The notes under the pieces are model-generated. The model ran no database searches. It was not told the origin of the DNA and saw only the letters and a list, made by a program, of their open reading frames with translations. Source: Paenibacillus terrigena DSM 21567 (GTDB lineage: Bacteria > Bacillota > Bacilli > Paenibacillales > Paenibacillaceae). Taken from it: 64,000 nucleotides of DNA. The stretch lies in NCBI RefSeq assembly GCF_000374845.1, contig NZ_KB895424.1, positions 1 to 64,000 on the forward strand, given 5' to 3'. The position numbers and the translations under genes were made by a program. Shown piece by piece: positions 1 to 64,000 of the stretch (its first letter is position 1; every line of letters begins with the position of its first letter).

Positions 1-286
<286 letters not shown>

Positions 287-380
287 AAACATTAAAACGC
301 AAATTTATTTCGCATCCGGTTTTCAGGGAGCAAAAGGCTTAAGTGCTGGATATTCCTGATATCCTTACGATATCTCAGTT

Positions 381-472
381 GGAGAGATACCCAAGTGGCT
401 ATAAGGGGACCCTCTGCTAAGGGGTTAGACTGCGTAAGTGGTGCGAGGGTTCGAATCCCTCTCTCTCCGCCA
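381..472 (+). tRNA. tRNA-Ser(GCT)
   Basis: Class II tRNA with a long variable arm. The acceptor stem GGAGAGA/TCTCTCC closes, the anticodon loop carries GCT, and CCA is encoded. It is the first tRNA after the 23S gene. Confidence 0.95.
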
Positions 473-513
473 TTGTACAAGCAACTCAAATGAGATATAA
501 TAAGTAATAATGT

Positions 514-590
514 GGCGGTGTAGCTCAGCTGGCTAGAGCGTACGGTTCATACCCGTGAGGTCGGGGGTTCGATTCCCTTCGCCGCTACCA
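514..590 (+). tRNA. tRNA-Met(CAT), elongator type
   Basis: Acceptor stem GGCGGTG pairs with CGCCGCT, the anticodon is CAT, and CCA is encoded. The fully paired first acceptor position and the overall sequence fit an elongator tRNA-Met rather than the initiator or the lysidine-modified tRNA-Ile. Confidence 0.9.
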
Positions 591-599
591 ATTTTATAC

Positions 600-675
600 G
601 GAGGCTTAGCTCAGCTGGGAGAGCATCTGCCTTACAAGCAGAGGGTCAGCGGTTCGATCCCGTTAGCCTCCACCA
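600..675 (+). tRNA. tRNA-Val(TAC)
   Basis: Acceptor stem GGAGGCT/AGCCTCC, anticodon TAC between CTGCCT and AAGCAG, encoded CCA. Confidence 0.95.
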
Positions 676-684
676 TCTTAATAC

Positions 685-760
<76 letters not shown>

Positions 761-777
761 TCAATATAATCGCATAT

Positions 778-854
778 GGAGCTGTGGTGTAGAGGCCTAA
801 CATGCCTGCCTGTCACGCAGGAGACCGCGGGTTCGAATCCCGTCAGCTCCGCCA
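778..854 (+). tRNA. tRNA-Asp(GTC)
   Basis: Acceptor stem GGAGCTG/CAGCTCC, anticodon GTC, encoded CCA. Confidence 0.95.
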
Positions 855-922
855 TTATATTACCTAAAAGTGGAGAGACTAACATCTCCTACACTTTATT
901 TTTTTGCTCAAAATCTCATTAT

Positions 923-998
<76 letters not shown>

Positions 999-1050
999 TT
1001 TGATTCCTAGCATAAGGTTAACACTTATGGGAATCATAATTGAATAGTAT

Positions 1051-1135
1051 GGAGGCTTAGTGAAGTGGCTAAACACGGCAGACTGTAAATCTGCTCTCTC
1101 CGAGTTCGGTGGTTCGAATCCATCAGCCTCCACCA
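1051..1135 (+). tRNA. tRNA-Tyr(GTA)
   Basis: Class II tRNA with a long variable arm. Acceptor stem GGAGGCT/AGCCTCC, anticodon GTA, encoded CCA. Confidence 0.95.
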
Positions 1136-1153
1136 TTTCTTATTTTTTAATAA

Positions 1154-1229
1154 GAGCCATTAGCTCAGTTGGTAGAGCACCTGACTTTTAATCAGGGTGT
1201 CGAAGGTTCGAGTCCTTCATGGCTCACCA
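1154..1229 (+). tRNA. tRNA-Lys(TTT)
   Basis: Acceptor stem GAGCCAT/ATGGCTC, anticodon TTT, encoded CCA. It is the last tRNA of the cluster. Confidence 0.95.
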
Positions 1230-1256
1230 GTTTTTTATCTAAATCATGTACATTCA

Positions 1257-1289
1257 ACGCTTCAGGTCATTTGACTTGAAGTGTTTTTT
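1257..1289 (+). terminator. intrinsic terminator of the rRNA-tRNA operon
   Basis: Arms ACGCTTCAGGTCA and TGACTTGAAGTGT pair over about 13 positions (two G-T pairs) with a very short loop, followed by six T. It ends the transcript after tRNA-Lys and lies directly against the next gene. Confidence 0.9.
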
Positions 1290-1291
1290 GC

Positions 1292-2302
1292 ATGCTTTCG
1301 AAGGAATCGGGGGAGACTACCAGCACAAAGCACTGTCTTATCCTGGGGGGATCACCAATCCGATATATTCTTGCACTTGTCATTAGTTTTGGTATCGTTG
1401 CTGCTGTTGTGCCAATCGTACGTCTTATGGCGATCCGCATGAAATTTGTTGACCGACCTACGACGCGTAAAATTCATGATAATCCGATTCCACTGATGGG
1501 TGGAATCGCTATCTATATAGGATTTATGGTGACGATTCTCCTCATGCGAGGATTTGATGCGCTATCCTTATCGATTACAATCGGCGGGACATTATTAGTT
1601 ATCATTGGTCTAGTCGATGATGGATTTAAGGCACTTGGGCGGGAATTCCCTGTGTGGCCGAGATTGATCATCTATTTGCTGACGGCCACCATTCCGCTAT
1701 GGTTCCATATCCAGATTACCGGCATTCGTGATTTCCATGAAGGGATGCTGATGTTTCCTAGCTGGTTCGTCTATGTATCGACAGTGGTATGGGTATTTTC
1801 CATGACGAATATGATGAATTTCATCGATGGCGTAGATGGGTTAGCTGCGGGCGTAGCCTCGATTTCCTCATTGACGTTATGCGTCGTTGCACTTATCAAA
1901 GGCGATGCTGAGACTGCGATCGTCACGATTGCGCTGTGCGGCGTATGTTTAGGTTTTCTACTATATAATTTCTATCCGGCTAAAATTTTTATGGGTGATG
2001 CGGGAGCGACGTTCCTTGGGTATACACTGGCCGTCATTGCTGTGAACGGTTCATTTAAAAGTACAGCCTTCGTTACCATTCTCATTCCGATGCTTGCCTT
2101 AGGCTTTCCGATCTTGGACACCATTATCGTGTTCTCCAGACGTCTTAAGGAAGGTAAAGGACTACATCGTGCGGATAAATTACATACACATCATGCATTA
2201 ATGCGCTGGGGGTTAACACAGCCGCAGGTTGTATCATTCATATACCTGGTTACAGTATTATTTGGCCTGCTGTCGATTGTCGTTATGCTCTCCATGCCTT
2301 AA
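1292..2302 (+). CDS. tagO: undecaprenyl-phosphate GlcNAc-1-phosphate transferase (TagO/WecA family)
   Basis: Integral membrane enzyme that transfers GlcNAc-1-phosphate from UDP-GlcNAc to undecaprenyl phosphate, the first step for wall teichoic acid or related wall polymers. The 336-residue protein has about ten hydrophobic segments and the family motifs: the PTTRKIHDNPIPLMGG region near residue 55, the VDDG Asp pair near 110, NFIDGVDGLAAG near 178, FMGDAGATFLGY near 230, and a His-rich cytoplasmic loop near 295 (LHRADKLHTHHALMRWG). The start is uncertain. ATG 1292 lies 3 nt after the T run of the preceding terminator and has no ribosome site, and no in-frame GTG or TTG follows before the first membrane segment. 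A non-canonical start after the G run near 1347 cannot be excluded. Confidence 0.9.
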   Translation: MLSKESGETTSTKHCLILGGSPIRYILALVISFGIVAAVVPIVRLMAIRMKFVDRPTTRKIHDNPIPLMGGIAIYIGFMVTILLMRGFDALSLSITIGGTLLVIIGLVDDGFKALGREFPVWPRLIIYLLTATIPLWFHIQITGIRDFHEGMLMFPSWFVYVSTVVWVFSMTNMMNFIDGVDGLAAGVASISSLTLCVVALIKGDAETAIVTIALCGVCLGFLLYNFYPAKIFMGDAGATFLGYTLAVIAVNGSFKSTAFVTILIPMLALGFPILDTIIVFSRRLKEGKGLHRADKLHTHHALMRWGLTQPQVVSFIYLVTVLFGLLSIVVMLSMP

Positions 2303-2338
2303 TGCAGCAGGCAAAATTGATAGGAGGAACAAGGTAAC

Positions 2339-3226
2339 ATGCATCGCATATTCCGGCTGTTATGGCTGGGTGTATTGCTTATATTAACGGTACCTTTAGG
2401 ACTGGGGACCTCTCTTGCTCATGCAGAAGAGGGAGAAGTACACGGAAAGGATACAGATTCCTTCCCTTTCTCACAAATTGCATGGGCACAAAAAAACAAT
2501 GCAGACCTATCTCTTTCACCAATACAACCATCGAGTCTTACTACTGCTGCGATGATGACGGATATTTTTCACAAGCTTGATGTTCAAATGCCCAGAGAAG
2601 TTGAAGGGCAATATCAAGTTGGAGTACCTGTAGCGCGAATTGCAGCAGCGTGGCTGCCTGGTGATTTATTGTACTATGGCGATTCGCATCCGAATAATCG
2701 TCAGCAGATGTGGGTCTCGGTGGTCGTTGACCAAGAGCACATTGCCTATGCTGGCCCTGAACAGTCAATTGTCTACCGCTCGATGAAGGAAGTGAATCGT
2801 CGGTACCCTCTGCTTGGCGTCCGACGCGTCTTATCCCAAACGGATCGCATGCGGTTCTCTCTCGTATTGCGTGCGGGGAACTATATTGGCGTACCCTATG
2901 TGCTTGGTGCTCGTTACGGGCAGACGAATACGTTCGACTGTTCATCTTTTATCAAAACCATCTACGCGAAGGAAGGCATTTCGCTGCCACGTGTATCCAG
3001 ACAACAAGCGAAGGTGGGGGAGCGCATTTCCCAGCAGGAGCTTCGCGTTGGAGACTTGTTATTTTTCACCGGCAAACAGTCCCGTCGGCAAATTGCACAC
3101 GTGGCCATGTATGCGGGTAGTGGCTTGATGATCCATACCTATGGAAAAGGCGGCGTTCAATATACAGCAATAAATCATCCGATCTGGAGGCAGCGATTCG
3201 TCATGGCTCGTCGCGTCGTGAAATAA
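2339..3226 (+). CDS. secreted NlpC/P60 cell-wall endopeptidase
   Basis: Secreted peptidoglycan hydrolase of the NlpC/P60 (C40) family, which cuts D-Glu-diaminopimelate-type bonds in wall peptides. A Sec signal peptide (LLWLGVLLILTVPLGLG, cleavage near AHA-EE) covers residues 1-29. A poorly conserved middle region with no recognised domain follows. The catalytic domain fills the last 120 residues: Cys in FDCSSF, His in IAHVAMY and a second His in MIHTYG. The start is supported by AGGAGG 8-10 nt upstream. It lies 36 bp after tagO and is probably cotranscribed, so synthesis and remodelling of the wall are neighbours here. Confidence 0.9.
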   Translation: MHRIFRLLWLGVLLILTVPLGLGTSLAHAEEGEVHGKDTDSFPFSQIAWAQKNNADLSLSPIQPSSLTTAAMMTDIFHKLDVQMPREVEGQYQVGVPVARIAAAWLPGDLLYYGDSHPNNRQQMWVSVVVDQEHIAYAGPEQSIVYRSMKEVNRRYPLLGVRRVLSQTDRMRFSLVLRAGNYIGVPYVLGARYGQTNTFDCSSFIKTIYAKEGISLPRVSRQQAKVGERISQQELRVGDLLFFTGKQSRRQIAHVAMYAGSGLMIHTYGKGGVQYTAINHPIWRQRFVMARRVVK

Positions 3227-3293
3227 TTCTATTGGTTATGTTACAATAGTAGCGAACAAGCAGTGAATGATTCGGATAGAGGCGGTTGGGCTA

Positions 3294-4415
3294 ATGACGG
3301 ATATGGCAACAAAGAGCAGATTAGAGAAGCTGTTGGGCGTAACATGTTCTGTAGTAGCATGCTCAGAAACCGAATGGCGATCAATGCAAGAGTCAGCTGA
3401 TGTGATGAATGAACAGGCGCTTAGCATTGAGCTGGGCGGTAAGGTTTATTTTCGCTGGCATCAGAAGGTCGGTTCGGACGTTGAACTGTTGACTGTCGAA
3501 TCGGATAGGTTGACCGGGGCGGAACGTGCACTAATTGAGTGGATTCTACAATCTTCACAGTTATCGAATAAGGAAGGAAGTCATAAATCGGGAAGCAGTG
3601 AAGAACAACGAGCGAACCAGCTGGGTCAGTGGATCCATGGGAAACTTGGCGGGCAATACACAGGCGTGCAAGATGAGGAGCTTCCGGAGAGTATCGGATT
3701 AAAAAGCCGATTGCTGCCTTCGATGATTCCTTTCCTACTCGTCTCGGAGCATCCGCAATTGACGCACACGACTTATACGGAGCTCTATAAGCTGCTTAAG
3801 TCGTATTTTGGTGGTGAAGTGTACTTGATTCCGCTCGAAGAGAAAGAATGGCTCATTTTATGTGCGGAGGAACTCTTGGCATCAGCCGAAGATCGGGAAG
3901 AGGACGGTTCAGAGAAGCCGGAAGAAGCGTTGGCTTTATTCTGCGAAGGGCTGTACGAACTTTTGTCGAATGAATGGCTTGGAGAATGTCATCTAGCCAT
4001 ATCTAATCCGATGGTGCCTGCTCATACACTCCTATCGACGGTAGGATTATTACGAGAGACCATGTATCTCGGACGAGCTTTTCATGTCACATCGAACATT
4101 CATCTGCCGTGGATGCTGCATATGGAGCGGTTAATCAACAGTATCCCAGATGGGGTACGCAGACAATTTATCGATCGGGTGCTCTCTCGCAGCGATGTGT
4201 TCCTAGATCCAGAGACGCTGACAACGCTTGAAGCCTTCTTCTTACTGGATTGCAATGTGAGTGATACGGCCAAGAAATTATACATTCATCGGAATACGCT
4301 TTTATATCGACTGGATAAGATTAAACAAGAGACAGGGCTTGACGTAAGAACGTTTGGCGATGCGGTTCTTGTGAAGTTGATTCTCTTATTGTATAAAGTG
4401 ACGAAAAGGAAGTAG
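3294..4415 (+). CDS. PucR-type helix-turn-helix transcriptional regulator
   Basis: Cytoplasmic DNA-binding protein of the PucR/CdaR architecture. The first 300 residues have no sharp motif. The last 60 form the characteristic PucR C-terminal helix-turn-helix (NVSDTAKKLYIHRNTLLYRL). ATG 3294 is preferred over ATG 3267, because GAGGCGG precedes it at proper distance and nothing comparable precedes 3267. The gene stands alone, 89 bp upstream of msmX, and controlling that ATPase is a natural but untested guess. Confidence 0.8.
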   Translation: MTDMATKSRLEKLLGVTCSVVACSETEWRSMQESADVMNEQALSIELGGKVYFRWHQKVGSDVELLTVESDRLTGAERALIEWILQSSQLSNKEGSHKSGSSEEQRANQLGQWIHGKLGGQYTGVQDEELPESIGLKSRLLPSMIPFLLVSEHPQLTHTTYTELYKLLKSYFGGEVYLIPLEEKEWLILCAEELLASAEDREEDGSEKPEEALALFCEGLYELLSNEWLGECHLAISNPMVPAHTLLSTVGLLRETMYLGRAFHVTSNIHLPWMLHMERLINSIPDGVRRQFIDRVLSRSDVFLDPETLTTLEAFFLLDCNVSDTAKKLYIHRNTLLYRLDKIKQETGLDVRTFGDAVLVKLILLLYKVTKRK

Positions 4416-4446
4416 TATTTTTGTGAAGTATGTGTATAGTCATCCG

Positions 4447-4476
4447 TTGGGACATGAGATAAGATAAATGTATAAA
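4447..4476 (+). promoter_or_regulatory. sigma-A type promoter of msmX/ugpC
   Basis: TTGGGA, 18-bp spacer, TATAAA, 28 bp before the msmX start codon. It is assigned by consensus match only. Confidence 0.55.
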
Positions 4477-4504
4477 ATAAATCTCTGTGTAGGGGGAATA
4501 TTCA

Positions 4505-5632
4505 ATGGCAGGCGTTAAATTAGAGCACATCTACAAAAAATATGCAGGTTCCGACAAAGCGACAGTAATCGATGTTAACTTAGACATTCAAGATAAAGAA
4601 TTCTTAGTATTGGTTGGTCCATCCGGTTGCGGTAAATCAACAACACTTCGTATGATCGCAGGTTTGGAGGAAATCTCCGAAGGTAAATTGTATATTGGAG
4701 ATCGTGTCGTAAATGATGTAGCGCCGAAAGATCGCGATATCGCGATGGTATTCCAATCCTATGCATTGTATCCACATATGAACGTATATCAAAACATGGC
4801 GTTTGGTTTGAAGCTTCGTAAGTTCAAAAAAGACGACATCGACAAACGTGTTCGTGAAGCAGCGAAAATCCTTGATATCGAGCACTTGCTAGATCGTAAA
4901 CCAAAAGCACTTTCTGGTGGTCAACGTCAGCGTGTTGCCTTGGGCCGTGCAATCGTTCGTGAACCGCAAGTATTCTTGATGGATGAGCCGCTCTCCAACT
5001 TGGACGCGAAACTTCGTGGACAAATGCGTGCGGAAATCTCCAAATTGGCTAAGCGTCTAGAGACAACTGTTATCTACGTAACGCATGACCAAATCGAGGC
5101 AATGACGATGGGTGATCGTATCGTTGTTATGAAAGACGGTATCATCCAACAAGCAGCTTCCCCTGACATTCTGTACAACCACCCTACGAACATCTTCGTA
5201 GCTGGATTTATCGGCGCTCCTACAATGAACTTCATCGAAGGCGACTTGTCTGAGCAAGGCGGAGCAGTTCGTTTCAGAGCAACTGGACTTGATGTTGAAG
5301 TGCCAGCTGGTAAAGCACAAGCACTTAAAGATAAAGGCTACATTGGCAAAAAAGTTATTCTTGGTGTTCGTCCTGAGGATATGCATGAAGAGCCAGTATT
5401 CTTGGAAGCATCGCCTAACAGCATCTTCAGCGCACATGTTGAAGTATCCGAGAACTTGGGTCATGAAATGTTGCTATACTTGAACGGTGTAGGTAAAGAC
5501 AGCGTAATCGCTCGTGTAGACGGACGTTCGAATACTAAAGAAGGTCAAAACATTAAGCTAGCAATCGACATGAACAAAATTCATGTATTCGATAAAGACA
5601 GCGAACTAAACGTATTCCAATACGAAGTGTAA
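4505..5632 (+). CDS. msmX: carbohydrate ABC transporter ATP-binding protein (MsmX/UgpC family)
   Basis: ATPase subunit that in Gram-positive bacteria serves several sugar importers encoded elsewhere. 375 residues, usual for the family: Walker A GPSGCGKST near 39-47, Q-loop, signature LSGGQRQR near 135, Walker B with DEPLSNLDAKLR near 158, His switch THDQ near 193, then the C-terminal TOBE-type regulatory domain. No permease or binding-protein genes are adjacent, which fits a shared ATPase. Codon use resembles the glycolytic genes (few synonymous choices, many AAA/GAA), suggesting high expression. It has its own promoter and terminator. Confidence 0.93.
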   Translation: MAGVKLEHIYKKYAGSDKATVIDVNLDIQDKEFLVLVGPSGCGKSTTLRMIAGLEEISEGKLYIGDRVVNDVAPKDRDIAMVFQSYALYPHMNVYQNMAFGLKLRKFKKDDIDKRVREAAKILDIEHLLDRKPKALSGGQRQRVALGRAIVREPQVFLMDEPLSNLDAKLRGQMRAEISKLAKRLETTVIYVTHDQIEAMTMGDRIVVMKDGIIQQAASPDILYNHPTNIFVAGFIGAPTMNFIEGDLSEQGGAVRFRATGLDVEVPAGKAQALKDKGYIGKKVILGVRPEDMHEEPVFLEASPNSIFSAHVEVSENLGHEMLLYLNGVGKDSVIARVDGRSNTKEGQNIKLAIDMNKIHVFDKDSELNVFQYEV

Positions 5633-5658
5633 GCACGTCATAACGTGTTATAATCAAA

Positions 5659-5685
5659 AACCGTCCTCTTGCAGGGCGGTTTTTG
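5659..5685 (+). terminator. intrinsic terminator after msmX
   Basis: Stem AACCGTCCT / AGGGCGGTT with a short loop, followed by a T run. Confidence 0.9.
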
Positions 5686-5706
5686 TGCTCATATGGAGCA
5701 TAGAAT

Positions 5707-5735
5707 TTGATTTCAATGGCAAGATCAGCTACGAT
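5707..5735 (+). promoter_or_regulatory. putative promoter of the hprK operon
   Basis: TTGATT, 17-bp spacer, TACGAT, about 30 bp upstream of the hprK start. Assigned by consensus match only. Confidence 0.45.
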
Positions 5736-5764
5736 AATGACATCGGTGATAAGGAGAGGAAGAT

Positions 5765-6703
5765 ATGTCTAAGAAGGTAAAAGTCTCAGAATTGGTCGAA
5801 CAATTCAACTTAGAGGTTCTTGCAGGGGAAGCAGGATTAAAACACGTCATTAAGGTCGATGATCTATACCGTCCAGGTCTTGAAATGGCGGGTTACTTCG
5901 AATATCATCCCGTCGACCGCGTGCAAATTCTAGGGAAGACGGAACTGGCTTTCTTCCAGATGCTATCGCCTGAAGAGCGGAAGAGTCGGATTGAGCAATT
6001 TGGTTCAGAAGAGACACCATGTATCGTCGTCACAAGAAATTTGGATGTTCCGCAAGAGTTTGTTGATTTGGCGAATGAGAAGAATATTGCATTATTACGC
6101 AGCCCAGTTGCAACGACAACTCTTTCAAGCCGGATTACAGGATTCCTGGAGAGACGTCTCGCTCCTACGACAACGATTCACGGGGTACTCGTCGATGTAT
6201 ATGGTGTAGGGATGCTCATCACAGGAAGCAGCGGAATTGGTAAAAGTGAGACAGCACTAGAACTCGTGAAGCGCGGACATCGCCTTGTGGCGGATGATGC
6301 GGTGGAAATTCGCCAAACTTCCGATTTTCAGCTGCATGCAACAGCACCCGAATTGATTCGTCACTTGCTCGAAATCCGTGGGATCGGGATCATCAATGTG
6401 ATGACATTGTTCGGTGCCGGTGCAGTACGGAACAATAAGCGTATTAGTGTTGTCATCAAGCTGGAGGCTTGGCAGCAGGACAAGCAATATGATCGTCTTG
6501 GGCTTGATGAAGAGAAAACACGGATTATTGATACGGATATTCCACTCGTTACGATCCCTGTTCGTCCGGGCCGAAACTTAGCCGTTATTATTGAGGTGGC
6601 TGCGATGAACTATCGCTTGAAACGGATGGGTTATAACGCTGCTTTGCAGTTTACGAATAAGCTGACAGAGACGATCTCCGAGGATACGGACGATTTGGAT
6701 TAA
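5765..6703 (+). CDS. hprK: HPr kinase/phosphorylase
   Basis: Bifunctional sensor enzyme of carbon catabolite repression that phosphorylates and dephosphorylates Ser46 of HPr (and of the HPr/Crh protein at 26760). 312 residues: N-terminal domain about 1-130, then the catalytic domain with the conserved IHG near 140, Walker [10 protein letters not shown] near 156-164, VADDAVEI, and the signature [20 protein letters not shown] near 203-222. AAGGAGAGGAAGAT precedes the ATG. It is the first gene of hprK-lgt-ppaX-acyltransferase, the same order as in Bacillus. Confidence 0.97.
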
Positions 6704-6738
6704 GATTTACGAATTGGACAGAAGTAGGAGTGTGAGTT

Positions 6739-7791
6739 ATGCAATATTTGTTGTTGAACCCTATCGCATTTTCCATCGGACCGATTGCTGTTCATTGGTA
6801 TGGCATCATCCTCGGAACTGCGGCATTAGTGGGTTTATTAATTGCGATTCGCGAAGGTAATCGATTCGGCATTCCGCAAGATTTCTTCATGGATTTGTTA
6901 TTGTTCGGTGTACCTTCAGCAATCATTGGTGCGCGGATTTATTATGTTGCGTTTAAATGGGATGAATATAAGGACAATCTCTTGGATGTGTTCAAAATAT
7001 GGAACGGTGGGATCGCGATCTATGGCGCGCTCATCGGTGCGATTATCTGTGCAATCATCTTGGTCCGCAAGAAGGGATATTCATTCTGGCGAATTGCGGA
7101 TATTTGTGCACCTGCCTTATTGGCAGGGCAGATGATTGGCCGTTGGGGGAACTTCGTAAACCAAGAGGCATACGGCGGTCCTGTGTCAGAGTCCTTCCTT
7201 CGCAATACGCTTCATTTACCGGATTTTATCGTCAATCAGATGTATGTGCAAGAAGCTGCAGGCATGGTCTATCATCATCCGACATTTTTGTATGAATCGG
7301 TATGGAATCTCATCGGGATGCTTATACTCTTCGTGCTGCGTCGTCAATCCTTCTTGCGCGCAGGGGAATTATTCATGTCTTATTTCATTTGGTATTCAGT
7401 AGGACGTTTCTTCGTGGAAGGTCTGCGGACGGATAGCCTTGCATTCCTCGGCCCCGATTGGCTCGCTTCCTTCGTCGGATTCTTCTGGGCGCCAATGGAA
7501 GTCGTGTTCGAACCAGGTCATTTGGATCCAGCTTACGGCAATGTACGTATCTCGCAATTGCTCGCGATTCTGATTGTTGTCGCAGCGATTATTATAATTA
7601 TCGTGCGCCGCGTCAAAGGCTATGCTAACACACGTTACTTAGATCCAATTATCAATACGAAAACCTCTGCGGTACAAGAGATCGCTGCAGCAAGCCAGGC
7701 AACAAGCGTCGCAGAATCAGTTAACCGCACTCCGCAACATGAGGATGGCTCAGCCGGTGAGTCGTCAGACAAGAAGGAGCCTACATCGTGA
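6739..7791 (+). CDS. lgt: prolipoprotein diacylglyceryl transferase
   Basis: Membrane enzyme that moves diacylglycerol from phosphatidylglycerol to the lipobox Cys of prelipoproteins, the first step of lipoprotein maturation. Seven membrane segments fill the first 285 residues; the signature GRWGNFVNQEAYGG is near 137-150. With 350 residues it is longer than the common 270-290. The extra 60 C-terminal residues are polar low-complexity (AASQATSVAESV, DGSAGESSDKKEP) and carry no recognised domain. The stop overlaps the GTG start of ppaX by 4 nt. Substrates in this window include the lipoproteins at 22262 and 30877. Confidence 0.97.
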   Translation: MQYLLLNPIAFSIGPIAVHWYGIILGTAALVGLLIAIREGNRFGIPQDFFMDLLLFGVPSAIIGARIYYVAFKWDEYKDNLLDVFKIWNGGIAIYGALIGAIICAIILVRKKGYSFWRIADICAPALLAGQMIGRWGNFVNQEAYGGPVSESFLRNTLHLPDFIVNQMYVQEAAGMVYHHPTFLYESVWNLIGMLILFVLRRQSFLRAGELFMSYFIWYSVGRFFVEGLRTDSLAFLGPDWLASFVGFFWAPMEVVFEPGHLDPAYGNVRISQLLAILIVVAAIIIIIVRRVKGYANTRYLDPIINTKTSAVQEIAAASQATSVAESVNRTPQHEDGSAGESSDKKEPTS

Positions 7792-8441
7792 TTGAAACAG
7801 TTTTATTTGATTTAGATGGTACGATTATTGATACGAATGAATTAATTATTGAGACATTCCTCCATGTACTCAAAGAACATACACCGCCGACGTTCACACG
7901 CGAACAGATCATCCCGAGCATGGGGCAGACGTTAGAGAGTCAGATGCGTCTTTTTACGGGTCAAGAGGATGTTACGCCATTCGTAGATGCTTATCGGACA
8001 TATAATCGTGAACGGCATGATGAATTGGTACGTGAGTTTCCCTATGTACTTGAAGTCATTGAGAATTTACATCGTCACGGGATTAAGCTCGGAGTGGTTA
8101 CAACCAAGGTTCGTGAGACGACAGAACGCGCCTTGCAGATGTTCGGCTTATTCCCTTATCTGGGAACGGTTGTTACGATTCTAGATGTGGAGCATCCAAA
8201 GCCGCACCCGGAACCGGTATTAATGGCCATGAATCAGCTAGGCGCGAATCCTGCGACGACATTGATGGTGGGTGACAGCCCGGCAGATATTCAAGCTGCG
8301 AATGCGGCTGGTGCCATTTCCGTTGCTGTCGGTTGGTCATTGAAAGGTGAGGCTGCGTTAAGGCCATACGAGCCGAAGCATGTCATTCATGATATGCGGG
8401 ATTTATACACCTTAGTCGGATTGGAGCAGGATGGCGTGTGA
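7788..8441 (+). CDS. ppaX: pyrophosphatase PpaX (HAD family)
   Basis: HAD-superfamily phosphatase. Its Bacillus homologue hydrolyses pyrophosphate released when HprK/P dephosphorylates P-Ser-HPr, and the position in an hprK operon supports that role. Motif I LFDLDGTIID is at residues 5-14, motif II VVTTK near 104, motif III K with HPKPHPEP near 142, motif IV VGDSPADIQAA near 164. The start is GTG at 7788, with AAGGAG 7 nt upstream and a 4-nt overlap with lgt. The stop overlaps the next gene by 4 nt, so translation is likely coupled along the operon. Confidence 0.93.
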   Translation: MIETVLFDLDGTIIDTNELIIETFLHVLKEHTPPTFTREQIIPSMGQTLESQMRLFTGQEDVTPFVDAYRTYNRERHDELVREFPYVLEVIENLHRHGIKLGVVTTKVRETTERALQMFGLFPYLGTVVTILDVEHPKPHPEPVLMAMNQLGANPATTLMVGDSPADIQAANAAGAISVAVGWSLKGEAALRPYEPKHVIHDMRDLYTLVGLEQDGV

Positions 8442-8920
8442 GAAATGTTGAGCGATATCCCGTAGAAGGATCGAATGCGCTCTGGCAAATTTACCGCACA
8501 GTCAGTCCATGGAAGGGCGTCAAAAACTTTATTTGCATCCAAATGGCAAGATATTGTCCTCATTTACCATTAAAGAATTGGATCTATCGCCATATGCTTG
8601 GCATGAAGATTGGCAAAGACACGGCGTTTGGCCTGATGGTCATGGTGGATGTATTCTTTCCTGAACGCATTATCATTGGCGATAACTCAATTATTGGCTA
8701 CAATACGACGATTCTGGCCCATGAATATTTAATCAAGGAATATCGCCTAGGGGATGTGAAGATTGGTTCCAACGTCATGATCGGTGCGAACTCCACGATT
8801 TTACCTGGGGTGACGATTGGCGATCATGCGGTTGTGGCGGCAGGTTCCGTCGTACACAAAGATGTGGCAGCAGGACAATTCGTCGGTGGCAATCCGATGC
8901 AGATCATCTCCCCCAAATAA
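8438..8920 (+). CDS. left-handed beta-helix acyltransferase (YvoF-like)
   Basis: Cytoplasmic acyltransferase of the hexapeptide-repeat class; acceptor unknown. 160 residues: a basic N-terminal part, then repeats IIIGDNSIIGYNTTI, VKIGSNVMIGANSTI, VTIGDHAVVAAGSVV with the usual I/V-G-x pattern, ending in FVGGNPMQII. The likely active-site His lies in ILAHEY near residue 94. The start is GTG 8438, overlapping ppaX by 4 nt; an ATG 8 nt inside is out of frame. The same gene follows ppaX in Bacillus (yvoF). Confidence 0.85.
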   Translation: MRNVERYPVEGSNALWQIYRTVSPWKGVKNFICIQMARYCPHLPLKNWIYRHMLGMKIGKDTAFGLMVMVDVFFPERIIIGDNSIIGYNTTILAHEYLIKEYRLGDVKIGSNVMIGANSTILPGVTIGDHAVVAAGSVVHKDVAAGQFVGGNPMQIISPK

Positions 8921-8937
8921 CCTAACATAGAAGCAGA

Positions 8938-8970
8938 ATACCTACGGCCTATGCTGTAGGTATTTTTTTT
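8938..8970 (+). terminator. intrinsic terminator of the hprK operon
   Basis: Stem AATACCTAC / GTAGGTATT with a 9-10 nt loop, then eight T. Confidence 0.92.
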
Positions 8971-9071
8971 GTGAAAATAGAATGACGTATTCCAGAAAAC
9001 ATGGTAATTTAATGTAGCGAGTATATCATGGATTTTTGTTCCATGGGTTGTCTGGGGAGGCATTGAGGGGA

Positions 9072-9995
9072 ATGAAGTGGAAAATAGGGCTGCTAGGGGC
9101 AGTCATGTTGATGATGATCGAATTGCTTGGTGGTGGCGGACAGAGAGCGGTGGCGGAACCTAATTCTGTTCCAAACGGAGTTTATTATAAAGATAAAGTC
9201 TTGGTCCTTATGTATCATGAGATTTCGGATAACCCGAAGATCAAATCGATCATTTCGCCGAAGCTATTCAATGATCAGCTGGAAGCCATCGTCAATCGTG
9301 GTTTTCGGGTGATCTCGATGGACGATTATGTTGCGTTTATGTTAGATCATAAACCCGTACCTAATAATGCTGTATTGCTCACTTTTGACGATGGATATGA
9401 GAGCTTCTACACAGAAGTCTATCCGATTCTGAAAAAGCGGCGGCTGACGGCGACCAACTTCGTCATCGTCTCATCGATTGATAACCCAAAGCATGTAGGA
9501 CGTCCAAAGTTATCATGGGATCAAATGAAGGAAATGAAAGCAGGCGGGATGAGCTTCTTCAATCACACGTTTGATTCCCATCAATATGGTCCTTATAATG
9601 CGAAGGGTGATATGAAGCCTGTGCTGTCCAAACGTCTTTATTTGAAAGACTATAAGCGTATTGAGACAAAAGAGGAGTTCACGCTTCGCGTTACGAAGGA
9701 TCTGACTTTATCGGAGCGGGTGTTGCGTCAAAAGCTTGGAAATACGTATGGTGTGTTGGCTTTCCCTTATGGTGCATATCGTCCTGAAGTCATACAAGTT
9801 GCTAAGAAGACGGATATCCCGCTCATGTTCACCGTAAATGCGGGTATCAATACACGTGCGGATCGTATCGGGTATCGGTTGAATGCAGGGAATCAGAAGA
9901 TGAATCCGGATAAGCTGATTCAGTTGATGGAGCATCAGGGAAGACGGCAGGATATTCACCCACTGACACCTTATTCCATGCTGCCAACCGTATAG
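9072..9995 (+). CDS. secreted polysaccharide deacetylase
   Basis: Extracytoplasmic NodB-domain (CE4) deacetylase, likely acting on peptidoglycan or another N-acetylated glycan. A signal peptide (IGLLGAVMLMMIELLGGGG) covers about residues 5-25. The NodB motifs follow: VLMYHEIS near 45, catalytic-base and metal motif TFDDGYES near 105, metal His pair in FFNHTFDSHQY near 165, AFPYGAYRP near 227. ATG 9072 is preferred because GGGGAGG lies 11 nt upstream; TTG 9063 and TTG 9036 are in frame but less well placed. It is a single-gene unit between two terminators. Confidence 0.88.
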   Translation: MKWKIGLLGAVMLMMIELLGGGGQRAVAEPNSVPNGVYYKDKVLVLMYHEISDNPKIKSIISPKLFNDQLEAIVNRGFRVISMDDYVAFMLDHKPVPNNAVLLTFDDGYESFYTEVYPILKKRRLTATNFVIVSSIDNPKHVGRPKLSWDQMKEMKAGGMSFFNHTFDSHQYGPYNAKGDMKPVLSKRLYLKDYKRIETKEEFTLRVTKDLTLSERVLRQKLGNTYGVLAFPYGAYRPEVIQVAKKTDIPLMFTVNAGINTRADRIGYRLNAGNQKMNPDKLIQLMEHQGRRQDIHPLTPYSMLPTV

Positions 9996-10014
9996 CATTT
10001 GCTCTACAGCATAT

Positions 10015-10062
10015 AAAGCCCAGCGGCTTTCATGGTTGAACATGAAGGTCGCTGGGCTTTGT
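10015..10062 (+). terminator. intrinsic terminator after the deacetylase gene
   Basis: Long stem AAAGCCCAGCGGC / GTCGCTGGGCTTT, loop of about 20 nt, followed by TTGTTG. Confidence 0.85.
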
Positions 10063-10196
10063 TGTGTTTCTCATGAAGAGTGATGAGATTCACGTTGTCA
10101 CTATCCTTCCGTAAATAGCTGAAATTGTGACATGAATGGGACGAGTTCGGTTAATTCTGGTAAAATAAATAGGAAGTCGAATTAGGATGTTGGTGA

Positions 10197-10225
10197 TTGA
10201 CGTGGGGTATGGATCATGTTAACAT
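10197..10225 (+). promoter_or_regulatory. promoter of the his operon
   Basis: TTGACG (10197-10202), exactly 17 bp, TAACAT (10220-10225). A start near 10232 would give a leader of about 70 nt before hisZ. The -10 box sits inside the palindrome 10212-10229. Confidence 0.65.
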
Positions 10226-10229
10226 GATC
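10212..10229. promoter_or_regulatory. 18-bp perfect palindrome over the his -10 box (putative operator)
   Basis: GATCATGTTAACATGATC is a perfect inverted repeat covering the -10 hexamer of the his promoter, as expected for a repressor site. Its centre GTTAAC is also the centre of the E. coli trp operator, so a TrpR-superfamily repressor is a possible reader; this is inference. No T-box or leader peptide is visible. Confidence 0.6.
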
Positions 10230-10243
10230 AATAATCTTTAATT

Positions 10244-10268
10244 TGGTAGCATGCTACCATGGTAGCAC
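10244..10268. promoter_or_regulatory. second palindrome in the his leader with a third half-site
   Basis: TGGTAGCATGCTACCA (10244-10259) is a perfect 16-bp palindrome, followed at once by another TGGTAGCA (10260-10267). The half-site TGGTAGC thus occurs three times just upstream of hisZ. It could be a second operator or a leader hairpin. Confidence 0.5.
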
Positions 10269-10303
10269 ATTACTTTACTAAAGTATCATTCGAGGTGGAT
10301 GGA

Positions 10304-11419
10304 ATGTCAAAGCCTAAAGTATTCGAAAAACCTGTAGGTGTCAAAGATTATTTGCCGCATGCGGTATCCAAGCTGCGCACGATTGAGCGAAATGTACTAG
10401 ATTGTATGGGACGCTGGGGATATCGGCAAATTTTGACGCCAACGATTGAATATTACGATACAGTCGGTGTTGCAAGTGCTACATCGGATCATAAGCTGTT
10501 CAAGCTGTTAAATAATCGGGGTACTGCACTCGTATTGCGTTCGGATATGACGGCCCCGATCGCGCGTGTTGTCTCATCTTTATTAAAGGATGAAGCTTTT
10601 CCGATTCGGTTGTCGTATCACTCCAATGTGTTCCGGACGATTGAAGAGGAAGCGGGACGAGAAGCGGAATTTTTCCAGACGGGTGTGGAGCTCGTCGGTG
10701 ATGCATCTGCTGAGGCGGATGCGGAAGTCGTGGCGCTTGCTATCGCCTCACTACAGGCTGCAGGGGTCGCGCAGTTTAAATTTGCTATGGGACATGTCGG
10801 TTTCTTAAATGGCCTATTCGATGAAGTGCTGCATGGCCGCAGCGAGGATCAAGAAACATTGAAGTTCTGCTTGTTGAGCCGAGACTATGTCGGATATCGG
10901 GAACGTATTCGCGAGTGGGGGCTTGATGCAGCGGAACAACAGAAGCTGGAAGGGATTCTAAGACTCCGTGGAGGCAAAGAGATATGCGAACAGGCTCTGC
11001 AATTAACTGGAGACGAGCAGACACGGGCTTCGATTGAACATTTGTTGGAGGTTTGGGAAGCGCTGGAAGCTTATGGTGTAAGTCAACATGTCCTTTTGGA
11101 TCTGACGATGATTGGGGATTTCTCTTATTATACGGGGATGACATTTGAAGGTTATGCACTGGAGTTAGGTTCACCTGTCTGCAGCGGCGGGCGCTACGAC
11201 AATCTGTTGCAACAGTTCGGACGTCCTGCTCCGGCCACAGGGTTCGCATTAAAGACGACACGGATTCTTGATGTCGTGGGCGATGAGGATCAAGAGCAGA
11301 TAGCAGTTATGACGCTAAATTATACCTCGCAGAATCGTGCGCAAATATTCCAAGAGGCACGTGCACTGCGGGAGGCGGGAAATTGTGTTGTTACGAGATA
11401 CGTAGAGGAGGATGTCTGA
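10304..11419 (+). CDS. hisZ: ATP phosphoribosyltransferase regulatory subunit HisZ
   Basis: Histidyl-tRNA-synthetase-like subunit that makes the short-form HisG active and sensitive to histidine. 371 residues from ATG 10304 (GAGGTGGA 6-8 nt upstream; ATG 10259 lies inside the leader palindrome and lacks a site). Class II synthetase-like core: [12 protein letters not shown] near 5-16, motif-2-like [12 protein letters not shown] near 75, FYHSNVFR-like region near 103, and [13 protein letters not shown] near 300. It is shorter than a true HisRS and lacks an anticodon-binding domain. It overlaps hisG by 1 nt (TGATG). Confidence 0.94.
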
Positions 11420-12054
11420 TGCGGGATACGTTAAAAGTAGCGATGCCCAAAGGGCGTATCTATAAGCAGGCTTCTGCCCTATTCCGTGAAGCGGGGTTGC
11501 CAATCTCGACGGATTTCGATGATACGCGCAAGCTGATTATTGAGCTGCCGGAAGCGAATATGGAGTTCATTATGGCCAAACCAGTCGATGTGCCGACCTA
11601 CGTTGAATACGGGGTCGCGGATATCGGTATCGTTGGCAAAGACGTCCTCATGGAGGAGAACAAAGATGTCTACGAACTGCTTGATCTCGGGATTGCACCT
11701 TGCCGGATGTCTGTGATTGGACTACCTGATTGGAAACCGGTGATTCACCCGCGTGTCGCGACGAAGTATCCGAATGTTGCTTCGCAATATTTCCGTGAAC
11801 TCGGGCAGCAGGTGGATGTGATTAAGCTGAACGGATCCATTGAGCTTGCGCCGCTGATCGGGCTTGCCGATCGCATTGTGGATATGGTCGAGACGGGGCA
11901 GACGCTTCGGGATAACGGACTGGTGGAGATGGAGCAAATCTTCAGTATTACAAGCCGATTGATTGCGAACCGAGTAAGTTATCGGATGAAGAATGATGCG
12001 ATTCAGGGACTCTGTGATCAATTGCAGAAAGTGATTCCGGACGTATCGAAATGA
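11419..12054 (+). CDS. hisG: ATP phosphoribosyltransferase, short form HisG
   Basis: Catalyses the first step of histidine synthesis, ATP + PRPP to phosphoribosyl-ATP. 211 residues, the short form lacking the C-terminal regulatory domain, which is why hisZ is present. [13 protein letters not shown] is near 5-17; the PRPP/ligand region [13 protein letters not shown] is near 60; [27 protein letters not shown] near 136 is the family signature region. GAGGAGG lies 7 nt before ATG 11419. Confidence 0.96.
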
Positions 12055-12118
12055 AATCGTATCAGATGAATGGACAAATAGTTGAATCAGGTTAGAAATG
12101 TGGGGAGGGTTGATGTTC

Positions 12119-13411
12119 ATGCGTATTGTACCTGCAAGTGAATTCTCGCTGCAGCGAGAAGTAGAGTATGGGTCGCCGGAACAGAATCAGAGTGTAAAGT
12201 CGATTGTGGAACGTGTGAAACGGGAAGGAGACGCAGCATTGCTGCGTTATACGGCGGAACATGACCGTGTGCAATTGCAATCATCGCAGCTTCGTGTGAC
12301 AGAAGATGAGATTCAAGCTGCATATAGCCGAGTGGAAGCATCGTTTGTTACGGTGATTCGTAAAGCGGCTGATAATATTCGAGTCTATCACGAGAAACAA
12401 AAACGGACATCTTGGTTCGATCTGCAGCCAGATGGTACGATGCTCGGACAGATTATCAGACCGCTTCGTCGAGTCGGGGTGTACGTGCCGGGCGGGAAAG
12501 CGGCTTATCCTTCCTCCGTACTCATGAACGTCATCCCAGCGCAGGTCGCGGGTGTACCAGAGATTGTGATGGTAACACCGCCAGCTACAGGTGGCAAGGA
12601 AGGGATTGATCCATATATTCTGGTCGCAGCGGCTGAAGCGGGCGTGAAGGAGCTCTATCGGGTTGGCGGTGCACAGGCAATTGCTGCCCTGGCATATGGA
12701 ACGGAGACGATTGCGCCGGTCGATAAAATTTGCGGGCCGGGAAATATTTACGTCGCACTCGCGAAACGTGAAGTGTATGGGGCTGTCGATATTGACAGTA
12801 TGGCAGGACCCAGTGAAATCGCCGTGCTCGCAGATGAGTCGGCAGATGCGGCTTATGTCGCAGCTGATTTGCTATCCCAAGCGGAGCATGATGAGATGGC
12901 ATCTGCCATTCTCGTGACGACCTCAATGGCGATGGCGGAAGCGGTGTCGCGTGAAGTAGCGCGGCAAGTGGCAGAGCTCCCGCGGCGCTCGATCGCACAG
13001 GCTTCCATCGATCAATATGGAGCCATAATCGTTGTGGGTTCCATTGAAGAGGGGATCCACGTGATCAACCGAATTGCACCGGAGCATTTGGAAGTGATGG
13101 TTGAAGAACCAATGCGATATCTGGGGCTGATCGAGAATGCCGGGGCTATCTTCCTCGGACCTTACAGCTCGGAACCTGTCGGCGATTATTTGGCGGGACC
13201 GAACCACATCATTCCGACGAATGGCACGGCTAGATACTCTTCTCCGGTTGATGTCGATGACTTTATCAAGAAATCGAGTCTCATTCATTATAGCAAGGAA
13301 GCGCTGCTCGCCAATGGTGCGACCATTATGGAGCTGGCGCGACATGAAGGTTTAGAAGGGCATGCGAGAGCGATACAAATTCGGCTAGAAAAGGAAGGGT
13401 ATTCACAATGA
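12119..13411 (+). CDS. hisD: histidinol dehydrogenase
   Basis: Zn-dependent NAD enzyme that oxidises L-histidinol to L-histidine in two steps, the end of the pathway. About 430 residues, normal length. Signature regions: [17 protein letters not shown] near 117-133, [15 protein letters not shown] near 223, [15 protein letters not shown] near 248 (metal-ligand QxEH), [24 protein letters not shown] near 345. Start choice: GGGGAGGG at 12102 is 10 nt from ATG 12119 and 4 nt from ATG 12113, so both are possible. A 64-bp spacer follows hisG; it overlaps hisB by 4 nt. Confidence 0.96.
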
Positions 13412-14022
13412 AAGATGTAGTGAACGAACAACGTGAAGGGCGTGCATCTAGCGTCGCGCGCAAGACGAATGAGACGGACATTCAATTGGCCTTTAATGTA
13501 GACGGTACGGGGATTTCTGAAATTGAGACAGATGTGCCGTTCTTGAACCATATGCTTGATCTATTCACGAAGCATGGACAATTCGATCTGAACGTCGTTG
13601 CTCGCGGCGACGTGGATATCGATGATCACCATACGGTTGAGGATATCGGCATCTGTCTGGGACAGACCATTCAGGAAGCGCTCGGCGATAAGAAAGGGAT
13701 CAAGCGTTACGCATCGGTCTTCGTTCCGATGGACGAAGCGCTCGCGCAAGTCGTAATTGATCTGAGCAACCGTCCGCATTTCGAATATCGTGCACAGTAT
13801 CCATCGCAGCAAGTCGGCAGCTTCTCGACGGAGCTCGTACATGAGTTTTTGTGGAAGCTCGCGCTTGAAGCGCGCATGACGCTGCACGTTATCGTTCACT
13901 ACGGTCAGAACACGCATCACATGATTGAAGCGATCTTCAAAGCGCTGGGACGTGCCCTTGATGAAGCGACAAGCATTGATCCGCGAGTGCAGGGGGTTCC
14001 TTCGACGAAAGGAGTGCTGTAA
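13408..14022 (+). CDS. hisB: imidazoleglycerol-phosphate dehydratase
   Basis: Mn-dependent dehydratase making imidazole-acetol phosphate. 204 residues, monofunctional form. Metal-binding motifs: [13 protein letters not shown] near 48, [11 protein letters not shown] near 71, and [11 protein letters not shown] with [21 protein letters not shown] near 165. ATGA overlap with hisD; AAGGAAGGG upstream of the start. Confidence 0.96.
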
Positions 14023-14024
14023 GC

Positions 14025-14660
14025 ATGACGACGATCGCGATTGTAGACTATGGCATGGGCAACCTGCACAGCGTTGCCAAGGCCGTGGAGCGCCTCGGTG
14101 CTGAGGCGCTCATCACGAGCGACGCGGCCGCCATCCTCGCGGCGGACGCGGTGATCCTGCCCGGCGTCGGCGCGTTCGGCGACGCCATGGCTTGTCTGCG
14201 CGACACCGGCCTCGGCGCGGTGGTCGCGCAAGCAGCGGCGGCAAATGCCAAGCCATTGCTCGGCATTTGCCTGGGCATGCAGCTGCTCTTCGCGCGCAGC
14301 GAAGAGCACGGCGACCACGAGGGCCTCGGGCTGCTGCCCGGCCGCGTGGTGCGGTTCCAGGGCGGCACATACAAGGTGCCGCATATGGGGTGGAACCAGC
14401 TGCAGGTGCAGCAGCCGGACAGCCCGCTGTTCACAGGCCTCGAAGAAGGCCATGTGTACTTCGTGCACTCATATCACGTGCAGCCGGAGCGGGCGACGGA
14501 CTTGCTTGCAACAACCTCGTACGGCGGCGGCCCTGTGACGGCGATTGTTGGCCGAGACAATGTGTACGGCATGCAGTTCCACCCCGAGAAGAGCGGAGAA
14601 TTCGGTATGCAGCTGCTCAGTAACTTCTTGAAGCTTGCGGCAGGTACGGTACACGTATAG
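14025..14660 (+). CDS. hisH: imidazole glycerol phosphate synthase, glutaminase subunit
   Basis: Class I glutamine amidotransferase that feeds ammonia to HisF. 211 residues: IVDYGMGNLHSVAKA near 5-19, oxyanion strand region PGVGAFGDAM near 47, nucleophile Cys in LGICLGMQLLF near 82, catalytic His and Glu in GMQFHPEKSGEFG near 187. Base composition is unlike the neighbours: 47 of 60 bases in 14161-14220 are G or C, and third positions are overwhelmingly G/C through the first two thirds, against 27 of 60 in 15061-15120 of hisA. The last 130 bp return towards normal. Replacement by recombination with a high-G+C source is possible. It is followed by a 357-bp spacer instead of the expected tight link to hisA. 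Confidence 0.95.
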   Translation: MTTIAIVDYGMGNLHSVAKAVERLGAEALITSDAAAILAADAVILPGVGAFGDAMACLRDTGLGAVVAQAAAANAKPLLGICLGMQLLFARSEEHGDHEGLGLLPGRVVRFQGGTYKVPHMGWNQLQVQQPDSPLFTGLEEGHVYFVHSYHVQPERATDLLATTSYGGGPVTAIVGRDNVYGMQFHPEKSGEFGMQLLSNFLKLAAGTVHV

Positions 14661-15017
14661 GACATTTTCCAATTCCATCCTTTTTGGGATGGTTGGAATA
14701 GGGTGCGCACGTTAGCGGAGTGCCTAGGTTGGAATCCATACATTATATAGCTCGAATTAGCTTATTTCTGTCGTCTATGTTGGATTCCATGCAGGATAGA
14801 CGGCAGGAATCGCTCGATTTGAGCCATTACGCTCCAAAGTTAATGGATATATCCAGTATAGCGAGCTTCTTACGGCATTCGGGACAGAAGTTAATGCAAA
14901 AATCCATGATGGGTAATGCGTGGCGATAGCTGGTGCTATGACCATCGTTGGATGCAAAGGTTCGAGTGGATCTTACTGGGGTTTGGCATTCATCTCAATA
15001 TGGAGGAGAACGAATTT
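14661..15017. other. 357-bp non-coding spacer splitting the his operon
   Basis: No convincing gene. A hairpin (TCCAA-TTCCATCC / GGGATGG-TTGGA, 14667-14698) follows hisH but has no T run, so it may reduce rather than stop transcription. The rest contains short self-complementary words (ATGGATATATCCAGTAT near 14842). Open frames here have no ribosome site or recognisable product. It could be a dispersed intergenic repeat, but no second copy was found in the window. Confidence 0.6.
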
Positions 15018-15767
15018 ATGTCATCGTTTATCATATATCCCGCGATTGATATCCGCGGCGGCAAGTGTGTACGCCTGGTACAGGGCGATTACAATCAAGA
15101 GACGATCTACAATGAAAATCCGGTTGAAGTCGCGCAGGAATGGGAAGCAGGCGGTGCCAGCTGGATTCACCTTGTCGATCTCGACGGGGCTAAGGCAGGT
15201 CACCCAGTCAATGACGAGCTCGTTGGCAATATTGCTCGCAGCGTCAATGTACCCGTACAAATCGGCGGCGGGATTCGTACCCTCGCAGATGTAGAACGCT
15301 ACATGGAGCTTGGTGTGTCACGGGTTATTCTCGGCACGGCGGCTATTGAAGATCGTGCGTTCGTGGAAGATGTACTCGCGAAGTACGGCGATAAGGTCGC
15401 CATCGGCATCGATGCGCGTGACGGTCTGGTTGCGACCCGCGGATGGCTTGAGACGTCGGAAGTTCGTGCTGAGGATCTAGCGGTAGAGCTGGCAGCCAAA
15501 GGTGCGAAGACCTTCATCTTCACGGACATTTCCCGTGATGGCATGATGGGCGGACCGAATACGGAAGCGATCGCGAACCTCGCTCGCATCTCCGGTCAGA
15601 CGGTGATTGCGTCTGGTGGCGTCAGCCAAATGAGCGATTTGACCCGTCTAGCGGGACATGTGAATGAAGGGGTCGGCGGAGCCATCGTAGGCAAAGCACT
15701 CTATATCGGCAATATCGACTTGGCGCAAGCGATTGAAGAAATTCGCAATGTAACCGCGCCGAACTAA
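15018..15767 (+). CDS. hisA: phosphoribosylformimino-AICAR phosphate isomerase
   Basis: TIM-barrel isomerase turning ProFAR into PRFAR. 249 residues. Catalytic Asp in [14 protein letters not shown] (near 8) and in the C-half [13 protein letters not shown] (near 175); phosphate-binding QIGGGIR near 80 and ASGGVS near 198, reflecting the two half-barrels. GGAGGAG lies 9 nt before ATG 15018; an in-frame ATG at 14916 would add 34 residues unlike the family. Confidence 0.96.
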
Positions 15768-15780
15768 GGAGGAGAGATCG

Positions 15781-16539
15781 ATGCTAGCCAAACGAATTAT
15801 TCCTTGCTTAGATGTGAAGGATGGACGCGTGGTCAAAGGCGTGAACTTCGTCAATCTGCGCGATGCAGGCGATCCCGTGGAACTCGCAGCACTGTATGAT
15901 CGTGAAGGTGCGGATGAGGTCGTATTTCTGGACATCTCGGCATCTGTCGAAGGACGTGCGACGATGATCGAAGTCGTTCGTCAGACGGCTGGCGAAATCG
16001 CCATTCCATTCACCGTTGGTGGTGGGATTTCTGAAGTCGACGATATGAAACGGATCCTGCGCGCGGGTGCGGACAAGATTGGCATTAACACAGCGGCAGT
16101 GCGTAATCCGCAGTTAATCTCGGATGGGGCTCGCAAATTCGGCTCCCAATGCATCGTCGTCGCAGTGGATGCGAAGTTCAATGACGCATGGGGCGAGTGG
16201 GAAGTGTATACCCATGGCGGACGGACGCCAAGCGGCCTGAAGGCACTTGATTGGGTGCGTGAAGCGGAGCGGCTTGGTGCAGGCGAAATTCTGCTAACGA
16301 GTATGGATGCCGATGGTACGAAGGATGGGTTCGATATCCGCTTAACCCGAGCGGTATCCGAATCAATCGGAATCCCGGTGATCGCTTCTGGCGGTGCAGG
16401 GCGTAAGGAACATTTCTATGATGTATTTACCGAAGGGAAGGCGGATGCAGGACTTGCCGCAACCATTTTTCACTATAAAGAAATGACGATTCAGGAAGTA
16501 AAGGACGATTTGAAGGGGAAAGGGGTGGAGATTCGATGA
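15781..16539 (+). CDS. hisF: imidazole glycerol phosphate synthase, cyclase subunit
   Basis: TIM-barrel partner of HisH making imidazole glycerol phosphate and AICAR. 252 residues. [19 protein letters not shown] at the N-terminus holds the catalytic Asp; [11 protein letters not shown] near 78, VVAVDAKF near 127, [14 protein letters not shown] near 171, and IASGGAG near 201. GGAGGAGA precedes the ATG, 13 bp after hisA. The stop overlaps the hisIE start (ATGA). Confidence 0.97.
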
Positions 16540-17255
16540 CACAATCACAGGCGCAAGCCGATAACCTACTTAATTTAGAAGAATTATCCGCCAAGCTCAA
16601 ATGGGATGCATCCGGTTTGATCCCTGCAGTCGTACAGGATTACAGTAGCAAAGAAGTATTGATGCTGGCCTACATGAACCGCGAATCCCTGCAATTGTCG
16701 GCTGAGTCCGGCGAGACGTGGTTCTGGAGCCGATCCCGCCAGGAGCTGTGGCATAAAGGCGCAACCTCCGGTCATACGCAGCGTATCAAGTCGATGCACT
16801 ATGATTGTGACGGCGATACATTGCTTGTACGTGTTGAACAACAGGGACCGGCTTGTCATACTGGGAAGTACAGCTGCTTCTTCAACGAAATCCCTACGGC
16901 AACGGTGCAGGATGATAGCCAAGTGCTAGAAGTCTCTGGGGCAGATCGATTCGCGGTCTTGTCGAAGCTCGATCAGACGATTGCAGAACGGTATGCGGAA
17001 CGACCAGAGGGTGCCTATACGACGTATTTATTCGACAAGGGTCTGGATAAGATCCTGAAGAAGATCGGCGAAGAGTCTGCCGAAGTGCTCATTGCCGCGA
17101 AGAACAACGACAGGGAAGAGCTAAGCGCGGAAGCGGGCGATCTCATCTATCATCTCATGGTACTCCTCCGGGCGCAGAACATGCCGATCGATGATGTGCT
17201 GCACGTATTGGAGCAACGCCATTATTCATCCGACATCAAAAATAAAACCAAATAA
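16536..17255 (+). CDS. hisI: bifunctional phosphoribosyl-AMP cyclohydrolase / phosphoribosyl-ATP pyrophosphatase
   Basis: Fused HisI-HisE protein carrying out steps two and three of the pathway. HisI domain about 15-130: [53 protein letters not shown] with the Zn-binding Cys residues. HisE domain about 145-239: SYTTYLF-like region then [19 protein letters not shown] and [12 protein letters not shown], the MazG-type Mg-binding helices. 239 residues, usual for the fusion. 4-nt overlap with hisF. Confidence 0.96.
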
Positions 17256-17272
17256 AGAGAGGCCGATACCTT

Positions 17273-18097
17273 ATGCGGATCGATTACCATACCCACCATG
17301 CCCGTTGCGGGCATGCTGTTGGCGAACTCGAAGATTACATTCTTCGCGGAATAGAAATCGGGATGCAGCAGATCGGCCTTTCCGATCATATGCCGCTCCT
17401 TCACGTGGACCCTGCCACGTATTATCCCGAAATGGCAATGCCGATGGAAGAGCTGCCTCGCTATGTTGAGGAATGCTTCCTATTAAGAGAGAAATATAAA
17501 TCCCTGATCGATGTCCGGATCGGGATGGAAGCCGATTATATTGAAGGTTATGAGGAACAGATCGAGAAGATTATTCAGACGTACCCTTGGGATTATGTCA
17601 TCGGCTCTGTTCATTTCCTTGGGGAATGGGATATCTCAGACCACCGTCAGACACACGGCTGGGAAGGCCGCGATCGTCTTGCCGTGTATGCTCAGTATTA
17701 TGATGCGATTGAGAAAGCAATTCGTACAGGATTCTATGATTACATCGGACACATCGATGTCATTAAGCGGTTCGGCTTCGCCCCTCCTGCGGAGCAAGCC
17801 GCTGAAGTGAGAGCGATGGAAATGTCTGCGCTGAATACGGTTCAAGCCCATAATCTAGCGATCGAGCTGAATGCTTCCGGGCTGCGCATGCCATGTGCAG
17901 AGATGTTCCCTAGCCGACATATGCTCGAAATTTGCTATGACAAAGGCATTCCGCTCACGATCGGTTCGGATTGCCATCAGCCGGAACGGCTTGGCCAATA
18001 TTTGGATCAGGCACGTGCTATGCTCTTTGATATCGGATATAGGGAACTCGCGACTTTTAAGGAACGAAGACGCAACCTAATCCCTTTTCAAACGTAA
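17273..18097 (+). CDS. hisJ: histidinol-phosphatase, PHP family
   Basis: PHP-domain phosphatase that makes histidinol from histidinol phosphate. 274 residues: metal motif DYHTHHARCGHA at 3-14, GLSDHMPL near 40, GMEADYIEG near 81, IGSVHFLG near 107, IGHIDVIKRFG near 155, and IGSDCHQPERLG near 225. Located 17 bp after hisI. With it the cluster lacks only hisC (aminotransferase), which in Firmicutes is often elsewhere. Confidence 0.93.
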   Translation: MRIDYHTHHARCGHAVGELEDYILRGIEIGMQQIGLSDHMPLLHVDPATYYPEMAMPMEELPRYVEECFLLREKYKSLIDVRIGMEADYIEGYEEQIEKIIQTYPWDYVIGSVHFLGEWDISDHRQTHGWEGRDRLAVYAQYYDAIEKAIRTGFYDYIGHIDVIKRFGFAPPAEQAAEVRAMEMSALNTVQAHNLAIELNASGLRMPCAEMFPSRHMLEICYDKGIPLTIGSDCHQPERLGQYLDQARAMLFDIGYRELATFKERRRNLIPFQT

Positions 18098-18209
18098 ATC
18101 AATCCATGTATAATAATAGAACTAGCAATAAGTTACGTCGTTCGACAATGTTCTTGTGATGGTGTCGAGCTCGATTGATGCGTTTTTATTCATATTTCAG
18201 GAGGGTACC

Positions 18210-19160
18210 ATGTCAAGCAATAAGTTACGTGTGTTTTCCGGATCTTCCAATCCGCAACTGGCAGCGAAGATCTGTGCAGATCTAGGCGTAGAGCTCGGAA
18301 ATGTCAAGCTATCTCGATTTAAGAGCGGAGAAATCTATGTTCACTATGAAGAGACGATTCGGAATTGCGATGTGTTTATCGTTCAATCGCTCTCTCATCC
18401 GATTAACGATCATTTCGTAGAGTTACTCGTGATGATCGATGCTGCGAAGCGTGCTTCCGCACGGACGGTCAACATTGTGATGCCTTATTACGGTTATGCA
18501 AGACAAGAACGCAAGGCAGCTCCGCGTGAACCGATCTCTGCGAAGATGGTTGCAGACGTGCTAACGACCGTAGGAGCGAATCGTGTCATTACGATTGATC
18601 TGCATGCACCGGCGATTCAAGGATTCTTCAATATTCCAGTCGACCATTTGACGGCATTAGATCTGATCAGTGAATATCTCCGCAAAGAGAATATCGAGAA
18701 CCCAATTATTGTATCCCCGGATGCAGGACGCGCATCGACAGCTGAGAAGCTTGCCAACCAACTGGACTCCCCTTTTGCCATCATGATTAAGAAACGCCCT
18801 AGCCATAATGAATCCGTCATTACACATGTCATTGGTGATGTGAAAGGCCGCACACCGATTATTATTGAAGATTTGATTGATACCGGAACGACCATCGTTA
18901 ACGTTGTGGAAGGCTTGAAGGAGCGCGGTGCGCATGATGTGTACGTCTGTGCGACACACCCTGTTTTCTCGGGACCTGCCTTACAGCGCCTTGACCATCC
19001 GAATATCCGTGAAGTGGTCGTCACCGACTCCATTATGATCCCGGACAGCCACCCGGCAAGATTCAAAGTGATATCGGTCGCGCCAATGCTCGCTGAAGCG
19101 ATGCGAATTATTACGAATGGCGGGTCCATTAGCACATTGTTCAGAGATGCAGGGATTTGA
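18210..19160 (+). CDS. prs: ribose-phosphate pyrophosphokinase
   Basis: Makes PRPP from ribose-5-phosphate and ATP; PRPP is the HisG substrate. 316 residues from ATG 18210 with AGGAGGGT just upstream. FKSGEIYVHYEETIRNCDVFIVQS near 41, the catalytic loop GYARQERKAAPREPISAKMVA near 100, DLHAPAIQGFFNIPVDHL near 132, and the PRPP site DLIDTGTTIV near 223. Bacillus prs lies with glmU, so this may be a second copy serving the his operon. The 112-bp gap after hisJ shows no clear terminator. Confidence 0.95.
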   Translation: MSSNKLRVFSGSSNPQLAAKICADLGVELGNVKLSRFKSGEIYVHYEETIRNCDVFIVQSLSHPINDHFVELLVMIDAAKRASARTVNIVMPYYGYARQERKAAPREPISAKMVADVLTTVGANRVITIDLHAPAIQGFFNIPVDHLTALDLISEYLRKENIENPIIVSPDAGRASTAEKLANQLDSPFAIMIKKRPSHNESVITHVIGDVKGRTPIIIEDLIDTGTTIVNVVEGLKERGAHDVYVCATHPVFSGPALQRLDHPNIREVVVTDSIMIPDSHPARFKVISVAPMLAEAMRIITNGGSISTLFRDAGI

Positions 19161-19273
19161 TTTTTTACCAGATATAAGTAATTTTTGGAAAACGATTTAG
19201 GTAATCTCTTCGATCTATGGTATACTTAGTTGCGAATAAAGCATGGTTAGGAACCATAGGAGGTGCCTTGTTG

Positions 19274-21031
19274 ATGAAAGAAAAAAAGATGCTACCTGAA
19301 AGCCATCGAAAGAAAATCATACCGATCCAAATGGATGCTACTTTTTTCTTTGAGCGGGCCGTTCGTTCCTTGGATCGCTATCATTATGACAAGGCATTAA
19401 AGTATTTCCGCAAAGCGGTGGAATATGAGCCGGAAAATCCTGTCAACCATTGTAATATGGCCGGGATTCTGTCGGAGATGGGCAAGTATGAGGATTCTAA
19501 TGAGATTCTGCAGATGGTGCTCGATACCATAGAACCGAGTCTGTCAGAGTGTTATTTCTATATGGCTAACAATTACGCGAATATGGATCAGTTCGAAGAA
19601 GCTGAGGAAGCGTTGATTCGATATCTTGAGGAAGATGCGAGCGGACAATACTTGGGCGAAGCCGAGGAAATGATGGATTTGCTGCAATATGAATTGAACC
19701 GCCCAACGCGTCTGACCACCATTAAATCCCGTGAGGGTATGGTGGAGCATGATGAGGCTCGTTCGATGCTCGAAGAGGGTCGGTTCGGCGAGGCAGTTAA
19801 GGTGCTCGAACAGATTGTTGAAGGTCAGCCTGACTTTTTAGCGGCACGGAACAACTTAGGCCTAGCCTATTACTATATGGGATTGTTTGAGAAAGCAATG
19901 GATACCATAAATGATGTGCTGGAACGTGACCCAGGCAATTTGCATGCGCTCTGTAATCTGGCGATTTTCTACCAGCATGAAGGCAATGTTAAGGATCTGG
20001 CTCAGTTAATTGTGGCACTCAAGAAGACGGTACCTTTTCACCAAGAACATGTATTTAAGCTTGCGACGACCATGGGAATCATGGGGCAGCATGAGACAGC
20101 ATATCGGCATTTCCGAAGATTGCTGAAAGATGAAGAGGTCAATTTCGATCCTTGTCTCTATCATTATACTGCGGTGGCAGCGTGTCATATCGGACGAATG
20201 GAAGAAGCATATCGGCTCTGGAATCATGCGCAGAAGCTTGACCCGGGATCTGAAATTCCGAAGTTCTATCTGGCGCAGCTGAAGGAGTATCGCCAGGTGG
20301 AAGAGAGCGGCGAAGGCATGGAAAAGCCTATGTGGAGTTATCATTATCATCTACCATTCGAAGAACAGTTCCGACTCTGGGAGAAGACGTCTGGCGGATT
20401 GCCGGATCATTTGAAGCGGGATCCGCTCGTGCGGTCGTCGTTCTTCTGGGCCCTTCGACACGGAGATCAGCAGACCAAGCTTCAGGTTATTCAAGCGTTA
20501 GGCATGATAGCGGACTATGAAGTGCAAGAGGCACTGCTCGGGTTCTTGCTCGAACCGAATGAAGAAGACTATTTGAAGCAGGTTGCGGTCTTCGTGCTGC
20601 GTTCCATGGGCTATGATGCGAAAGTGGAAGCAATTATGGATGGGAAGCGCACGATCATTGAAGGTAACGATCTATCCGCAAGACTCCCGGCTTGGGATGA
20701 ACAGTGGCAGACGGTACTTACGCTTGCGCTTCGTACAATGAATAAGCGTTACGATATGCTGCAGCAATATGATCTGCAGACACTATGGGTCGAGTTCCTA
20801 ACCCGCGTCTATCCCGACATGCCGAAGATTCATAAGGCCGAGGGCTGGGCAGCGGCGCTGGAATATCTTACAGCCAAGATGCATCGCCGAGCGATCTCAT
20901 ATCATGAAGTAGCGCAGCGATATAGCACATCCATCACAACGGTGAGTAAATATGTGAAATGGATGGACGAAGTATGTGGTATTAAGAAAAAGATGGATGC
21001 GATATTTCCATCCTACACCCAAGAATTCTAG
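19274..21031 (+). CDS. tetratricopeptide-repeat protein (YvcD-like)
   Basis: Cytoplasmic 585-residue protein of unknown function. TPR repeats run from about 15 to 300 (ALKYFRKAVEYEPENPVNHCNMAGIL; AVKVLEQIVEGQPDFLAARNNL as two clear units). A HEAT-like or helical middle follows (LQVIQALGMIADYEVQEALLGFL), and the last 50 residues end in a possible helix-turn-helix (YHEVAQRYSTSITTVSKYVKW), which would be unusual for a plain scaffold. ATG 19274 has AGGAGGTG 8 nt upstream. Bacillus yvcD holds the same place between his genes and trxB. Confidence 0.85.
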   Translation: MKEKKMLPESHRKKIIPIQMDATFFFERAVRSLDRYHYDKALKYFRKAVEYEPENPVNHCNMAGILSEMGKYEDSNEILQMVLDTIEPSLSECYFYMANNYANMDQFEEAEEALIRYLEEDASGQYLGEAEEMMDLLQYELNRPTRLTTIKSREGMVEHDEARSMLEEGRFGEAVKVLEQIVEGQPDFLAARNNLGLAYYYMGLFEKAMDTINDVLERDPGNLHALCNLAIFYQHEGNVKDLAQLIVALKKTVPFHQEHVFKLATTMGIMGQHETAYRHFRRLLKDEEVNFDPCLYHYTAVAACHIGRMEEAYRLWNHAQKLDPGSEIPKFYLAQLKEYRQVEESGEGMEKPMWSYHYHLPFEEQFRLWEKTSGGLPDHLKRDPLVRSSFFWALRHGDQQTKLQVIQALGMIADYEVQEALLGFLLEPNEEDYLKQVAVFVLRSMGYDAKVEAIMDGKRTIIEGNDLSARLPAWDEQWQTVLTLALRTMNKRYDMLQQYDLQTLWVEFLTRVYPDMPKIHKAEGWAAALEYLTAKMHRRAISYHEVAQRYSTSITTVSKYVKWMDEVCGIKKKMDAIFPSYTQEF

Positions 21032-21032
21032 A

Positions 21033-21055
21033 GGAATGCGCGATTCGCGCGTTCC
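21033..21055 (+). other. 10-bp hairpin between the TPR gene and trxB
   Basis: GGAATGCGCG / CGCGCGTTCC with a 3-nt loop and no T run. It is probably an RNA-stability or processing element, or a weak terminator. Confidence 0.5.
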
Positions 21056-21081
21056 TTCCATACATAAGGAGGATATGATCG

Positions 21082-22008
21082 ATGTATAAATCAATCGTAA
21101 TCGGAACAGGGCCTGCTGGATTAACAGCTGCCATTTACTTAGCACGTGCGAATCTGAGCCCACTGGTCATTGAAGGACCTGAACCAGGCGGCCAACTAAC
21201 AACAACGACGGATGTTGAGAACTTCCCTGGATTTCCGGAAGGGATTATGGGTCCGGAGCTCATGGATAACATGCGTAAGCAAGCAGAACGGTTTGGCGCA
21301 GAGTTCAAGACGGGCTGGGTGAACAGTGTGGATTTCTCCAAGCGTCCATTTACACTTCAAGTCGAAGGCATTGGGGAATTGCAGGCTGCAACAGTGATTA
21401 TCTCGACGGGTGCTTCCGCAAGATACCTTGGTATTCCTGGGGAAAGAGATAACTTAGGACGCGGTGTGAGTGCATGTGCGACGTGCGACGGTTTCTTCTT
21501 CCGTAACAAGAAGATCATCGTCGTCGGTGGCGGCGACTCTGCGATGGAAGAAGCGAACTTCTTGACGCGCTTCGGCGATGTGACGCTCGTTCACCGTCGC
21601 GATGAACTGCGCGCTTCGAAGATCATGCAAGACCGTGCACGTGAGAATGGCAAGATTAAATGGGCGCTTAACCGCTCCCCAATTGAAGTGCTTGCTGGCG
21701 ACAACGGTGTCACAGGTCTTAAAGTGACGAATAATGAGACTGGTGAAGAAGAAGTGATCGAGACAGACGGTTTGTTCGTTGCAATCGGTCATACACCGAA
21801 TACGAAATTCCTCGGCGGTCAAGTGGATACGGACGAGCAAGGTTATATCGTTGTGAAGCCGGGCTCCATGGAGACGAACATTCCTGGCGTATTCGCTTGC
21901 GGTGACGTTCAGGATACGAAGTATCGCCAAGCGATCTCCGCAGCAGGAACAGGTTGTATGGCTGCGCTAGACGCAGAGAAGTTCTTGGAAGCGAACGAAA
22001 TTCATTAA
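21082..22008 (+). CDS. trxB: thioredoxin-disulfide reductase
   Basis: FAD/NADPH enzyme that reduces thioredoxin in the cytoplasm. 308 residues: FAD-binding [16 protein letters not shown] near 7, redox pair CATCDGFF near 132-135, NADPH-binding [13 protein letters not shown] near 149, and FAD motif [24 protein letters not shown] near 273. AAGGAGG precedes the ATG. It has its own terminator downstream. Confidence 0.97.
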
Positions 22009-22026
22009 TATATCGATGGTTACAGA

Positions 22027-22056
22027 AGCTGACGGGTAGTCCCGTCGGCTTTTTGA
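22027..22056 (+). terminator. intrinsic terminator after trxB
   Basis: Perfect stem AGCTGACGGG / CCCGTCGGCT with a 4-nt loop, followed by TTTTTGATTTTTT. Confidence 0.93.
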
Positions 22057-22261
22057 TTTTTTCTTCAATTATGAACATTCTGGTAACTTCACCGGAAACC
22101 CATCTAATTTCAGTCATCCTTACTTGTACGGCGGATGAATATTCCAGATCATGGTGATACAATGAGTCTCGAAGAGGTCGATGTGATTTATGTCGCAACA
22201 CGTTTGGTCCCAAAATGCAGTCCATCGATCCATCCTTATTATTTAAAGCGGAGGTATAATG

Positions 22262-22633
22262 ATGAAAAAATCATTATTCGTACTAGGTCTAGCCTTATGT
22301 CTTATGTTTGTTCTATCGGCCTGTGGAGGGGACAGCAAATCAAGTGAACCGGCTGTTGCACCAACGGGCGTAACGGAAGAAGTAACGATCACTGCGAAGA
22401 ATTTTGAGTTCTCGCCAGCAGAGATCAAAGTGAAAAAAGGCGATACGATCAAGCTTACATTCAATTCGGAAGAAGGCGTCCATGGTCTGATGATCAAGGA
22501 TTTTGACATTAATATGGATGAATCCGGCACCAAAGAATTCGTAGCCGATAAAGTGGGTACGTTTGATTTTAACTGTTCGATTATGTGCGGCGGCGGTCAT
22601 GGGCAAATGGTTGGTAAAATTACTGTAGAATAA
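22262..22633 (+). CDS. cupredoxin-fold lipoprotein with a CuA-type copper site
   Basis: Membrane-anchored lipoprotein of 123 residues. The lipobox is LSAC (Cys21) after a hydrophobic signal, followed by a short polar linker and a cupredoxin domain (about 40-123). It carries CxxxCxxxHxxM: Cys105, Cys109, His113 and Met116 in CSIMCGGGHGQM, with His74 in EGVHGLM. These are the side-chain ligands of the binuclear CuA centre of cytochrome oxidase subunit II, yet no oxidase gene or subunit-II membrane helices are present. It could be an electron carrier, copper chaperone or nitrous-oxide/oxidase assembly factor. GGAGG is 7 nt before ATG 22262; ATG 22259 is also possible. Confidence 0.85.
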   Translation: MKKSLFVLGLALCLMFVLSACGGDSKSSEPAVAPTGVTEEVTITAKNFEFSPAEIKVKKGDTIKLTFNSEEGVHGLMIKDFDINMDESGTKEFVADKVGTFDFNCSIMCGGGHGQMVGKITVE

Positions 22634-22652
22634 CGCTAAGATGAATGACTGC

Positions 22653-22698
22653 GAAAAGCTGGTTTTCGTTGAGAATACTCACGAGAAGCAGCTTTTTC
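22653..22698 (+). terminator. intrinsic terminator after the cupredoxin gene
   Basis: Long imperfect stem starting AAAAGCTG and closing CAGCTTTTT, with an inner GTTTTCGTTGAG / CTCACGAGAAG pairing. Confidence 0.85.
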
Positions 22699-22740
22699 AC
22701 TTGTATACCCTAGAGGTCTATACCTCATGAGGGAGTGTCC

Positions 22741-22777
22741 TATTATCTTGACCGATAATACAGGCATAGCTTATAGT
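22741..22777 (+). promoter_or_regulatory. glcK promoter with a palindrome around the -35 box
   Basis: TTGACC (22748-22753), 18-bp spacer, TATAGT (22772-22777). The -35 box is exactly flanked by the inverted repeat TATTATC / GATAATA (22741-22747 and 22754-22760), which suggests a repressor operator on this promoter. Confidence 0.6.
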
Positions 22778-22819
22778 GGGTACTGAAACACAATTAACTT
22801 AGATAAAGGTGGATTTAAC

Positions 22820-23770
22820 ATGTCTGAAACAATCTATGTTGGTGTGGACCTGGGCGGAACAGCAATCAAAGTTGGAGTCTGCAATGAACAGGGACAACTG
22901 CTGCATATGTATGAGGGCCCTACAGAGACGGAAAAGGGAGCAGAGACGATCATTGATAACATCGTGAAATATGTTCATCTAGTTGTCGAGCAGTCCCCTT
23001 TTTCGTGGGATCAAGTGGGCGGCGTAGGCGCAGGTCTCGCAGGCTTCATGAATTTGAAAGAGGGAATTATTCTACATTCTCCTAACCTACCATTTCGTGA
23101 TGTACCAATCCGTCAGATTCTCTCTGATCGACTGGCTAAACCGGTTCGAGTGGATAATGATGCGAATGTGGCGGCGCTTGGTGAAGCATGGAGCGGCGCG
23201 GGTGCAGGGATCGACAATTGTGTATGTTACACGCTTGGAACAGGTGTAGGCGGCGGTATTATTATTAGCGGCAGCATCTATCAAGGATTTGCTGGCGTAG
23301 CTGGCGAGCTCGGACATATGGCGGTTATTCCTGATTTGGAAGCAATCCAGTGTGGATGCGGCAAAATGGGATGCTTAGAGACCGTATCTTCGGCGACAGG
23401 CATTATCCGTATGGCGAAAGATGCTGTTGAACGCGGCGATCGCACATCGCTATCCACGCTCGAGCATATGATGGCGAAAGATGTGTTCGATGCAGCCAAG
23501 GCAGGGGATGAAGTCGCGACACGTATCGTTAATCGTGCAGCATTCTATCTGGGCAAAGCAATGGCAGCAGTGGCAGTCGTCCTGAATCCGGAGCGGTTCA
23601 TTATTGGCGGCGGCGTGTCCAAAGCAGGCGATATTCTATTCGATGAGATTCGTGAAGTGTTCTACAAGCTGACACCGGATTCATTACAAAAGGGTATTGT
23701 GATTGTGCCAGCAACACTCGGCAATGATGCGGGAGTGATCGGGGCAGCAGGATTGTGTAGTCGTTCTTAA
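22820..23770 (+). CDS. glcK: glucokinase, ROK family
   Basis: Phosphorylates glucose with ATP in the cytoplasm. 316 residues: phosphate-1 motif GVDLGGTAIKVGV near 8, the sugar-site Asn-Asp in VDNDANVAALGEA near 110, TLGTGVGGGIII near 138, ELGHMAV near 161 and the ROK Zn site CGCGKMGCLE near 179. Bacillus has a NUDIX gene at this place, so the position is lineage-specific. It sits directly before rapZ (31 bp). Confidence 0.93.
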   Translation: MSETIYVGVDLGGTAIKVGVCNEQGQLLHMYEGPTETEKGAETIIDNIVKYVHLVVEQSPFSWDQVGGVGAGLAGFMNLKEGIILHSPNLPFRDVPIRQILSDRLAKPVRVDNDANVAALGEAWSGAGAGIDNCVCYTLGTGVGGGIIISGSIYQGFAGVAGELGHMAVIPDLEAIQCGCGKMGCLETVSSATGIIRMAKDAVERGDRTSLSTLEHMMAKDVFDAAKAGDEVATRIVNRAAFYLGKAMAAVAVVLNPERFIIGGGVSKAGDILFDEIREVFYKLTPDSLQKGIVIVPATLGNDAGVIGAAGLCSRS

Positions 23771-23801
23771 GAGGAAGTTCTAAATACAAGGGGGAAGGGC
23801 C

Positions 23802-24695
23802 GTGATGGACACTTCATCGATGGCAAAAGCAAAACTGGTAATTATTACAGGCATGTCTGGAGCCGGGAAGACGATTGCTGTTCAGAGTTTGGAGGATCTT
23901 GGGTTTTTCTGCGTGGATAATCTGCCTCCGGTTCTTATTCCGAAGTTCGCAGAACTCATCGAACAATCGAACGGCAAAATCGGCAAAGTAGCACTTGTAA
24001 TTGACCTTCGTGGCCGCGAATTCTTCACGGCATTATCCGAGTCATTAAATTATATTAAAGACCACTATACGCTGAATTGCGAGATCGTCTTCCTAGACGC
24101 AACGGACGGCGTACTTGTTCAGCGTTATAAGGAGAGTCGGAGACGGCATCCGCTGGCGCCGACAGGCATGCCGCTTGAAGGGATTCAGTTGGAGCGGAAG
24201 CTGCTCGAAGACTTGAAGGGATGGGCTTCCCAAGTCATCGATACGAGCAATATGAAGCCGGCGACGCTCAAGGAACGGATCGTATCTCGTTTTAATAATC
24301 TAGAGGGTAATACCTTATCCGTGCATATTACGTCATTTGGATTCAAATATGGAATACCGATTGATGCGGATTTAATCTATGATGTACGCTTCCTTCCGAA
24401 CCCGCATTATGTAGACGCCTTGCGTCCGCATACTGGGCAGGATCCGGAAGTCTATGATTACGTGATGAAATGGCCAGAGACGCAGATGTTCTTGACGAAG
24501 TTGGTCGATATGCTGCAATTCCTCATTCCTCAATATCGCAAAGAAGGAAAAAGCCAGGTTGTGATCGGGATCGGGTGTACCGGAGGGAAACATCGTTCGG
24601 TTGCCATTGCAGAATATTTGGGTCGTATCATTGGGGCCAGTGAGACTGAAATGGTTCGTGTAGCCCACCGAGATGCAGAGAAGGACCGTCATTAA
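23802..24695 (+). CDS. rapZ: RNase adapter RapZ / nucleotide-binding protein YvcJ
   Basis: P-loop nucleotidase-fold protein. The E. coli homologue guides RNase E to a small RNA controlling GlmS; in Bacillus the role is less clear. About 297 residues: Walker [10 protein letters not shown] near 17, FFCVDNLPP near 37, second motif [10 protein letters not shown] near 68, and the C-terminal domain with FGFKYGIP near 170 and [18 protein letters not shown] near 257. Start GTG 23802 or ATG 23805, both after GGGGGAAGGG. First gene of the conserved rapZ-yvcK-whiA trio. Confidence 0.94.
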
Positions 24696-24728
24696 CTAAA
24701 GGCAAGACAATATGTACGAGGTGATGAG

Positions 24729-25715
24729 ATGAGCCTAGAGTTTGAAGCAGTACAGCGTCCACGGATTGTCGTCATGGGCGGAGGAACCGGATTGTCTGTC
24801 ATGCTGCGCGGGCTGAAGGAAAAGCCTTTGGATATTACGGCCATCGTGACGGTTGCGGATGACGGCGGCAGTTCAGGGATTCTACGGAATGAGCTGCATA
24901 TGCCGCCTCCGGGCGATATTCGCAACGTGCTTGGTGCACTTGCGGATGTTGAACCGCTCTTGTCGGAGATGCTGCAATACCGATTCAGTTCGGGGGCAGG
25001 TTTAGCCGGGCATAGTTTGGGCAATTTGATATTAGCAGCCATGACAGATATCTCTGGGGATTTCGTTACTGGGATTCGTGAGCTAAGCCGAGTTCTGGCT
25101 GTGCGGGGACGTGTGCTTCCTGCTGCGAACCAGGCAGTTATTCTGCATGCAGAGATGGAAGACGGTACGGTTGTAACAGGTGAATCGACCATCCCGACGG
25201 CAGGCAAACGAATCAAGCGCGTCTTCTTGGAGCCTTCGAATGTTAAGCCGCTCGCAGAAGCTGTAGAGGCGCTGCGTCAAGCGGATGCAATTCTGATCGG
25301 CCCCGGAAGTCTCTATACGAGTATCATTCCGAATCTATTGGTACCTGAACTGGCTCAAGCGGTTGTCGATTCGTGTGCGGTCAAAATCTTTGTCTGCAAC
25401 GTCATGACGCAGCCGGGCGAGACGGATAACTATACAGTGAGCGATCACTTGGATGCGGTGTATGACCACATCGGGCATCATATCTTTGATTATGTAATCG
25501 TGAACGACGGCGAGATTCCGCCGCAGGTTCAAGACAAATACGCAGAAAAAGGTGCAAAGGCTGTACATTTAGATTTAGAGGCTGTGACGAATCGAGGCTA
25601 TAAAGTCATCGCGGACCGTCTTGTTCTATTCCGAACGTATCTGCGCCATGATGCGGATAAACTTAGTCATCATATCTATCAACTCGTCAAAAATTGGATG
25701 TTACGAAAGAGGTGA
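24729..25715 (+). CDS. yvcK: YvcK/CofD-family protein (gluconeogenesis factor)
   Basis: Cytoplasmic Rossmann-fold protein of the CofD-like family. In Bacillus it binds UDP-GlcNAc and is needed for growth and wall synthesis on gluconeogenic carbon. 328 residues: [16 protein letters not shown] near 12, [14 protein letters not shown] near 38 and DIRNVLGAL near 60, then [14 protein letters not shown] near 98 and [16 protein letters not shown] near 190. GAGGTGATGAG precedes the start. It ends 5 bp before whiA. Confidence 0.95.
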
Positions 25716-25720
25716 GTCGC

Positions 25721-26650
25721 TTGTCTTTTGCGGCACAGACCAAAAAAGAATTAACCCAAGTTGAGGCGGATACGTGCTGCGAGCGAGCGGAGTTATCAGC
25801 TCTACTCCGAATGAATGGTTCCGTGCAGTTGACGAATCGCAAGGTTATTCTGGATATCTCGACAGAGAATGCAGCGATCGCGAGACGTATATATTCGTTA
25901 ATTAAGAAGTACTATGACGTACACACGGAGCTGCTCGTTCGGAAAAAAATGCGATTGAAGAAAAATAATGTCTATATCGTGCGAATTCCAACGCAGGTGC
26001 AGGAAATATTGAAAGATTTGCATATCGTTTCAGAAGGTTTCAATTTTACGGACGGTATTGATCAGGAGATTATTGCAAATAACTGTTGTAAGCGGGCTTA
26101 CTTACGCGGTGCCTTCATGGCTGGAGGTTCAGTGAACAATCCCGAGGGTTCATCATATCACCTTGAGATTGCTTCGATGTACGAGGAGCATTGTCAGGCG
26201 CTAGTCGACCTTGCGAACGAATATGGGCTGAATGCTCGTTGTATCGAGCGGAAGAAAGGGTTTATTTTCTACATCAAAGAAGGCGAGAAGATTATCGATT
26301 TGCTCAGCATGATTGGCGCGCATCAAGCACTCTTCAAGTTCGAGGACGTGCGAATTATGCGCGATATGCGTAACTCGGTGAATCGGATCGTGAACTGTGA
26401 GACGGCGAATTTGAACAAAACCATCGGAGCCGCGGTGCGTCAGATTGATAACATCAAATTGCTGCAGAAGGAAGTGGGTCTGGAGAGTCTACCGGACAAA
26501 CTTCGGGAAGTGGCAGAGGTGCGTCTGGCTCATCCGGATGTTAACTTGAAAGAAGTCGGCGAACTGCTCAAGGGGTCGGTGAGCAAGTCTGGGGTCAACC
26601 ACAGACTGCGTAAGATCGACGAATTGGCGGAAAAAATTAGGAATGGGTAA
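25721..26650 (+). CDS. whiA: DNA-binding protein WhiA
   Basis: Sporulation/cell-division-linked DNA-binding protein conserved across Gram-positives. 309 residues: N-terminal LAGLIDADG-like fold (about 10-210, with [15 protein letters not shown] near 115) and a C-terminal helix-turn-helix ([23 protein letters not shown] near 270). Start TTG 25721 is chosen because AAAGAGGTGA is 6-8 nt upstream and the resulting [11 protein letters not shown] matches the family N-terminus; an upstream ATG (25694) would overlap yvcK. Confidence 0.95.
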
Positions 26651-26759
26651 AACTTTTTTTCCTAGTGCTGTTCATGTTATAATGGTATAATGTTGTAAAA
26701 GACTAATAATTTATTTGGATAATCGCCAGATCGAATAAGTAATAGGGGGTAATTTTTCC

Positions 26760-27029
26760 ATGACAAAGCACCCGGTAGTTGTGCGGTTAAAAACGGGTCT
26801 CCATGCTAGACCGGCAGCGTTGTTCGTTCAAGAAGCGAATAAATATTCGTCAGAGATTTTCGTGGAGAAAGACGAGAAGAAAGTTAATGCGAAAAGTATC
26901 ATGGGAATAATGAGCTTGGCGATCAGCTCGGGAACTGAAATATATATAAGTGCGGAAGGTTCGGACGCTGAGCAAGCTATTTCTGCATTGGTTCAATTGG
27001 TTAGTAAGGAAGAACTTGAAAATCAATAA
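26760..27029 (+). CDS. HPr-family protein, Crh-like by position but with His15
   Basis: 89-residue HPr-fold phosphocarrier. By place (after whiA) and sequence (RLKTGLxARPAALFVQEAN) it matches Bacillus Crh, but Crh has Gln15 and this protein keeps the phosphorylatable His15 (LHARPA). Ser46, the HprK target, is present in NAKSIMGIMSL. It may therefore act both in PTS phosphotransfer and, as P-Ser form, as CcpA corepressor. Whether a second, ptsH-encoded HPr exists cannot be seen here. GGGGG precedes the ATG; two overlapping TATAAT words lie 70-80 bp upstream. Confidence 0.9.
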   Translation: MTKHPVVVRLKTGLHARPAALFVQEANKYSSEIFVEKDEKKVNAKSIMGIMSLAISSGTEIYISAEGSDAEQAISALVQLVSKEELENQ

Positions 27030-27046
27030 TGAATGATGTACATACA

Positions 27047-27075
27047 AAGGCCCCTGGGATCAGGGGCTTTTTGTT
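27047..27075 (+). terminator. intrinsic terminator after the HPr/Crh gene
   Basis: Stem GCCCCTG / CAGGGGC with flanking A/T pairs and a T run. Confidence 0.92.
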
Positions 27076-27202
27076 GTATGAGGGCCTCGAAAAAATTGAT
27101 TAAGCTTGCCTGAATAATTTATTTTTCAATGTAACATTTGGTAAATCAGAGCGTCTATGTAGGTAGAACCAAGTGAAGAATAATAAAAGGGAGGCTTTTC
27201 AC

Positions 27203-27976
27203 ATGAAACAGGATGTAAAAAGAATCAATAGATCAAAAAGATTAGGATTACTCGCAGCAACCGCACTGCTCGTCACATTTGCATGGGCTGCTCCAACATC
27301 GAAGACTTATGCGGCCGAAGCGCCAGTGGCTCAGAGTCAAAGTGTCGTTCACACGATCAATGTAACGGGTAAAGGAGAAATTACAGTAACGCCGGATGTT
27401 GCGTACGTGACGCTCGGAATCGAGACCAAAGCGACAACAGCGAAGGAAGCGCAGAAAGCTAATGCAGCGAAGTTCGCCAAATTAAAACAAGCGCTTACGA
27501 ATTTCAAGGTCAAAGCAGAGGATGTGCAGACGGTTAGTTTCTATGTGAATCCAGAGTACACCTATAATGAGAAGTCAGGGCCGAAATTATCAGGTTACTC
27601 CGCGACGCATATGGTGCAAGTAACGTATCGCGACTTGGATACCATCGGCAATCTGATCGATGCTGCTTCGGAAGCAGGCGTGAATCAGGTGCAAGGTGTT
27701 CGTTTTGATACGGAACATCCAGAAATGTATGAGACACAAGTGTTAGAGAAAGCAATGAAGAATGCCGAAGTGAAAGCGAGAGCCATTGCCTCTGCAGCGA
27801 AGCAGCAGATTGTCTCGGTGATCACGGTGTCGGAATCAAGTGCAGATGTCTATCCGATCTTCTCGAACCAAGTCTATGCAACAGCAAAAACGGAGTCGGC
27901 CGCAGCAGATACTTCGATCCAAACGGGTCAAGTTTCCATTAAATCCAACGTGACTGTCGTCTATGAAATAAAATAA
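27203..27976 (+). CDS. secreted SIMPL-domain (DUF541) protein
   Basis: 257 residues with a signal peptide (LLAATALLVTFAWA, cleavage near TYA-AE). The mature part is a SIMPL/DUF541 domain: INVTGKGEITVTPDVAYVTLGIETKATTAKEAQ near 52-85 and SGYSATHMVQVTYRDLDTIGNLIDAA near 122. The family is periplasmic or cell-surface, with oxidative-stress links in some species; the exact role is unknown. ATG 27203 has GGGAGG about 8 nt upstream, better than the upstream GTG. Confidence 0.88.
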   Translation: MKQDVKRINRSKRLGLLAATALLVTFAWAAPTSKTYAAEAPVAQSQSVVHTINVTGKGEITVTPDVAYVTLGIETKATTAKEAQKANAAKFAKLKQALTNFKVKAEDVQTVSFYVNPEYTYNEKSGPKLSGYSATHMVQVTYRDLDTIGNLIDAASEAGVNQVQGVRFDTEHPEMYETQVLEKAMKNAEVKARAIASAAKQQIVSVITVSESSADVYPIFSNQVYATAKTESAAADTSIQTGQVSIKSNVTVVYEIK

Positions 27977-28017
27977 GAAAGTTTCATGTATTTATTAGCG
28001 AATTAACGAGAAAATAG

Positions 28018-28046
28018 TTGTATCATCGGACAAAACACGGTATAGT
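28018..28046 (+). promoter_or_regulatory. promoter of the potABCD leader
   Basis: TTGTAT, 17-bp spacer, TATAGT. It lies upstream of a terminator hairpin and 175 bp before potA, so it would produce a leader RNA. Confidence 0.55.
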
Positions 28047-28075
28047 GAAGATGCTTTGTAAACGAGGAAATGTCG

Positions 28076-28123
28076 ATGAAAGCCATACCAATGGATATGG
28101 CTTTCTTTTTCTTGAAAGTTTAG
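28076..28123 (+). CDS. possible 15-codon leader peptide upstream of potA
   Basis: A short frame [15 protein letters not shown] starting ATG 28076 with GAGGAAA 6 nt upstream. It runs through the terminator hairpin 28078-28112. Ribosome position on it could decide hairpin formation, as in attenuators. Very short and unproven; it may be chance. Confidence 0.35.
28078..28112 (+). terminator. terminator or attenuator upstream of potA
   Basis: Stem GAAAGCCATA / TATGGCTTTC followed by CTTTTTCTT. It may simply end the SIMPL transcript, but a good promoter lies between that gene and the hairpin. Confidence 0.75.
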
Positions 28124-28130
28124 AGTATTC

Positions 28131-28190
28131 GGGGTCCCCGCAAAGTACCCGGGACGCTTCGAAGCAATAACATCACTTTGTGGGGTTATT
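28131..28190 (+). repeat. structured intergenic element, copy 1 (CCCCGCAAAGT...ACTTTGTGGGG)
   Basis: Arms CCCCGCAAAGT (28136-28146) and ACTTTGTGGGG (28175-28185) form an 11-bp stem with one G-T pair around a variable 28-nt interior. The same arms with the same flanks (GGGGT before, TT after) occur at 47171-47226. It lies between the pot leader terminator and potA. Confidence 0.75.
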
Positions 28191-28220
28191 TTGAAATATA
28201 AGAGTAAGGGGTTGATGCCG

Positions 28221-29192
28221 ATGATACAACTCATGAATATAGAAAAGCATTTTGCCGGTCAGACCGTCGTACACCCTCTATCCCTCACCATTCGCGAAGG
28301 CGAATTTTTGACATTGCTCGGGCCGAGCGGTTGCGGAAAGACGACGATTTTACGGATGATTGCTGGGTTTGAGCAACCTACAGTAGGTGAAATTTTTCTC
28401 GATGGTAAGGATGTTACAGAACTGCCGGCCAACAAGCGGGATTTGAACCTTGTATTTCAGCACTATGCTCTGTTCCCGCATATGACGGTGGAGCAGAATA
28501 TCCAATTTGGTCTCAAAATGAAGAAGATTGATGCTGCCGAACAGAAGGAACGAATTGGTGAAGCAATCCGATTAACACAGCTGACGCCTCTTGCGAAGCG
28601 TTATCCGCATCAATTATCTGGTGGTCAACAACAGCGGGTTGCGATTGCGCGTGCGATTGCGAACAAACCTCGCGTTCTTCTGTTGGATGAGCCGCTTGGC
28701 GCATTGGATCTACAGCTGCGTAAGAACCTGCAAGCCGAGCTGAAGCAATTACAGCGCAGCCTCGGCATCACATTCGTCTATGTAACGCATGATCAAGAAG
28801 AAGCGATGATGATGAGTGACCGCATTGTCATTATGAATAACGGGAAAATTGAGCAGATTGGCACGCCGAAGGAAATTTACAATCGACCGCAGACGTTGTT
28901 CGCAGCGACCTTTATTGGTGAGAACAATGTGTTCCATGAAGCGGAGCGGATGTTCGCGATTCGTCCTGAGAAGCTCAAGGCAGTTCGGGACAGGGAACAG
29001 AAGGCGAAGCGCAAAGGTATTATTCAAGATATTGTATACTTAGGTAACGTACACAAATTGATGGTTCATCTGAATGATGAACAGACGACCGTATCGATCT
29101 GTCTCGATTTCACAGACGAGGATGAATGGCAAATTGGCCAGCATATCGGTGTGGATTGGTTTGATGCGGATGAGGTGAATATCGGGTTATGA
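28221..29192 (+). CDS. potA: spermidine/putrescine ABC transporter ATP-binding protein
   Basis: ATPase of the polyamine importer. 323 residues: Walker [10 protein letters not shown] near 37, signature [10 protein letters not shown] near 133, DEPLGALD near 156, VTHDQEEA near 189, then a TOBE domain. The C-terminal part is a little shorter than in E. coli PotA. ATG 28221 is 9 nt after AAGGGG; ATG 28215 is too close. 4-nt overlap with potB. Confidence 0.93.
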
Positions 29193-30040
29193 AAAAAACG
29201 AAATGGTTGATCTCCCCGGTAGTCCTCTGGCTAAGTTTGTTTCTGATTTTGCCGATGGCGATTGTGGTCGTCATTTCTTTTCTCGGACGCGATGAATTTG
29301 GGAATCTAGTGATCCAATTCAGTTTGGATAATTATGCACGGTTTTTCGACTCCCTCTATTTGGGGATCTACTGGGATACCATCGCGTTATCTGTTCTTAC
29401 GACATTGATCTGCGTCTTGATCAGCTATCCGCTTGCGTATTACATTGCAAATGCAGGACCGACAAGGCAAAAAATATGGCTTCTGTTCATTACGGTGCCA
29501 TTTTGGATAAATTTCCTAATCCGGACCTATGCTTGGGTCCTATTGCTGCGTTCTCAGGGTGTTGTCAATTCGTTCTTAATGGATATCGGAATCATTGATG
29601 AACCCTTGAAGATGTTGTATACAAAAGGCGCTGTGCTGCTGGGGATGGTCTATACATTCATTCCGTACATGGTGCTGCCGATTTATGTATCGCTTGAACA
29701 AATGGATCGCAAGCTGCTCGAAGCGGCGAGTGATCTGGGTGCTTCGCGTTGGCGCGCATTCTGGCATATTACATTACCTCAGACCAAATCCGGCATGATG
29801 ACCGGATCGGTGCTCGTATTCGTATCCACGGCAGGAATGTATGTGGTGACGGATATTCTCGGTGGTTCCAAATCGACGATGCTGAGTAATATTATTCAGA
29901 CCCAGTTCCTCGGGGCGAGGGATTGGCCGTTCGGCGCGGCGTTATCGGTTATATTCGCGATCACATCGCTGGTGTTGATCTACTTATTCAATATGGCACT
30001 CCGCTCACGCCATGAACGATCGAAGGAGGGACGAGCATGA
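29189..30040 (+). CDS. potB: spermidine/putrescine ABC transporter permease PotB
   Basis: First membrane subunit. 283 residues, six predicted helices, and the ABC-docking EAA loop [22 protein letters not shown] near 172. ATGA overlap with potA and 4-nt overlap with potC. Confidence 0.93.
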
Positions 30041-30840
30041 AGCAGAAGACCAATCCATTACTATCGATTCACGCTTACCTGGTGATGGCGTTTATCTACT
30101 TGCCTGTGCTCATGATCCTTATCTTCTCGTTCAATAATTCGCGGATTAACAGTACGTGGGAAGGCTTTACGTTCAAATGGTATGGCTCGTTATTTCAGAA
30201 CCGTAACGTGATGGATGCATTAATGAACAGCTTGACGATCGCTTTTACTTCGACGGTAATTGCGACGGTACTCGGTACGGTAGCGGCTCTAGCCCTTCGT
30301 AATGCAGTTCGTAAGAGTAAGACGGTGCTCGGCATGCTCTATCTCCCCATCGTTGTACCGGATATTATTATGGGTTTATCGCTGCTCTTGCTCTTCAGTC
30401 AATTCCATTTCCCGCTGGGCAAATGGACGATTATTATTGCTCACGTCACGTTCAGCATCTCATATGTGTATGTGATCGTTGCATCGAGAATTTCAGGAAT
30501 GGGCAAACAATTAGAAGAGGCCGCGCAAGATTTGGGTGCCTCACCATGGCAGACGTTTCGTTACATTACATTACCTGCGATCTGGCCAGGGGTATTGGCT
30601 GGTGCGATTATGGCATTTACGTTGTCGATCGATGACTTCATGATTAGCTTCTTCGTGGCGGGGCCGGACTCGACGACATTGCCGATCTATATCTATGGGC
30701 TTGTCAAACGCGGAATTTCCCCGGAAATTAACGCATTATGTACGATTATGATTATTGTTAGTGTTGGATTGATTTTAATTGCGCAATGGTTGCAGAATAA
30801 AGGGAATCGGGGCAAGAAGGCTTCGACGCTTCCTTTTTAA
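30037..30840 (+). CDS. potC: spermidine/putrescine ABC transporter permease PotC
   Basis: Second membrane subunit. 267 residues, six helices, EAA loop LEEAAQDLGASPWQTFRYITLP near 160, and the PotC-typical SIDDFMISFFVAGP near 198. It overlaps potB by 4 nt; potD follows after 36 bp. Confidence 0.93.
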   Translation: MKQKTNPLLSIHAYLVMAFIYLPVLMILIFSFNNSRINSTWEGFTFKWYGSLFQNRNVMDALMNSLTIAFTSTVIATVLGTVAALALRNAVRKSKTVLGMLYLPIVVPDIIMGLSLLLLFSQFHFPLGKWTIIIAHVTFSISYVYVIVASRISGMGKQLEEAAQDLGASPWQTFRYITLPAIWPGVLAGAIMAFTLSIDDFMISFFVAGPDSTTLPIYIYGLVKRGISPEINALCTIMIIVSVGLILIAQWLQNKGNRGKKASTLPF

Positions 30841-30876
30841 TATTATGATTCTTTAAAGCAGAAAGGGGTAATACGA

Positions 30877-31929
30877 TTGAAAAAAATGAAATGGTTCGCG
30901 AGCACAGTCCTCGCTGGCGCAATGATCGCGACACTCGTCGTGACAGCAGGATGTTCTCAGAAGGAGACACTCAACTTATATAGCTGGGCTGATAATTTCG
31001 ATCCGGATGTCATTAAAGATTTCGAGAAGAAATATGACGTAACGGTCAATTATGCAGTGTTTGCGAATAATGAAGATTTGCTCGCCAAATTGAAGGCTGG
31101 CGGATCGAAGTATGATGTGATTCAGCCATCGGATTATATGGTTGCGACGATGATCCAGCAGGATCTGCTCGAGCCGCTCAATAAAGATAATATTCCGAAT
31201 TGGAACAATATATCGAGCCATTTCAAGAACCTTCCTTACGACAAAGATAATAAATACTCCATCGTCTATACATCCGGTGTCACGGGAATCGCATACAACA
31301 AGAAGTATGTGAAAGGCGAGATTACAAGCTGGTCCGACCTATGGAAACCAGAATTTAAAGATAAGGTCCTGTTGCTTGATGATATGCGTGAAGTGATTGG
31401 CATGGGCCTGAAGAAGAACGGATTCTCGAATAGCTCGACGAACGAGAATGAGATTAAAAAGTCTGTAGATGATATTAAACAACTGCTTCCGAGTGTATTG
31501 GCGTTTGACACCGATAATATTAAACAGAAGCTGATTGCGGAAGAAGGTTGGATCGGAACCGTATGGTCCGGCGATGCTGCTTATATTGCTGCTCAGAACC
31601 CGGATATTGCTTATGTGATTCCGAAAGAAGGCAGTACAATTTTCTCCGATAACTATGCGATTCCTAAAGGTGCGAAGAACAAAGATTTAGCGGAGAAATT
31701 CATTAACTTCATGCTGGATCCAGAAGTTAGTGCGAAGAACTATGAGTCCATCGGATACAGTGATCCCAATGAAAAAGCAAAACCGTTCCATAGCCCTGAG
31801 TATCAAGCGAATAAGATGATTAACCTAAGTAATGATGAGTTTGCACGTACCGAATGGTTGATGGATGTAGGTAAAACATTGCAAGTCTACGACCGCTACT
31901 GGACTGAAATCAAGAGCGGACGCGAATAA
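30877..31929 (+). CDS. potD: polyamine-binding lipoprotein PotD
   Basis: Extracellular substrate-binding lipoprotein of the importer. Start TTG 30877 with GAAAGGGG upstream; signal peptide with lipobox VTAGC (Cys26). LNLYSWADNFDPDVIKDFEKK near 32 and YDVIQPSDYMV near 80 are typical of the polyamine binder family (SBP_bac_8/PotD). 350 residues. Confidence 0.93.
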   Translation: MKKMKWFASTVLAGAMIATLVVTAGCSQKETLNLYSWADNFDPDVIKDFEKKYDVTVNYAVFANNEDLLAKLKAGGSKYDVIQPSDYMVATMIQQDLLEPLNKDNIPNWNNISSHFKNLPYDKDNKYSIVYTSGVTGIAYNKKYVKGEITSWSDLWKPEFKDKVLLLDDMREVIGMGLKKNGFSNSSTNENEIKKSVDDIKQLLPSVLAFDTDNIKQKLIAEEGWIGTVWSGDAAYIAAQNPDIAYVIPKEGSTIFSDNYAIPKGAKNKDLAEKFINFMLDPEVSAKNYESIGYSDPNEKAKPFHSPEYQANKMINLSNDEFARTEWLMDVGKTLQVYDRYWTEIKSGRE

Positions 31930-31961
31930 GGCGTTAACGATCAAAGAGGAGGCGTTCACCC

Positions 31962-33032
31962 ATGAAAAACGTATTGCGAACGATTACGCTTGTTGCTCTA
32001 TGCCTCGTATTTTTAATTCCAACTTCACATGCATCGGCGGCTACAGCGCCTTGGCAATCCGTGGCGACGCCAAATATTCAGATTACGCTGGATGGAGTTC
32101 CGCTGCTCAGCAAAGGGATTGTACAGGACGGTAGTACATATATTCCGCTTAACATCCTTGCGAAAGATCTGAAACTCGATACGGCTTATGATGCGAAGAA
32201 GAAAGTCATGCATGTAAAAGCAAAGGGTAAAGATGTTGTTATTCAAGTTAACCAGTATGCCGTCAATTCGATTGTGAATGGTCACGAATTATGGGATGCT
32301 TACGGACGCGTCCTCTTGAATGGCAGTAACTATGTGGCATTGAGTCTTCTGACGGATAACTTCGGCTACCATTCGACGTGGGATCCAAAGACGAAGTCCG
32401 TTCATTTGAAGACGATCCAAGAAAACGACATCATCTGGTCATCGAAGAAAATCAATGAGAATACCAAAGATGCGATTGTTAATGTACAATATCCGCAGGT
32501 AAGCGGGCTCACAAATGCGGAGGTTCAAGAGAAAATCAACACATTGTTCGCTTCGGAAGCGAAGAAGTATGTCGACACGGCCAAAGAGAGCTCGAAGGGG
32601 GCCTACGAAGAACTTGGGTTCAAATATGAATACACGTCGAATTATGATATCAAATATAATTCGAACCAAGTGATCAGCCTCTTATTCTCGAGTAATGAAT
32701 ATACAGGCGGCGCGCATGGCATGCCAGAGCAATGGTCTTATACCATCAATATTGATACTGGCGTCGTCTATACGCTGAATGATCTGTTCAAGCTTGTTCC
32801 GGATTACAAGCAAGTCATCAATGAAAAGATCAAAAAAGAGATTGCACCGATGTTGATGTACGATGCCAAATTCCAGAGCATTAACGAAGATACAACTTTC
32901 TATGTGAAAGACGAGGGTGTTGTGGTTTATTTCGGGGTGTATGAATATACGCCTTACGCAGCGGGATTCCCTGAATTCTATATTCCATTCCGTTCCGTAT
33001 CACCGAGCTTTGAAGGCAAGCTGCCTTTCTAG
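31962..33032 (+). CDS. secreted protein with copper-amine-oxidase-N-like and DUF3298 domains
   Basis: 356 residues with a signal peptide (cleavage near SHASA-AT). Residues 38-150 resemble the stalk (copper amine oxidase N-like) domain frequent in Paenibacillus surface proteins (ITLDGVPLLSKGIVQDGSTYIPL; VLLNGSNYVALSLL). Residues 165-350 match DUF4163/DUF3298 as in RsiV (EYTGGAHGMPEQWSYTINIDTG). RsiV binds lysozyme, but this protein has no anti-sigma or membrane segment, so it may be an extracellular sensor or inhibitor. AGGAGG precedes the ATG; it is 33 bp after potD and may be cotranscribed. Confidence 0.82.
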   Translation: MKNVLRTITLVALCLVFLIPTSHASAATAPWQSVATPNIQITLDGVPLLSKGIVQDGSTYIPLNILAKDLKLDTAYDAKKKVMHVKAKGKDVVIQVNQYAVNSIVNGHELWDAYGRVLLNGSNYVALSLLTDNFGYHSTWDPKTKSVHLKTIQENDIIWSSKKINENTKDAIVNVQYPQVSGLTNAEVQEKINTLFASEAKKYVDTAKESSKGAYEELGFKYEYTSNYDIKYNSNQVISLLFSSNEYTGGAHGMPEQWSYTINIDTGVVYTLNDLFKLVPDYKQVINEKIKKEIAPMLMYDAKFQSINEDTTFYVKDEGVVVYFGVYEYTPYAAGFPEFYIPFRSVSPSFEGKLPF

Positions 33033-33060
33033 AAGTTTTCGTGTGGTAGCTCATACAATA

Positions 33061-33092
33061 AAACCCCCATGCATTGGATGCATGGGGGTTTG
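33061..33092. terminator. bidirectional terminator between convergent genes
   Basis: Perfect stem AAACCCCCATGCAT / ATGCATGGGGGTTT with a 3-nt loop, A-rich on one side and T-rich on the other. It serves both the DUF3298 gene and clpP. Confidence 0.95.
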
Positions 33093-33108
33093 TCGTCTTG
33101 CGGTTAAC

Positions 33109-33690
33109 TTACAGCTTCTCAAGAACCTTGTCGACTAATCCGTATTCCGCAGCTTCATAAGCGCTCATGAAGTAGTCGCGGTCGGTATCCTTCTCGATAC
33201 GATCTAGCGGCTGACCACTGCGATCCGCAAGAATTTTGTTCAGATGATCACGCATCTTGATAATGCGTTTCGCGCGAATTTCAATATCGCTGGCTTGACC
33301 TTCTGCTCCACCTAATGGTTGATGGATCATGACTTCACTGTTCGGCAGTGCGAAGCGTTTGCCCTTCACCCCTGCTGTAAGCAAGAAGGCACCCATGGAA
33401 GCTGCCATACCGACGCAAATCGTCGATACATCCGGTTTAATGAATTGCATTGTATCGTAAATCGCCATACCTGCCGTAATCGATCCGCCCGGGCTATTGA
33501 TATACAGCGAGATGTCCTTCTCTGGATCTTCTGCTGCAAGGAATAGCATTTGCGCAATGATCGAATTAGCTACCACGTCATTAACGGGTGAGCCTAAGAA
33601 AATAATACGATCTTTCAACAGCCTTGAATAAATGTCATATGAACGTTCGCCGCGGTTCGTCTGTTCCACGACCATAGGAATGTAACTCAC
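33109..33690 (-). CDS. clpP: ATP-dependent Clp protease proteolytic subunit
   Basis: Serine protease forming the Clp degradation chamber with Clp ATPases. 193 residues: catalytic Ser98 in GMAASMG, His123 in MIHQPLGG, Asp near 172. Start GTG 33690, giving MSYIPMV, because AGAGGAGG lies just upstream; the longer frame from 33711 would contain the ribosome site. CtsR operator and promoter lie upstream. Confidence 0.97.
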
Positions 33691-33731
33691 AGAAAATCCT
33701 CCTCTACTCACATCGACTAGCTTTCCACCAA

Positions 33732-33771
33732 ATCATACTCCAAATCAGAACAAAAGTCAAAGATAGTCAAA
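33732..33771 (-). promoter_or_regulatory. clpP promoter with CtsR operator
   Basis: On the minus strand TTGACT (33755-33760), 17 bp, TATGAT (33732-33737). Overlapping the -35 is AGTCAAAGATAGTCAAA (33755-33771), a full match to the CtsR heptad repeat RGTCAAA-NAN-RGTCAAA. clpP is thus expected to be repressed by CtsR and induced by heat. Confidence 0.9.
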
Positions 33772-33781
33772 CTGGTGATAC

Positions 33782-33805
33782 AAAAAAAATCAGCCGAAGC
33801 TGATT
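33782..33805 (-). terminator. terminator of tRNA-Arg
   Basis: Minus-strand stem AATCAGC-TTCG-GCTGATT followed by a run of T. Confidence 0.88.
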
Positions 33806-33818
33806 CTGTGTGTATGTA

Positions 33819-33893
33819 TGGCGCGCCCGCTAGGAATCGAACCTAGATCTCAGGCTCCGGAGGCCTACGTCATATCCATTGGACCACGGGCGC
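33819..33893 (-). tRNA. tRNA-Arg(CCG)
   Basis: Acceptor stem GCGCCCG/CGGGCGC, anticodon loop CTCCGGA giving CCG, encoded CCA (plus-strand TGG at 33819-33821). It lies alone between clpP and cggR. Confidence 0.93.
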
Positions 33894-34067
33894 AAAAAGG
33901 ATAGCAAGGAGAATTATATGCTATAAATCATAGAATTGCAAGTCCTAATCTGAATATCATGAGAAAGCTTCTACCGAAATACACCCGAAGATAAGCTACC
34001 GAGTTAAAAAGGGATATTCCATGATGTATAAGTTTCTGTAAACATGTGAATTCTACATGCGGTACAC

Positions 34068-34096
34068 TTGCAAACTGCACTCGAAAGGGTTAAACT
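34068..34096 (+). promoter_or_regulatory. promoter of the cggR-glycolysis operon
   Basis: TTGCAA, exactly 17 bp, TAAACT. The predicted start near 34103 falls in the CggR operator. Confidence 0.7.
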
Positions 34097-34101
34097 AGGG
34101 G

Positions 34102-34137
34102 TGGGACTAAAAAGGTTTCCGTGGGACGTTTTCGGGC
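34102..34137 (+). promoter_or_regulatory. CggR operator
   Basis: Two TGGGAC half-sites (34102 and 34122) spaced 20 bp apart, the layout of the known CggR operator (CGGGACN6TGTCN4CGGGACN6TGTC). The right halves are poorly conserved. Its position at the transcription start fits a roadblock repressor relieved by fructose-1,6-bisphosphate. Confidence 0.75.
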
Positions 34138-34163
34138 CAACTAAGTTGCAGGAGTGGAAAGAA

Positions 34164-35210
34164 ATGCGGAAAATATTAGAGATAGAAAAGCAACTTCTGC
34201 CTGATCTCATGGAAATACTAAAAAAGAGATATGAAATCCTTCATCAAATCAAGCTGTCTGAGTTAGTCGGGCGCAGGACGCTGGCGACTTCCTTAGAGAT
34301 GACCGAGCGGGTACTGCGTGCAGAGACAGATTTATTAAAGACACAAGGACTCATTGAAATTGAGAGTGCAGGGATGCGCCTAAGTTCAGCCGGAGAGAAG
34401 CTGCTAGAGGACTTAGAATCCATTGTGAAAGAACTGTTCGGTCTAACAAATATGGAGGAGCGAATTCGCAAGTCTTTCGGTCTTCAGCAAGTGCTGATTG
34501 TACCGGGTGATTCGGATCGTTCGCCGCTTACGAAGCGAGACCTTGGTCTTGCAGCATGTAAAGTGCTTCGTAAAGTGATGGGTAAAGATGATGTCGTTGC
34601 TCTCACTGGCGGTTCCACACTGGCTCAGATGGCAGAACAGATGACTTCAACGACGCCGATGAAATCCAATTGGTTCGTGCCAGCTCGTGGTGGTTTAGGC
34701 GAGAGTCTTGATTATCAAGCCAACACCATCGCATCGAAGATGGCAAAACGTGTAGGTGCGCAATATCGATTACTGCATGTCCCGGATCTTCTCAGCGAAG
34801 AGGCATATCAGTCCTTGATGCAAGAACCGAATATTCTAGAGATTGTGGAGTTCATTCGGAAAGCTCGCATTGTCGTTCATGGGATTGGAGACGCCTTTGT
34901 GATGGCCAAACGAAGACGGGTCGATCAACAGATGGTGGATGCCCTAAGGCAGGAGGGTGCTCTAGCGGAAGCTTACGGGTACTATTTTGACCGACAAGGC
35001 AATGTGGTTCACAAGATGGTGTCCTTAGGACTTCGACTCGAAGAGATTCAAGAAATGGAACTCGTGATTGCCATTGCTGGCGGTGCTAGCAAAGGAGCAG
35101 CGATTCATTCCGTCTTGAAATTCGGGCGAGAGAATGTGCTCATTATTGATGAAGGTGCAGCGCTTGAAATCATTCGATTGATGGATGCAGAAGAACAAGA
35201 AGTAAGTTAA
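34164..35210 (+). CDS. cggR: central glycolytic genes regulator CggR
   Basis: SorC/DeoR-family repressor of the glycolytic operon. 348 residues: N-terminal helix-turn-helix about 25-70 (ELVGRRTLATSLEMTERVLRAE) and a C-terminal sugar-phosphate-binding domain (VVALTGGSTLAQMAEQM near 154; GIGDAFVMAKRR near 240; AIAGGASKGAAIHSVLK near 304). ATG 34164 follows AGGAG and matches the family N-terminus; the longer frame would include the operator. Confidence 0.94.
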   Translation: MRKILEIEKQLLPDLMEILKKRYEILHQIKLSELVGRRTLATSLEMTERVLRAETDLLKTQGLIEIESAGMRLSSAGEKLLEDLESIVKELFGLTNMEERIRKSFGLQQVLIVPGDSDRSPLTKRDLGLAACKVLRKVMGKDDVVALTGGSTLAQMAEQMTSTTPMKSNWFVPARGGLGESLDYQANTIASKMAKRVGAQYRLLHVPDLLSEEAYQSLMQEPNILEIVEFIRKARIVVHGIGDAFVMAKRRRVDQQMVDALRQEGALAEAYGYYFDRQGNVVHKMVSLGLRLEEIQEMELVIAIAGGASKGAAIHSVLKFGRENVLIIDEGAALEIIRLMDAEEQEVS

Positions 35211-35233
35211 CAATGTTGTGGTCTTGACGAGCC

Positions 35234-35250
35234 CTCAGGTTTGTCTTGAG
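35234..35250 (+). other. small hairpin just upstream of gapA
   Basis: CTCAGG-TTTGT-CTTGAG in the 72-bp cggR-gapA gap. In Bacillus a cut near the end of cggR leaves gapA mRNA with a protective 5' stem-loop, and this hairpin could do the same. Confidence 0.45.
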
Positions 35251-35282
35251 TATATATAAATTAATTTTAGGAGGAATCATCA

Positions 35283-36293
35283 ATGGTTAAAGTTGGTATT
35301 AATGGTTTTGGACGTATTGGACGCCTTGCTTTCCGCCGTATTCAAGCAGTAGAAGGTATCGAAGTGGTAGCAATCAATGACTTGACAGACGCTAAAATGT
35401 TAGCTCATTTGTTGAAATATGATACAACTCAAGGTCAATTCCAAGGAAACGTTGAAGTACATGAAGGATTCTTCAAAGTAAACGGTAAAGACGTTAAAGT
35501 TCTTGCGAACCGTAACCCTGAAGAATTACCATGGGGCGAGCTTGGCGTAGACATCGTTCTTGAATGTACTGGATTCTTCACAACCAAAGAAGCTGCTGAG
35601 AAACACATCAAAGCAGGCGCTAAAAAGGTTGTTATCTCCGCTCCAGCAACTGGCGATATGAAAACAATCGTATACAACGTAAACCATGAAATTCTTGATG
35701 GTACAGAGACAGTTATCTCTGGCGCATCTTGCACAACAAACTGCCTAGCTCCAATGGCAAAAGTATTGCAAGACAAATTCGGTATCATTGAAGGCTTGAT
35801 GACAACAATCCACGCTTATACAGGCGACCAAAATACACTTGATGCTCCGCATGCGAAAGGTGACTTCCGTCGCGCTCGTGCAGCAGCTGAGAATATCATC
35901 CCTAACACAACAGGCGCAGCAAAAGCAATCGGTCTTGTTATCCCTGAACTTCAAGGTAAACTTGACGGTGCAGCACAACGTGTTCCTGTAGCAACAGGTT
36001 CCTTGACTGAGCTTGTAACTGTTCTTGATGCAAAAGTAACAGCTGACGAGATCAACGCTGCAATGAAAGCTGCTTCTGACCCAGCAACTTATGGCTACAC
36101 AGAAGACGAAATCGTATCTTCCGATATCAAAGGTATGACTTTCGGTTCCTTGTTCGACGCAACACAAACAAAAGTATTGACAGTTGGCGACAAGCAATTG
36201 GTTAAAACAGTAGCTTGGTACGACAATGAAATGTCCTACACAGCGCAATTGATCCGTACGTTGGAATATTTCGCTAAACTAGCTACGAAGTAA
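35283..36293 (+). CDS. gapA: glyceraldehyde-3-phosphate dehydrogenase
   Basis: NAD-dependent glycolytic enzyme. 336 residues: NAD fold [14 protein letters not shown] near 6, catalytic Cys in [13 protein letters not shown] near 148-160, YDNEMSY near 313. Strong AGGAGG. Codon use is strongly biased as in highly expressed genes. Confidence 0.98.
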
Positions 36294-36314
36294 TAGCGGT
36301 TGTAGCATGATTGT

Positions 36315-36350
36315 AGAGCGGAAACAGTTCATAATTGTTTCCGCTCTTTA
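36315..36350 (+). terminator. hairpin between gapA and pgk (partial terminator)
   Basis: Stem AGAGCGGAAACA / TGTTTCCGCTCT, but only TTTA follows. Likely partial termination or 3' protection, giving more gapA than downstream mRNA. Confidence 0.7.
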
Positions 36351-36378
36351 ACTAATATGTGTTTGGAGGAACCGACGA

Positions 36379-37560
36379 ATGAACAAGAAGAGTGTACGTG
36401 ATGTAGAAGTAACTGGTAAACGCGTATTTGTCCGTGTCGATTTTAACGTGCCATTAGAAGACGGTAAAATTACGGACGACACACGCATTCGTGAAACCCT
36501 GCCTACGATCAAATATTTGATCGAGAACGGTGCAAAAGTTATTCTAGCAAGTCACATGGGCCGTCCAAAAGGTCAGTTCGTGGATTCAATGCGTCTAACA
36601 CCAGCTGCGGTTCGTCTTAGCGAATTGCTAGGCAAACCAGTAGTTAAAGCAGACGAAGCGATTGGCGATGCGGTTAAAGCACAAATCGCTGAGCTCAAAG
36701 ACGGCGATGTATTGCTTCTTGAGAACGTTCGTTTCTACGCAGGTGAAGAGAAGAATGATCCGGAACTCGCGAAAGAATTTGCATCCCTTGCAGATTTGTT
36801 CGTGAATGACGCATTCGGCGCTGCTCACCGTGCGCATGCTTCGACAGCAGGTATTGCTGCATACTTACCAGCCGTTTCCGGACTTCTGATGGAGAAAGAG
36901 TTGAACGTACTAGGTAAAGCATTGCTGAACCCTGAGCGTCCATTCACAGCGATTGTCGGCGGATCGAAAGTGAAAGATAAAATCGATGTTATCAACAAAA
37001 TGCTCGAAATTGCTGACAACGTATTGATCGGTGGCGGACTTGCTTACACATTCCTCAAAGCACAAGGTCACGAAATCGGCAAATCGCTCTGCGATAACGA
37101 GAAATTAGAAACAGCGCTTGGATTTATCGAGAAAGCCAAACAACTTGGCAAAAACTTCATGATTCCAGTGGATTACGTTGTAACGGACGATTTCAGTGCA
37201 GATGCCAATACGAAGATCGTTGATGTTGACGGCATTCCAGCAGACTGGGAAGGTATCGATATCGGACCGAAAACGCGTGAGCTTTATGCAGACGTGATCA
37301 AGAATTCGAAGCTCATTGTATGGAACGGACCTATGGGCGTATTCGAAATCGAGCCATTCTCCCACGGTACGCGTGCGGTTGCACAAGCTTGTGCAGAAAC
37401 AGCGGGCTACACGGTCATTGGCGGCGGTGATTCTGCAGCAGCAGCAGAGAAATTCCATTTGGCAGACAAAATGGACCATATCTCAACTGGCGGCGGCGCA
37501 TCTCTTGAGTTCATGGAAGGCAAGAAACTTCCAGGCGTTGAAGCGCTTAACGATAAATAA
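36379..37560 (+). CDS. pgk: phosphoglycerate kinase
   Basis: Makes ATP from 1,3-bisphosphoglycerate. 393 residues: [19 protein letters not shown] near 20, SHMGRPKG near 62, [11 protein letters not shown] near 150, VGGSKVKDK near 195, [12 protein letters not shown] near 345. Confidence 0.98.
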
Positions 37561-37589
37561 GATCAGTACTCCTTAGGTGGGGAAAATAG

Positions 37590-38360
<771 letters not shown>

Positions 38361-39899
38361 ATGACAGCACCTAAACCGGTAGCACTGATTATCCTCGATG
38401 GTTTTGGGCTTAGTGACAACTTGGTGGGTAACGCCGTTGCACAAGCGAATAAGCCGAATTTTGACCGGTACTGGTCGACTTACCCTCACACAACGCTTAC
38501 GGCTTGTGGTGAAGCGGTAGGGCTTCCTGAAGGTCAAATGGGGAACTCGGAAGTAGGTCACTTGAACATCGGCGCAGGCCGGATCGTGTATCAAGATTTG
38601 ACTCGTATTTCCAAATCGATTCGTGATGGCGAATTTTTCGATAACGAGACGCTGATTAAAGCCGTTCGTCATGCGAAAAATAACGATAAAAAATTGCATA
38701 TCTATGGATTGTTGTCCGATGGCGGCGTGCACAGTCACATCAGCCACTTGTTCGCTATGCTAGAGTTGTGCAAAAAAGAAGAATTCAACAACGTATTTAT
38801 CCACGCTTTCTTAGATGGACGCGATGTATCGCCAGATAGCGCGAAAGGCTATATGGAACAATTGATCGCGAAAATTCAGGAGCTTGGCGTTGGTACAATC
38901 GCAACGGTTCAAGGCCGTTACTATGCGATGGACCGCGATAAGCGTTGGGAGCGTACGGAGAAATCCTACCGCGCGATGGTATATGGCGAAGGCCCGAAAT
39001 ACCAAGACCCGCTCAAAGCGATCGTTGAGTCTTATGAAAAATCGGTATTCGACGAGTTCGTCATGCCAACGGTTATCGTGGATGAGAACGAACAGCCTGT
39101 AGGTTTGATGGAGTCGGAAGATTCCGTTATCTTCTTGAACTTCCGTCCAGACCGTGCGATTCAATTGTCCCAAGTATTCACGAACGCGGACTTCCGCGGA
39201 TTTGATCGTGGGGATAAAGCACCGAAGAACTTACACTATGTATGTCTAACGATGTTCAGCGAGAGTGTAGACGGATTCGTCGCATACTCACCGAAGAACC
39301 TTGATAATACACTTGGCGAAGTGCTCGTTCAGAACAACAAGAAACAACTTCGTATCGCTGAGACCGAGAAATATCCGCACGTTACGTTCTTTTTCAGTGG
39401 CGGACGTGACAAGGAATTGGAAGGCGAGACACGTATCCTGATCCCTTCACCGAAAGTTGCAACGTATGACTTGCAGCCTGAGATGAGTGCAGCAGAAGTT
39501 GCAGCAGCAGCGGTGGCTGAGATCGAAGCGGAGCGTCAAGATTGCATTATCTTGAACTTTGCGAACCCGGATATGGTGGGTCACTCCGGTATGCTCGAGC
39601 CGACGATCAAAGCAGTTGAAGCAACGGATGAGTGCCTTGGTAAAGTGGTTGATGCTGTCATCGCAAAAGGCGGTGTAGCCATCATTATCGCGGACCATGG
39701 TAATGCCGAAGTTGAGATCGACGCGAATGGCCGTCCACATACCGCGCATACGACGAACCCGGTTCCTTGTATCGTGACTACGAAAGATGTTACGCTAAGA
39801 GAAGGCGGGATTTTGGCGGACGTGGCTCCGACCATTCTTGACCTGATGCAATTGAACAAGCCGGAAGAAATGACGGGCACAACAATTGTAAATAAGTAA
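38361..39899 (+). CDS. gpmI: 2,3-bisphosphoglycerate-independent phosphoglycerate mutase
   Basis: Mn-dependent mutase of the alkaline phosphatase superfamily. 512 residues: metal motif LIILDGFG near 9, catalytic Ser in [14 protein letters not shown] near 61, DGRDVSPDS near 153, NFRPDRA near 258, [12 protein letters not shown] near 402, IIADHGNAE near 442. It starts at the base after the tpiA stop. Confidence 0.97.
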
Positions 39900-39934
39900 T
39901 TTAAATTAAAATGAATCATCTAAAAGGAGTGTAA

Positions 39935-41227
<1,293 letters not shown>

Positions 41228-41241
41228 TTGATTTTCTATTA

Positions 41242-41276
41242 AAGGGGTTAGCCAGGTGACTGGTTAGCCCTTTTTG
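41242..41276 (+). terminator. terminator of the glycolytic operon
   Basis: Stem AAGGGGTTAGCCAG / CTGGTTAGCCCTT with one bulge and two G-T pairs, followed by TTTTT. Confidence 0.9.
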
Positions 41277-41445
41277 TATGCAGAACCGGCTTGAAATGGC
41301 TTCATACAGGCAATGATTGGGATTGACCTTGTAATTCGAATGTGTTAATGATACAATAAGAATACTGTTCTTTAATGATGTAACCTAACGTTTTACACAT
41401 AACTTATCATTTTGATGTGAAGCTATTCTTACAGGAGGTGGAACT

Positions 41446-41685
41446 ATGGAAACTTTGTTCACAATTTTACTCGTCATTTTTTCGTTAGGCTTGATTGCTG
41501 TCGTTCTTCTACAGAAAGGGAAGAGCGCGGGGCTATCGGGTGCCATCTCCGGTGGAGCGGAACATCTTTTTGGTAAACAAAAGGCGCGCGGCTTGGATTT
41601 GTTCTTGCAGCGTTTGACGGTCGGACTTGCAGTCGGATTTTTCGTTCTTGCAATGGTCGTTGCTTATTTGGTTAAAGCGTCTTAA
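41446..41685 (+). CDS. secG: preprotein translocase subunit SecG
   Basis: Small auxiliary Sec subunit. 79 residues with two membrane helices (about 4-24 and 56-76) and the conserved loop [37 protein letters not shown] precedes the ATG. Confidence 0.95.
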
Positions 41686-41700
41686 TTGAAGATGAGAACA

Positions 41701-41730
41701 AGCGGGAGATGATTTCTCCTGCTTTTTTTA
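41701..41730 (+). terminator. terminator after secG
   Basis: Stem AGCGGGAGA / TCTCCTGCT followed by seven T. Confidence 0.92.
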
Positions 41731-41846
41731 TTTTATACAGGCATAAGGATCTTTTTTAGGATTACGGATGTCTAAGCGACATTTCGTGTATACTGAGTAT
41801 ATATACATAGCAACACGAATCGATGGGATTGATTTGAGGTGATTTC

Positions 41847-44561
41847 TTGTTAACTGAACAAGATGTATTAGATTTTATGCAAGAGACGGCATATAAGCCG
41901 ATGACGTATCAGGAGATGGAGCAGCATTTTGGAATTGAGGATGCGCAGGAATTCAAGGCATTTCTGAAGCTGCTGATCCAGATGGAGCAGGAAGGGAAGA
42001 TCATTCGCACGCGTTCCGAACGGTACGGTATTCCGGAGCGAATGAATCTCCTACGCGGCCGGTTACAGGCCCATGCGAAGGGATTCGCATTCCTTATTCC
42101 AGATGATAGAGAACATCCGGATGTGTACATTCACGCGAACGATTTGAAGAGTGCGATGAATGGAGATATCGTCCTTGTACGTGTAACAACGAAGGGTGCG
42201 GCCGGTGGGAAATTAGAAGGTGAAGTCGCGCGTATCGTCAGTCGTGCGGTAACGCAAGTCGTGGGTACATTCCAGAATCATGAGACGTATGGGTTTGTCA
42301 TCCCGGATGACAAGCGGATTAATCGTGATATTTTCATACCGAAAGATGCATTCCAAGGTGCAGTGACGGGTCAGAAGGTTGTTGCGAAGATTGTTAATTA
42401 CCCAGAAGGCCGCGCGGCAGCGGAGGGGGAAGTTGTGGAGGTTCTGGGTCATAAAGATGATCCAGGTGTCGATATTCTCTCGATTATTCGCAAGCATCAG
42501 TTGCCTGAAGCGTTCCCTGAAGAAGTCATGGAAGAGGCAGCTTCAGCACCAGATTCGATTACAGACGAAGAAATTGCTCAGCAAGGTCGACGGGATCTTC
42601 GGGATATGCGCATTGTGACGATTGACGGAGAAGATGCGAAGGATTTGGACGATGCGGTGAACGTGGAACGTCTTCCTAACGGGAATTACAAGCTTGGTGT
42701 TCATATCGCGGACGTGGGTTACTATGTCCCAGAACGATCGAAGCTGGATCAAGAAGCTTATGCGCGTGGATGCAGCGTATATTTGGTGGATCGGGTTATT
42801 CCGATGCTGCCGCATCGTCTGTCGAACGGGATCTGCAGCTTGAATCCGCAGGTGGACCGCTTAACGCTCTCCTGTGAGATGGAATTCGATGAGCACATGA
42901 AAGTTGTGAACCATGATATATTCACGAGTGTGATCAAGACGAAAGAACGGATGACGTATACGAATGTACGTAAAATTCTAACGGAACCCGAAGAACATCC
43001 GGAGCTCATGGAGCGCTATCAGGACTTGGTGCCGGACTTCCAGCTGATGCGTGAGTTAGCAGAGCGGCTGCGGAAGCACCGGATGCGTCGCGGCGCGATT
43101 GATTTTGATTTCCAAGAATCAAAGGTCATTGTCGATGAGAATGGCAAACCGACTGATATTATCAAAAGAGAGCGATCGATCGCCGAGATGATCATTGAAG
43201 AGTTCATGCTCGCGGCCAATGAGACGGTGGCTGAACATTTCCACTGGTTGCGTGTTCCATTCCTTTACCGAATCCATGAAGACCCAGATTCAGAGAAGCT
43301 GATGACATTCATGCAATTCGCGGCGAATTTCGGTTTTGCGGTTCGGGGGAAAGGCAATTCCGTGCACCCTCGGGCGCTTCAGACATTACTCGAACAGATT
43401 CAAGGAACGAAGGAGCAGACCGTCATCAGCACGATGATGCTGCGTTCGATGAAGCAGGCGAAATACGATTCGGAAAGCTTAGGTCATTTTGGCTTGGCTG
43501 CTGAATTCTACTCGCATTTCACTTCACCGATTCGCCGTTATCCAGATTTGGTAATCCATCGTATTATTCGCGAGGTTGCAGAGAATGGCGGAGCACTCAC
43601 GGAACAGCGTCATGAATACCTCGCTTCTCGGATGAAGGAAATTGCACAGCAATCCTCGGAGCGTGAACGCGTGGCTGTGGATGCTGAACGTGATACAGAG
43701 CAGCTCAAGAAAGCGGAGTTCATGCTTGATAAGGTCGGCGAAGAATTCGAAGGTATGGTCAGCAGCGTGACGAGCTTCGGGATTTTCGTGGAGCTTGATA
43801 ACACGGTGGAAGGTTTGATTCGTCTAAGTGATATGACGGATGACTACTACCATTTCCATGAGCAGCATATGGCACTGATCGGTGAACGTACATCGAAGGT
43901 GTACCGGATTGGCGATGAAGTGAAGATTCGCGTTGCGCGTGTGAATATGGACGATCATACGATTGATTTCGAGATGATTGATACGAAGTCCCGAGGAGGT
44001 CAGCTGAATCTGATTGGCGGAGGCTTTGGCGAACGCGGTGGACGCGGCGGCAAGGGCAAGAGCAAAGGGTTCGGTCAAGGCGGCTTTGGAGCACGCGGTA
44101 AAGGTGATCGTGGCGGTAAACCCGGCAGCGGCAAATCAGAGCGATCCGGAGCAGGGAAACCGAGTTCGGATGCATCTCGCAGCAGCGCGGCTGGAACCAG
44201 CAGAGGTGGGAAATCTAGCCCGTTCAAACCAGATAGTCCGGGGAAAAAGGGTGGAAAGTTCGGCAAGTTCGAGTCGCGGGATCGTACACGTGGAGACCGT
44301 GGTGAATCGAAGAACCCATCATCGGAGCAAGGCAAAAAATTTGGCTTTGGTTCAGGTAAAGGCGGCTATGGTGCGCCGACACCATCGGAGCCCGGGTCAG
44401 AACCAAGCAGTGCCGGATTTGGTCTTGGTGAAGGTCGGAGTAAACCGCGCAAGAATACGTCAGAGAGCGGTATTTTTGTAGGTGAAGGCCAGAGCGCATC
44501 GAAGCGACGCGGAAAGCCGAAGAACGGTACGGCTTCGTTCGTTCGGAAGAAGCGGAAATAA
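41847..44561 (+). CDS. rnr: ribonuclease R with a long basic Gly/Ser tail
   Basis: 3'-5' exoribonuclease that degrades structured RNA and, with SmpB-tmRNA, non-stop mRNA. 904 residues, over 100 more than Bacillus RNase R. Order: N-terminal winged helix (1-60), cold-shock domains (70-220), RNB catalytic domain with [15 protein letters not shown] near 258 (metal Asp cluster) and [16 protein letters not shown] near 560, S1 domain ([23 protein letters not shown] near 637). From about 720 the tail is low-complexity, rich in Gly, Ser, Lys and Arg ([21 protein letters not shown]). Start TTG 41847 after GAGGTGATT. Confidence 0.95.
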
Positions 44562-44575
44562 GGGGTAACATGAAC

Positions 44576-44605
44576 AAGGAGTCTGCGGATCGCGCAGGCT
44601 CCTTT
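44576..44605 (+). terminator. terminator after rnr
   Basis: Stem AAGGAGTCTGC / GCAGGCTCCTT, then TTTT-poor tail. It lies between the convergent rnr and methyltransferase genes. Confidence 0.8.
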
Positions 44606-44639
44606 TGAATTTCGGATCGTAATATCGCGGGCGAAGGGG

Positions 44640-45740
44640 CTAGCGCGCTTTGGCGACGATGCCGTTATGCACTTTGATGGTGCCGTGTCTTAGGATGTCG
44701 AAGCCGTTCTCGTACACATAGAGACCCATCTGGCGGATGTCCATGAGTTCGCGGTACGTATGGTTCATAATATCCTCCATGACGGTGTAGAAGAGACGCG
44801 TCTTGAGATGTTTCTTCGGTGTCGTCAGAATGGCGTATCCACCAGGTTTCAGGAACTTGCGATGCCAATTCATAACTTCAGGCTTATGCTCATCTGGGAA
44901 ATGCTCGAGCAGTCCGACACTAATGACGATATCGAATTCCGGACCGAAGGTGAGGTTGCGTATATCATCAACGATGTAGTGAAGATTCATCTGATCTTTG
45001 TACCATACCTTGGGATGTCTCGTGGAAGGGTGAGATCCTAGGAAGGGATAGGATTTCGGGAATTGCCCGAATCGATCGGTTCGGCAGAATTCGTCATAGT
45101 CAACGAGGACGACTTCTCCGCCAGGATACATGGAATACAGCTGCATGGCTTCGTATCCTTCCGCAGCTCCTAGAAAAAGAATACGTGGCCGTGTGACATC
45201 GAGTCCGTGGAATAGCGCTCTTTTGCCGCGAGGGTCCCACACGCCGTCGGTGACACGATGTGCGATATTCCAGACGCTAAGCTGTGCGAGATCACTGAGC
45301 GCTGTTCGGACTTCGCTAGGATGAAAGCGGCTGAGTGATTTCCATAAGGATGCCCTCGTAGCTTGCAGCTCCTTCGGGACATCTTTTTCGAATAGGGTAT
45401 GAAAAGACTGGTTGAAGAGCTGCCAGGAGGTACGAATCGGCATCGTCTGTTCATGCTGCTGTTCCCAATCTCGACGGGCTTCCGACATGTTCTTCACCTG
45501 GAAAGGGCGGCCGATGTCCTTCCAACGGAGTTGGGACCAGTCGTAGACGGCCTTGGCATTGATAAATCGATCGAGGTGGACATTGTCGGGGTTACGAAGA
45601 TCTATCCGGAAATTGGCGAGCTTGTGCGTCGTATTGAAGTCTGCTTCGCTGTAAGGGTAGTGCGGCATTTGTGCTTCATGAAGTGAGTCGCTAGGAGCAG
45701 GAGATTGCACAGTGATCTGGGGTTCATGCTTCTCTTGCAT
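44640..45740 (-). CDS. class I SAM-dependent methyltransferase, substrate unknown
   Basis: 366 residues. The first 190 show no recognised domain and are rich in Trp, Arg and His. The C-terminal half is a Rossmann methyltransferase: motif I ILFLGAAEGYEAMQL near 188, acidic ribose-binding end VVLVDYD near 212, motif post-II YIVDDIRNLTFG near 257, motif IV DIVISVGLLEHFPDE near 271, GGYAILTTPKKH near 303. The motif pattern is that of small-molecule methyltransferases. It is the only minus-strand gene between rnr and smpB, where Bacillus has none, so it is a lineage insertion. Its start has GGAGGAAC upstream. Confidence 0.8.
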   Translation of the reverse strand: MQEKHEPQITVQSPAPSDSLHEAQMPHYPYSEADFNTTHKLANFRIDLRNPDNVHLDRFINAKAVYDWSQLRWKDIGRPFQVKNMSEARRDWEQQHEQTMPIRTSWQLFNQSFHTLFEKDVPKELQATRASLWKSLSRFHPSEVRTALSDLAQLSVWNIAHRVTDGVWDPRGKRALFHGLDVTRPRILFLGAAEGYEAMQLYSMYPGGEVVLVDYDEFCRTDRFGQFPKSYPFLGSHPSTRHPKVWYKDQMNLHYIVDDIRNLTFGPEFDIVISVGLLEHFPDEHKPEVMNWHRKFLKPGGYAILTTPKKHLKTRLFYTVMEDIMNHTYRELMDIRQMGLYVYENGFDILRHGTIKVHNGIVAKAR

Positions 45741-45886
45741 GCGTTGTTCCTCCTTCGTTCATGGCTATTACCGTATCATATGAATCGTAGCTTCTAACCA
45801 ACCATCTGACAAGGCGGTTCGATGTAAATATTTTTCAGAAGAGAGTAAGTTCAATTGCATTAGCGGTTCTGAGCGTGCCTTTCTCC

Positions 45887-45916
45887 TTGATTTGACGCTG
45901 CGGGGTTTGCTACAAT
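45887..45916 (+). promoter_or_regulatory. putative smpB promoter
   Basis: TTGATT, 18-bp spacer, TACAAT, about 50 bp before smpB. Confidence 0.5.
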
Positions 45917-45964
45917 AGAGGTCTATAGCATCGGGCGGATGGACGCTCGAAAGGAGTGATTATC

Positions 45965-46444
45965 ATGGGTAAAAAGAGTGATGGCAAATTGCTCGCCCAG
46001 AATAAGAAGGCATCCCATGATTATTTTATTGAAGATACGTATGAAGCGGGTCTGGTGCTGACCGGAACGGAGATTAAATCCTTGCGTACAGGAAGAGCGA
46101 ACATCGGTGATGCGTTTGCGACAATTCGTAACGGGGAAATCTTCATCCACAATATGCATATTAGTCCGTTCGAACAAGGGAATCGCTTTAATCCGACAGA
46201 TCCAACGCGTACGCGTAAGCTGCTCTTGCACCGTGTTCAGATTCATAAGCTGTTGGGGCAGACGAAGACCGAAGGATATACGATTGTTCCTCTGAAAATC
46301 TACGTTCGCAATGGCTATGCCAAATTGCTGATAGGTTTAGGTCGAGGGAAGAAACAATACGATAAACGTGAATCTGCGGCGAAGCGGGATGCACAACGCG
46401 ATATTCAGCGTATTCTTCGTGAGAAGCAGAAAGTGGCTAGATAA
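45965..46444 (+). CDS. smpB: tmRNA-binding protein SmpB
   Basis: Binds tmRNA and brings it to stalled ribosomes. 159 residues: [28 protein letters not shown] near 14, [19 protein letters not shown] near 62, [17 protein letters not shown] near 135, and a basic C-terminus. ATG 45965 has AAGGAGTG 6 nt upstream. ssrA follows 255 bp later. Confidence 0.97.
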
Positions 46445-46491
46445 TCTTGCCTTGGATAAACCTAGTGAGATGATGAACATTTTGGTGTTCC

Positions 46492-46521
46492 TTTACTTTT
46501 GAGGGTCCAAGGCCGTATAAT
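46492..46521 (+). promoter_or_regulatory. possible distal ssrA promoter
   Basis: TTTACT, 18 bp, TATAAT, with a start about 170 nt before mature tmRNA. A closer weak candidate is TTGGTT-N17-TTATAG ending near 46659. Confidence 0.45.
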
Positions 46522-46699
46522 GAGAATGTAATCGTGAGTGACCGACATGGATATTCACGATGACTATCTACCATGCTCGATTGAAGTCGGTGGACTTCAG
46601 AATTATCACTGGTCCAGATCGAATTTAGTTGGTTCGATCGGCGCATTCCCTTTATAGAAACAGTGGTCCTTACGAGGACGCAGACGTTTCTACATTCAT

Positions 46700-47063
46700 G
46701 GGGGCGTTCTTGGATTCGACGGGGGTAGTTCGGGCATGAGTAGCGGGTAGTGGGGACGCGACCGCTTCATCAACGCTAAAGCCTATTAAACGGCAAACAA
46801 CAAAACAACTTCGCATTAGCAGCTTAATAACCTGTTAGCGAGCTTCGCCTCTGCATCGCCCATGTGCCGAGACCGGGGCCCAACTTTAGTGGGATACGCT
46901 GTCACATCTCCGCCTGGGGTGTGCTGAAGAAGACAATCAGGCTGACCCAAAGTATAGCCGGTTACGGGGCGATACTCGGGTGACATCAAAACTGTAACTA
47001 CACCCGTAGAAGCTTATGTTGCGTTATCTTCGGACAGGGGTTCGATTCCCCTCGCCTCCACCA
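46700..47063 (+). ncRNA. ssrA: transfer-messenger RNA
   Basis: tRNA-like ends GGGGGCG and CGCCTCC-A-CCA pair; the T arm is GGACAGGGGTTCGATTCCCC. The tag frame, read GGC 46792 to TAATAA 46825, encodes GKQQNNFALAA, ending in the ALAA degradation signal. Pseudoknot-type stems fill the rest. The 3' end serves as the attachment site discussed under findings. Confidence 0.97.
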
Positions 47064-47067
47064 ACAT

Positions 47068-47097
47068 GAAAAAGGACACCTCAGAGGTGTCCTTTTT
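47068..47097 (+). terminator. ssrA terminator
   Basis: Stem AAAAAGGACACCTC / GAGGTGTCCTTTTT. Confidence 0.95.
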
Positions 47098-47114
47098 GCA
47101 TTGTGTGGAGACGA

Positions 47115-47333
47115 GACAGGGGATCGCCCCTGTCAGGGGTTCAGCCCGCGCGCAGGGAGCGAAAACAAGGGGTCCCCGCAAAGTAATCGGAAATCGCTGT
47201 AAGACTAAGCTTCACTTTGTGGGGTTGAGCATGGGAGCACGGCGTTTATATCCAACCTCTAATATCGCCGGCGGAGGATAGGCATCGTGAGCAAGTAAGA
47301 TGGAGATATGAACATTCCCCTCGCCTCCATCAT
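47115..47333 (+). repeat. ssrA-linked repeat module A with att-like core
   Basis: Begins with the inverted repeat GACAGGGG / CCCCTGTC, continues CAGGGGTTCAGCCCGCGCGC, contains the hairpin element CCCCGCAAAGT (47174-47184) / ACTTTGTGGGG (47214-47224), then a 95-bp block (47235-47329) that ends in ATTCCCCTCGCCTCCA, identical to the 3' end of ssrA (47045-47060). The 95-bp block recurs at 50754-50848 with 4 mismatches. No gene inside. Confidence 0.85.
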
Positions 47334-47334
47334 G

Positions 47335-47364
47335 AAAAGCCCGACCTCACGCGGTCGGGCTTTT
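47335..47364 (+). terminator. terminator following repeat module A
   Basis: Stem AAAAGCCCGACC / GGTCGGGCTTTT. Nearly the same hairpin recurs at 52028. Confidence 0.9.
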
Positions 47365-47577
47365 GATTTGCTCGGAATTGTAGACGGATTGTAGACATCA
47401 GATGAAATAGAAGTCTATTTTTTGATTATCCTGTAGACGAAAAGTCTACAAGTTATAGAAGGGTGTGCTCCCAAGCGATATTTTTACAAATTACTGCAAC
47501 TCTTTAACATGTAAATTTACAGTTCATCTTTATACTTAAATCGATATCATAATGTATTCGAAGGGGATTATAACTAC
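47365..47577. other. A/T-rich upstream region of the PHP/S-layer gene
   Basis: No gene. It contains two GTAGAC-type words in GAATTGTAGACGGATTGTAGAC and CTGTAGACGAAAAGTCTAC (GTAGAC...GTCTAC inverted repeat at 47432-47451), which may be a regulatory site for 47578. Confidence 0.45.
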
Positions 47578-50358
47578 ATGAACAGCAAGCTGAAGTCTTT
47601 AATTTGTACCTCATTCGCCTTTTTCATGCTCGCACAGAGTATGGCGACGGTGTCTGCAACAGGGAACACACCTTCCACCAATTCAACAGGAAGATGGATG
47701 TCTGGTGAGTACCATACCCACACCATACAATCGGCAGATGCATCCGAATCTTTTATGAAATTGGAAAATGTACTCGACGCTGCGTTTCGAGAGGATCTTG
47801 ACAATAAGCCTGTAGAAACAGTCACATCACTGACGTACGGCAATCCCTTTGATTTCATCGTGCTATCTGATCATCTGCGCGATTCACCGCGAGATCCAGA
47901 TGGTAACAGTAAGCCTACTGCACGTTGGGAAGCGATTAAAGAACAGCAGGACAAGCTTGCAGCGCTCCAATCTACTGGAAAATACGTAGGTAAATTCATT
48001 TATTCTGGCTTCGAATGGGACATGATGGGTTTGGATCATGGTTCTGTTGGTATTATTGATTCCAAAAGTAATGAAGTACCCATCGACGCTATTCATCAAT
48101 TCGAATGGTTGTACAGCTACGATACAACTCCAGGTATGTTTCATTCAAATGAGGATGCTCTTTGGGGACCGAGACTTGATAAGAATACGTTGAAACTCGA
48201 TAAAAATAAAACATTTGAAGCCATTGAATGGCTGAAAACGAATTACCCGGAGAGTTATGTATTGCTTAACCATCCGTCTAGACATAACGGCAGCAGTACG
48301 GGTGTTGTCACTATCGAAGACATTCGTAAGATGAATGATATTGCTCCTGAAATTGTGTTTGGCATGGAAGGGTTGCCGGGTAACCAAATGGCAGCCGGTG
48401 GGAATAGATCGGAATTAGCTGACGTATACGGCGGAGCTGATGTCATGGTCGCAAAGGTCGGCGGAATGTGGGATGCCATGCTTGGTGAAGGTCGCCACTT
48501 CTGGAACTTCACAAATTCCGACTTTCATTTTAAGGTGAGCAGCAATCGGAGTTATTCAAGCGGTTACTGGCCTAGCGAGTACTCGCGAAACAATACTTGG
48601 GTCGAGGGTAATACCTTCAAAGATATTGTTGAGGGTATGCGTTCAGGTAAATCTTATGCGGTTTATGGCGATCTCATCAATGCGCTTGACTTCAAAGCTA
48701 CTGGAAATGGCGCTCAAGCTGAAATGGGCGAGAACCTACAGGTAACCGAAGGGGATCTTACAACAATCAGCATTCGCTTTAAGAGCCCAGAGCACAACAA
48801 TTACGCACCAATCAGCCCGCATAATACCTCAGTCACTAATGATACCAAAGTAGATCATGTCGATCTAATCTCTGGAGAAGTGACTGGTAAGCTCGATGAA
48901 AGTCAATATGCCAGCAATACAACCAATGCCACGACGAAAGTCATTAAACGCTTTACCCAAGACGATTGGGGACAACCCGATGCCGAAGGCTATTATACTG
49001 TCTCTTATAAGGTGCCTGCGGATACAAACCGTTATTATCGTTTGCGCGGTACGAATCTGGGTACAGACGTAGCAGGCTTTACAGCTAGCGGAGAGCCTTT
49101 ACAAGATCAATCATTTGATAGGGGTAGTGACACGCCGGAGCAGAACGAGGAACGCTTCAATAATATTAATGACCGTAACTATACAGGATTGTGGTTTTAT
49201 TCCAACCCGATCTTTGTTGATGTCACCGCACTCAGTGATGAGCAGGCAGTTAACGATACGATTACTAGTGTAACTTCAACACTTGGTGATACAAGTGCGA
49301 TTACCACTAACATTCCCCTTCCTTCTGAAGGATTGCATGGTACACAGATTGAATGGAAGAGCAGTAATACGAATGTCATTCGCATCGACAACAACACCGC
49401 GGTTGTTACACGTCCATCCTCTGACATGGGGGATATGAGTATCACACTAACTGCAACGATCTCTCGCGGGGATCACAGCGTAAATAAACCGTACACCTTT
49501 ATCGTTAGAGCCAACCCTTCTAACAATTCGTCAGGCAATAGCTCGTCATCAGGCAATACTTCGCCAGGCAACAACTCTAGCAAGCCGAATGCGTCTGTCT
49601 CAGGTGGTGGAGGGACAGTTACTGCTGATTCGAATGGCAATATTACAATAACACCTGATAAAGGTTACCAGGTTAAAGATGTTACGATCAATGGGATATC
49701 TAAGGGAGCACTCACTCAATTGACAGGTATGAAATCTTCTGATCAAGTTGTTGTGACTTTCGAGAAGCTTCCGGAGCAACCTCAGAAGCCAACTGAGCCT
49801 GCTAAACCTGTTGTTACTTTTAGTGATGTTTCGAATCACTGGGCGGTTTCATCCATTAACTATGTTGTGGAGCATGGATTGTTCACGGGTACCGCGCCAA
49901 ATACGTTTAGCCCGAACCAAACTATGACTCGTGGTATGCTGGTCACGGTTATGCACCGCTTAGCTGGTAAACCAGAAGTAGGGTCAAGTCACTTCAAAGA
50001 TGTTAATACGAATGCCTATTACAGTGATGCGGTAGCTTGGGCAAGTCAGAATAACATTGTCCATGGGGTTGATAGTAGTCACTTTGCTCCAGATCGACCG
50101 ATTACTCGTGAACAACTTGTACAGATGCTCTTCAATTATGCAAAAGCAAACCAATTGAATGTTAACGCTAGCCAGTCATTAGTCGCTTTCACAGATGCGA
50201 AGAAAATCTCAGCTTGGGCAGTTGATGCCATGAAGTGGTCCGTAAGCAACCAGTTACTTTCTGGTAAGGGTAATGGCATGCTGGATCCGACGGGTGCTGT
50301 ATCACGTGCTGAAGTCGCAGCAATTATTAATCGTTTTATGACTACCTTTAACATGTAA
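47578..50358 (+). CDS. secreted PHP-domain protein with Ig-like region and three SLH domains
   Basis: 926-residue surface protein. Signal peptide about 1-28 (cleavage near VSA-TG). A PHP metal-dependent phosphoesterase-like domain (about 38-400): GEYHTHTIQSAD near 43, FIVLSDHLRDS near 95, LNHPSRH near 225, and FTNSDFHFK near 310 supply the metal His/Asp residues. Residues 560-640 look like an atrophied bacterial Ig domain (ALSDEQAVNDTITSV, IEWKSSNTNVI). A Ser/Asn/Gly linker (NNSSGNSSSSGN) and an InlB-type repeat (GYQVKDVTINGIS) follow, then three SLH domains (745-926) that anchor it to wall polymer. It is the sole gene between two ssrA-end copies. Confidence 0.88.
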   Translation: MNSKLKSLICTSFAFFMLAQSMATVSATGNTPSTNSTGRWMSGEYHTHTIQSADASESFMKLENVLDAAFREDLDNKPVETVTSLTYGNPFDFIVLSDHLRDSPRDPDGNSKPTARWEAIKEQQDKLAALQSTGKYVGKFIYSGFEWDMMGLDHGSVGIIDSKSNEVPIDAIHQFEWLYSYDTTPGMFHSNEDALWGPRLDKNTLKLDKNKTFEAIEWLKTNYPESYVLLNHPSRHNGSSTGVVTIEDIRKMNDIAPEIVFGMEGLPGNQMAAGGNRSELADVYGGADVMVAKVGGMWDAMLGEGRHFWNFTNSDFHFKVSSNRSYSSGYWPSEYSRNNTWVEGNTFKDIVEGMRSGKSYAVYGDLINALDFKATGNGAQAEMGENLQVTEGDLTTISIRFKSPEHNNYAPISPHNTSVTNDTKVDHVDLISGEVTGKLDESQYASNTTNATTKVIKRFTQDDWGQPDAEGYYTVSYKVPADTNRYYRLRGTNLGTDVAGFTASGEPLQDQSFDRGSDTPEQNEERFNNINDRNYTGLWFYSNPIFVDVTALSDEQAVNDTITSVTSTLGDTSAITTNIPLPSEGLHGTQIEWKSSNTNVIRIDNNTAVVTRPSSDMGDMSITLTATISRGDHSVNKPYTFIVRANPSNNSSGNSSSSGNTSPGNNSSKPNASVSGGGGTVTADSNGNITITPDKGYQVKDVTINGISKGALTQLTGMKSSDQVVVTFEKLPEQPQKPTEPAKPVVTFSDVSNHWAVSSINYVVEHGLFTGTAPNTFSPNQTMTRGMLVTVMHRLAGKPEVGSSHFKDVNTNAYYSDAVAWASQNNIVHGVDSSHFAPDRPITREQLVQMLFNYAKANQLNVNASQSLVAFTDAKKISAWAVDAMKWSVSNQLLSGKGNGMLDPTGAVSRAEVAAIINRFMTTFNM

Positions 50359-50394
50359 CAATAAATACCATTTTCAAATGGACAAAAGTGCACC

Positions 50395-50409
50395 TTCCCT
50401 CGCCTCCAT
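50395..50409 (+). repeat. degenerate ssrA 3'-end copy
   Basis: TTCCCTCGCCTCCA, one C shorter than the ssrA end TTCCCCTCGCCTCCA, immediately followed by a terminator, as after ssrA itself. Confidence 0.75.
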
Positions 50410-50413
50410 ACTG

Positions 50414-50444
50414 AAAACCCAGTCCCCACAAGGGCTGGGTTTTC
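50414..50444 (+). terminator. terminator after the 50395 core copy
   Basis: Stem AAAACCCAGTCC / GGGCTGGGTTTT. Confidence 0.88.
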
Positions 50445-50467
50445 TATGTGTAAAGAAGAGAAAAATC

Positions 50468-50688
50468 CTATTTTGCATGCTTATCTGGCTGATGAATACC
50501 AAATACATTTCCTTCTGTGTCAATGTAATACCCTTGCCATGCCATTCCAGGCAGTGCATACTTTGGTAATGCGAGCTTGCCTCCGAGATTAAGAATTTTA
50601 GTTTCAGTAGAATCATAGTCTTCTACTCCCATAGTACATGCATAACCATTCATAGCCTGTCCAGGTTGGGGGGAAGCACCTTGACGTT
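50468..50688 (-). pseudogene. truncated VOC-family (glyoxalase-fold) gene
   Basis: The minus strand encodes the C-terminal half of a VOC protein (MNGYACTMGVEDYDSTE to GIHQPDKHAK), about 90% identical in protein to residues 70-131 of the intact gene at 52078. Nucleotide similarity continues to 50688 (CCTTGACGTT) and stops exactly where repeat module B begins, so the 5' half was lost by recombination with the repeat. Confidence 0.85.
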
Positions 50689-50851
50689 CCTGTCAGGGTT
50701 CAGTCCGCGCGCAGGGAGCGAATGAGATGCTTCGGAGGGGTAGCTTCGCGAACGAGCACGGCGTTTATATCCCACCTCTAATATCGTCTGCGGAGGATGG
50801 GCATCGTGAGCAAGTAAGATGGAGATATGAACATTCCCCTCGCCTCCACCA
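50689..50851 (+). repeat. ssrA-linked repeat module B with att-like core
   Basis: Starts CCTGTCAGGGTTCAGTCCGC, lacks the CCCCGCAAAGT hairpin of module A (different 30-nt interior), shares the 95-bp block 50754-50848 (91 of 95 identical), and ends ATTCCCCTCGCCTCCACCA (50833-50851), the full 3' end of ssrA including CCA. Confidence 0.85.
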
Positions 50852-50854
50852 TGT

Positions 50855-50886
50855 AAATCCACAACCGCATGAGGTTGTGGGTTTTT
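50855..50886 (+). terminator. terminator after repeat module B
   Basis: Stem AAATCCACAACC / GGTTGTGGGTTT with a T run. The 20 bases CACCATGTAAATCCACAACC (50847-50866) recur at 62553. Confidence 0.9.
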
Positions 50887-51163
50887 GCCATCGTTCAATA
50901 ACCATCTATGGATTTATACACTTTCTGGATAGCCTGCACTAAGTTAGTCAGAAAAAATAAGGGCTAGTAAAATGAAGGCAACAGAGAGAAAGGATCGCGG
51001 AAAATTAGCGCCTTTGCTTCGATAAGTTCATCTGAATAGGACCAGTCCTAGTCTAAAGTCTAGGTTCAGTCACCCCCTAAGACGGTTATGTCAGGCAAAT
51101 AAGGCGGATATAATGGATTTATAACTCAGAACGTGACTTATGAAGCTAAAGGAGTGTTTGAAA
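50887..51163. other. non-coding stretch upstream of the sensor-domain gene
   Basis: No gene seen. A possible promoter TTATGT-N17-TATAAT lies near 51085-51113. Confidence 0.45.
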
Positions 51164-51955
51164 ATGAAGGGAATAGACGCGACAGCAATGGCGCAGTCAG
51201 GGAAGGTGCGTTGGGTGCTTTTTAATCCAAAAACCTATGCAACGATTCTCTATTTATTGTTATCCCTCCCATTAGGGATTATCTATTTTTCAGTAGCGAT
51301 AACGGGACTTGCACTATCCATCAGTTTAACCCCAATATTTATCGGAATACCGCTGTTTTTTGGAGTAGCTAAGCTGTTGAATGGGATTGTGAATTTTGAA
51401 CAAAACATAATTAGACAAATTTTAGGTTTACCTACGCCACCTGTTTCATTAACCTACAACCGACAGTCTGAAGCTGGGCAGAACTGGTTGATGCGAATGA
51501 TGAGAGGTTTTGACGGGGCGCTATTTATTCGAAACCTGCTACTCGTATTACTTAGATTTATAACAGGCATTGTATTCTTTACTATTATGGTAACGGTGAT
51601 TTCGCTAGGACTAGGATTGATTGCTCTTCCAGTCGTGCATATCATTTTGATGAATGAAATGCAGCTTGATATTTTAGAGAATAGCTTGTTTAGTTATTTT
51701 CATATAGATTGGACCTATAATCAGCAATATCTGTTGTACGTAGGAGTTGGCCTTGTACTTTTTTGGATCGCGCTTCGCGTCGTGAACGGGCTCATGCAAG
51801 TTCAGCGCAGAATCATGTATGTGGATGAGCCATATCAGCAGCCGTCAGTACCAGTGGAAGCACAAATACATGCGACGGTTCAGCCGCAATATTATGAGTA
51901 CCAAGAGGATCAGCCTACTCAAGGGAAGATGCAGCCAGCCTATAGAGAGCTTTAA
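51164..51955 (+). CDS. membrane protein with putative sensor domain
   Basis: 263 residues with four to six hydrophobic segments (ILYLLLSLPLGIIYFSVAITGLALSI; LFFGVAKLLNGIVNF; LLLVLLRFITGIVFF; LLYVGVGLVLFWIAL). The arrangement resembles the sensor domain found at the N-terminus of some histidine kinases, but no kinase part follows. The C-terminal 40 residues are Gln/Tyr/Pro-rich (QPQYYEYQEDQPTQ). AAGGAG is 10 nt before ATG 51164, better than ATG 51140. Partner and signal unknown. Confidence 0.7.
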   Translation: MKGIDATAMAQSGKVRWVLFNPKTYATILYLLLSLPLGIIYFSVAITGLALSISLTPIFIGIPLFFGVAKLLNGIVNFEQNIIRQILGLPTPPVSLTYNRQSEAGQNWLMRMMRGFDGALFIRNLLLVLLRFITGIVFFTIMVTVISLGLGLIALPVVHIILMNEMQLDILENSLFSYFHIDWTYNQQYLLYVGVGLVLFWIALRVVNGLMQVQRRIMYVDEPYQQPSVPVEAQIHATVQPQYYEYQEDQPTQGKMQPAYREL

Positions 51956-51970
51956 AAGCTCTCTTTTTGT
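51944..51970 (+). terminator. terminator overlapping the end of the sensor-domain gene
   Basis: AGAGAGCTTT / AAGCTCTCT followed by five T; the TAA stop lies in the loop. Confidence 0.9.
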
Positions 51971-51985
51971 GTGGCGTGATCTTCT

Positions 51986-52020
51986 GACAGGGGTTGCCCC
52001 TGTCAGGGGTTCAGTCCGCC
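51986..52020 (+). repeat. partial copy of the repeat module 5' end
   Basis: GACAGGGG-TTG-CCCCTGTC followed by AGGGGTTCAGTCCGC matches the start of module A, then jumps directly to the module-A type terminator at 52028. The middle and att core are missing. Confidence 0.8.
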
Positions 52021-52027
52021 TTCAGTT

Positions 52028-52058
52028 AAAAAGCCCGACCTCACACGATCGGGCTTTT
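52028..52058. terminator. terminator shared by convergent genes
   Basis: AAAAAGCCCGACC / GATCGGGCTTTT, almost the same as 47335-47364. It also faces the end of the minus-strand VOC gene. Confidence 0.85.
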
Positions 52059-52077
52059 GCCTATGCAATGAAAAATA

Positions 52078-52473
52078 TTATTTTGCGTTCTTATCTGGCT
52101 GATGGATGCCAAATACATTTCCCTCAGTGTCAATGTAATACCCTTGCCAAGCCATTCCGGGGAGTGCGTACTTTGGTAATGCGACCTTGCCTCCAAGACT
52201 AACAATTTTTTCTTCAGTAGAATCGTAGTCCCCCACTCCAATTGTACATGCATAACCATTCATAGCCTGACCTGGTTCTGGAGAGGCCCCTTGACGTTGC
52301 ATCAAAGCCCCGTTGATTCCAAGTTCATTTTCAGTGCCCGTAACAGCTCCAAAATAGGGCATTCCAGCATAAGTGCTCCAATCCTCAAATGTCCATCCAA
52401 ATACCTCTCCATAAAACTTCTTGGCACGCTCCATGTCATCTACATGAATCTCGAAATGAACTATTCTGCCCAT
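52078..52473 (-). CDS. VOC-family (glyoxalase/bleomycin-resistance fold) protein
   Basis: 131 residues with two beta-alpha-beta-beta-beta halves: IVHFEIHVDDMERAKKFYGEVFGWTF at 4-29 and the second module from about 70 with GGKVALPKYALPGMAWQGYYIDTEGNVFGI. His6 and Glu near the C-terminus could be metal ligands. The PKYALPGMGW-like stretch is typical of small VOC proteins of unknown substrate. AGGAGGT precedes the start. A broken second copy lies at 50468. Confidence 0.88.
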   Translation of the reverse strand: MGRIVHFEIHVDDMERAKKFYGEVFGWTFEDWSTYAGMPYFGAVTGTENELGINGALMQRQGASPEPGQAMNGYACTIGVGDYDSTEEKIVSLGGKVALPKYALPGMAWQGYYIDTEGNVFGIHQPDKNAK

Positions 52474-52611
52474 GATTATTACCTCCTACGTAATGGTTTT
52501 CTTTAATCTTTTATTATGCATTCTTTTTGATTCTCCTTCTTCATTATTGTAATTAATTTAGGAATTATTCAGGGGTTCCTGCGACAATTTGAAGAAAATC
52601 ATTTGGTCATA

Positions 52612-52629
52612 TATAATAAGGTTACAAAC
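52612..52629 (+). promoter_or_regulatory. marR -10 box with operator-like half-site
   Basis: TATAAT (52612-52617) directly followed by AGGTTACAAAC (52619-52629). AGGTTACNAAC also occurs twice downstream of this gene (53184, 53287), suggesting autoregulation. Confidence 0.5.
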
Positions 52630-52693
52630 AAATAAGATGGTGGACAATATCGATATAAATAGAGAGAATAATATTATTTTTAACCAAGAAAAA

Positions 52694-53149
52694 ATGTCGA
52701 AACAACATACTCAATTAGATACCCAATCGTTAACGACTCTTATTTTCCTCATGGAGAGTTCGCATGAAATATTTAAAGAAATAACTGTTCATCTTTCCAA
52801 ATTTGGACTTTCAGTGGCGAAAGTAAAAGTACTACAGACACTTTTCAGTGAAGAAAAGCCAATGATGCCATCTGAATTAGCGAAAAATTCCGGTGTTTCG
52901 AGATCAACGATGACCGGATTACTGGATGGTCTTGAACGTGACGGCTTGATCTATAAAGGAGAAGGGGATGATCGCAGAATTACCCTTATTTCTATATCAG
53001 AAGCGGGAGTAAATCTCATGAATACGCTGCAGCCTTACTATGCAGCCCTTGCTGACAAAATTACCAGTGACGTAACAAAAGAGGAACAGGATTTATTGGC
53101 TCAACTATTAGTGAAGTTGAAGCGCAGTTTAGAAGGACAGAAAGGTTAA
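52694..53149 (+). CDS. MarR-family transcriptional regulator
   Basis: About 151 residues with the MarR winged helix: LSVAKVKVLQTLFSEEKPMMPSELAKNSGVSRSTMTGLLDGLERDGLI and the wing GEGDDRRITLISISEAG. The start is unclear. ATG 52694 gives the usual family length; ATG 52637 would add 19 residues and neither has a good ribosome site. TTG 52589 lies upstream of the -10 box and is excluded. It probably controls itself and the SDR-isomerase genes. Confidence 0.85.
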   Translation: MSKQHTQLDTQSLTTLIFLMESSHEIFKEITVHLSKFGLSVAKVKVLQTLFSEEKPMMPSELAKNSGVSRSTMTGLLDGLERDGLIYKGEGDDRRITLISISEAGVNLMNTLQPYYAALADKITSDVTKEEQDLLAQLLVKLKRSLEGQKG

Positions 53150-53168
53150 TTTTTTTTCGTAAATAGTT

Positions 53169-53196
53169 CGGTCCCGCATTATCAGGTTACGAACTA
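53169..53196 (+). promoter_or_regulatory. 28-bp direct repeat, copy 1 (putative MarR site)
   Basis: CGGTCCCG-CATTATC-AGGTTACGAACTA; 25 of 28 bases equal copy 2. It is flanked so that TAGTTCG (53164-53170) pairs with CGAACTA (53190-53196). Confidence 0.6.
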
Positions 53197-53264
53197 TATT
53201 TCTCTGTCCTACACTTTTCTTCTTTTTGCTTAAGAACAAACATAGAAGTCGTATCTTTTGCTCA

Positions 53265-53299
53265 TATAATACGGTCCCGTACTATCAGGTTACCAACTA
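53265..53299 (+). promoter_or_regulatory. -10 box and 28-bp direct repeat, copy 2 (putative MarR site)
   Basis: TATAAT (53265-53270) followed at once by CGGTCCCG-TACTATC-AGGTTACCAACTA (53272-53299). Copies 1 and 2 start 103 bp apart. The place just after a -10 box fits repression of the SDR gene. Confidence 0.6.
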
Positions 53300-53418
53300 A
53301 AATGAAGGGAGGTGGTAGGAAAATAAATCATCGTAGTTGTAGAGTGGCATATGATTTTTGAATTTACTCGATGCTGTGTTTAAGTGGAAAAAAATGTGAC
53401 AAAAAAGGAGTGACAAGA

Positions 53419-54171
53419 ATGGGACGTCTAGAAAATAAAGTTGCAATTATTACGGGTTCTGCCGGAGGGCAAGGAAAAGCGGAGGCAATTCTTTTCGCAA
53501 AAGAAGGAGCCAAAGTAGTCGTAACAGATGTGCAGGAAGACAAAGTTAATCAAGTCGTAGCTATCATCAAGGAAAATGGCGGGGATGCAATTGGCTTTTA
53601 CCATAACGTGGCATCCGAAGATAACTGGATTCAAGTGGTTAAAGATACGGTTAAAGCCTTTGGTAAAGTGGACGTCCTCGTGAACAATGCGGGTATTACC
53701 AGTAATATACCGCTTATTGATACCCCACTTGAACAATGGAACAAAGTGATCGACATCAACTTAACAGGCACTTTTCTTGGCATGAAACATGTGATTCCAG
53801 TAATGCTGGAAAATGGGGGTGGTTCCATTGTTAACATTTCATCCATTGCTGGATTAACTGGCGGCAGTGGAGCCGGTGCCTATACAGCTTCAAAAGGAGC
53901 AATTCGACTTTTCACAAAGGCGGCAGCTATTGATTATGCTAAGCAAAATATCCGAGTGAACTCCGTTCATCCGGGCTATATTGAAACACCGATGACAGAG
54001 GCATTCTTTTCGAATGAGCAGATGCTGAACTGGTTTAAGGCAGCTACGCCTCTTCCATACCTCGGGAAACCGGAAGACATCGCTGAAGGTGTCCTATATC
54101 TTGCTTCAGATGAATCTAAATTTGTAACAGGCATTGAACTCCCGATTGATGGGGGATATTCAGCACAGTAG
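53419..54171 (+). CDS. short-chain dehydrogenase (hydroxysteroid-dehydrogenase-like)
   Basis: 250-residue classical SDR. NAD(P) motif TGSAGGQGKAE at 12-22, Asp37 in VTDVQ favouring NAD(H), NNAG at 89-92, catalytic Ser141/142, Tyr155 and Lys159 in YTASKGA, HPGYIETPM near 186. It resembles 3-alpha/20-beta-hydroxysteroid and cyclopentanol dehydrogenases; the true substrate is unknown. AAAGGAGTG precedes ATG 53419. The next gene, a ketosteroid isomerase, makes a steroid or terpenoid ketone plausible. Confidence 0.9.
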   Translation: MGRLENKVAIITGSAGGQGKAEAILFAKEGAKVVVTDVQEDKVNQVVAIIKENGGDAIGFYHNVASEDNWIQVVKDTVKAFGKVDVLVNNAGITSNIPLIDTPLEQWNKVIDINLTGTFLGMKHVIPVMLENGGGSIVNISSIAGLTGGSGAGAYTASKGAIRLFTKAAAIDYAKQNIRVNSVHPGYIETPMTEAFFSNEQMLNWFKAATPLPYLGKPEDIAEGVLYLASDESKFVTGIELPIDGGYSAQ

Positions 54172-54247
54172 GGAATTGGTGCTCAACATCCAATTAAAGG
54201 GAACAGACAGTTTTACCCAAATTAAAATTGAGAAGGGAACGAATAAT

Positions 54248-54625
54248 ATGTCAACACAATCCGAAATGAAAGCCGTAATGCAAAAATACCTCGACGCATT
54301 TAATGCCCAAGATGCAGATGCAGTCCTTGCGCTCTATGCCGAAAATGCGACGGTCGAGGACCCAGTCGGTTCCCCACCGTTACAAGGCAAGGAGGCCATT
54401 GGCGCATTCTATCAGAAGGTTATACCTATGGGTAGCAAACTTAAATTGGCTGCCCCAATCCGCGGATCCCATAGCAACTCGGCAGCGATGGCATTTGTGG
54501 TAGAAAGTGCCATGGACGGTCATACGGTCAATATCAATGTCATCGATGTCATGACGTTTGATGAATCCGGCAAAATTACCAGCATGCGAGCATATTGGGG
54601 TAAGGAAGACTGCAATATCCTGTAA
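54248..54625 (+). CDS. steroid delta-isomerase (ketosteroid isomerase family)
   Basis: 125 residues, the classical length of bacterial 3-oxo-delta5-steroid isomerase. The catalytic residues are present: Tyr14 in MQKYLDAF, Asp38 in ATVEDPVGSPP, and Asp100 in NVIDVMTFDESGKI. The order and spacing are those of the Comamonas/Pseudomonas enzymes, not just of the wider SnoaL/NTF2 fold. AGAAGGGAACG precedes ATG 54248, 76 bp after the SDR gene. The pair likely acts in one pathway. Unusual for a Firmicute and in a region with insertion signs. Confidence 0.85.
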   Translation: MSTQSEMKAVMQKYLDAFNAQDADAVLALYAENATVEDPVGSPPLQGKEAIGAFYQKVIPMGSKLKLAAPIRGSHSNSAAMAFVVESAMDGHTVNINVIDVMTFDESGKITSMRAYWGKEDCNIL

Positions 54626-54823
54626 TTCCAATGATAACGTGCTGATATTATTGCACATTGATTATCCTAGAATTCCAGAAAAACTCCAAAAGGGGACAGG
54701 CGTGTATTCATGGCCATGTCCCCCTGTTGTTGAGAAACATATGCCGCACCGATGGCAACTGTGGACGGCGTACTATTATGTTATCGTGACCAAGCCGAAT
54801 GGTGGATTTTCCAAGCCATGGTT
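54626..54823. other. non-coding stretch after the isomerase gene
   Basis: No gene seen. A hairpin GGGGACA...TGTCCCC (54693-54724) with no T run could be a 3' processing site. Confidence 0.45.
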
Positions 54824-54930
54824 CGCCTCCACCAAAAAGCTGAACACCCAGACCGCATGAGGTCTGGGTGTCCTTTTTGCATTGGAGGAGTCTCGGGGGG
54901 GCGAACCCTGGGTTCAGGCCGCGCGGCGGA
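54824..54930 (+). repeat. degenerate ssrA 3'-end copy with downstream module
   Basis: CGCCTCCACCA (54824-54834), then a terminator, then GGTGTCCTTTTTGCATTG (54867-54884), identical to the bases following the ssrA terminator (47087-47104 region), then a decayed GGGTTCAGGCCGCGCGG. It copies the ssrA-proximal region in order. Confidence 0.8.
54844..54877 (+). terminator. terminator after the 54824 core copy
   Basis: Stem ACACCCAGACC / GGTCTGGGTGT then CCTTTTT. Confidence 0.9.
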
Positions 54931-54936
54931 TAGTGA

Positions 54937-55587
54937 TTACTTTCCGTGGATAAGATACGGGCTCAATCCCGTTGCAATCAGGCGATGCCCCCGATCATTG
55001 GGGTGAATGGGCAGAGATCCGCTTAACGCATCTTCAATTTTTCCGTTGCGATATCCATAGATAAGATTGGCCTGTCTTCCTTCAAACCACATATGAGCAG
55101 GGGCTACTGTGGCATCATAACGACGAGCTGTGTCTTGTATGATACGATTAAATTGGCTGATCGACTCGACTGCAAGAGAGCTGTTCGGAAATGGATTGTA
55201 CTGCGTGCAGCAAATGATTCGGGCACGGCTTCTTTTTTTGATCAGAGTGAGAAGTGAGCATAAATTTCGGCTGTAGTTAGTTGCAAGTTGTTTGGCAGGT
55301 AAGGGGGATTGGCTTCTAAGGGAAGAAATCGCGGCATTCGCTAAATCTACTCCTCCGATCCATATAGAAACCACATCCGATTGATGAATCATTGAGGCGC
55401 CTCGCCATAACACTGCATCTAATAAATTTTTGCTGGTCCAACCAGACCGAGCCAGAACATGCCCAGTAACCTTACGGGAGCGTGTGTTTAATGCAGATAC
55501 TATCAATTGGGGATAAGCATTTACTTTGGAGGAGGCATCTTTCCCAAATGTAATGGAATCCCCAAGAGCTGTATAGATCATAGGCAT
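54937..55587 (-). CDS. SGNH/GDSL-type hydrolase
   Basis: 216 residues, no signal peptide, so cytoplasmic. Block I GDSITFG near 9 with the nucleophile Ser, block III IGGVDLA near 78 (usual GGND has Asn; here Val replaces it), and block V HPNDRGH near 198 with Asp and His. The changed block III could weaken the oxyanion hole. Substrate unknown. The start has TAGGTTGGTGAT upstream. Confidence 0.85.
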   Translation of the reverse strand: MPMIYTALGDSITFGKDASSKVNAYPQLIVSALNTRSRKVTGHVLARSGWTSKNLLDAVLWRGASMIHQSDVVSIWIGGVDLANAAISSLRSQSPLPAKQLATNYSRNLCSLLTLIKKRSRARIICCTQYNPFPNSSLAVESISQFNRIIQDTARRYDATVAPAHMWFEGRQANLIYGYRNGKIEDALSGSLPIHPNDRGHRLIATGLSPYLIHGK

Positions 55588-55737
55588 ATCACCAACCTAA
55601 TGTTCAAATTTGTGCTTGTTTGTGTAGTGCATCATATAGATATAATAGTGTAATCATGTACAAGTTGTGTGGACATTAACAACGAATCCATCAATATGAG
55701 CGTTTGCTAGTAATTCTCGGAATAAAGGCAAAGTAAG
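55588..55737. other. non-coding stretch upstream of the SGNH gene
   Basis: No gene seen; likely holds the minus-strand promoter. Confidence 0.4.
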
Positions 55738-55781
55738 AGGTGACATCAAAACTGTGATTGCACAAGTAGAAGCCTATGTGT
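55738..55781 (+). pseudogene. degenerate internal ssrA fragment
   Basis: AGGTGACATCAAAACTGT (55738-55755) plus the following 26 bases align with ssrA 46979-47022 (GGGTGACATCAAAACTGT, then GTAGAAGCTTATGT). About 35 of 42 aligned bases agree. Flanks on both sides do not match. It is a relic of tmRNA 8.7 kb downstream of the gene. Confidence 0.8.
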
Positions 55782-55867
55782 CTTGGACAAAAGAAAAATA
55801 TCACCATTCTTTGTAAAAGGAGATGCATACGATGATTCGAACCTTTCCATTTTAGTAGTATGAAGAG

Positions 55868-55904
55868 CCATCGGCCATTTAGCTTTGGTAGGTGGTTTTT
55901 TAAT
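55868..55904 (+). terminator. terminator-like hairpin before the AraC gene
   Basis: Arms GCCATCGGCCA / TGGTAGGTGGT with several G-T pairs, followed by six T. Upstream, AAAGGAGATG and ATG 55831 open only a 7-codon frame. Confidence 0.6.
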
Positions 55905-56012
55905 TATGATCAGTTTAGATACAAGATAATTAGCCTGCAGGAATACCTGCAACTCAAGTCAAATATGTCTTTATCCTGCTTGGTATGATGGAGTCGAAAG
56001 GAGGGAAGCTAC

Positions 56013-56915
56013 ATGTACGAATGGAACGAAATGGTTCAGCTCATGATCAGTTGGATCGATAATAACCTCACCTCGACTCCTACATTGTTGAAAATGTCCG
56101 AGCAACTGGGGTATTCACCTTATTACTGCACTAAGAAGTTTCATTCTCTAACAGGAATGACATTGAGAGATTATATATGGATGAGGCGAATTAGTTGTGC
56201 AGCCCTTGACCTGAGGGATACGGATGCCCGTATTCTTGATATTGCTATTAAGTATGGATTTTCCTCACAAGAGGCTTTTACCCGGGCATTCGTGAAAGCT
56301 TTTCATGTTACTCCGGCTGTATATCGAAGAGTACCGCGGCCTATTCCGTTGGCTATTCGTGTTGAAGTGTTCTCTCCTTATCATTTCAATGTGAAGGAGA
56401 GGGGCAAGATGGTTGAGGTTAATTTGCAAGAAGTAGAAATTAAAATTGAGCGTATACCTGCACACAAATTTATCGGGATATGGGATATTTCTTCCCAGAA
56501 TTACGGAGATTTCTGGAACAACGAACATAATTACGATGAGATAAGCGGAACGCTGGATAGCATGTCCCATCTCTGTCTTCCCGGACAGTTGGGACAGACT
56601 GCAGGCTGGTTCTATCAGGATGGGCAGAAGGGATATCTCTATGGCATACCAGTGGCCTCCGAATATGACGGAGAGATTCCGGAAGGGATGGAATGTCGTG
56701 ACATTCCGGAGTCCGATTACTTGGCGTTTTTCTATCCACCCTTTGATTACTTAAGAGCTAATGGAGAAGTCATGAGCATTGTTGAGCAAAAGACATGGAA
56801 TTTTGATCCAACTGAGATGGGATTTGTCTGGGATGAAGGAACAAAGTATGATTACCAAAGACATTTCCCGGAGGGGTATGGTTATGCCGTGCTGCGTCCT
56901 GTGAAGGAAATATAG
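56013..56915 (+). CDS. AraC-family regulator with GyrI-like effector domain
   Basis: 300 residues. N-terminal AraC/XylS DNA-binding domain (about 8-105): LLKMSEQLGYSPYYCTKKFHSLTGMTLRDYIWMRRI and the second helix-turn-helix ILDIAIKYGFSSQEAFTRAFVKAFHVTPAVYRR. C-terminal GyrI-like small-molecule domain (130-300) as in Rob and SoxS-like drug sensors. AAAGGAGGGAAG precedes the ATG. It may sense a toxic small molecule; target genes are not evident. Confidence 0.88.
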   Translation: MYEWNEMVQLMISWIDNNLTSTPTLLKMSEQLGYSPYYCTKKFHSLTGMTLRDYIWMRRISCAALDLRDTDARILDIAIKYGFSSQEAFTRAFVKAFHVTPAVYRRVPRPIPLAIRVEVFSPYHFNVKERGKMVEVNLQEVEIKIERIPAHKFIGIWDISSQNYGDFWNNEHNYDEISGTLDSMSHLCLPGQLGQTAGWFYQDGQKGYLYGIPVASEYDGEIPEGMECRDIPESDYLAFFYPPFDYLRANGEVMSIVEQKTWNFDPTEMGFVWDEGTKYDYQRHFPEGYGYAVLRPVKEI

Positions 56916-57214
56916 CGTTTCAAAAGTTTAATACAGCCATTCCCTCGAGGGTGGCTGTCCTTTGTTTTTGGCATATTCCTCCTTATAGTCGATAACATGG
57001 ATACTGTGTAAAAATAGAACAATTTAGCAATGAAAAAAAACAGCCCCCATCCATGGGAACTGTCCCCCCGTTTGAATAAGTTGTAGGAGCAGCATCATTT
57101 GGATTGCATGATGTGGATATATGAATAAGCCAGCCTTATGAGGCTGGCTTATTTGCATTGAATTCTCTTCGGTAGGCCATAAAACGTGGGGACGAAAGAG
57201 GGGCTGGTAGTCAG
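56916..57214. other. intergenic region with two hairpins between convergent genes
   Basis: ACAGCCATTCCCTCGAGGGTGGCTGT region (arms ACAGCCA / GGCTGT, 56933-56958) and AATAAGCCAGCC / GGCTGGCTTATT (57125-57152), both plausible terminators, the latter able to work both ways. No gene. Confidence 0.7.
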
Positions 57215-57844
57215 CTAAGAGGATAACGCCTCATTCGTAATGCCTTCGATATCAATCAGAGACCGTGTTCCTTCACGAACCAAATCGGGTAGAATATGCT
57301 GCAGGAAATAATCGACGCAATGAAGCTGGATTCCTTTGATTTTGATTAGCGCAGTACGGTACATCACGATAAATTCTTTCTCAGTATTTCCTCGCTGAAG
57401 CTCTGCAAAAGCTTCATAGACCTGATCCATTTTATCGGCGACCTCTAGGATGAGCCCTTCCAAGGAATCGTCTTTACCTTCGCGCAGCTGCCTGCGGAAG
57501 ATGGGTTTGAATTCATCCGGAATATGCTCCTCAATGAAATGCGCGACCATGCCTTCTTCGACTTGCTGCAGCATCGCTCGAAGCTCCAGGGAATGGTGCT
57601 TCACGGGAGTCTTGATATCGCCAATGAAAATTTCCCCGTAATCATGACTGCTCGTGATTTCATATAGCTTCTTCCAATCGACAGTGGCGCCGTTGCTTTC
57701 TTCAATATCTGCCAAGGTTTTGGCATATTGAACGACCTTCCAAGAATGCTCGGATACGCTATGCGCCTGAAATTTGAACTTACCCGGGCATCGAATAATT
57801 CGCTCTAAATCCGTTAGTGATTGGAAATACGTATGAATCCCCAT
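57215..57844 (-). CDS. HD-domain phosphohydrolase (YfbR-like)
   Basis: 209 residues from ATG 57844. HD metal motifs: SEHSWKVVQYAKTLAD near 33 (H), SSHDYGEIFIGDI near 66 (HD), EVADKMDQVYEA near 135 (D). The pattern is that of YfbR-type dNMP 5'-nucleotidases or related HD hydrolases. AAAGGAAC precedes ATG 57844; the 21 residues of the longer frame are unlike the family. Confidence 0.85.
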   Translation of the reverse strand: MGIHTYFQSLTDLERIIRCPGKFKFQAHSVSEHSWKVVQYAKTLADIEESNGATVDWKKLYEITSSHDYGEIFIGDIKTPVKHHSLELRAMLQQVEEGMVAHFIEEHIPDEFKPIFRRQLREGKDDSLEGLILEVADKMDQVYEAFAELQRGNTEKEFIVMYRTALIKIKGIQLHCVDYFLQHILPDLVREGTRSLIDIEGITNEALSS

Positions 57845-58033
57845 ATGGTGAGTTCCTTTCTTTGATGAATGAAGTGGATGTTGCTTTATGAATAGTATAT
57901 CTTCCATTTGTTAATGGATGATTAAGTTGAGCAGGGAATTTTTACAAGTCAAACTTTTTGAACCCGCTGTAACGTCAGTACTGTATCAAGAAGAGAACAT
58001 CTCATCATCCTAAAAAAGAAAGCAGGAATCAAC

Positions 58034-59083
58034 ATGAACTTCAAAAAAATCCTTACAAGTACTATGGTTGCATCGCTCGTACTCAGCGGAACCGCTATGG
58101 CCGCAAGCAATAATAGCTTTAAGCTGCCAACCAACATGCACAAGCTGGTGCAAAAACAAGTCGACGTGACTGGTGACAAAAAAGCGGACATCATCACACT
58201 TTATGGCCAGAAGGAGAAGGCAAGCGATATATATAATGAGGAATTGCTGCTTGTCATTAATGATGGTAAGTCAAAGAAAACGACCTCTATTTCGCTCCAT
58301 GACGGCGGGTATTCTCCTCAGCTCCTCGTTCCGGATCTTACCAATGATAAAGTGGCTGATATTATGGTTACTGCCGATACAGGCGGAAGCGGCGGTTATA
58401 AAACCAGCCATATTTACACTTTGAAGAACAACAAGCCTGCAGAACTTCCACAGCCAGGGCTTGCCAAAGGTAAGGTCGGCGTGCAGGGAAATGCTTTCAT
58501 TGACTTGAAACCAATCGTTCTGAACAAAAAAGGCGCCTACACGTTGCAAGGGGTTGAGAGAGTTGGAACTACCGTTTCGGATACAATCGCTTACGTTACC
58601 TCCGATTGGAAGTGGAACCAGGGCAAATGGGAGCTGTTTAACGTCAAAATAGAGCAGCCTAAGAAAGAATCGAATTCGTCTCAGGATCAGGTGAAAAGCT
58701 CGATTTACAAAAATACCGAAGCAAACTTCAGTGTAGAAATACCTTCCTCTTGGAATGGTAACTATAAGGTGCGCGCTGAAAAGTCCGACAGCATGTTCCC
58801 TTCGGCCAAGCATGTCGTTTACTTTGACTACACAACGAAGGATAAAAAAGATTCCCAATCGCTAATTACCATCTCTGTCTTCGCACAGAACGATTGGAAC
58901 AAGCTTTCCGATGATGACAAGAGCCAAATCGGAGGTACCCTTGCTGAGGCAAACGGTATGGTATATGTGTTAACAACACCTCAATCCAACCCGTTTGATC
59001 CTCAATCAGCTGACGGCAAGAAGTTTGATCAAATGTTCAAAGATTTGAACCTGAAAAAAGGATTTTCTGTTCTTAAAAAATAG
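58034..59083 (+). CDS. secreted protein of unknown function with VCBS/FG-GAP-like half
   Basis: 349 residues with a signal peptide (VASLVLSGTAMA, cleavage near AMA-AS). Residues 40-190 show the D-x-T-x-D-K-x-A-D pattern twice (VDVTGDKKADII, VPDLTNDKVADIMV), as in FG-GAP/VCBS-like beta-propeller or calcium-binding repeats. Residues 225-349 are a separate domain with an NFSVEIPSSWNG start similar to lipoprotein/PsbP-like domains. AGCAGGAATC upstream. No neighbours to suggest a role. Confidence 0.7.
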   Translation: MNFKKILTSTMVASLVLSGTAMAASNNSFKLPTNMHKLVQKQVDVTGDKKADIITLYGQKEKASDIYNEELLLVINDGKSKKTTSISLHDGGYSPQLLVPDLTNDKVADIMVTADTGGSGGYKTSHIYTLKNNKPAELPQPGLAKGKVGVQGNAFIDLKPIVLNKKGAYTLQGVERVGTTVSDTIAYVTSDWKWNQGKWELFNVKIEQPKKESNSSQDQVKSSIYKNTEANFSVEIPSSWNGNYKVRAEKSDSMFPSAKHVVYFDYTTKDKKDSQSLITISVFAQNDWNKLSDDDKSQIGGTLAEANGMVYVLTTPQSNPFDPQSADGKKFDQMFKDLNLKKGFSVLKK

Positions 59084-59106
59084 TCTGACGAACGGGCTAC
59101 ACGAAG

Positions 59107-59148
59107 AGGGCTGTCCAGTCATCGAAGATAACAGAGGACAGCCCTTTA
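59107..59148 (+). terminator. terminator after 58034 gene
   Basis: Stem AGGGCTGTCC / GGACAGCCCT with a 19-nt loop, then TTTATG. Confidence 0.8.
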
Positions 59149-59516
59149 TGCGCTTGGCAGCGAAGACTGTACATACATAATGTGAATTGTCTCGCGATGC
59201 GAACTGAGTTTTAGGTATATTTTCTTGTTGGAAATGATGTGTTGCGGCTGAACATGCCGTTCTTGTCCTTATTTGTTCCCAATGTCTCTAATCGAATCGT
59301 ATCGATTATGTATTGCAAAAATTGAAGTGAACGGAATGATAGGAACCTGGCCATGAGGTCAGGTTTTCATTTTGGGAACGAATATTTCCGCAATATTATT
59401 GATTTACAGCGAGATTTGCCTTCCATATTTGTCTATAGATTTGTTACTATGATACTAAGACGAATGGAAGTAATCTATAAGTGTTATAAATTAATTAATA
59501 TCGTGGAGGGAATGTA
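59149..59516. other. upstream region of the GH3 gene
   Basis: No gene. A hairpin AACCTGGCC / GGTCAGGTT with TTTTCATTTT (59344-59373) resembles a terminator. A possible -10 TATGATACT lies near 59450. Confidence 0.5.
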
Positions 59517-62297
59517 TTGAAAAACCAAAAATTTGGAGTTCCATTAGAAGGCTTTGCTGAATTTAGCAGAAAAGTAGCCGCAGAAGGTGCTGTGTTGCTA
59601 AAGAATGATGGGAATTTTTTTCCCGTTAGGAGAAACGTTTCGATTTTTGGCAGAACCCAAGTGAACTATTATCGCAGCGGTACAGGTTCGGGCGGCAGTG
59701 TCCATGTTACCCATACAACCAATCTGTTAGACGGTCTTCGGAGTAAAGAGAATATCACCGTCAATGAAGAGTTAGCAGCGGTATATGAGAAATGGATTGA
59801 GCAGAATCCATTCGATAATGGCGGAGGCGGTTGGGCGGCTGAGCCGTGGCACCAGAAGGAGATGCCTCTAACCGATGAGCTGGTGAAGGAAGCAAGAAAC
59901 AAATCCGACAAGGCGATCATTGTGATCGGACGTACGGCAGGAGAAGATCAGGATAACGCTGATGCGCCGGGAAGTTACCAGTTGACGGCAGAAGAAAAAG
60001 CAATGCTGCAGCGGGTGACCACACATTTTGAACAAACGGCTGTTGTACTCAACGTATCGAATATTATTGATATGAGCTGGATGAACGATGCCAGCTACGT
60101 GCACCCGATTTCATGCGTGATCTACGCGTGGCATGGCGGCATGGAAGGCGGCAATGCTATTGCAGACGTGCTGGCTGGTGACGTGACACCGAGCGGTAAA
60201 TTAACGGATACGATTGCGTATTCGATCGACGATTATCCTTCAACTCGCAACTACGGCCATGAGCTAAGAAGCGTGTATGAAGAAGATATCTACGTCGGTT
60301 ACCGTTTTTTCGAAACGTTTCAACCCAATAAGGTCCAGTTTGAATTTGGTTATGGCTTATCTTACACCGTATTTAGCATAATGCCTGAGGAAGCCAAGCT
60401 GGCCGTCAAAGAGGGGAAACAATACATTGAAATCGGCGTAACTGTACAAAATACGGGAGCCGAATTTGCAGGTAAAGAGGTCGTTCAAGTTTATTATGAA
60501 GCGCCGCAAGGGAAGCTGGGCCAACCGGCAAGAGTCTTGGCAGCATTCGAAAAGACGAAGGAGCTTCAGCCGGGCGAATCGCAGCGTCTTACCGTGAGTT
60601 TCCCTATTCATGCGATGGCTTCTTATGATGACGTCGGAGTGACAGGGCATCCTTCCGCCTATGTGTTGGAAGCCGGAACCTATCACCTGTACGTGGGGAA
60701 TAGTGTCAAGAATGTCGTTGAAATCGACGTTGAAGGACAAAAAGGATACATCGTGGAGACCCTTCAAGTTATAGAACAGCTGCAAGAGGCGATGGCGCCA
60801 ACGGAAAGCTTTACGCGAATGAAACCGGGCACTCGGAATGAAGACGGTACCTATGAACTTACCTATGCAGAGGTGTCGACACGCAAGGTTTCGATGGCGG
60901 AACGGATCGAGCAGAATCTTCCTAAGACGCTGGAGCAGACGGGGAACCAAGGGTATAGGTTAAGGGACGTTTATGACCAGAGAGTGAGCATGGAAGCTTT
61001 TATCGCTCAGCTTAGCGATGAGGATCTTGCCGCCATCGTTAGAGGAGAAGGTATGAGCAGTCCGCTCGTCACACCGGGTACAGCTTCAGCCTTCGGGGGT
61101 GTAAGTGATCCATTATTGAGTTACGGCATTCCGGTTGCCTGTACGGCGGACGGTCCGTCTGGGATTCGGATGGATAGCGGTCAGAAGGCGACGCAAGTGG
61201 CCATTGGAACCTTACTTGCTGCAACATGGAACACCGAATTGGTCGAAGAGCTTTACGTCATGGAAGGCCAAGAATTATTAAGCAATAACATCGACGCTTT
61301 GCTTGGACCGGGATTAAATATTCGGCGCAGTCCGCTGAATGGGCGTAATTTTGAGTATTTCTCGGAAGATCCGCTCATTTCCGGGATGTTCGCTGCAGCG
61401 TGCACGCGCGGTATTATGAAAGGCGGCTCGAATGGCACGTTGAAGCATTTCGCCTGCAATAACCAGGAGAAGCACCGCAGCAAGGTAAATGCCATCGTAT
61501 CTGAGCGCGCCCTCCGGGAGATTTATCTGAGAGGATTTGAAATCGCGGTCAAACAGGGCGGTGCAAATTCGATCATGACCTCCTACAATCCTATTAACGG
61601 GCATTGGGCTGCGTCGAATTATGATTTGAACACCACAATTCTGCGTGGGGAATGGGGCTTCAAAGGCATCGTGATGACGGATTGGTGGGCGATCATGAAT
61701 GATGTTGTTCATGGAGGGCCTGCGGATCGGAAACTTACGAATATGATGGTCCGTGCACAAAACGATCTGTATATGGTTGTGGGTAACTACGGCGCGGAGA
61801 CGAATATTTGGGGAGACAATACGATTGAATCCTTGGCAAACGGCTCCTTAACCCGCGGTGAGCTGCAGCGCTGTGCTACGAATATTTGTGAGTTCTTGAT
61901 GCAAGCACCGGTGTTCTCCAGAGAGCAAGTGATTGAAGAAACAATCCTAGCTTTCAAAGCGAATCCAACGCTTTCGTCGGAACAAGCGCAAGCATTATCC
62001 CACAATGCACAGGTTACAGTTTCTGCGACAGGGTCCACCTTGATGAAGGTTGAACAGGCTGGGGTATATCGGATCTTTGCTCATGTCATGTCACCGGATA
62101 ACGAGTTGGCTCAAAGCGCGTGTAACGTAACCTTGAACGATCAGACGGTGACGACGATTCAAACCAACGGTACAGAAGGCAGTTGGATCCAGTTGAAGCT
62201 GCTGAAAATCGAACTGGAAACAGGCGTATATGAACTGAAGTTTGATTTTGTCAAACCAGGCATGCAGATTGATTGGATCGAGTTTAAGCAAGTGTAA
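59517..62297 (+). CDS. glycoside hydrolase family 3 beta-glycosidase, swapped domain order
   Basis: 926-residue cytoplasmic enzyme (no signal peptide). The usual C-terminal GH3 alpha/beta sandwich comes first (AAEGAVLLKNDGNFFPV near 19; AIIVIGRTAGEDQDNAD near 140), then a fibronectin-III-like domain (300-400), then the catalytic TIM barrel with LGPGLNIRRSPLNGRNFEYFSEDP near 597, KHFACNNQE near 643, and nucleophile Asp722 in GIVMTDWWA. A beta-sandwich (CBM6/35-like, 830-926) ends it. This order is known in some bacterial GH3 enzymes. Start TTG 59517 has GGAGGG 6 nt upstream; an out-of-frame ATG (59512) overlaps it and opens only ATG TAT TGA. Confidence 0.93.
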   Translation: MKNQKFGVPLEGFAEFSRKVAAEGAVLLKNDGNFFPVRRNVSIFGRTQVNYYRSGTGSGGSVHVTHTTNLLDGLRSKENITVNEELAAVYEKWIEQNPFDNGGGGWAAEPWHQKEMPLTDELVKEARNKSDKAIIVIGRTAGEDQDNADAPGSYQLTAEEKAMLQRVTTHFEQTAVVLNVSNIIDMSWMNDASYVHPISCVIYAWHGGMEGGNAIADVLAGDVTPSGKLTDTIAYSIDDYPSTRNYGHELRSVYEEDIYVGYRFFETFQPNKVQFEFGYGLSYTVFSIMPEEAKLAVKEGKQYIEIGVTVQNTGAEFAGKEVVQVYYEAPQGKLGQPARVLAAFEKTKELQPGESQRLTVSFPIHAMASYDDVGVTGHPSAYVLEAGTYHLYVGNSVKNVVEIDVEGQKGYIVETLQVIEQLQEAMAPTESFTRMKPGTRNEDGTYELTYAEVSTRKVSMAERIEQNLPKTLEQTGNQGYRLRDVYDQRVSMEAFIAQLSDEDLAAIVRGEGMSSPLVTPGTASAFGGVSDPLLSYGIPVACTADGPSGIRMDSGQKATQVAIGTLLAATWNTELVEELYVMEGQELLSNNIDALLGPGLNIRRSPLNGRNFEYFSEDPLISGMFAAACTRGIMKGGSNGTLKHFACNNQEKHRSKVNAIVSERALREIYLRGFEIAVKQGGANSIMTSYNPINGHWAASNYDLNTTILRGEWGFKGIVMTDWWAIMNDVVHGGPADRKLTNMMVRAQNDLYMVVGNYGAETNIWGDNTIESLANGSLTRGELQRCATNICEFLMQAPVFSREQVIEETILAFKANPTLSSEQAQALSHNAQVTVSATGSTLMKVEQAGVYRIFAHVMSPDNELAQSACNVTLNDQTVTTIQTNGTEGSWIQLKLLKIELETGVYELKFDFVKPGMQIDWIEFKQV

Positions 62298-62312
62298 TTG
62301 GAAAAATGGCAC

Positions 62313-62343
62313 AAAACCCGACCGGATTGAGGTCGGGTTTTCA
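62313..62343 (+). terminator. terminator after the GH3 gene
   Basis: Stem AAAACCCGACC / GGTCGGGTTTT. Confidence 0.93.
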
Positions 62344-62372
62344 TCTTAATTGTATGGGAAAGTGCTACCTGT

Positions 62373-62570
62373 TTATTTGATGAATTTCGTTACAGTCATA
62401 TGCTTGACCTCGGACATATTCCCCATATCGTCTTTCAGCGTAATACCGATGATGGATATCATCTCATGGAATATCCAATCGTAGCAGCACTGGTGTTTGA
62501 GTCTGCTCACCGAGACTACTCCCATAGCAGCACTAGTGTCATGATCTGCACTCACCATGTAAATCCACAA
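62373..62570 (-). pseudogene. possible remnant of a surface-protein C-terminus
   Basis: A 65-codon minus-strand frame ends ITLKDDMGNMSEVKHMTVTK, like the D-x-x-GN-x-S-E repeat ends of bacterial Ig-like surface domains. There is no ribosome site or upstream domain, so it appears decayed. It may be chance. Confidence 0.35.
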
Positions 62571-62590
62571 CCTCTTACGGCTGTGGGTTT
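62553..62590 (+). repeat. second copy of the module-B terminator flank
   Basis: CACCATGTAAATCCACAACC (62553-62572) is identical to 50847-50866; both continue as a CCACAACC / GGCTGTGG-type hairpin and GGGTTT. This is the 3' flank of ssrA-end module B found 11.7 kb away. Confidence 0.75.
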
Positions 62591-62615
62591 AATATGAGAT
62601 GTCACGATTACGCGA

Positions 62616-62647
62616 AACTCTCGGTCTATCATGCCGGGAGTTTTTTG
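62616..62647 (+). terminator. intrinsic terminator
   Basis: AACTCTCGG / CCGGGAGTT with a short loop and six T. Confidence 0.85.
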
Positions 62648-62951
62648 TTGTACAGTTAAGAGAGAAAAGGTAGGACCTAAGGAGGTAAACGCTATCTTTA
62701 TACCTATAAAAACGCGACATGAGGGCCTTCATGTCAACAAGTGTATACCCAATGTCATAAATTATCTATTTGAAAGGAAGGCCACATTTCATAATGTTAC
62801 TGTAAGGACATTTACATATGTTATAAGCTTCTATGACGTGTCGGAATCTCGGAAGGGAGGAAAGAGCATCGAGGTAAGCTGAAATGGAAGCGCATACCAT
62901 TTGGGAGTTTGATGTTTCTTGACTCAAGAATCAGAAGGGAGTTAGCACGAT
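62648..62951. other. upstream region of the DUF4855 gene
   Basis: No supported gene; an 83-codon frame here has no ribosome site or recognisable motif. The inverted repeat CTTGACTCAAG (62925-62935) precedes the start codon. Confidence 0.5.
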
Positions 62952-64000
62952 ATGAGAAGGAGTAGAAAATGGGTTGCGCTAATCATGGCTGCGATCATGA
63001 TCGTAACGATGATGCCGATCGCGCAAGCGGAAGAGGCGCTGCCTACACAGAAAAAAGAACAGACGTCAACCGACCTGCCTGGCGGAGTCGATCCGGTTGA
63101 TCCATTGGTTCAACCGATTGCTAACGCAGAGGGCGTCACTGCATCGGTATACAACGACGTCTATCGCAACCTGGCTGCAGGACTGTCTTATGAGTGGTCA
63201 GAAGAGCCGGAAGCATCTTATCCGGACGTCGACAACAAATTGACGGATGGCAAATATGGAGCGAACGATAGATCCGACAAAGCATGGGTTGGACATCATT
63301 TGAAGAAGACACGCGAAGTCGTGTTCGATCTCGGAGATAAGAAGTCCATCACGGCTATTAAAGCGCATTTCTTAGAAGATTGGCCATCGAATAACGTGCT
63401 CTTGCCGTTAACGGTCTCGATGTACGTCTCCGATGACAAGGTGAACTGGGGATTGCTCAAAGATAATGCCACACAGAAACTGTGGAATAACGGCAAATAC
63501 GATGAGACGTACCAGTGGGATGGAAGCAAGGACGGCATTAAACCGATCGGACCAGATGCGAAAATCGCATATGCACGGTACGTGAAAGTGATGTTCTCCA
63601 TGCATCCTTCGGCGATGACACTCGTGGATGAGATTGAAATTATCGGTCAAGACGGGCAAGCAGCGGGAGCGGTAACCGTGCCGTCACATGAGTCGAAGCT
63701 CTTGGCGCCTGGTGAAGCGACGGCGGGGATTGAGGATCTAGGGCTGCTCTATAATGGACATTATGCTGGCGGTAAAGGCGATTGGTCGAAGGATCGCATT
63801 ATTCCGAATATCAGTTACGTGGATAAAGTTACGAAGCAGCCGACAGAATGGCTCTTCGACGGCGTCCTTTATCTCGGGACGAACTCTCCGGAAGGTCGCA
63901 GCTTCGGGGCGGGGTCGGGTGATCCGTCCATTCTTGCAGACTGGAAATGGTATTTGAATAAAACTTTCGCGGCAGATGGCGATATGAAGCACCTGAATGA
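62952..64000 (+). CDS. secreted DUF4855 protein with discoidin-like domain (5' part only)
   Basis: Open to the window end; 349 residues are visible. Signal peptide about 1-26 (VALIMAAIMIVTMMPIAQA). Residues 95-220 look like a discoidin (F5/8 type C) carbohydrate-binding domain (VVFDLGDKKSITAIKAHFLEDW; MYVSDDKVNWGLL; YARYVKVMFS). From about 255 the DUF4855 domain begins (LLYNGHYAGGKGDWSKDRIIP; WLFDGVLYLG). Such proteins are common on Paenibacillus surfaces. GGGAG lies about 10 nt before the ATG. Confidence 0.85.
   Translation, partial: MRRSRKWVALIMAAIMIVTMMPIAQAEEALPTQKKEQTSTDLPGGVDPVDPLVQPIANAEGVTASVYNDVYRNLAAGLSYEWSEEPEASYPDVDNKLTDGKYGANDRSDKAWVGHHLKKTREVVFDLGDKKSITAIKAHFLEDWPSNNVLLPLTVSMYVSDDKVNWGLLKDNATQKLWNNGKYDETYQWDGSKDGIKPIGPDAKIAYARYVKVMFSMHPSAMTLVDEIEIIGQDGQAAGAVTVPSHESKLLAPGEATAGIEDLGLLYNGHYAGGKGDWSKDRIIPNISYVDKVTKQPTEWLFDGVLYLGTNSPEGRSFGAGSGDPSILADWKWYLNKTFAADGDMKHLN

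Follow-up and report, generated by a model that had tools for sequence, protein, structure and literature searches.

Small gene-less units ending in copies of a tmRNA or tRNA-Ala 3' end recur behind these genes in Paenibacillus terrigena and other Paenibacillales

Why the 3' end of a tmRNA gene should occur several times in the DNA that follows it is the question raised by a locus of Paenibacillus terrigena DSM 21567 (contig NZ_KB895424.1, positions 1 to 64,000; these 64,000 nucleotides are referred to as the window). Here ssrA (46700..47063, detected by ARAGORN and as Rfam RF00023; features lie on the plus strand unless stated otherwise) ends in the target core ATTCCCCTCGCCTCCA, and a core search returns exact copies at 47045-47060, i.e., inside ssrA, at 47314-47329 and at 50833-50848. 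A shortened copy at 50393-50408 has three mismatches and reads CCCTCGCCTCCA from 50397, and a decayed copy, GGTTCGCCTCCA, is present at 54820-54831. Allowing up to three mismatches, the window holds five core matches, including ssrA itself and one within the tRNA gene at 572, compared to 0.49 expected, and none of 100 shuffled sequences reaches five. Behind each core stands a hairpin of individual sequence. The first-pass annotation had claimed these recurring ssrA ends, a hairpin terminator of its own after each of them and the lack of an integrase in the window. All three are confirmed, the last by a profile of ten integrases of the P. terrigena genome run on the window and by Pfam PF00589 run over the whole genome, neither of which finds a tyrosine recombinase there. 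The structured, gene-less unit itself, of which the cores are mostly the ends, had been missed.

Such a unit consists of a core, a terminator hairpin, an inverted copy of the end of the target, the motif GGGGTTC, a scaffold of ~125 nt and another core; it measures ~0.2-0.3 kb and ends in a copy of the 3' end of its target. Unit 1 (47061..47329, 269 bp) is intact, with the terminator hairpin at ~47070-47098, the inverted copy of the tmRNA 3' end at ~47104-47129, GGGGTTC at 47136-47142 and the covariance-model match of the scaffold at 47119-47314, followed by core copy 2 (47314..47329) as its end. Cargo module 1 (47330..50396) comprises a hairpin at ~47332-47367 and a gene at 47578-50358 for a protein of 926 aa with SLH and aBig_2 domains, and the shortened core copy 3 (50397..50408) is fused into the terminator of this gene. 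A glyoxalase gene fragment on the minus strand (50460..50688, 86% identical to 52070-52298) stops at the start of unit 2 (50683..50848), which is without the left hairpin and consists of the scaffold (50683-50833) and core copy 4 (50833-50848) as its end. The stretches 47235-47341 and 50754-50860 are 93% identical over 107 nt, both being element copies that end in the exact downstream cores.

Further downstream, two remnants of the gene-less element alternate with cargo. A gene for a protein of 271 aa (51140..51955; Pfam PF13796, Sensor) is placed differently in the genomes G001, G002 and G455, and its block starts at 51033-51046, remote from a core. The first remnant (51966..52060) retains the inverted copy, GGGGTTCAGTCCGC and a hairpin resembling that behind core 2, while its scaffold is deleted. 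It is followed by genes for a glyoxalase (minus strand), a MarR-type regulator, a short-chain dehydrogenase and a SnoaL-like protein (52078..54625, no single strand assigned) and by a second type of right end (GTGGATTT...CCATGGTTCGCCTCCA, 54795..54831), which contains the decayed core of the first-pass annotation. The second remnant (54838..54936) has a hairpin nearly identical to the one behind ssrA in G001, the inverted copy and GGGTTCAGGCCGCGCGGCGG, and is then truncated. The array continues with a gene for a GDSL-like hydrolase on the minus strand (54937..55587), placed differently in G001 and G002, and with a tmRNA 3' gene fragment (55739..55779, 85% identical to 46979-47019).

Searched with the covariance model, 113 of 295 genomes of the family and 141 of 392 of the order contain the scaffold, a patchy distribution over roughly one in three of these Paenibacillales genomes. 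Of 40 loci picked from high-scoring model matches, 34 have the unit starting 54-71 nt past a tRNA-Ala(GGC) gene (19 loci) or a tmRNA gene (15 loci) on the same strand; the other six have no intact t(m)RNA gene ahead of the unit. The gene directly before the units is intact and cores stand on both sides, and units behind tRNA-Ala(GGC) carry the core of that gene. Of the two targets, its own is the better match for the inverted copy in 26/45 tmRNA units and 30/52 tRNA-Ala units, and the worse match in 10/45 and 10/52, respectively. Units remote from any tRNA occur in G000:C2 and in G001. Tandem units are common, 42 of 57 exact core-to-core spacings (44 loci) being 189-323 bp, and most of these units are too short to hold a gene. 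The left ends carry hairpins of their own, which differ between neighbours in G002 and G059, and an array in L280 has two unit types in the order A B A B A A B'. Near-identical neighbouring units can be products of tandem duplication. No protein family occurs in more than five loci beside units (231 ORFs in 31 loci).

Comparison with relatives provides insight into insertion and exchange. In L313, L331 and L333, unit-free sites of other genera, a tRNA-Lys-like gene follows tRNA-Ala within ~15 nt; in the P. terrigena genome a unit of 264 bp, core to core, lies between tRNA-Ala and tRNA-Lys. The 3.1-kb module at 47320-50396 is 92% identical to G455, which belongs to another genus; the shared module breaks at cores, and its left neighbours differ between the window and G455. 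Comparing the regions downstream of ssrA, as had been proposed, shows this core-bounded module to be missing from the 40 kb read of either same-genus genome. Module order in G001 and G455 is unlike that of the window, and G002 has four shared genes in window order, but at other distances; the region is not shared unchanged among relatives, as both content and order of modules differ. A terminator that follows ssrA in one genome can recur, identical or nearly so, after a downstream core of another genome.

The suggestion that several rounds of insertion or a cassette-like array produced this region holds as far as repeated core-specific insertion and module exchange are concerned, for which the breaks of the G455 module at cores speak. 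The cassette-like reading is largely borne out as well, with three points that it had not anticipated: the cores mostly end a gene-less unit, this unit also occurs behind tRNA-Ala(GGC) genes, and at least one junction, that at 50397, where 425 bp of G455 including a unit and a tmRNA fragment are missing from the window, is better read as a deletion. Cores that occur genome-wide after unrelated genes, named earlier as evidence to the contrary, are found only in that units also follow tRNA-Ala and that one unit in the P. terrigena genome is remote from any tRNA.

The scaffold covaries strongly, with 91.7% of cells paired versus 76.4% in shuffles and a covariation score of 0.429 versus 0.163 shuffled and at most 0.046 in slid structures. 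This pattern indicates that the scaffold is folded as a single strand. At the 15 column pairs retained in the structure, 126 G-T cells stand against 38 A-C cells, by which the ssrA-sense strand appears favoured for the fold; an invariant C-A mismatch within one helix (130 of 140 copies), excluded from this sum, would become a G-T pair on the opposite strand. Conserved unpaired motifs are likewise present. Energy folding lends no support to thermodynamic stability in any of six units (z-scores +0.87 to -1.41). A known RNA family was dropped as a candidate, there being no Rfam match of the scaffold at curated gathering thresholds in three sources. Matches below threshold are mainly hairpin families, e.g., mir-4484 (37.3 bits, 90 needed) over the terminator palindrome, and the group I intron family is absent from the scaffold match lists up to E = 10 or 5.

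We interpret the unit as probably a site-specific integrative unit that is non-autonomous, depends on recombination in trans and requires a folded strand, be it RNA or single-stranded DNA. Repeated site-specific recombination at the tmRNA 3' end would have built the array behind ssrA. A putative recombinase supplied in trans would recognise the folded scaffold beside the core, as DNA or RNA, and join scaffold and core to the t(m)RNA end, which would make the scaffold the recombination site. The target gene would be left intact because the unit brings an identical core. Cargo between two cores would move or be lost along with the units in an integron-like manner, and the hairpins at the left ends would insulate transcription. 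Points that weigh against this reading are the start of the 271-aa gene block remote from a core, the share of inverted copies that fit their own target no better than the other, the six loci without an intact t(m)RNA gene ahead of the unit, the units remote from any tRNA, the folding energies and the conflicting strand signals.

A candidate enzyme was sought near other copies, as the earlier annotation had advised: profile searches of 77 loci found no intact tyrosine or serine recombinase assignable to the units, which fits recombination in trans. An array-encoded tyrosine integrase was dropped for the window and for the unit loci searched, where such genes occur as fragments in four loci (L045, L114, L279, L281). 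The large serine recombinases in two loci (L279, L192) were dismissed as the enzyme of the units, since they seem to be part of an element that splits the tRNA-Ala gene upstream of the anticodon. Integrase fragments behind a unit were also read by eye in L348 and L349. A single query for carriage of units by plasmids and another for phages gave no match at the sensitivity applied; seven stretches of viral contigs fit a 16-base motif, none of which the model confirmed at E 0.1, and no excised circle was seen.

It is possible, although we doubt it, that the array consists of ordinary stacked islands, i.e., of tyrosine-integrase elements at ssrA and tRNA-Ala with decayed integrases and cis-mobilizable remnants, the scaffold being the attP arm of one integrase family. 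The integrase fragments downstream of units fit this reading, as do intact integrases behind ssrA in L035 and L037, tmRNA 3' fragments in many of the genomes listed, and tyrosine integrases that lie immediately behind tRNA-Ala(GGC), and facing it, in six of 22 integrase loci (L351, L352, L353, L355, L358, L360). The scaffold, however, is absent from the 3.5 kb around these tRNA-Ala integrases and from L035 and L037, and one of the genomes concerned, G128, has no unit at all (G093 and G352 do). Moreover, compensatory pairs are not expected of double-stranded attP arms, and tandem units mostly leave no room for a gene.

Passages of the Islander study (PMC4383910) make a tyrosine integrase and a size >2 kb obligatory; the islands described there resemble our arrays in the regenerated t(m)RNA 3' end, the core fragments at the ends and the tandem arrangement, whereas the units are ~0.2 kb, gene-less and covarying. 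A 3'-end target with the gene intact and a repeated core are shared with tDNA islands, and an integrase on the element is not. Att-like cores flanking a stretch without integrase are as in a CIME; of the tRNA-Ala integrase elements, which might be autonomous relatives with common att arms, the 3.5 kb around the integrase show the same target gene and no scaffold. Parts of a study on Dehalococcoides (PMC3146451) report stacked ssrA islands in tandem, bounded by a 20-bp ssrA repeat, 15 without integration module and 16 with a DsiB serine-recombinase module. Multiple tandem inserts bounded by an ssrA repeat are common to both; those passages describe no structured unit, and no DsiB-type module beside attL was found at our arrays, the only serine recombinases being those of the element splitting tRNA-Ala.

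Rather unlikely is a functional RNA of use to host or element, produced when transcription from the t(m)RNA promoter reads through the scaffold, trimmed at the tRNA-like core by tRNA-processing enzymes and multiplied in tandem by duplication. It would account for the covariation, the excess of G-U over A-C cells where pairs covary, read on the transcript-sense strand, the conserved unpaired motifs and the fixed distance behind tRNA-Ala and tmRNA. Against it stand the terminator-like hairpin that precedes most of the units read for this, the patchy distribution, insertion between tRNA genes and folding energies no better than shuffled. This reading and the one that follows are rated lower because the invariant C-A mismatch, which would pair on the other strand, argues against the gene-sense strand. 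We regard it as quite improbable that the scaffold works as RNA in its own mobility, where the unit transcript would fold into a tRNA-end-like particle and direct or template insertion at the ends of alanine-accepting t(m)RNA genes. The case for a retro-element primed by tRNA, in which the inverted copy would be the primer-binding site, is weakened, because at genes lacking an encoded CCA this copy agrees with the flanking genomic sequence (by eye, uncounted).

Very improbable, finally, are arrays formed without unit mobility, by slippage during replication and homologous recombination at repeats of tRNA ends. Near-identical neighbours in L061 and L280 would speak for this, as would 14 of 140 units that are joined to fragments of t(m)RNA genes in a manner compatible with slippage; against it are the unit-free sites versus the 264-bp insertion, the differing hairpins of neighbours and the occurrence of one and the same unit at more than one target gene.

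These 14 units are located in T-loops of the fragments, too few for T-loop insertion as the primary form; they may have arisen where the palindrome flanked by two GGGGTTC repeats was deleted. Their position parallels the structured T-loop inserts of tmRNA group I introns, the founding ones averaging 293 nt according to passages of PMC11915505, in contrast to the scaffold with its ~125 nt and no Rfam group I match. No unit inside a functional t(m)RNA gene was seen in the loci read.

Under the integrative unit recombined in trans, a further parallel is with integron arrays (e.g., the abstract of PMC6393395), which likewise have a short shared core and reorderable cargo; their folded single-strand site at the cassette 3' end would have its counterpart in the covarying scaffold if this is the recombination site. 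The bottom strand is preferred by attC, whereas the gene-sense strand appears favoured, though not unanimously, for the scaffold, and unlike integrons our arrays have t(m)RNA genes as their anchor, with many units gene-less. No integron integrase was found nearby in cis, and no intact tyrosine recombinase was assigned to the arrays.

A gene-less unit of ~0.2 kb with a conserved folded core has apparently remained undescribed so far, and such units seem to let gene modules be swapped at t(m)RNA ends. If the scaffold is a recombination site used in trans, the arrays would serve Gram-positives as a platform for gene capture of the integron kind, driven by an undiscovered enzyme. Should the scaffold work as RNA instead, the unit would belong to a novel class of mobile element; with RNA acting in its mobility, it would be a gene-less integrative element that depends on RNA and the founder of a Gram-positive gene-exchange system. 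Either reading would account for the gene-exchange hotspot.

The tmRNA gene ssrA lies at 46700-47063, and five near-matches to its 3' end are present in the window against 0.49 expected. As the first-pass annotation had reported, the end recurs downstream of the gene, and each copy has a separate hairpin behind it. Exact copies lie at 47314 and 50833, a shortened one at 50393-50408 and a decayed one at 54820-54831. The segments 47235-47341 and 50754-50860 share 93% identity and are two copies of one element, with the exact downstream copies of the ssrA end (cores) at their ends. Core pairs about 200 bp apart likewise occur behind ssrA in the congeneric genome G002, in G059, G078 and further genomes. 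The unit is composed in a constant order of a core, a hairpin with a T-run, an inverted copy of the tmRNA end, GGGGTTC, GTCCGCGCG, a variable hairpin, GAGCACGG, a long stem and a core.

A covariance model of the unit was built from 14 copies from eight genomes, with the core excluded. In the family, 113 of 295 genomes gave a match, as did 141 of 392 in the order and 10 of 398 in the class (eight of these ten outside the family); the sets overlap and include the source genomes of the model. Named contigs with the unit include those of Paenibacillus curdlanolyticus, P. harenae and P. chitinolyticus. Rfam returned zero matches above threshold, and no description of a structured unit of this kind was found in the titles and abstracts searched, which covered few subscription papers and no bioRxiv preprints.

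The fold of the unit covaries. Among 140 distinct copies, mutual information picks out the terminal stem and the variable hairpin. Over 16 pairs, 91.7% of 2180 cells are paired (shuffled mean 76.4%, none of 500 shuffles as high) and two-sided changes affect 395 cells against 135.9 after shuffling; the covariation score is 0.429 against 0.163 shuffled and at most 0.046 when the structure is slid by 1-3 columns, figures that lean towards the fold because a smaller structure like it had served to fit the alignment and related sequences are counted many times. Minimum-energy folding gave no support (z-scores +0.87, -1.41, -1.25, +0.72, -0.88 and -0.24). In the 15 structure pairs among 23 listed column pairs, G-T cells outnumber A-C cells by 126 to 38, 22 of the latter coming from one column pair, and by 50 to 2 and 26 to 3 in the strongest covarying pairs. 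However, an invariant C-A mismatch inside a helix (130 of 140 copies) would read G-T on the other strand, so that the ssrA-sense strand is favoured as the folding strand, not proven. The working form of the fold could be DNA or RNA, on either strand.

The address of the unit was assessed at 40 loci (20 + 20), high-scoring model matches picked without reference to tRNA genes. At 34 of them a tRNA-Ala (19) or tmRNA gene (15) on the same strand lies 54-71 nt ahead of the start of a unit; the six exceptions are L115, L124, L279, L286, L294 and L297, of which L124, L279 and L297 have units behind t(m)RNA 3' ends missed by ARAGORN. In other Bacilli, tmRNA precedes the unit at three loci (L335, L340, L343), a weak single case (L341) stands behind a tRNA-Asp gene whose own end forms the core, and the remaining matches are without an adjoining gene. 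Exact core-to-core spacings (n=57 in 44 loci) are 189-323 bp in 42 instances and 422-6019 bp in 15, and at locus L280 two unit types alternate as A B A B A A B'. Distant from any tRNA, the genome of the window (G000:C2:518111-518252, L348) and the congeneric G001 (G001:C1:2796908-2797054, L349) each have a unit of the tRNA-Ala type, with its core and with a reversed integrase end recognised by eye.

The inverted copy tends to favour the unit's own target. Its complementarity to the target is 7.18 against 5.33 shuffled in 45 tmRNA units and 7.13 against 5.24 in 52 tRNA-Ala units, 43 of the 140 copies being excluded as unassigned or for a weak core. Own target compared with the other was better in 26, equal in 9 and worse in 10 tmRNA units, and correspondingly in 30, 12 and 10 tRNA-Ala units.

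Several other sequences were observed. A second recurrent right-end type, approximately CGGCGAATTGTGGTTTTGCACAGCCACGGTTCGCCTCCA, occurs at 54795-54831 and at 25 places in fetched loci; by eye it forms a hairpin of 12 bp, two of them G-T, that ends in the core, and it probably represents a different element family sharing the core with the unit. A small dispersed sequence, palindromic by eye (GGGGTCCCCGCAAAGT...ACTTTGTGGGG), lies at 47169-47225 within the variable hairpin of unit 1, at 28131-28187, and elsewhere in the genome at C1:721058 and C11:33936. The glyoxalase gene is duplicated (50460-50688 and 52070-52298), its first copy stopping at the start of unit 2, and a motif repeated at 53153-53196 and 53256-53299 (GGTTACnAACTA), close to a MarR-type regulator gene, is perhaps an operator.

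Profiles of 10 tyrosine and 4 serine recombinases from the window's genome were searched against 77 fetched loci (1.2 Mb), most with units. Four loci contained fragments of tyrosine integrases. Large serine recombinases were found twice (L279:1652-3448 and L192:1896-3644); the latter seem part of a separate element that splits tRNA-Ala(GGC) upstream of the anticodon, with GGTAGTGAAACAGACACA at each end in L192. Among 22 scanned loci, six have a member of one tyrosine-integrase family immediately after tRNA-Ala; there the scaffold (the folded part of the unit) is absent from the 3.5 kb read; of these genomes, G128 is without the unit and G093 and G352 have units. Since these searches, specific to tyrosine and serine types, yielded no enzyme for the unit, it either depends on an enzyme acting in trans or relies on another means. 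We infer a recombinase that acts in trans and requires the fold. Although the arrangement functions like an array of integron cassettes, we do not class it as one because the defining integrase was sought near the arrays and not found.

The initial reading of the repeated ends as stacked insertions agrees in part with the comparison of relatives, in which gene order, distances and module content behind ssrA vary. An ssrA match is present in 96 of 98 genomes (that of the window included), many of those listed with extra tmRNA 3' fragments. Both congeneric genomes carry the 271-aa gene, GDSL hydrolase, glyoxalase and HD-domain gene within 40 kb behind ssrA, with the hydrolase/glyoxalase order reversed in G001 and the window's order at changed distances in G002; the SLH module is missing from both 40-kb stretches. 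ssrA in the window and the second core in G002 are followed by the same hairpin, and the hairpins at 54838 and behind the core at 50833 are nearly the same as those behind ssrA in G001 and G007, respectively: these putative terminators swap places between ssrA and downstream cores across genomes. In G019, G012, G094 and G028 (L029-L032) ssrA is present as a tandem pair of nearly full-length copies whose starts lie about 0.5 kb apart.

Insertion takes place at t(m)RNA ends. In three loci of other genera (L313, L331, L333) a tRNA-Lys-like gene, identified by eye, follows tRNA-Ala almost directly, and in the genome of the window a unit with a core on each side (264 bp core to core) lies between tRNA-Ala and tRNA-Lys, both called by ARAGORN. 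The segment 47320-50396 is 92% identical to 57981-61056 of G455, a genome of another genus. The left edge of this homology falls inside the core, preceded by unit scaffold in the window and by an unrelated hairpin end in G455; the right edge falls a single base short of the shortened core (50397), and here G455 carries a further 425 bp that include a tmRNA fragment and a unit. These edges and differing flanks show a core-bounded module joined to different neighbours, the shortened core probably marking a deletion. Other blocks, among them that of the 271-aa gene, start away from a core. One module, bounded by cores, has been exchanged between genera.
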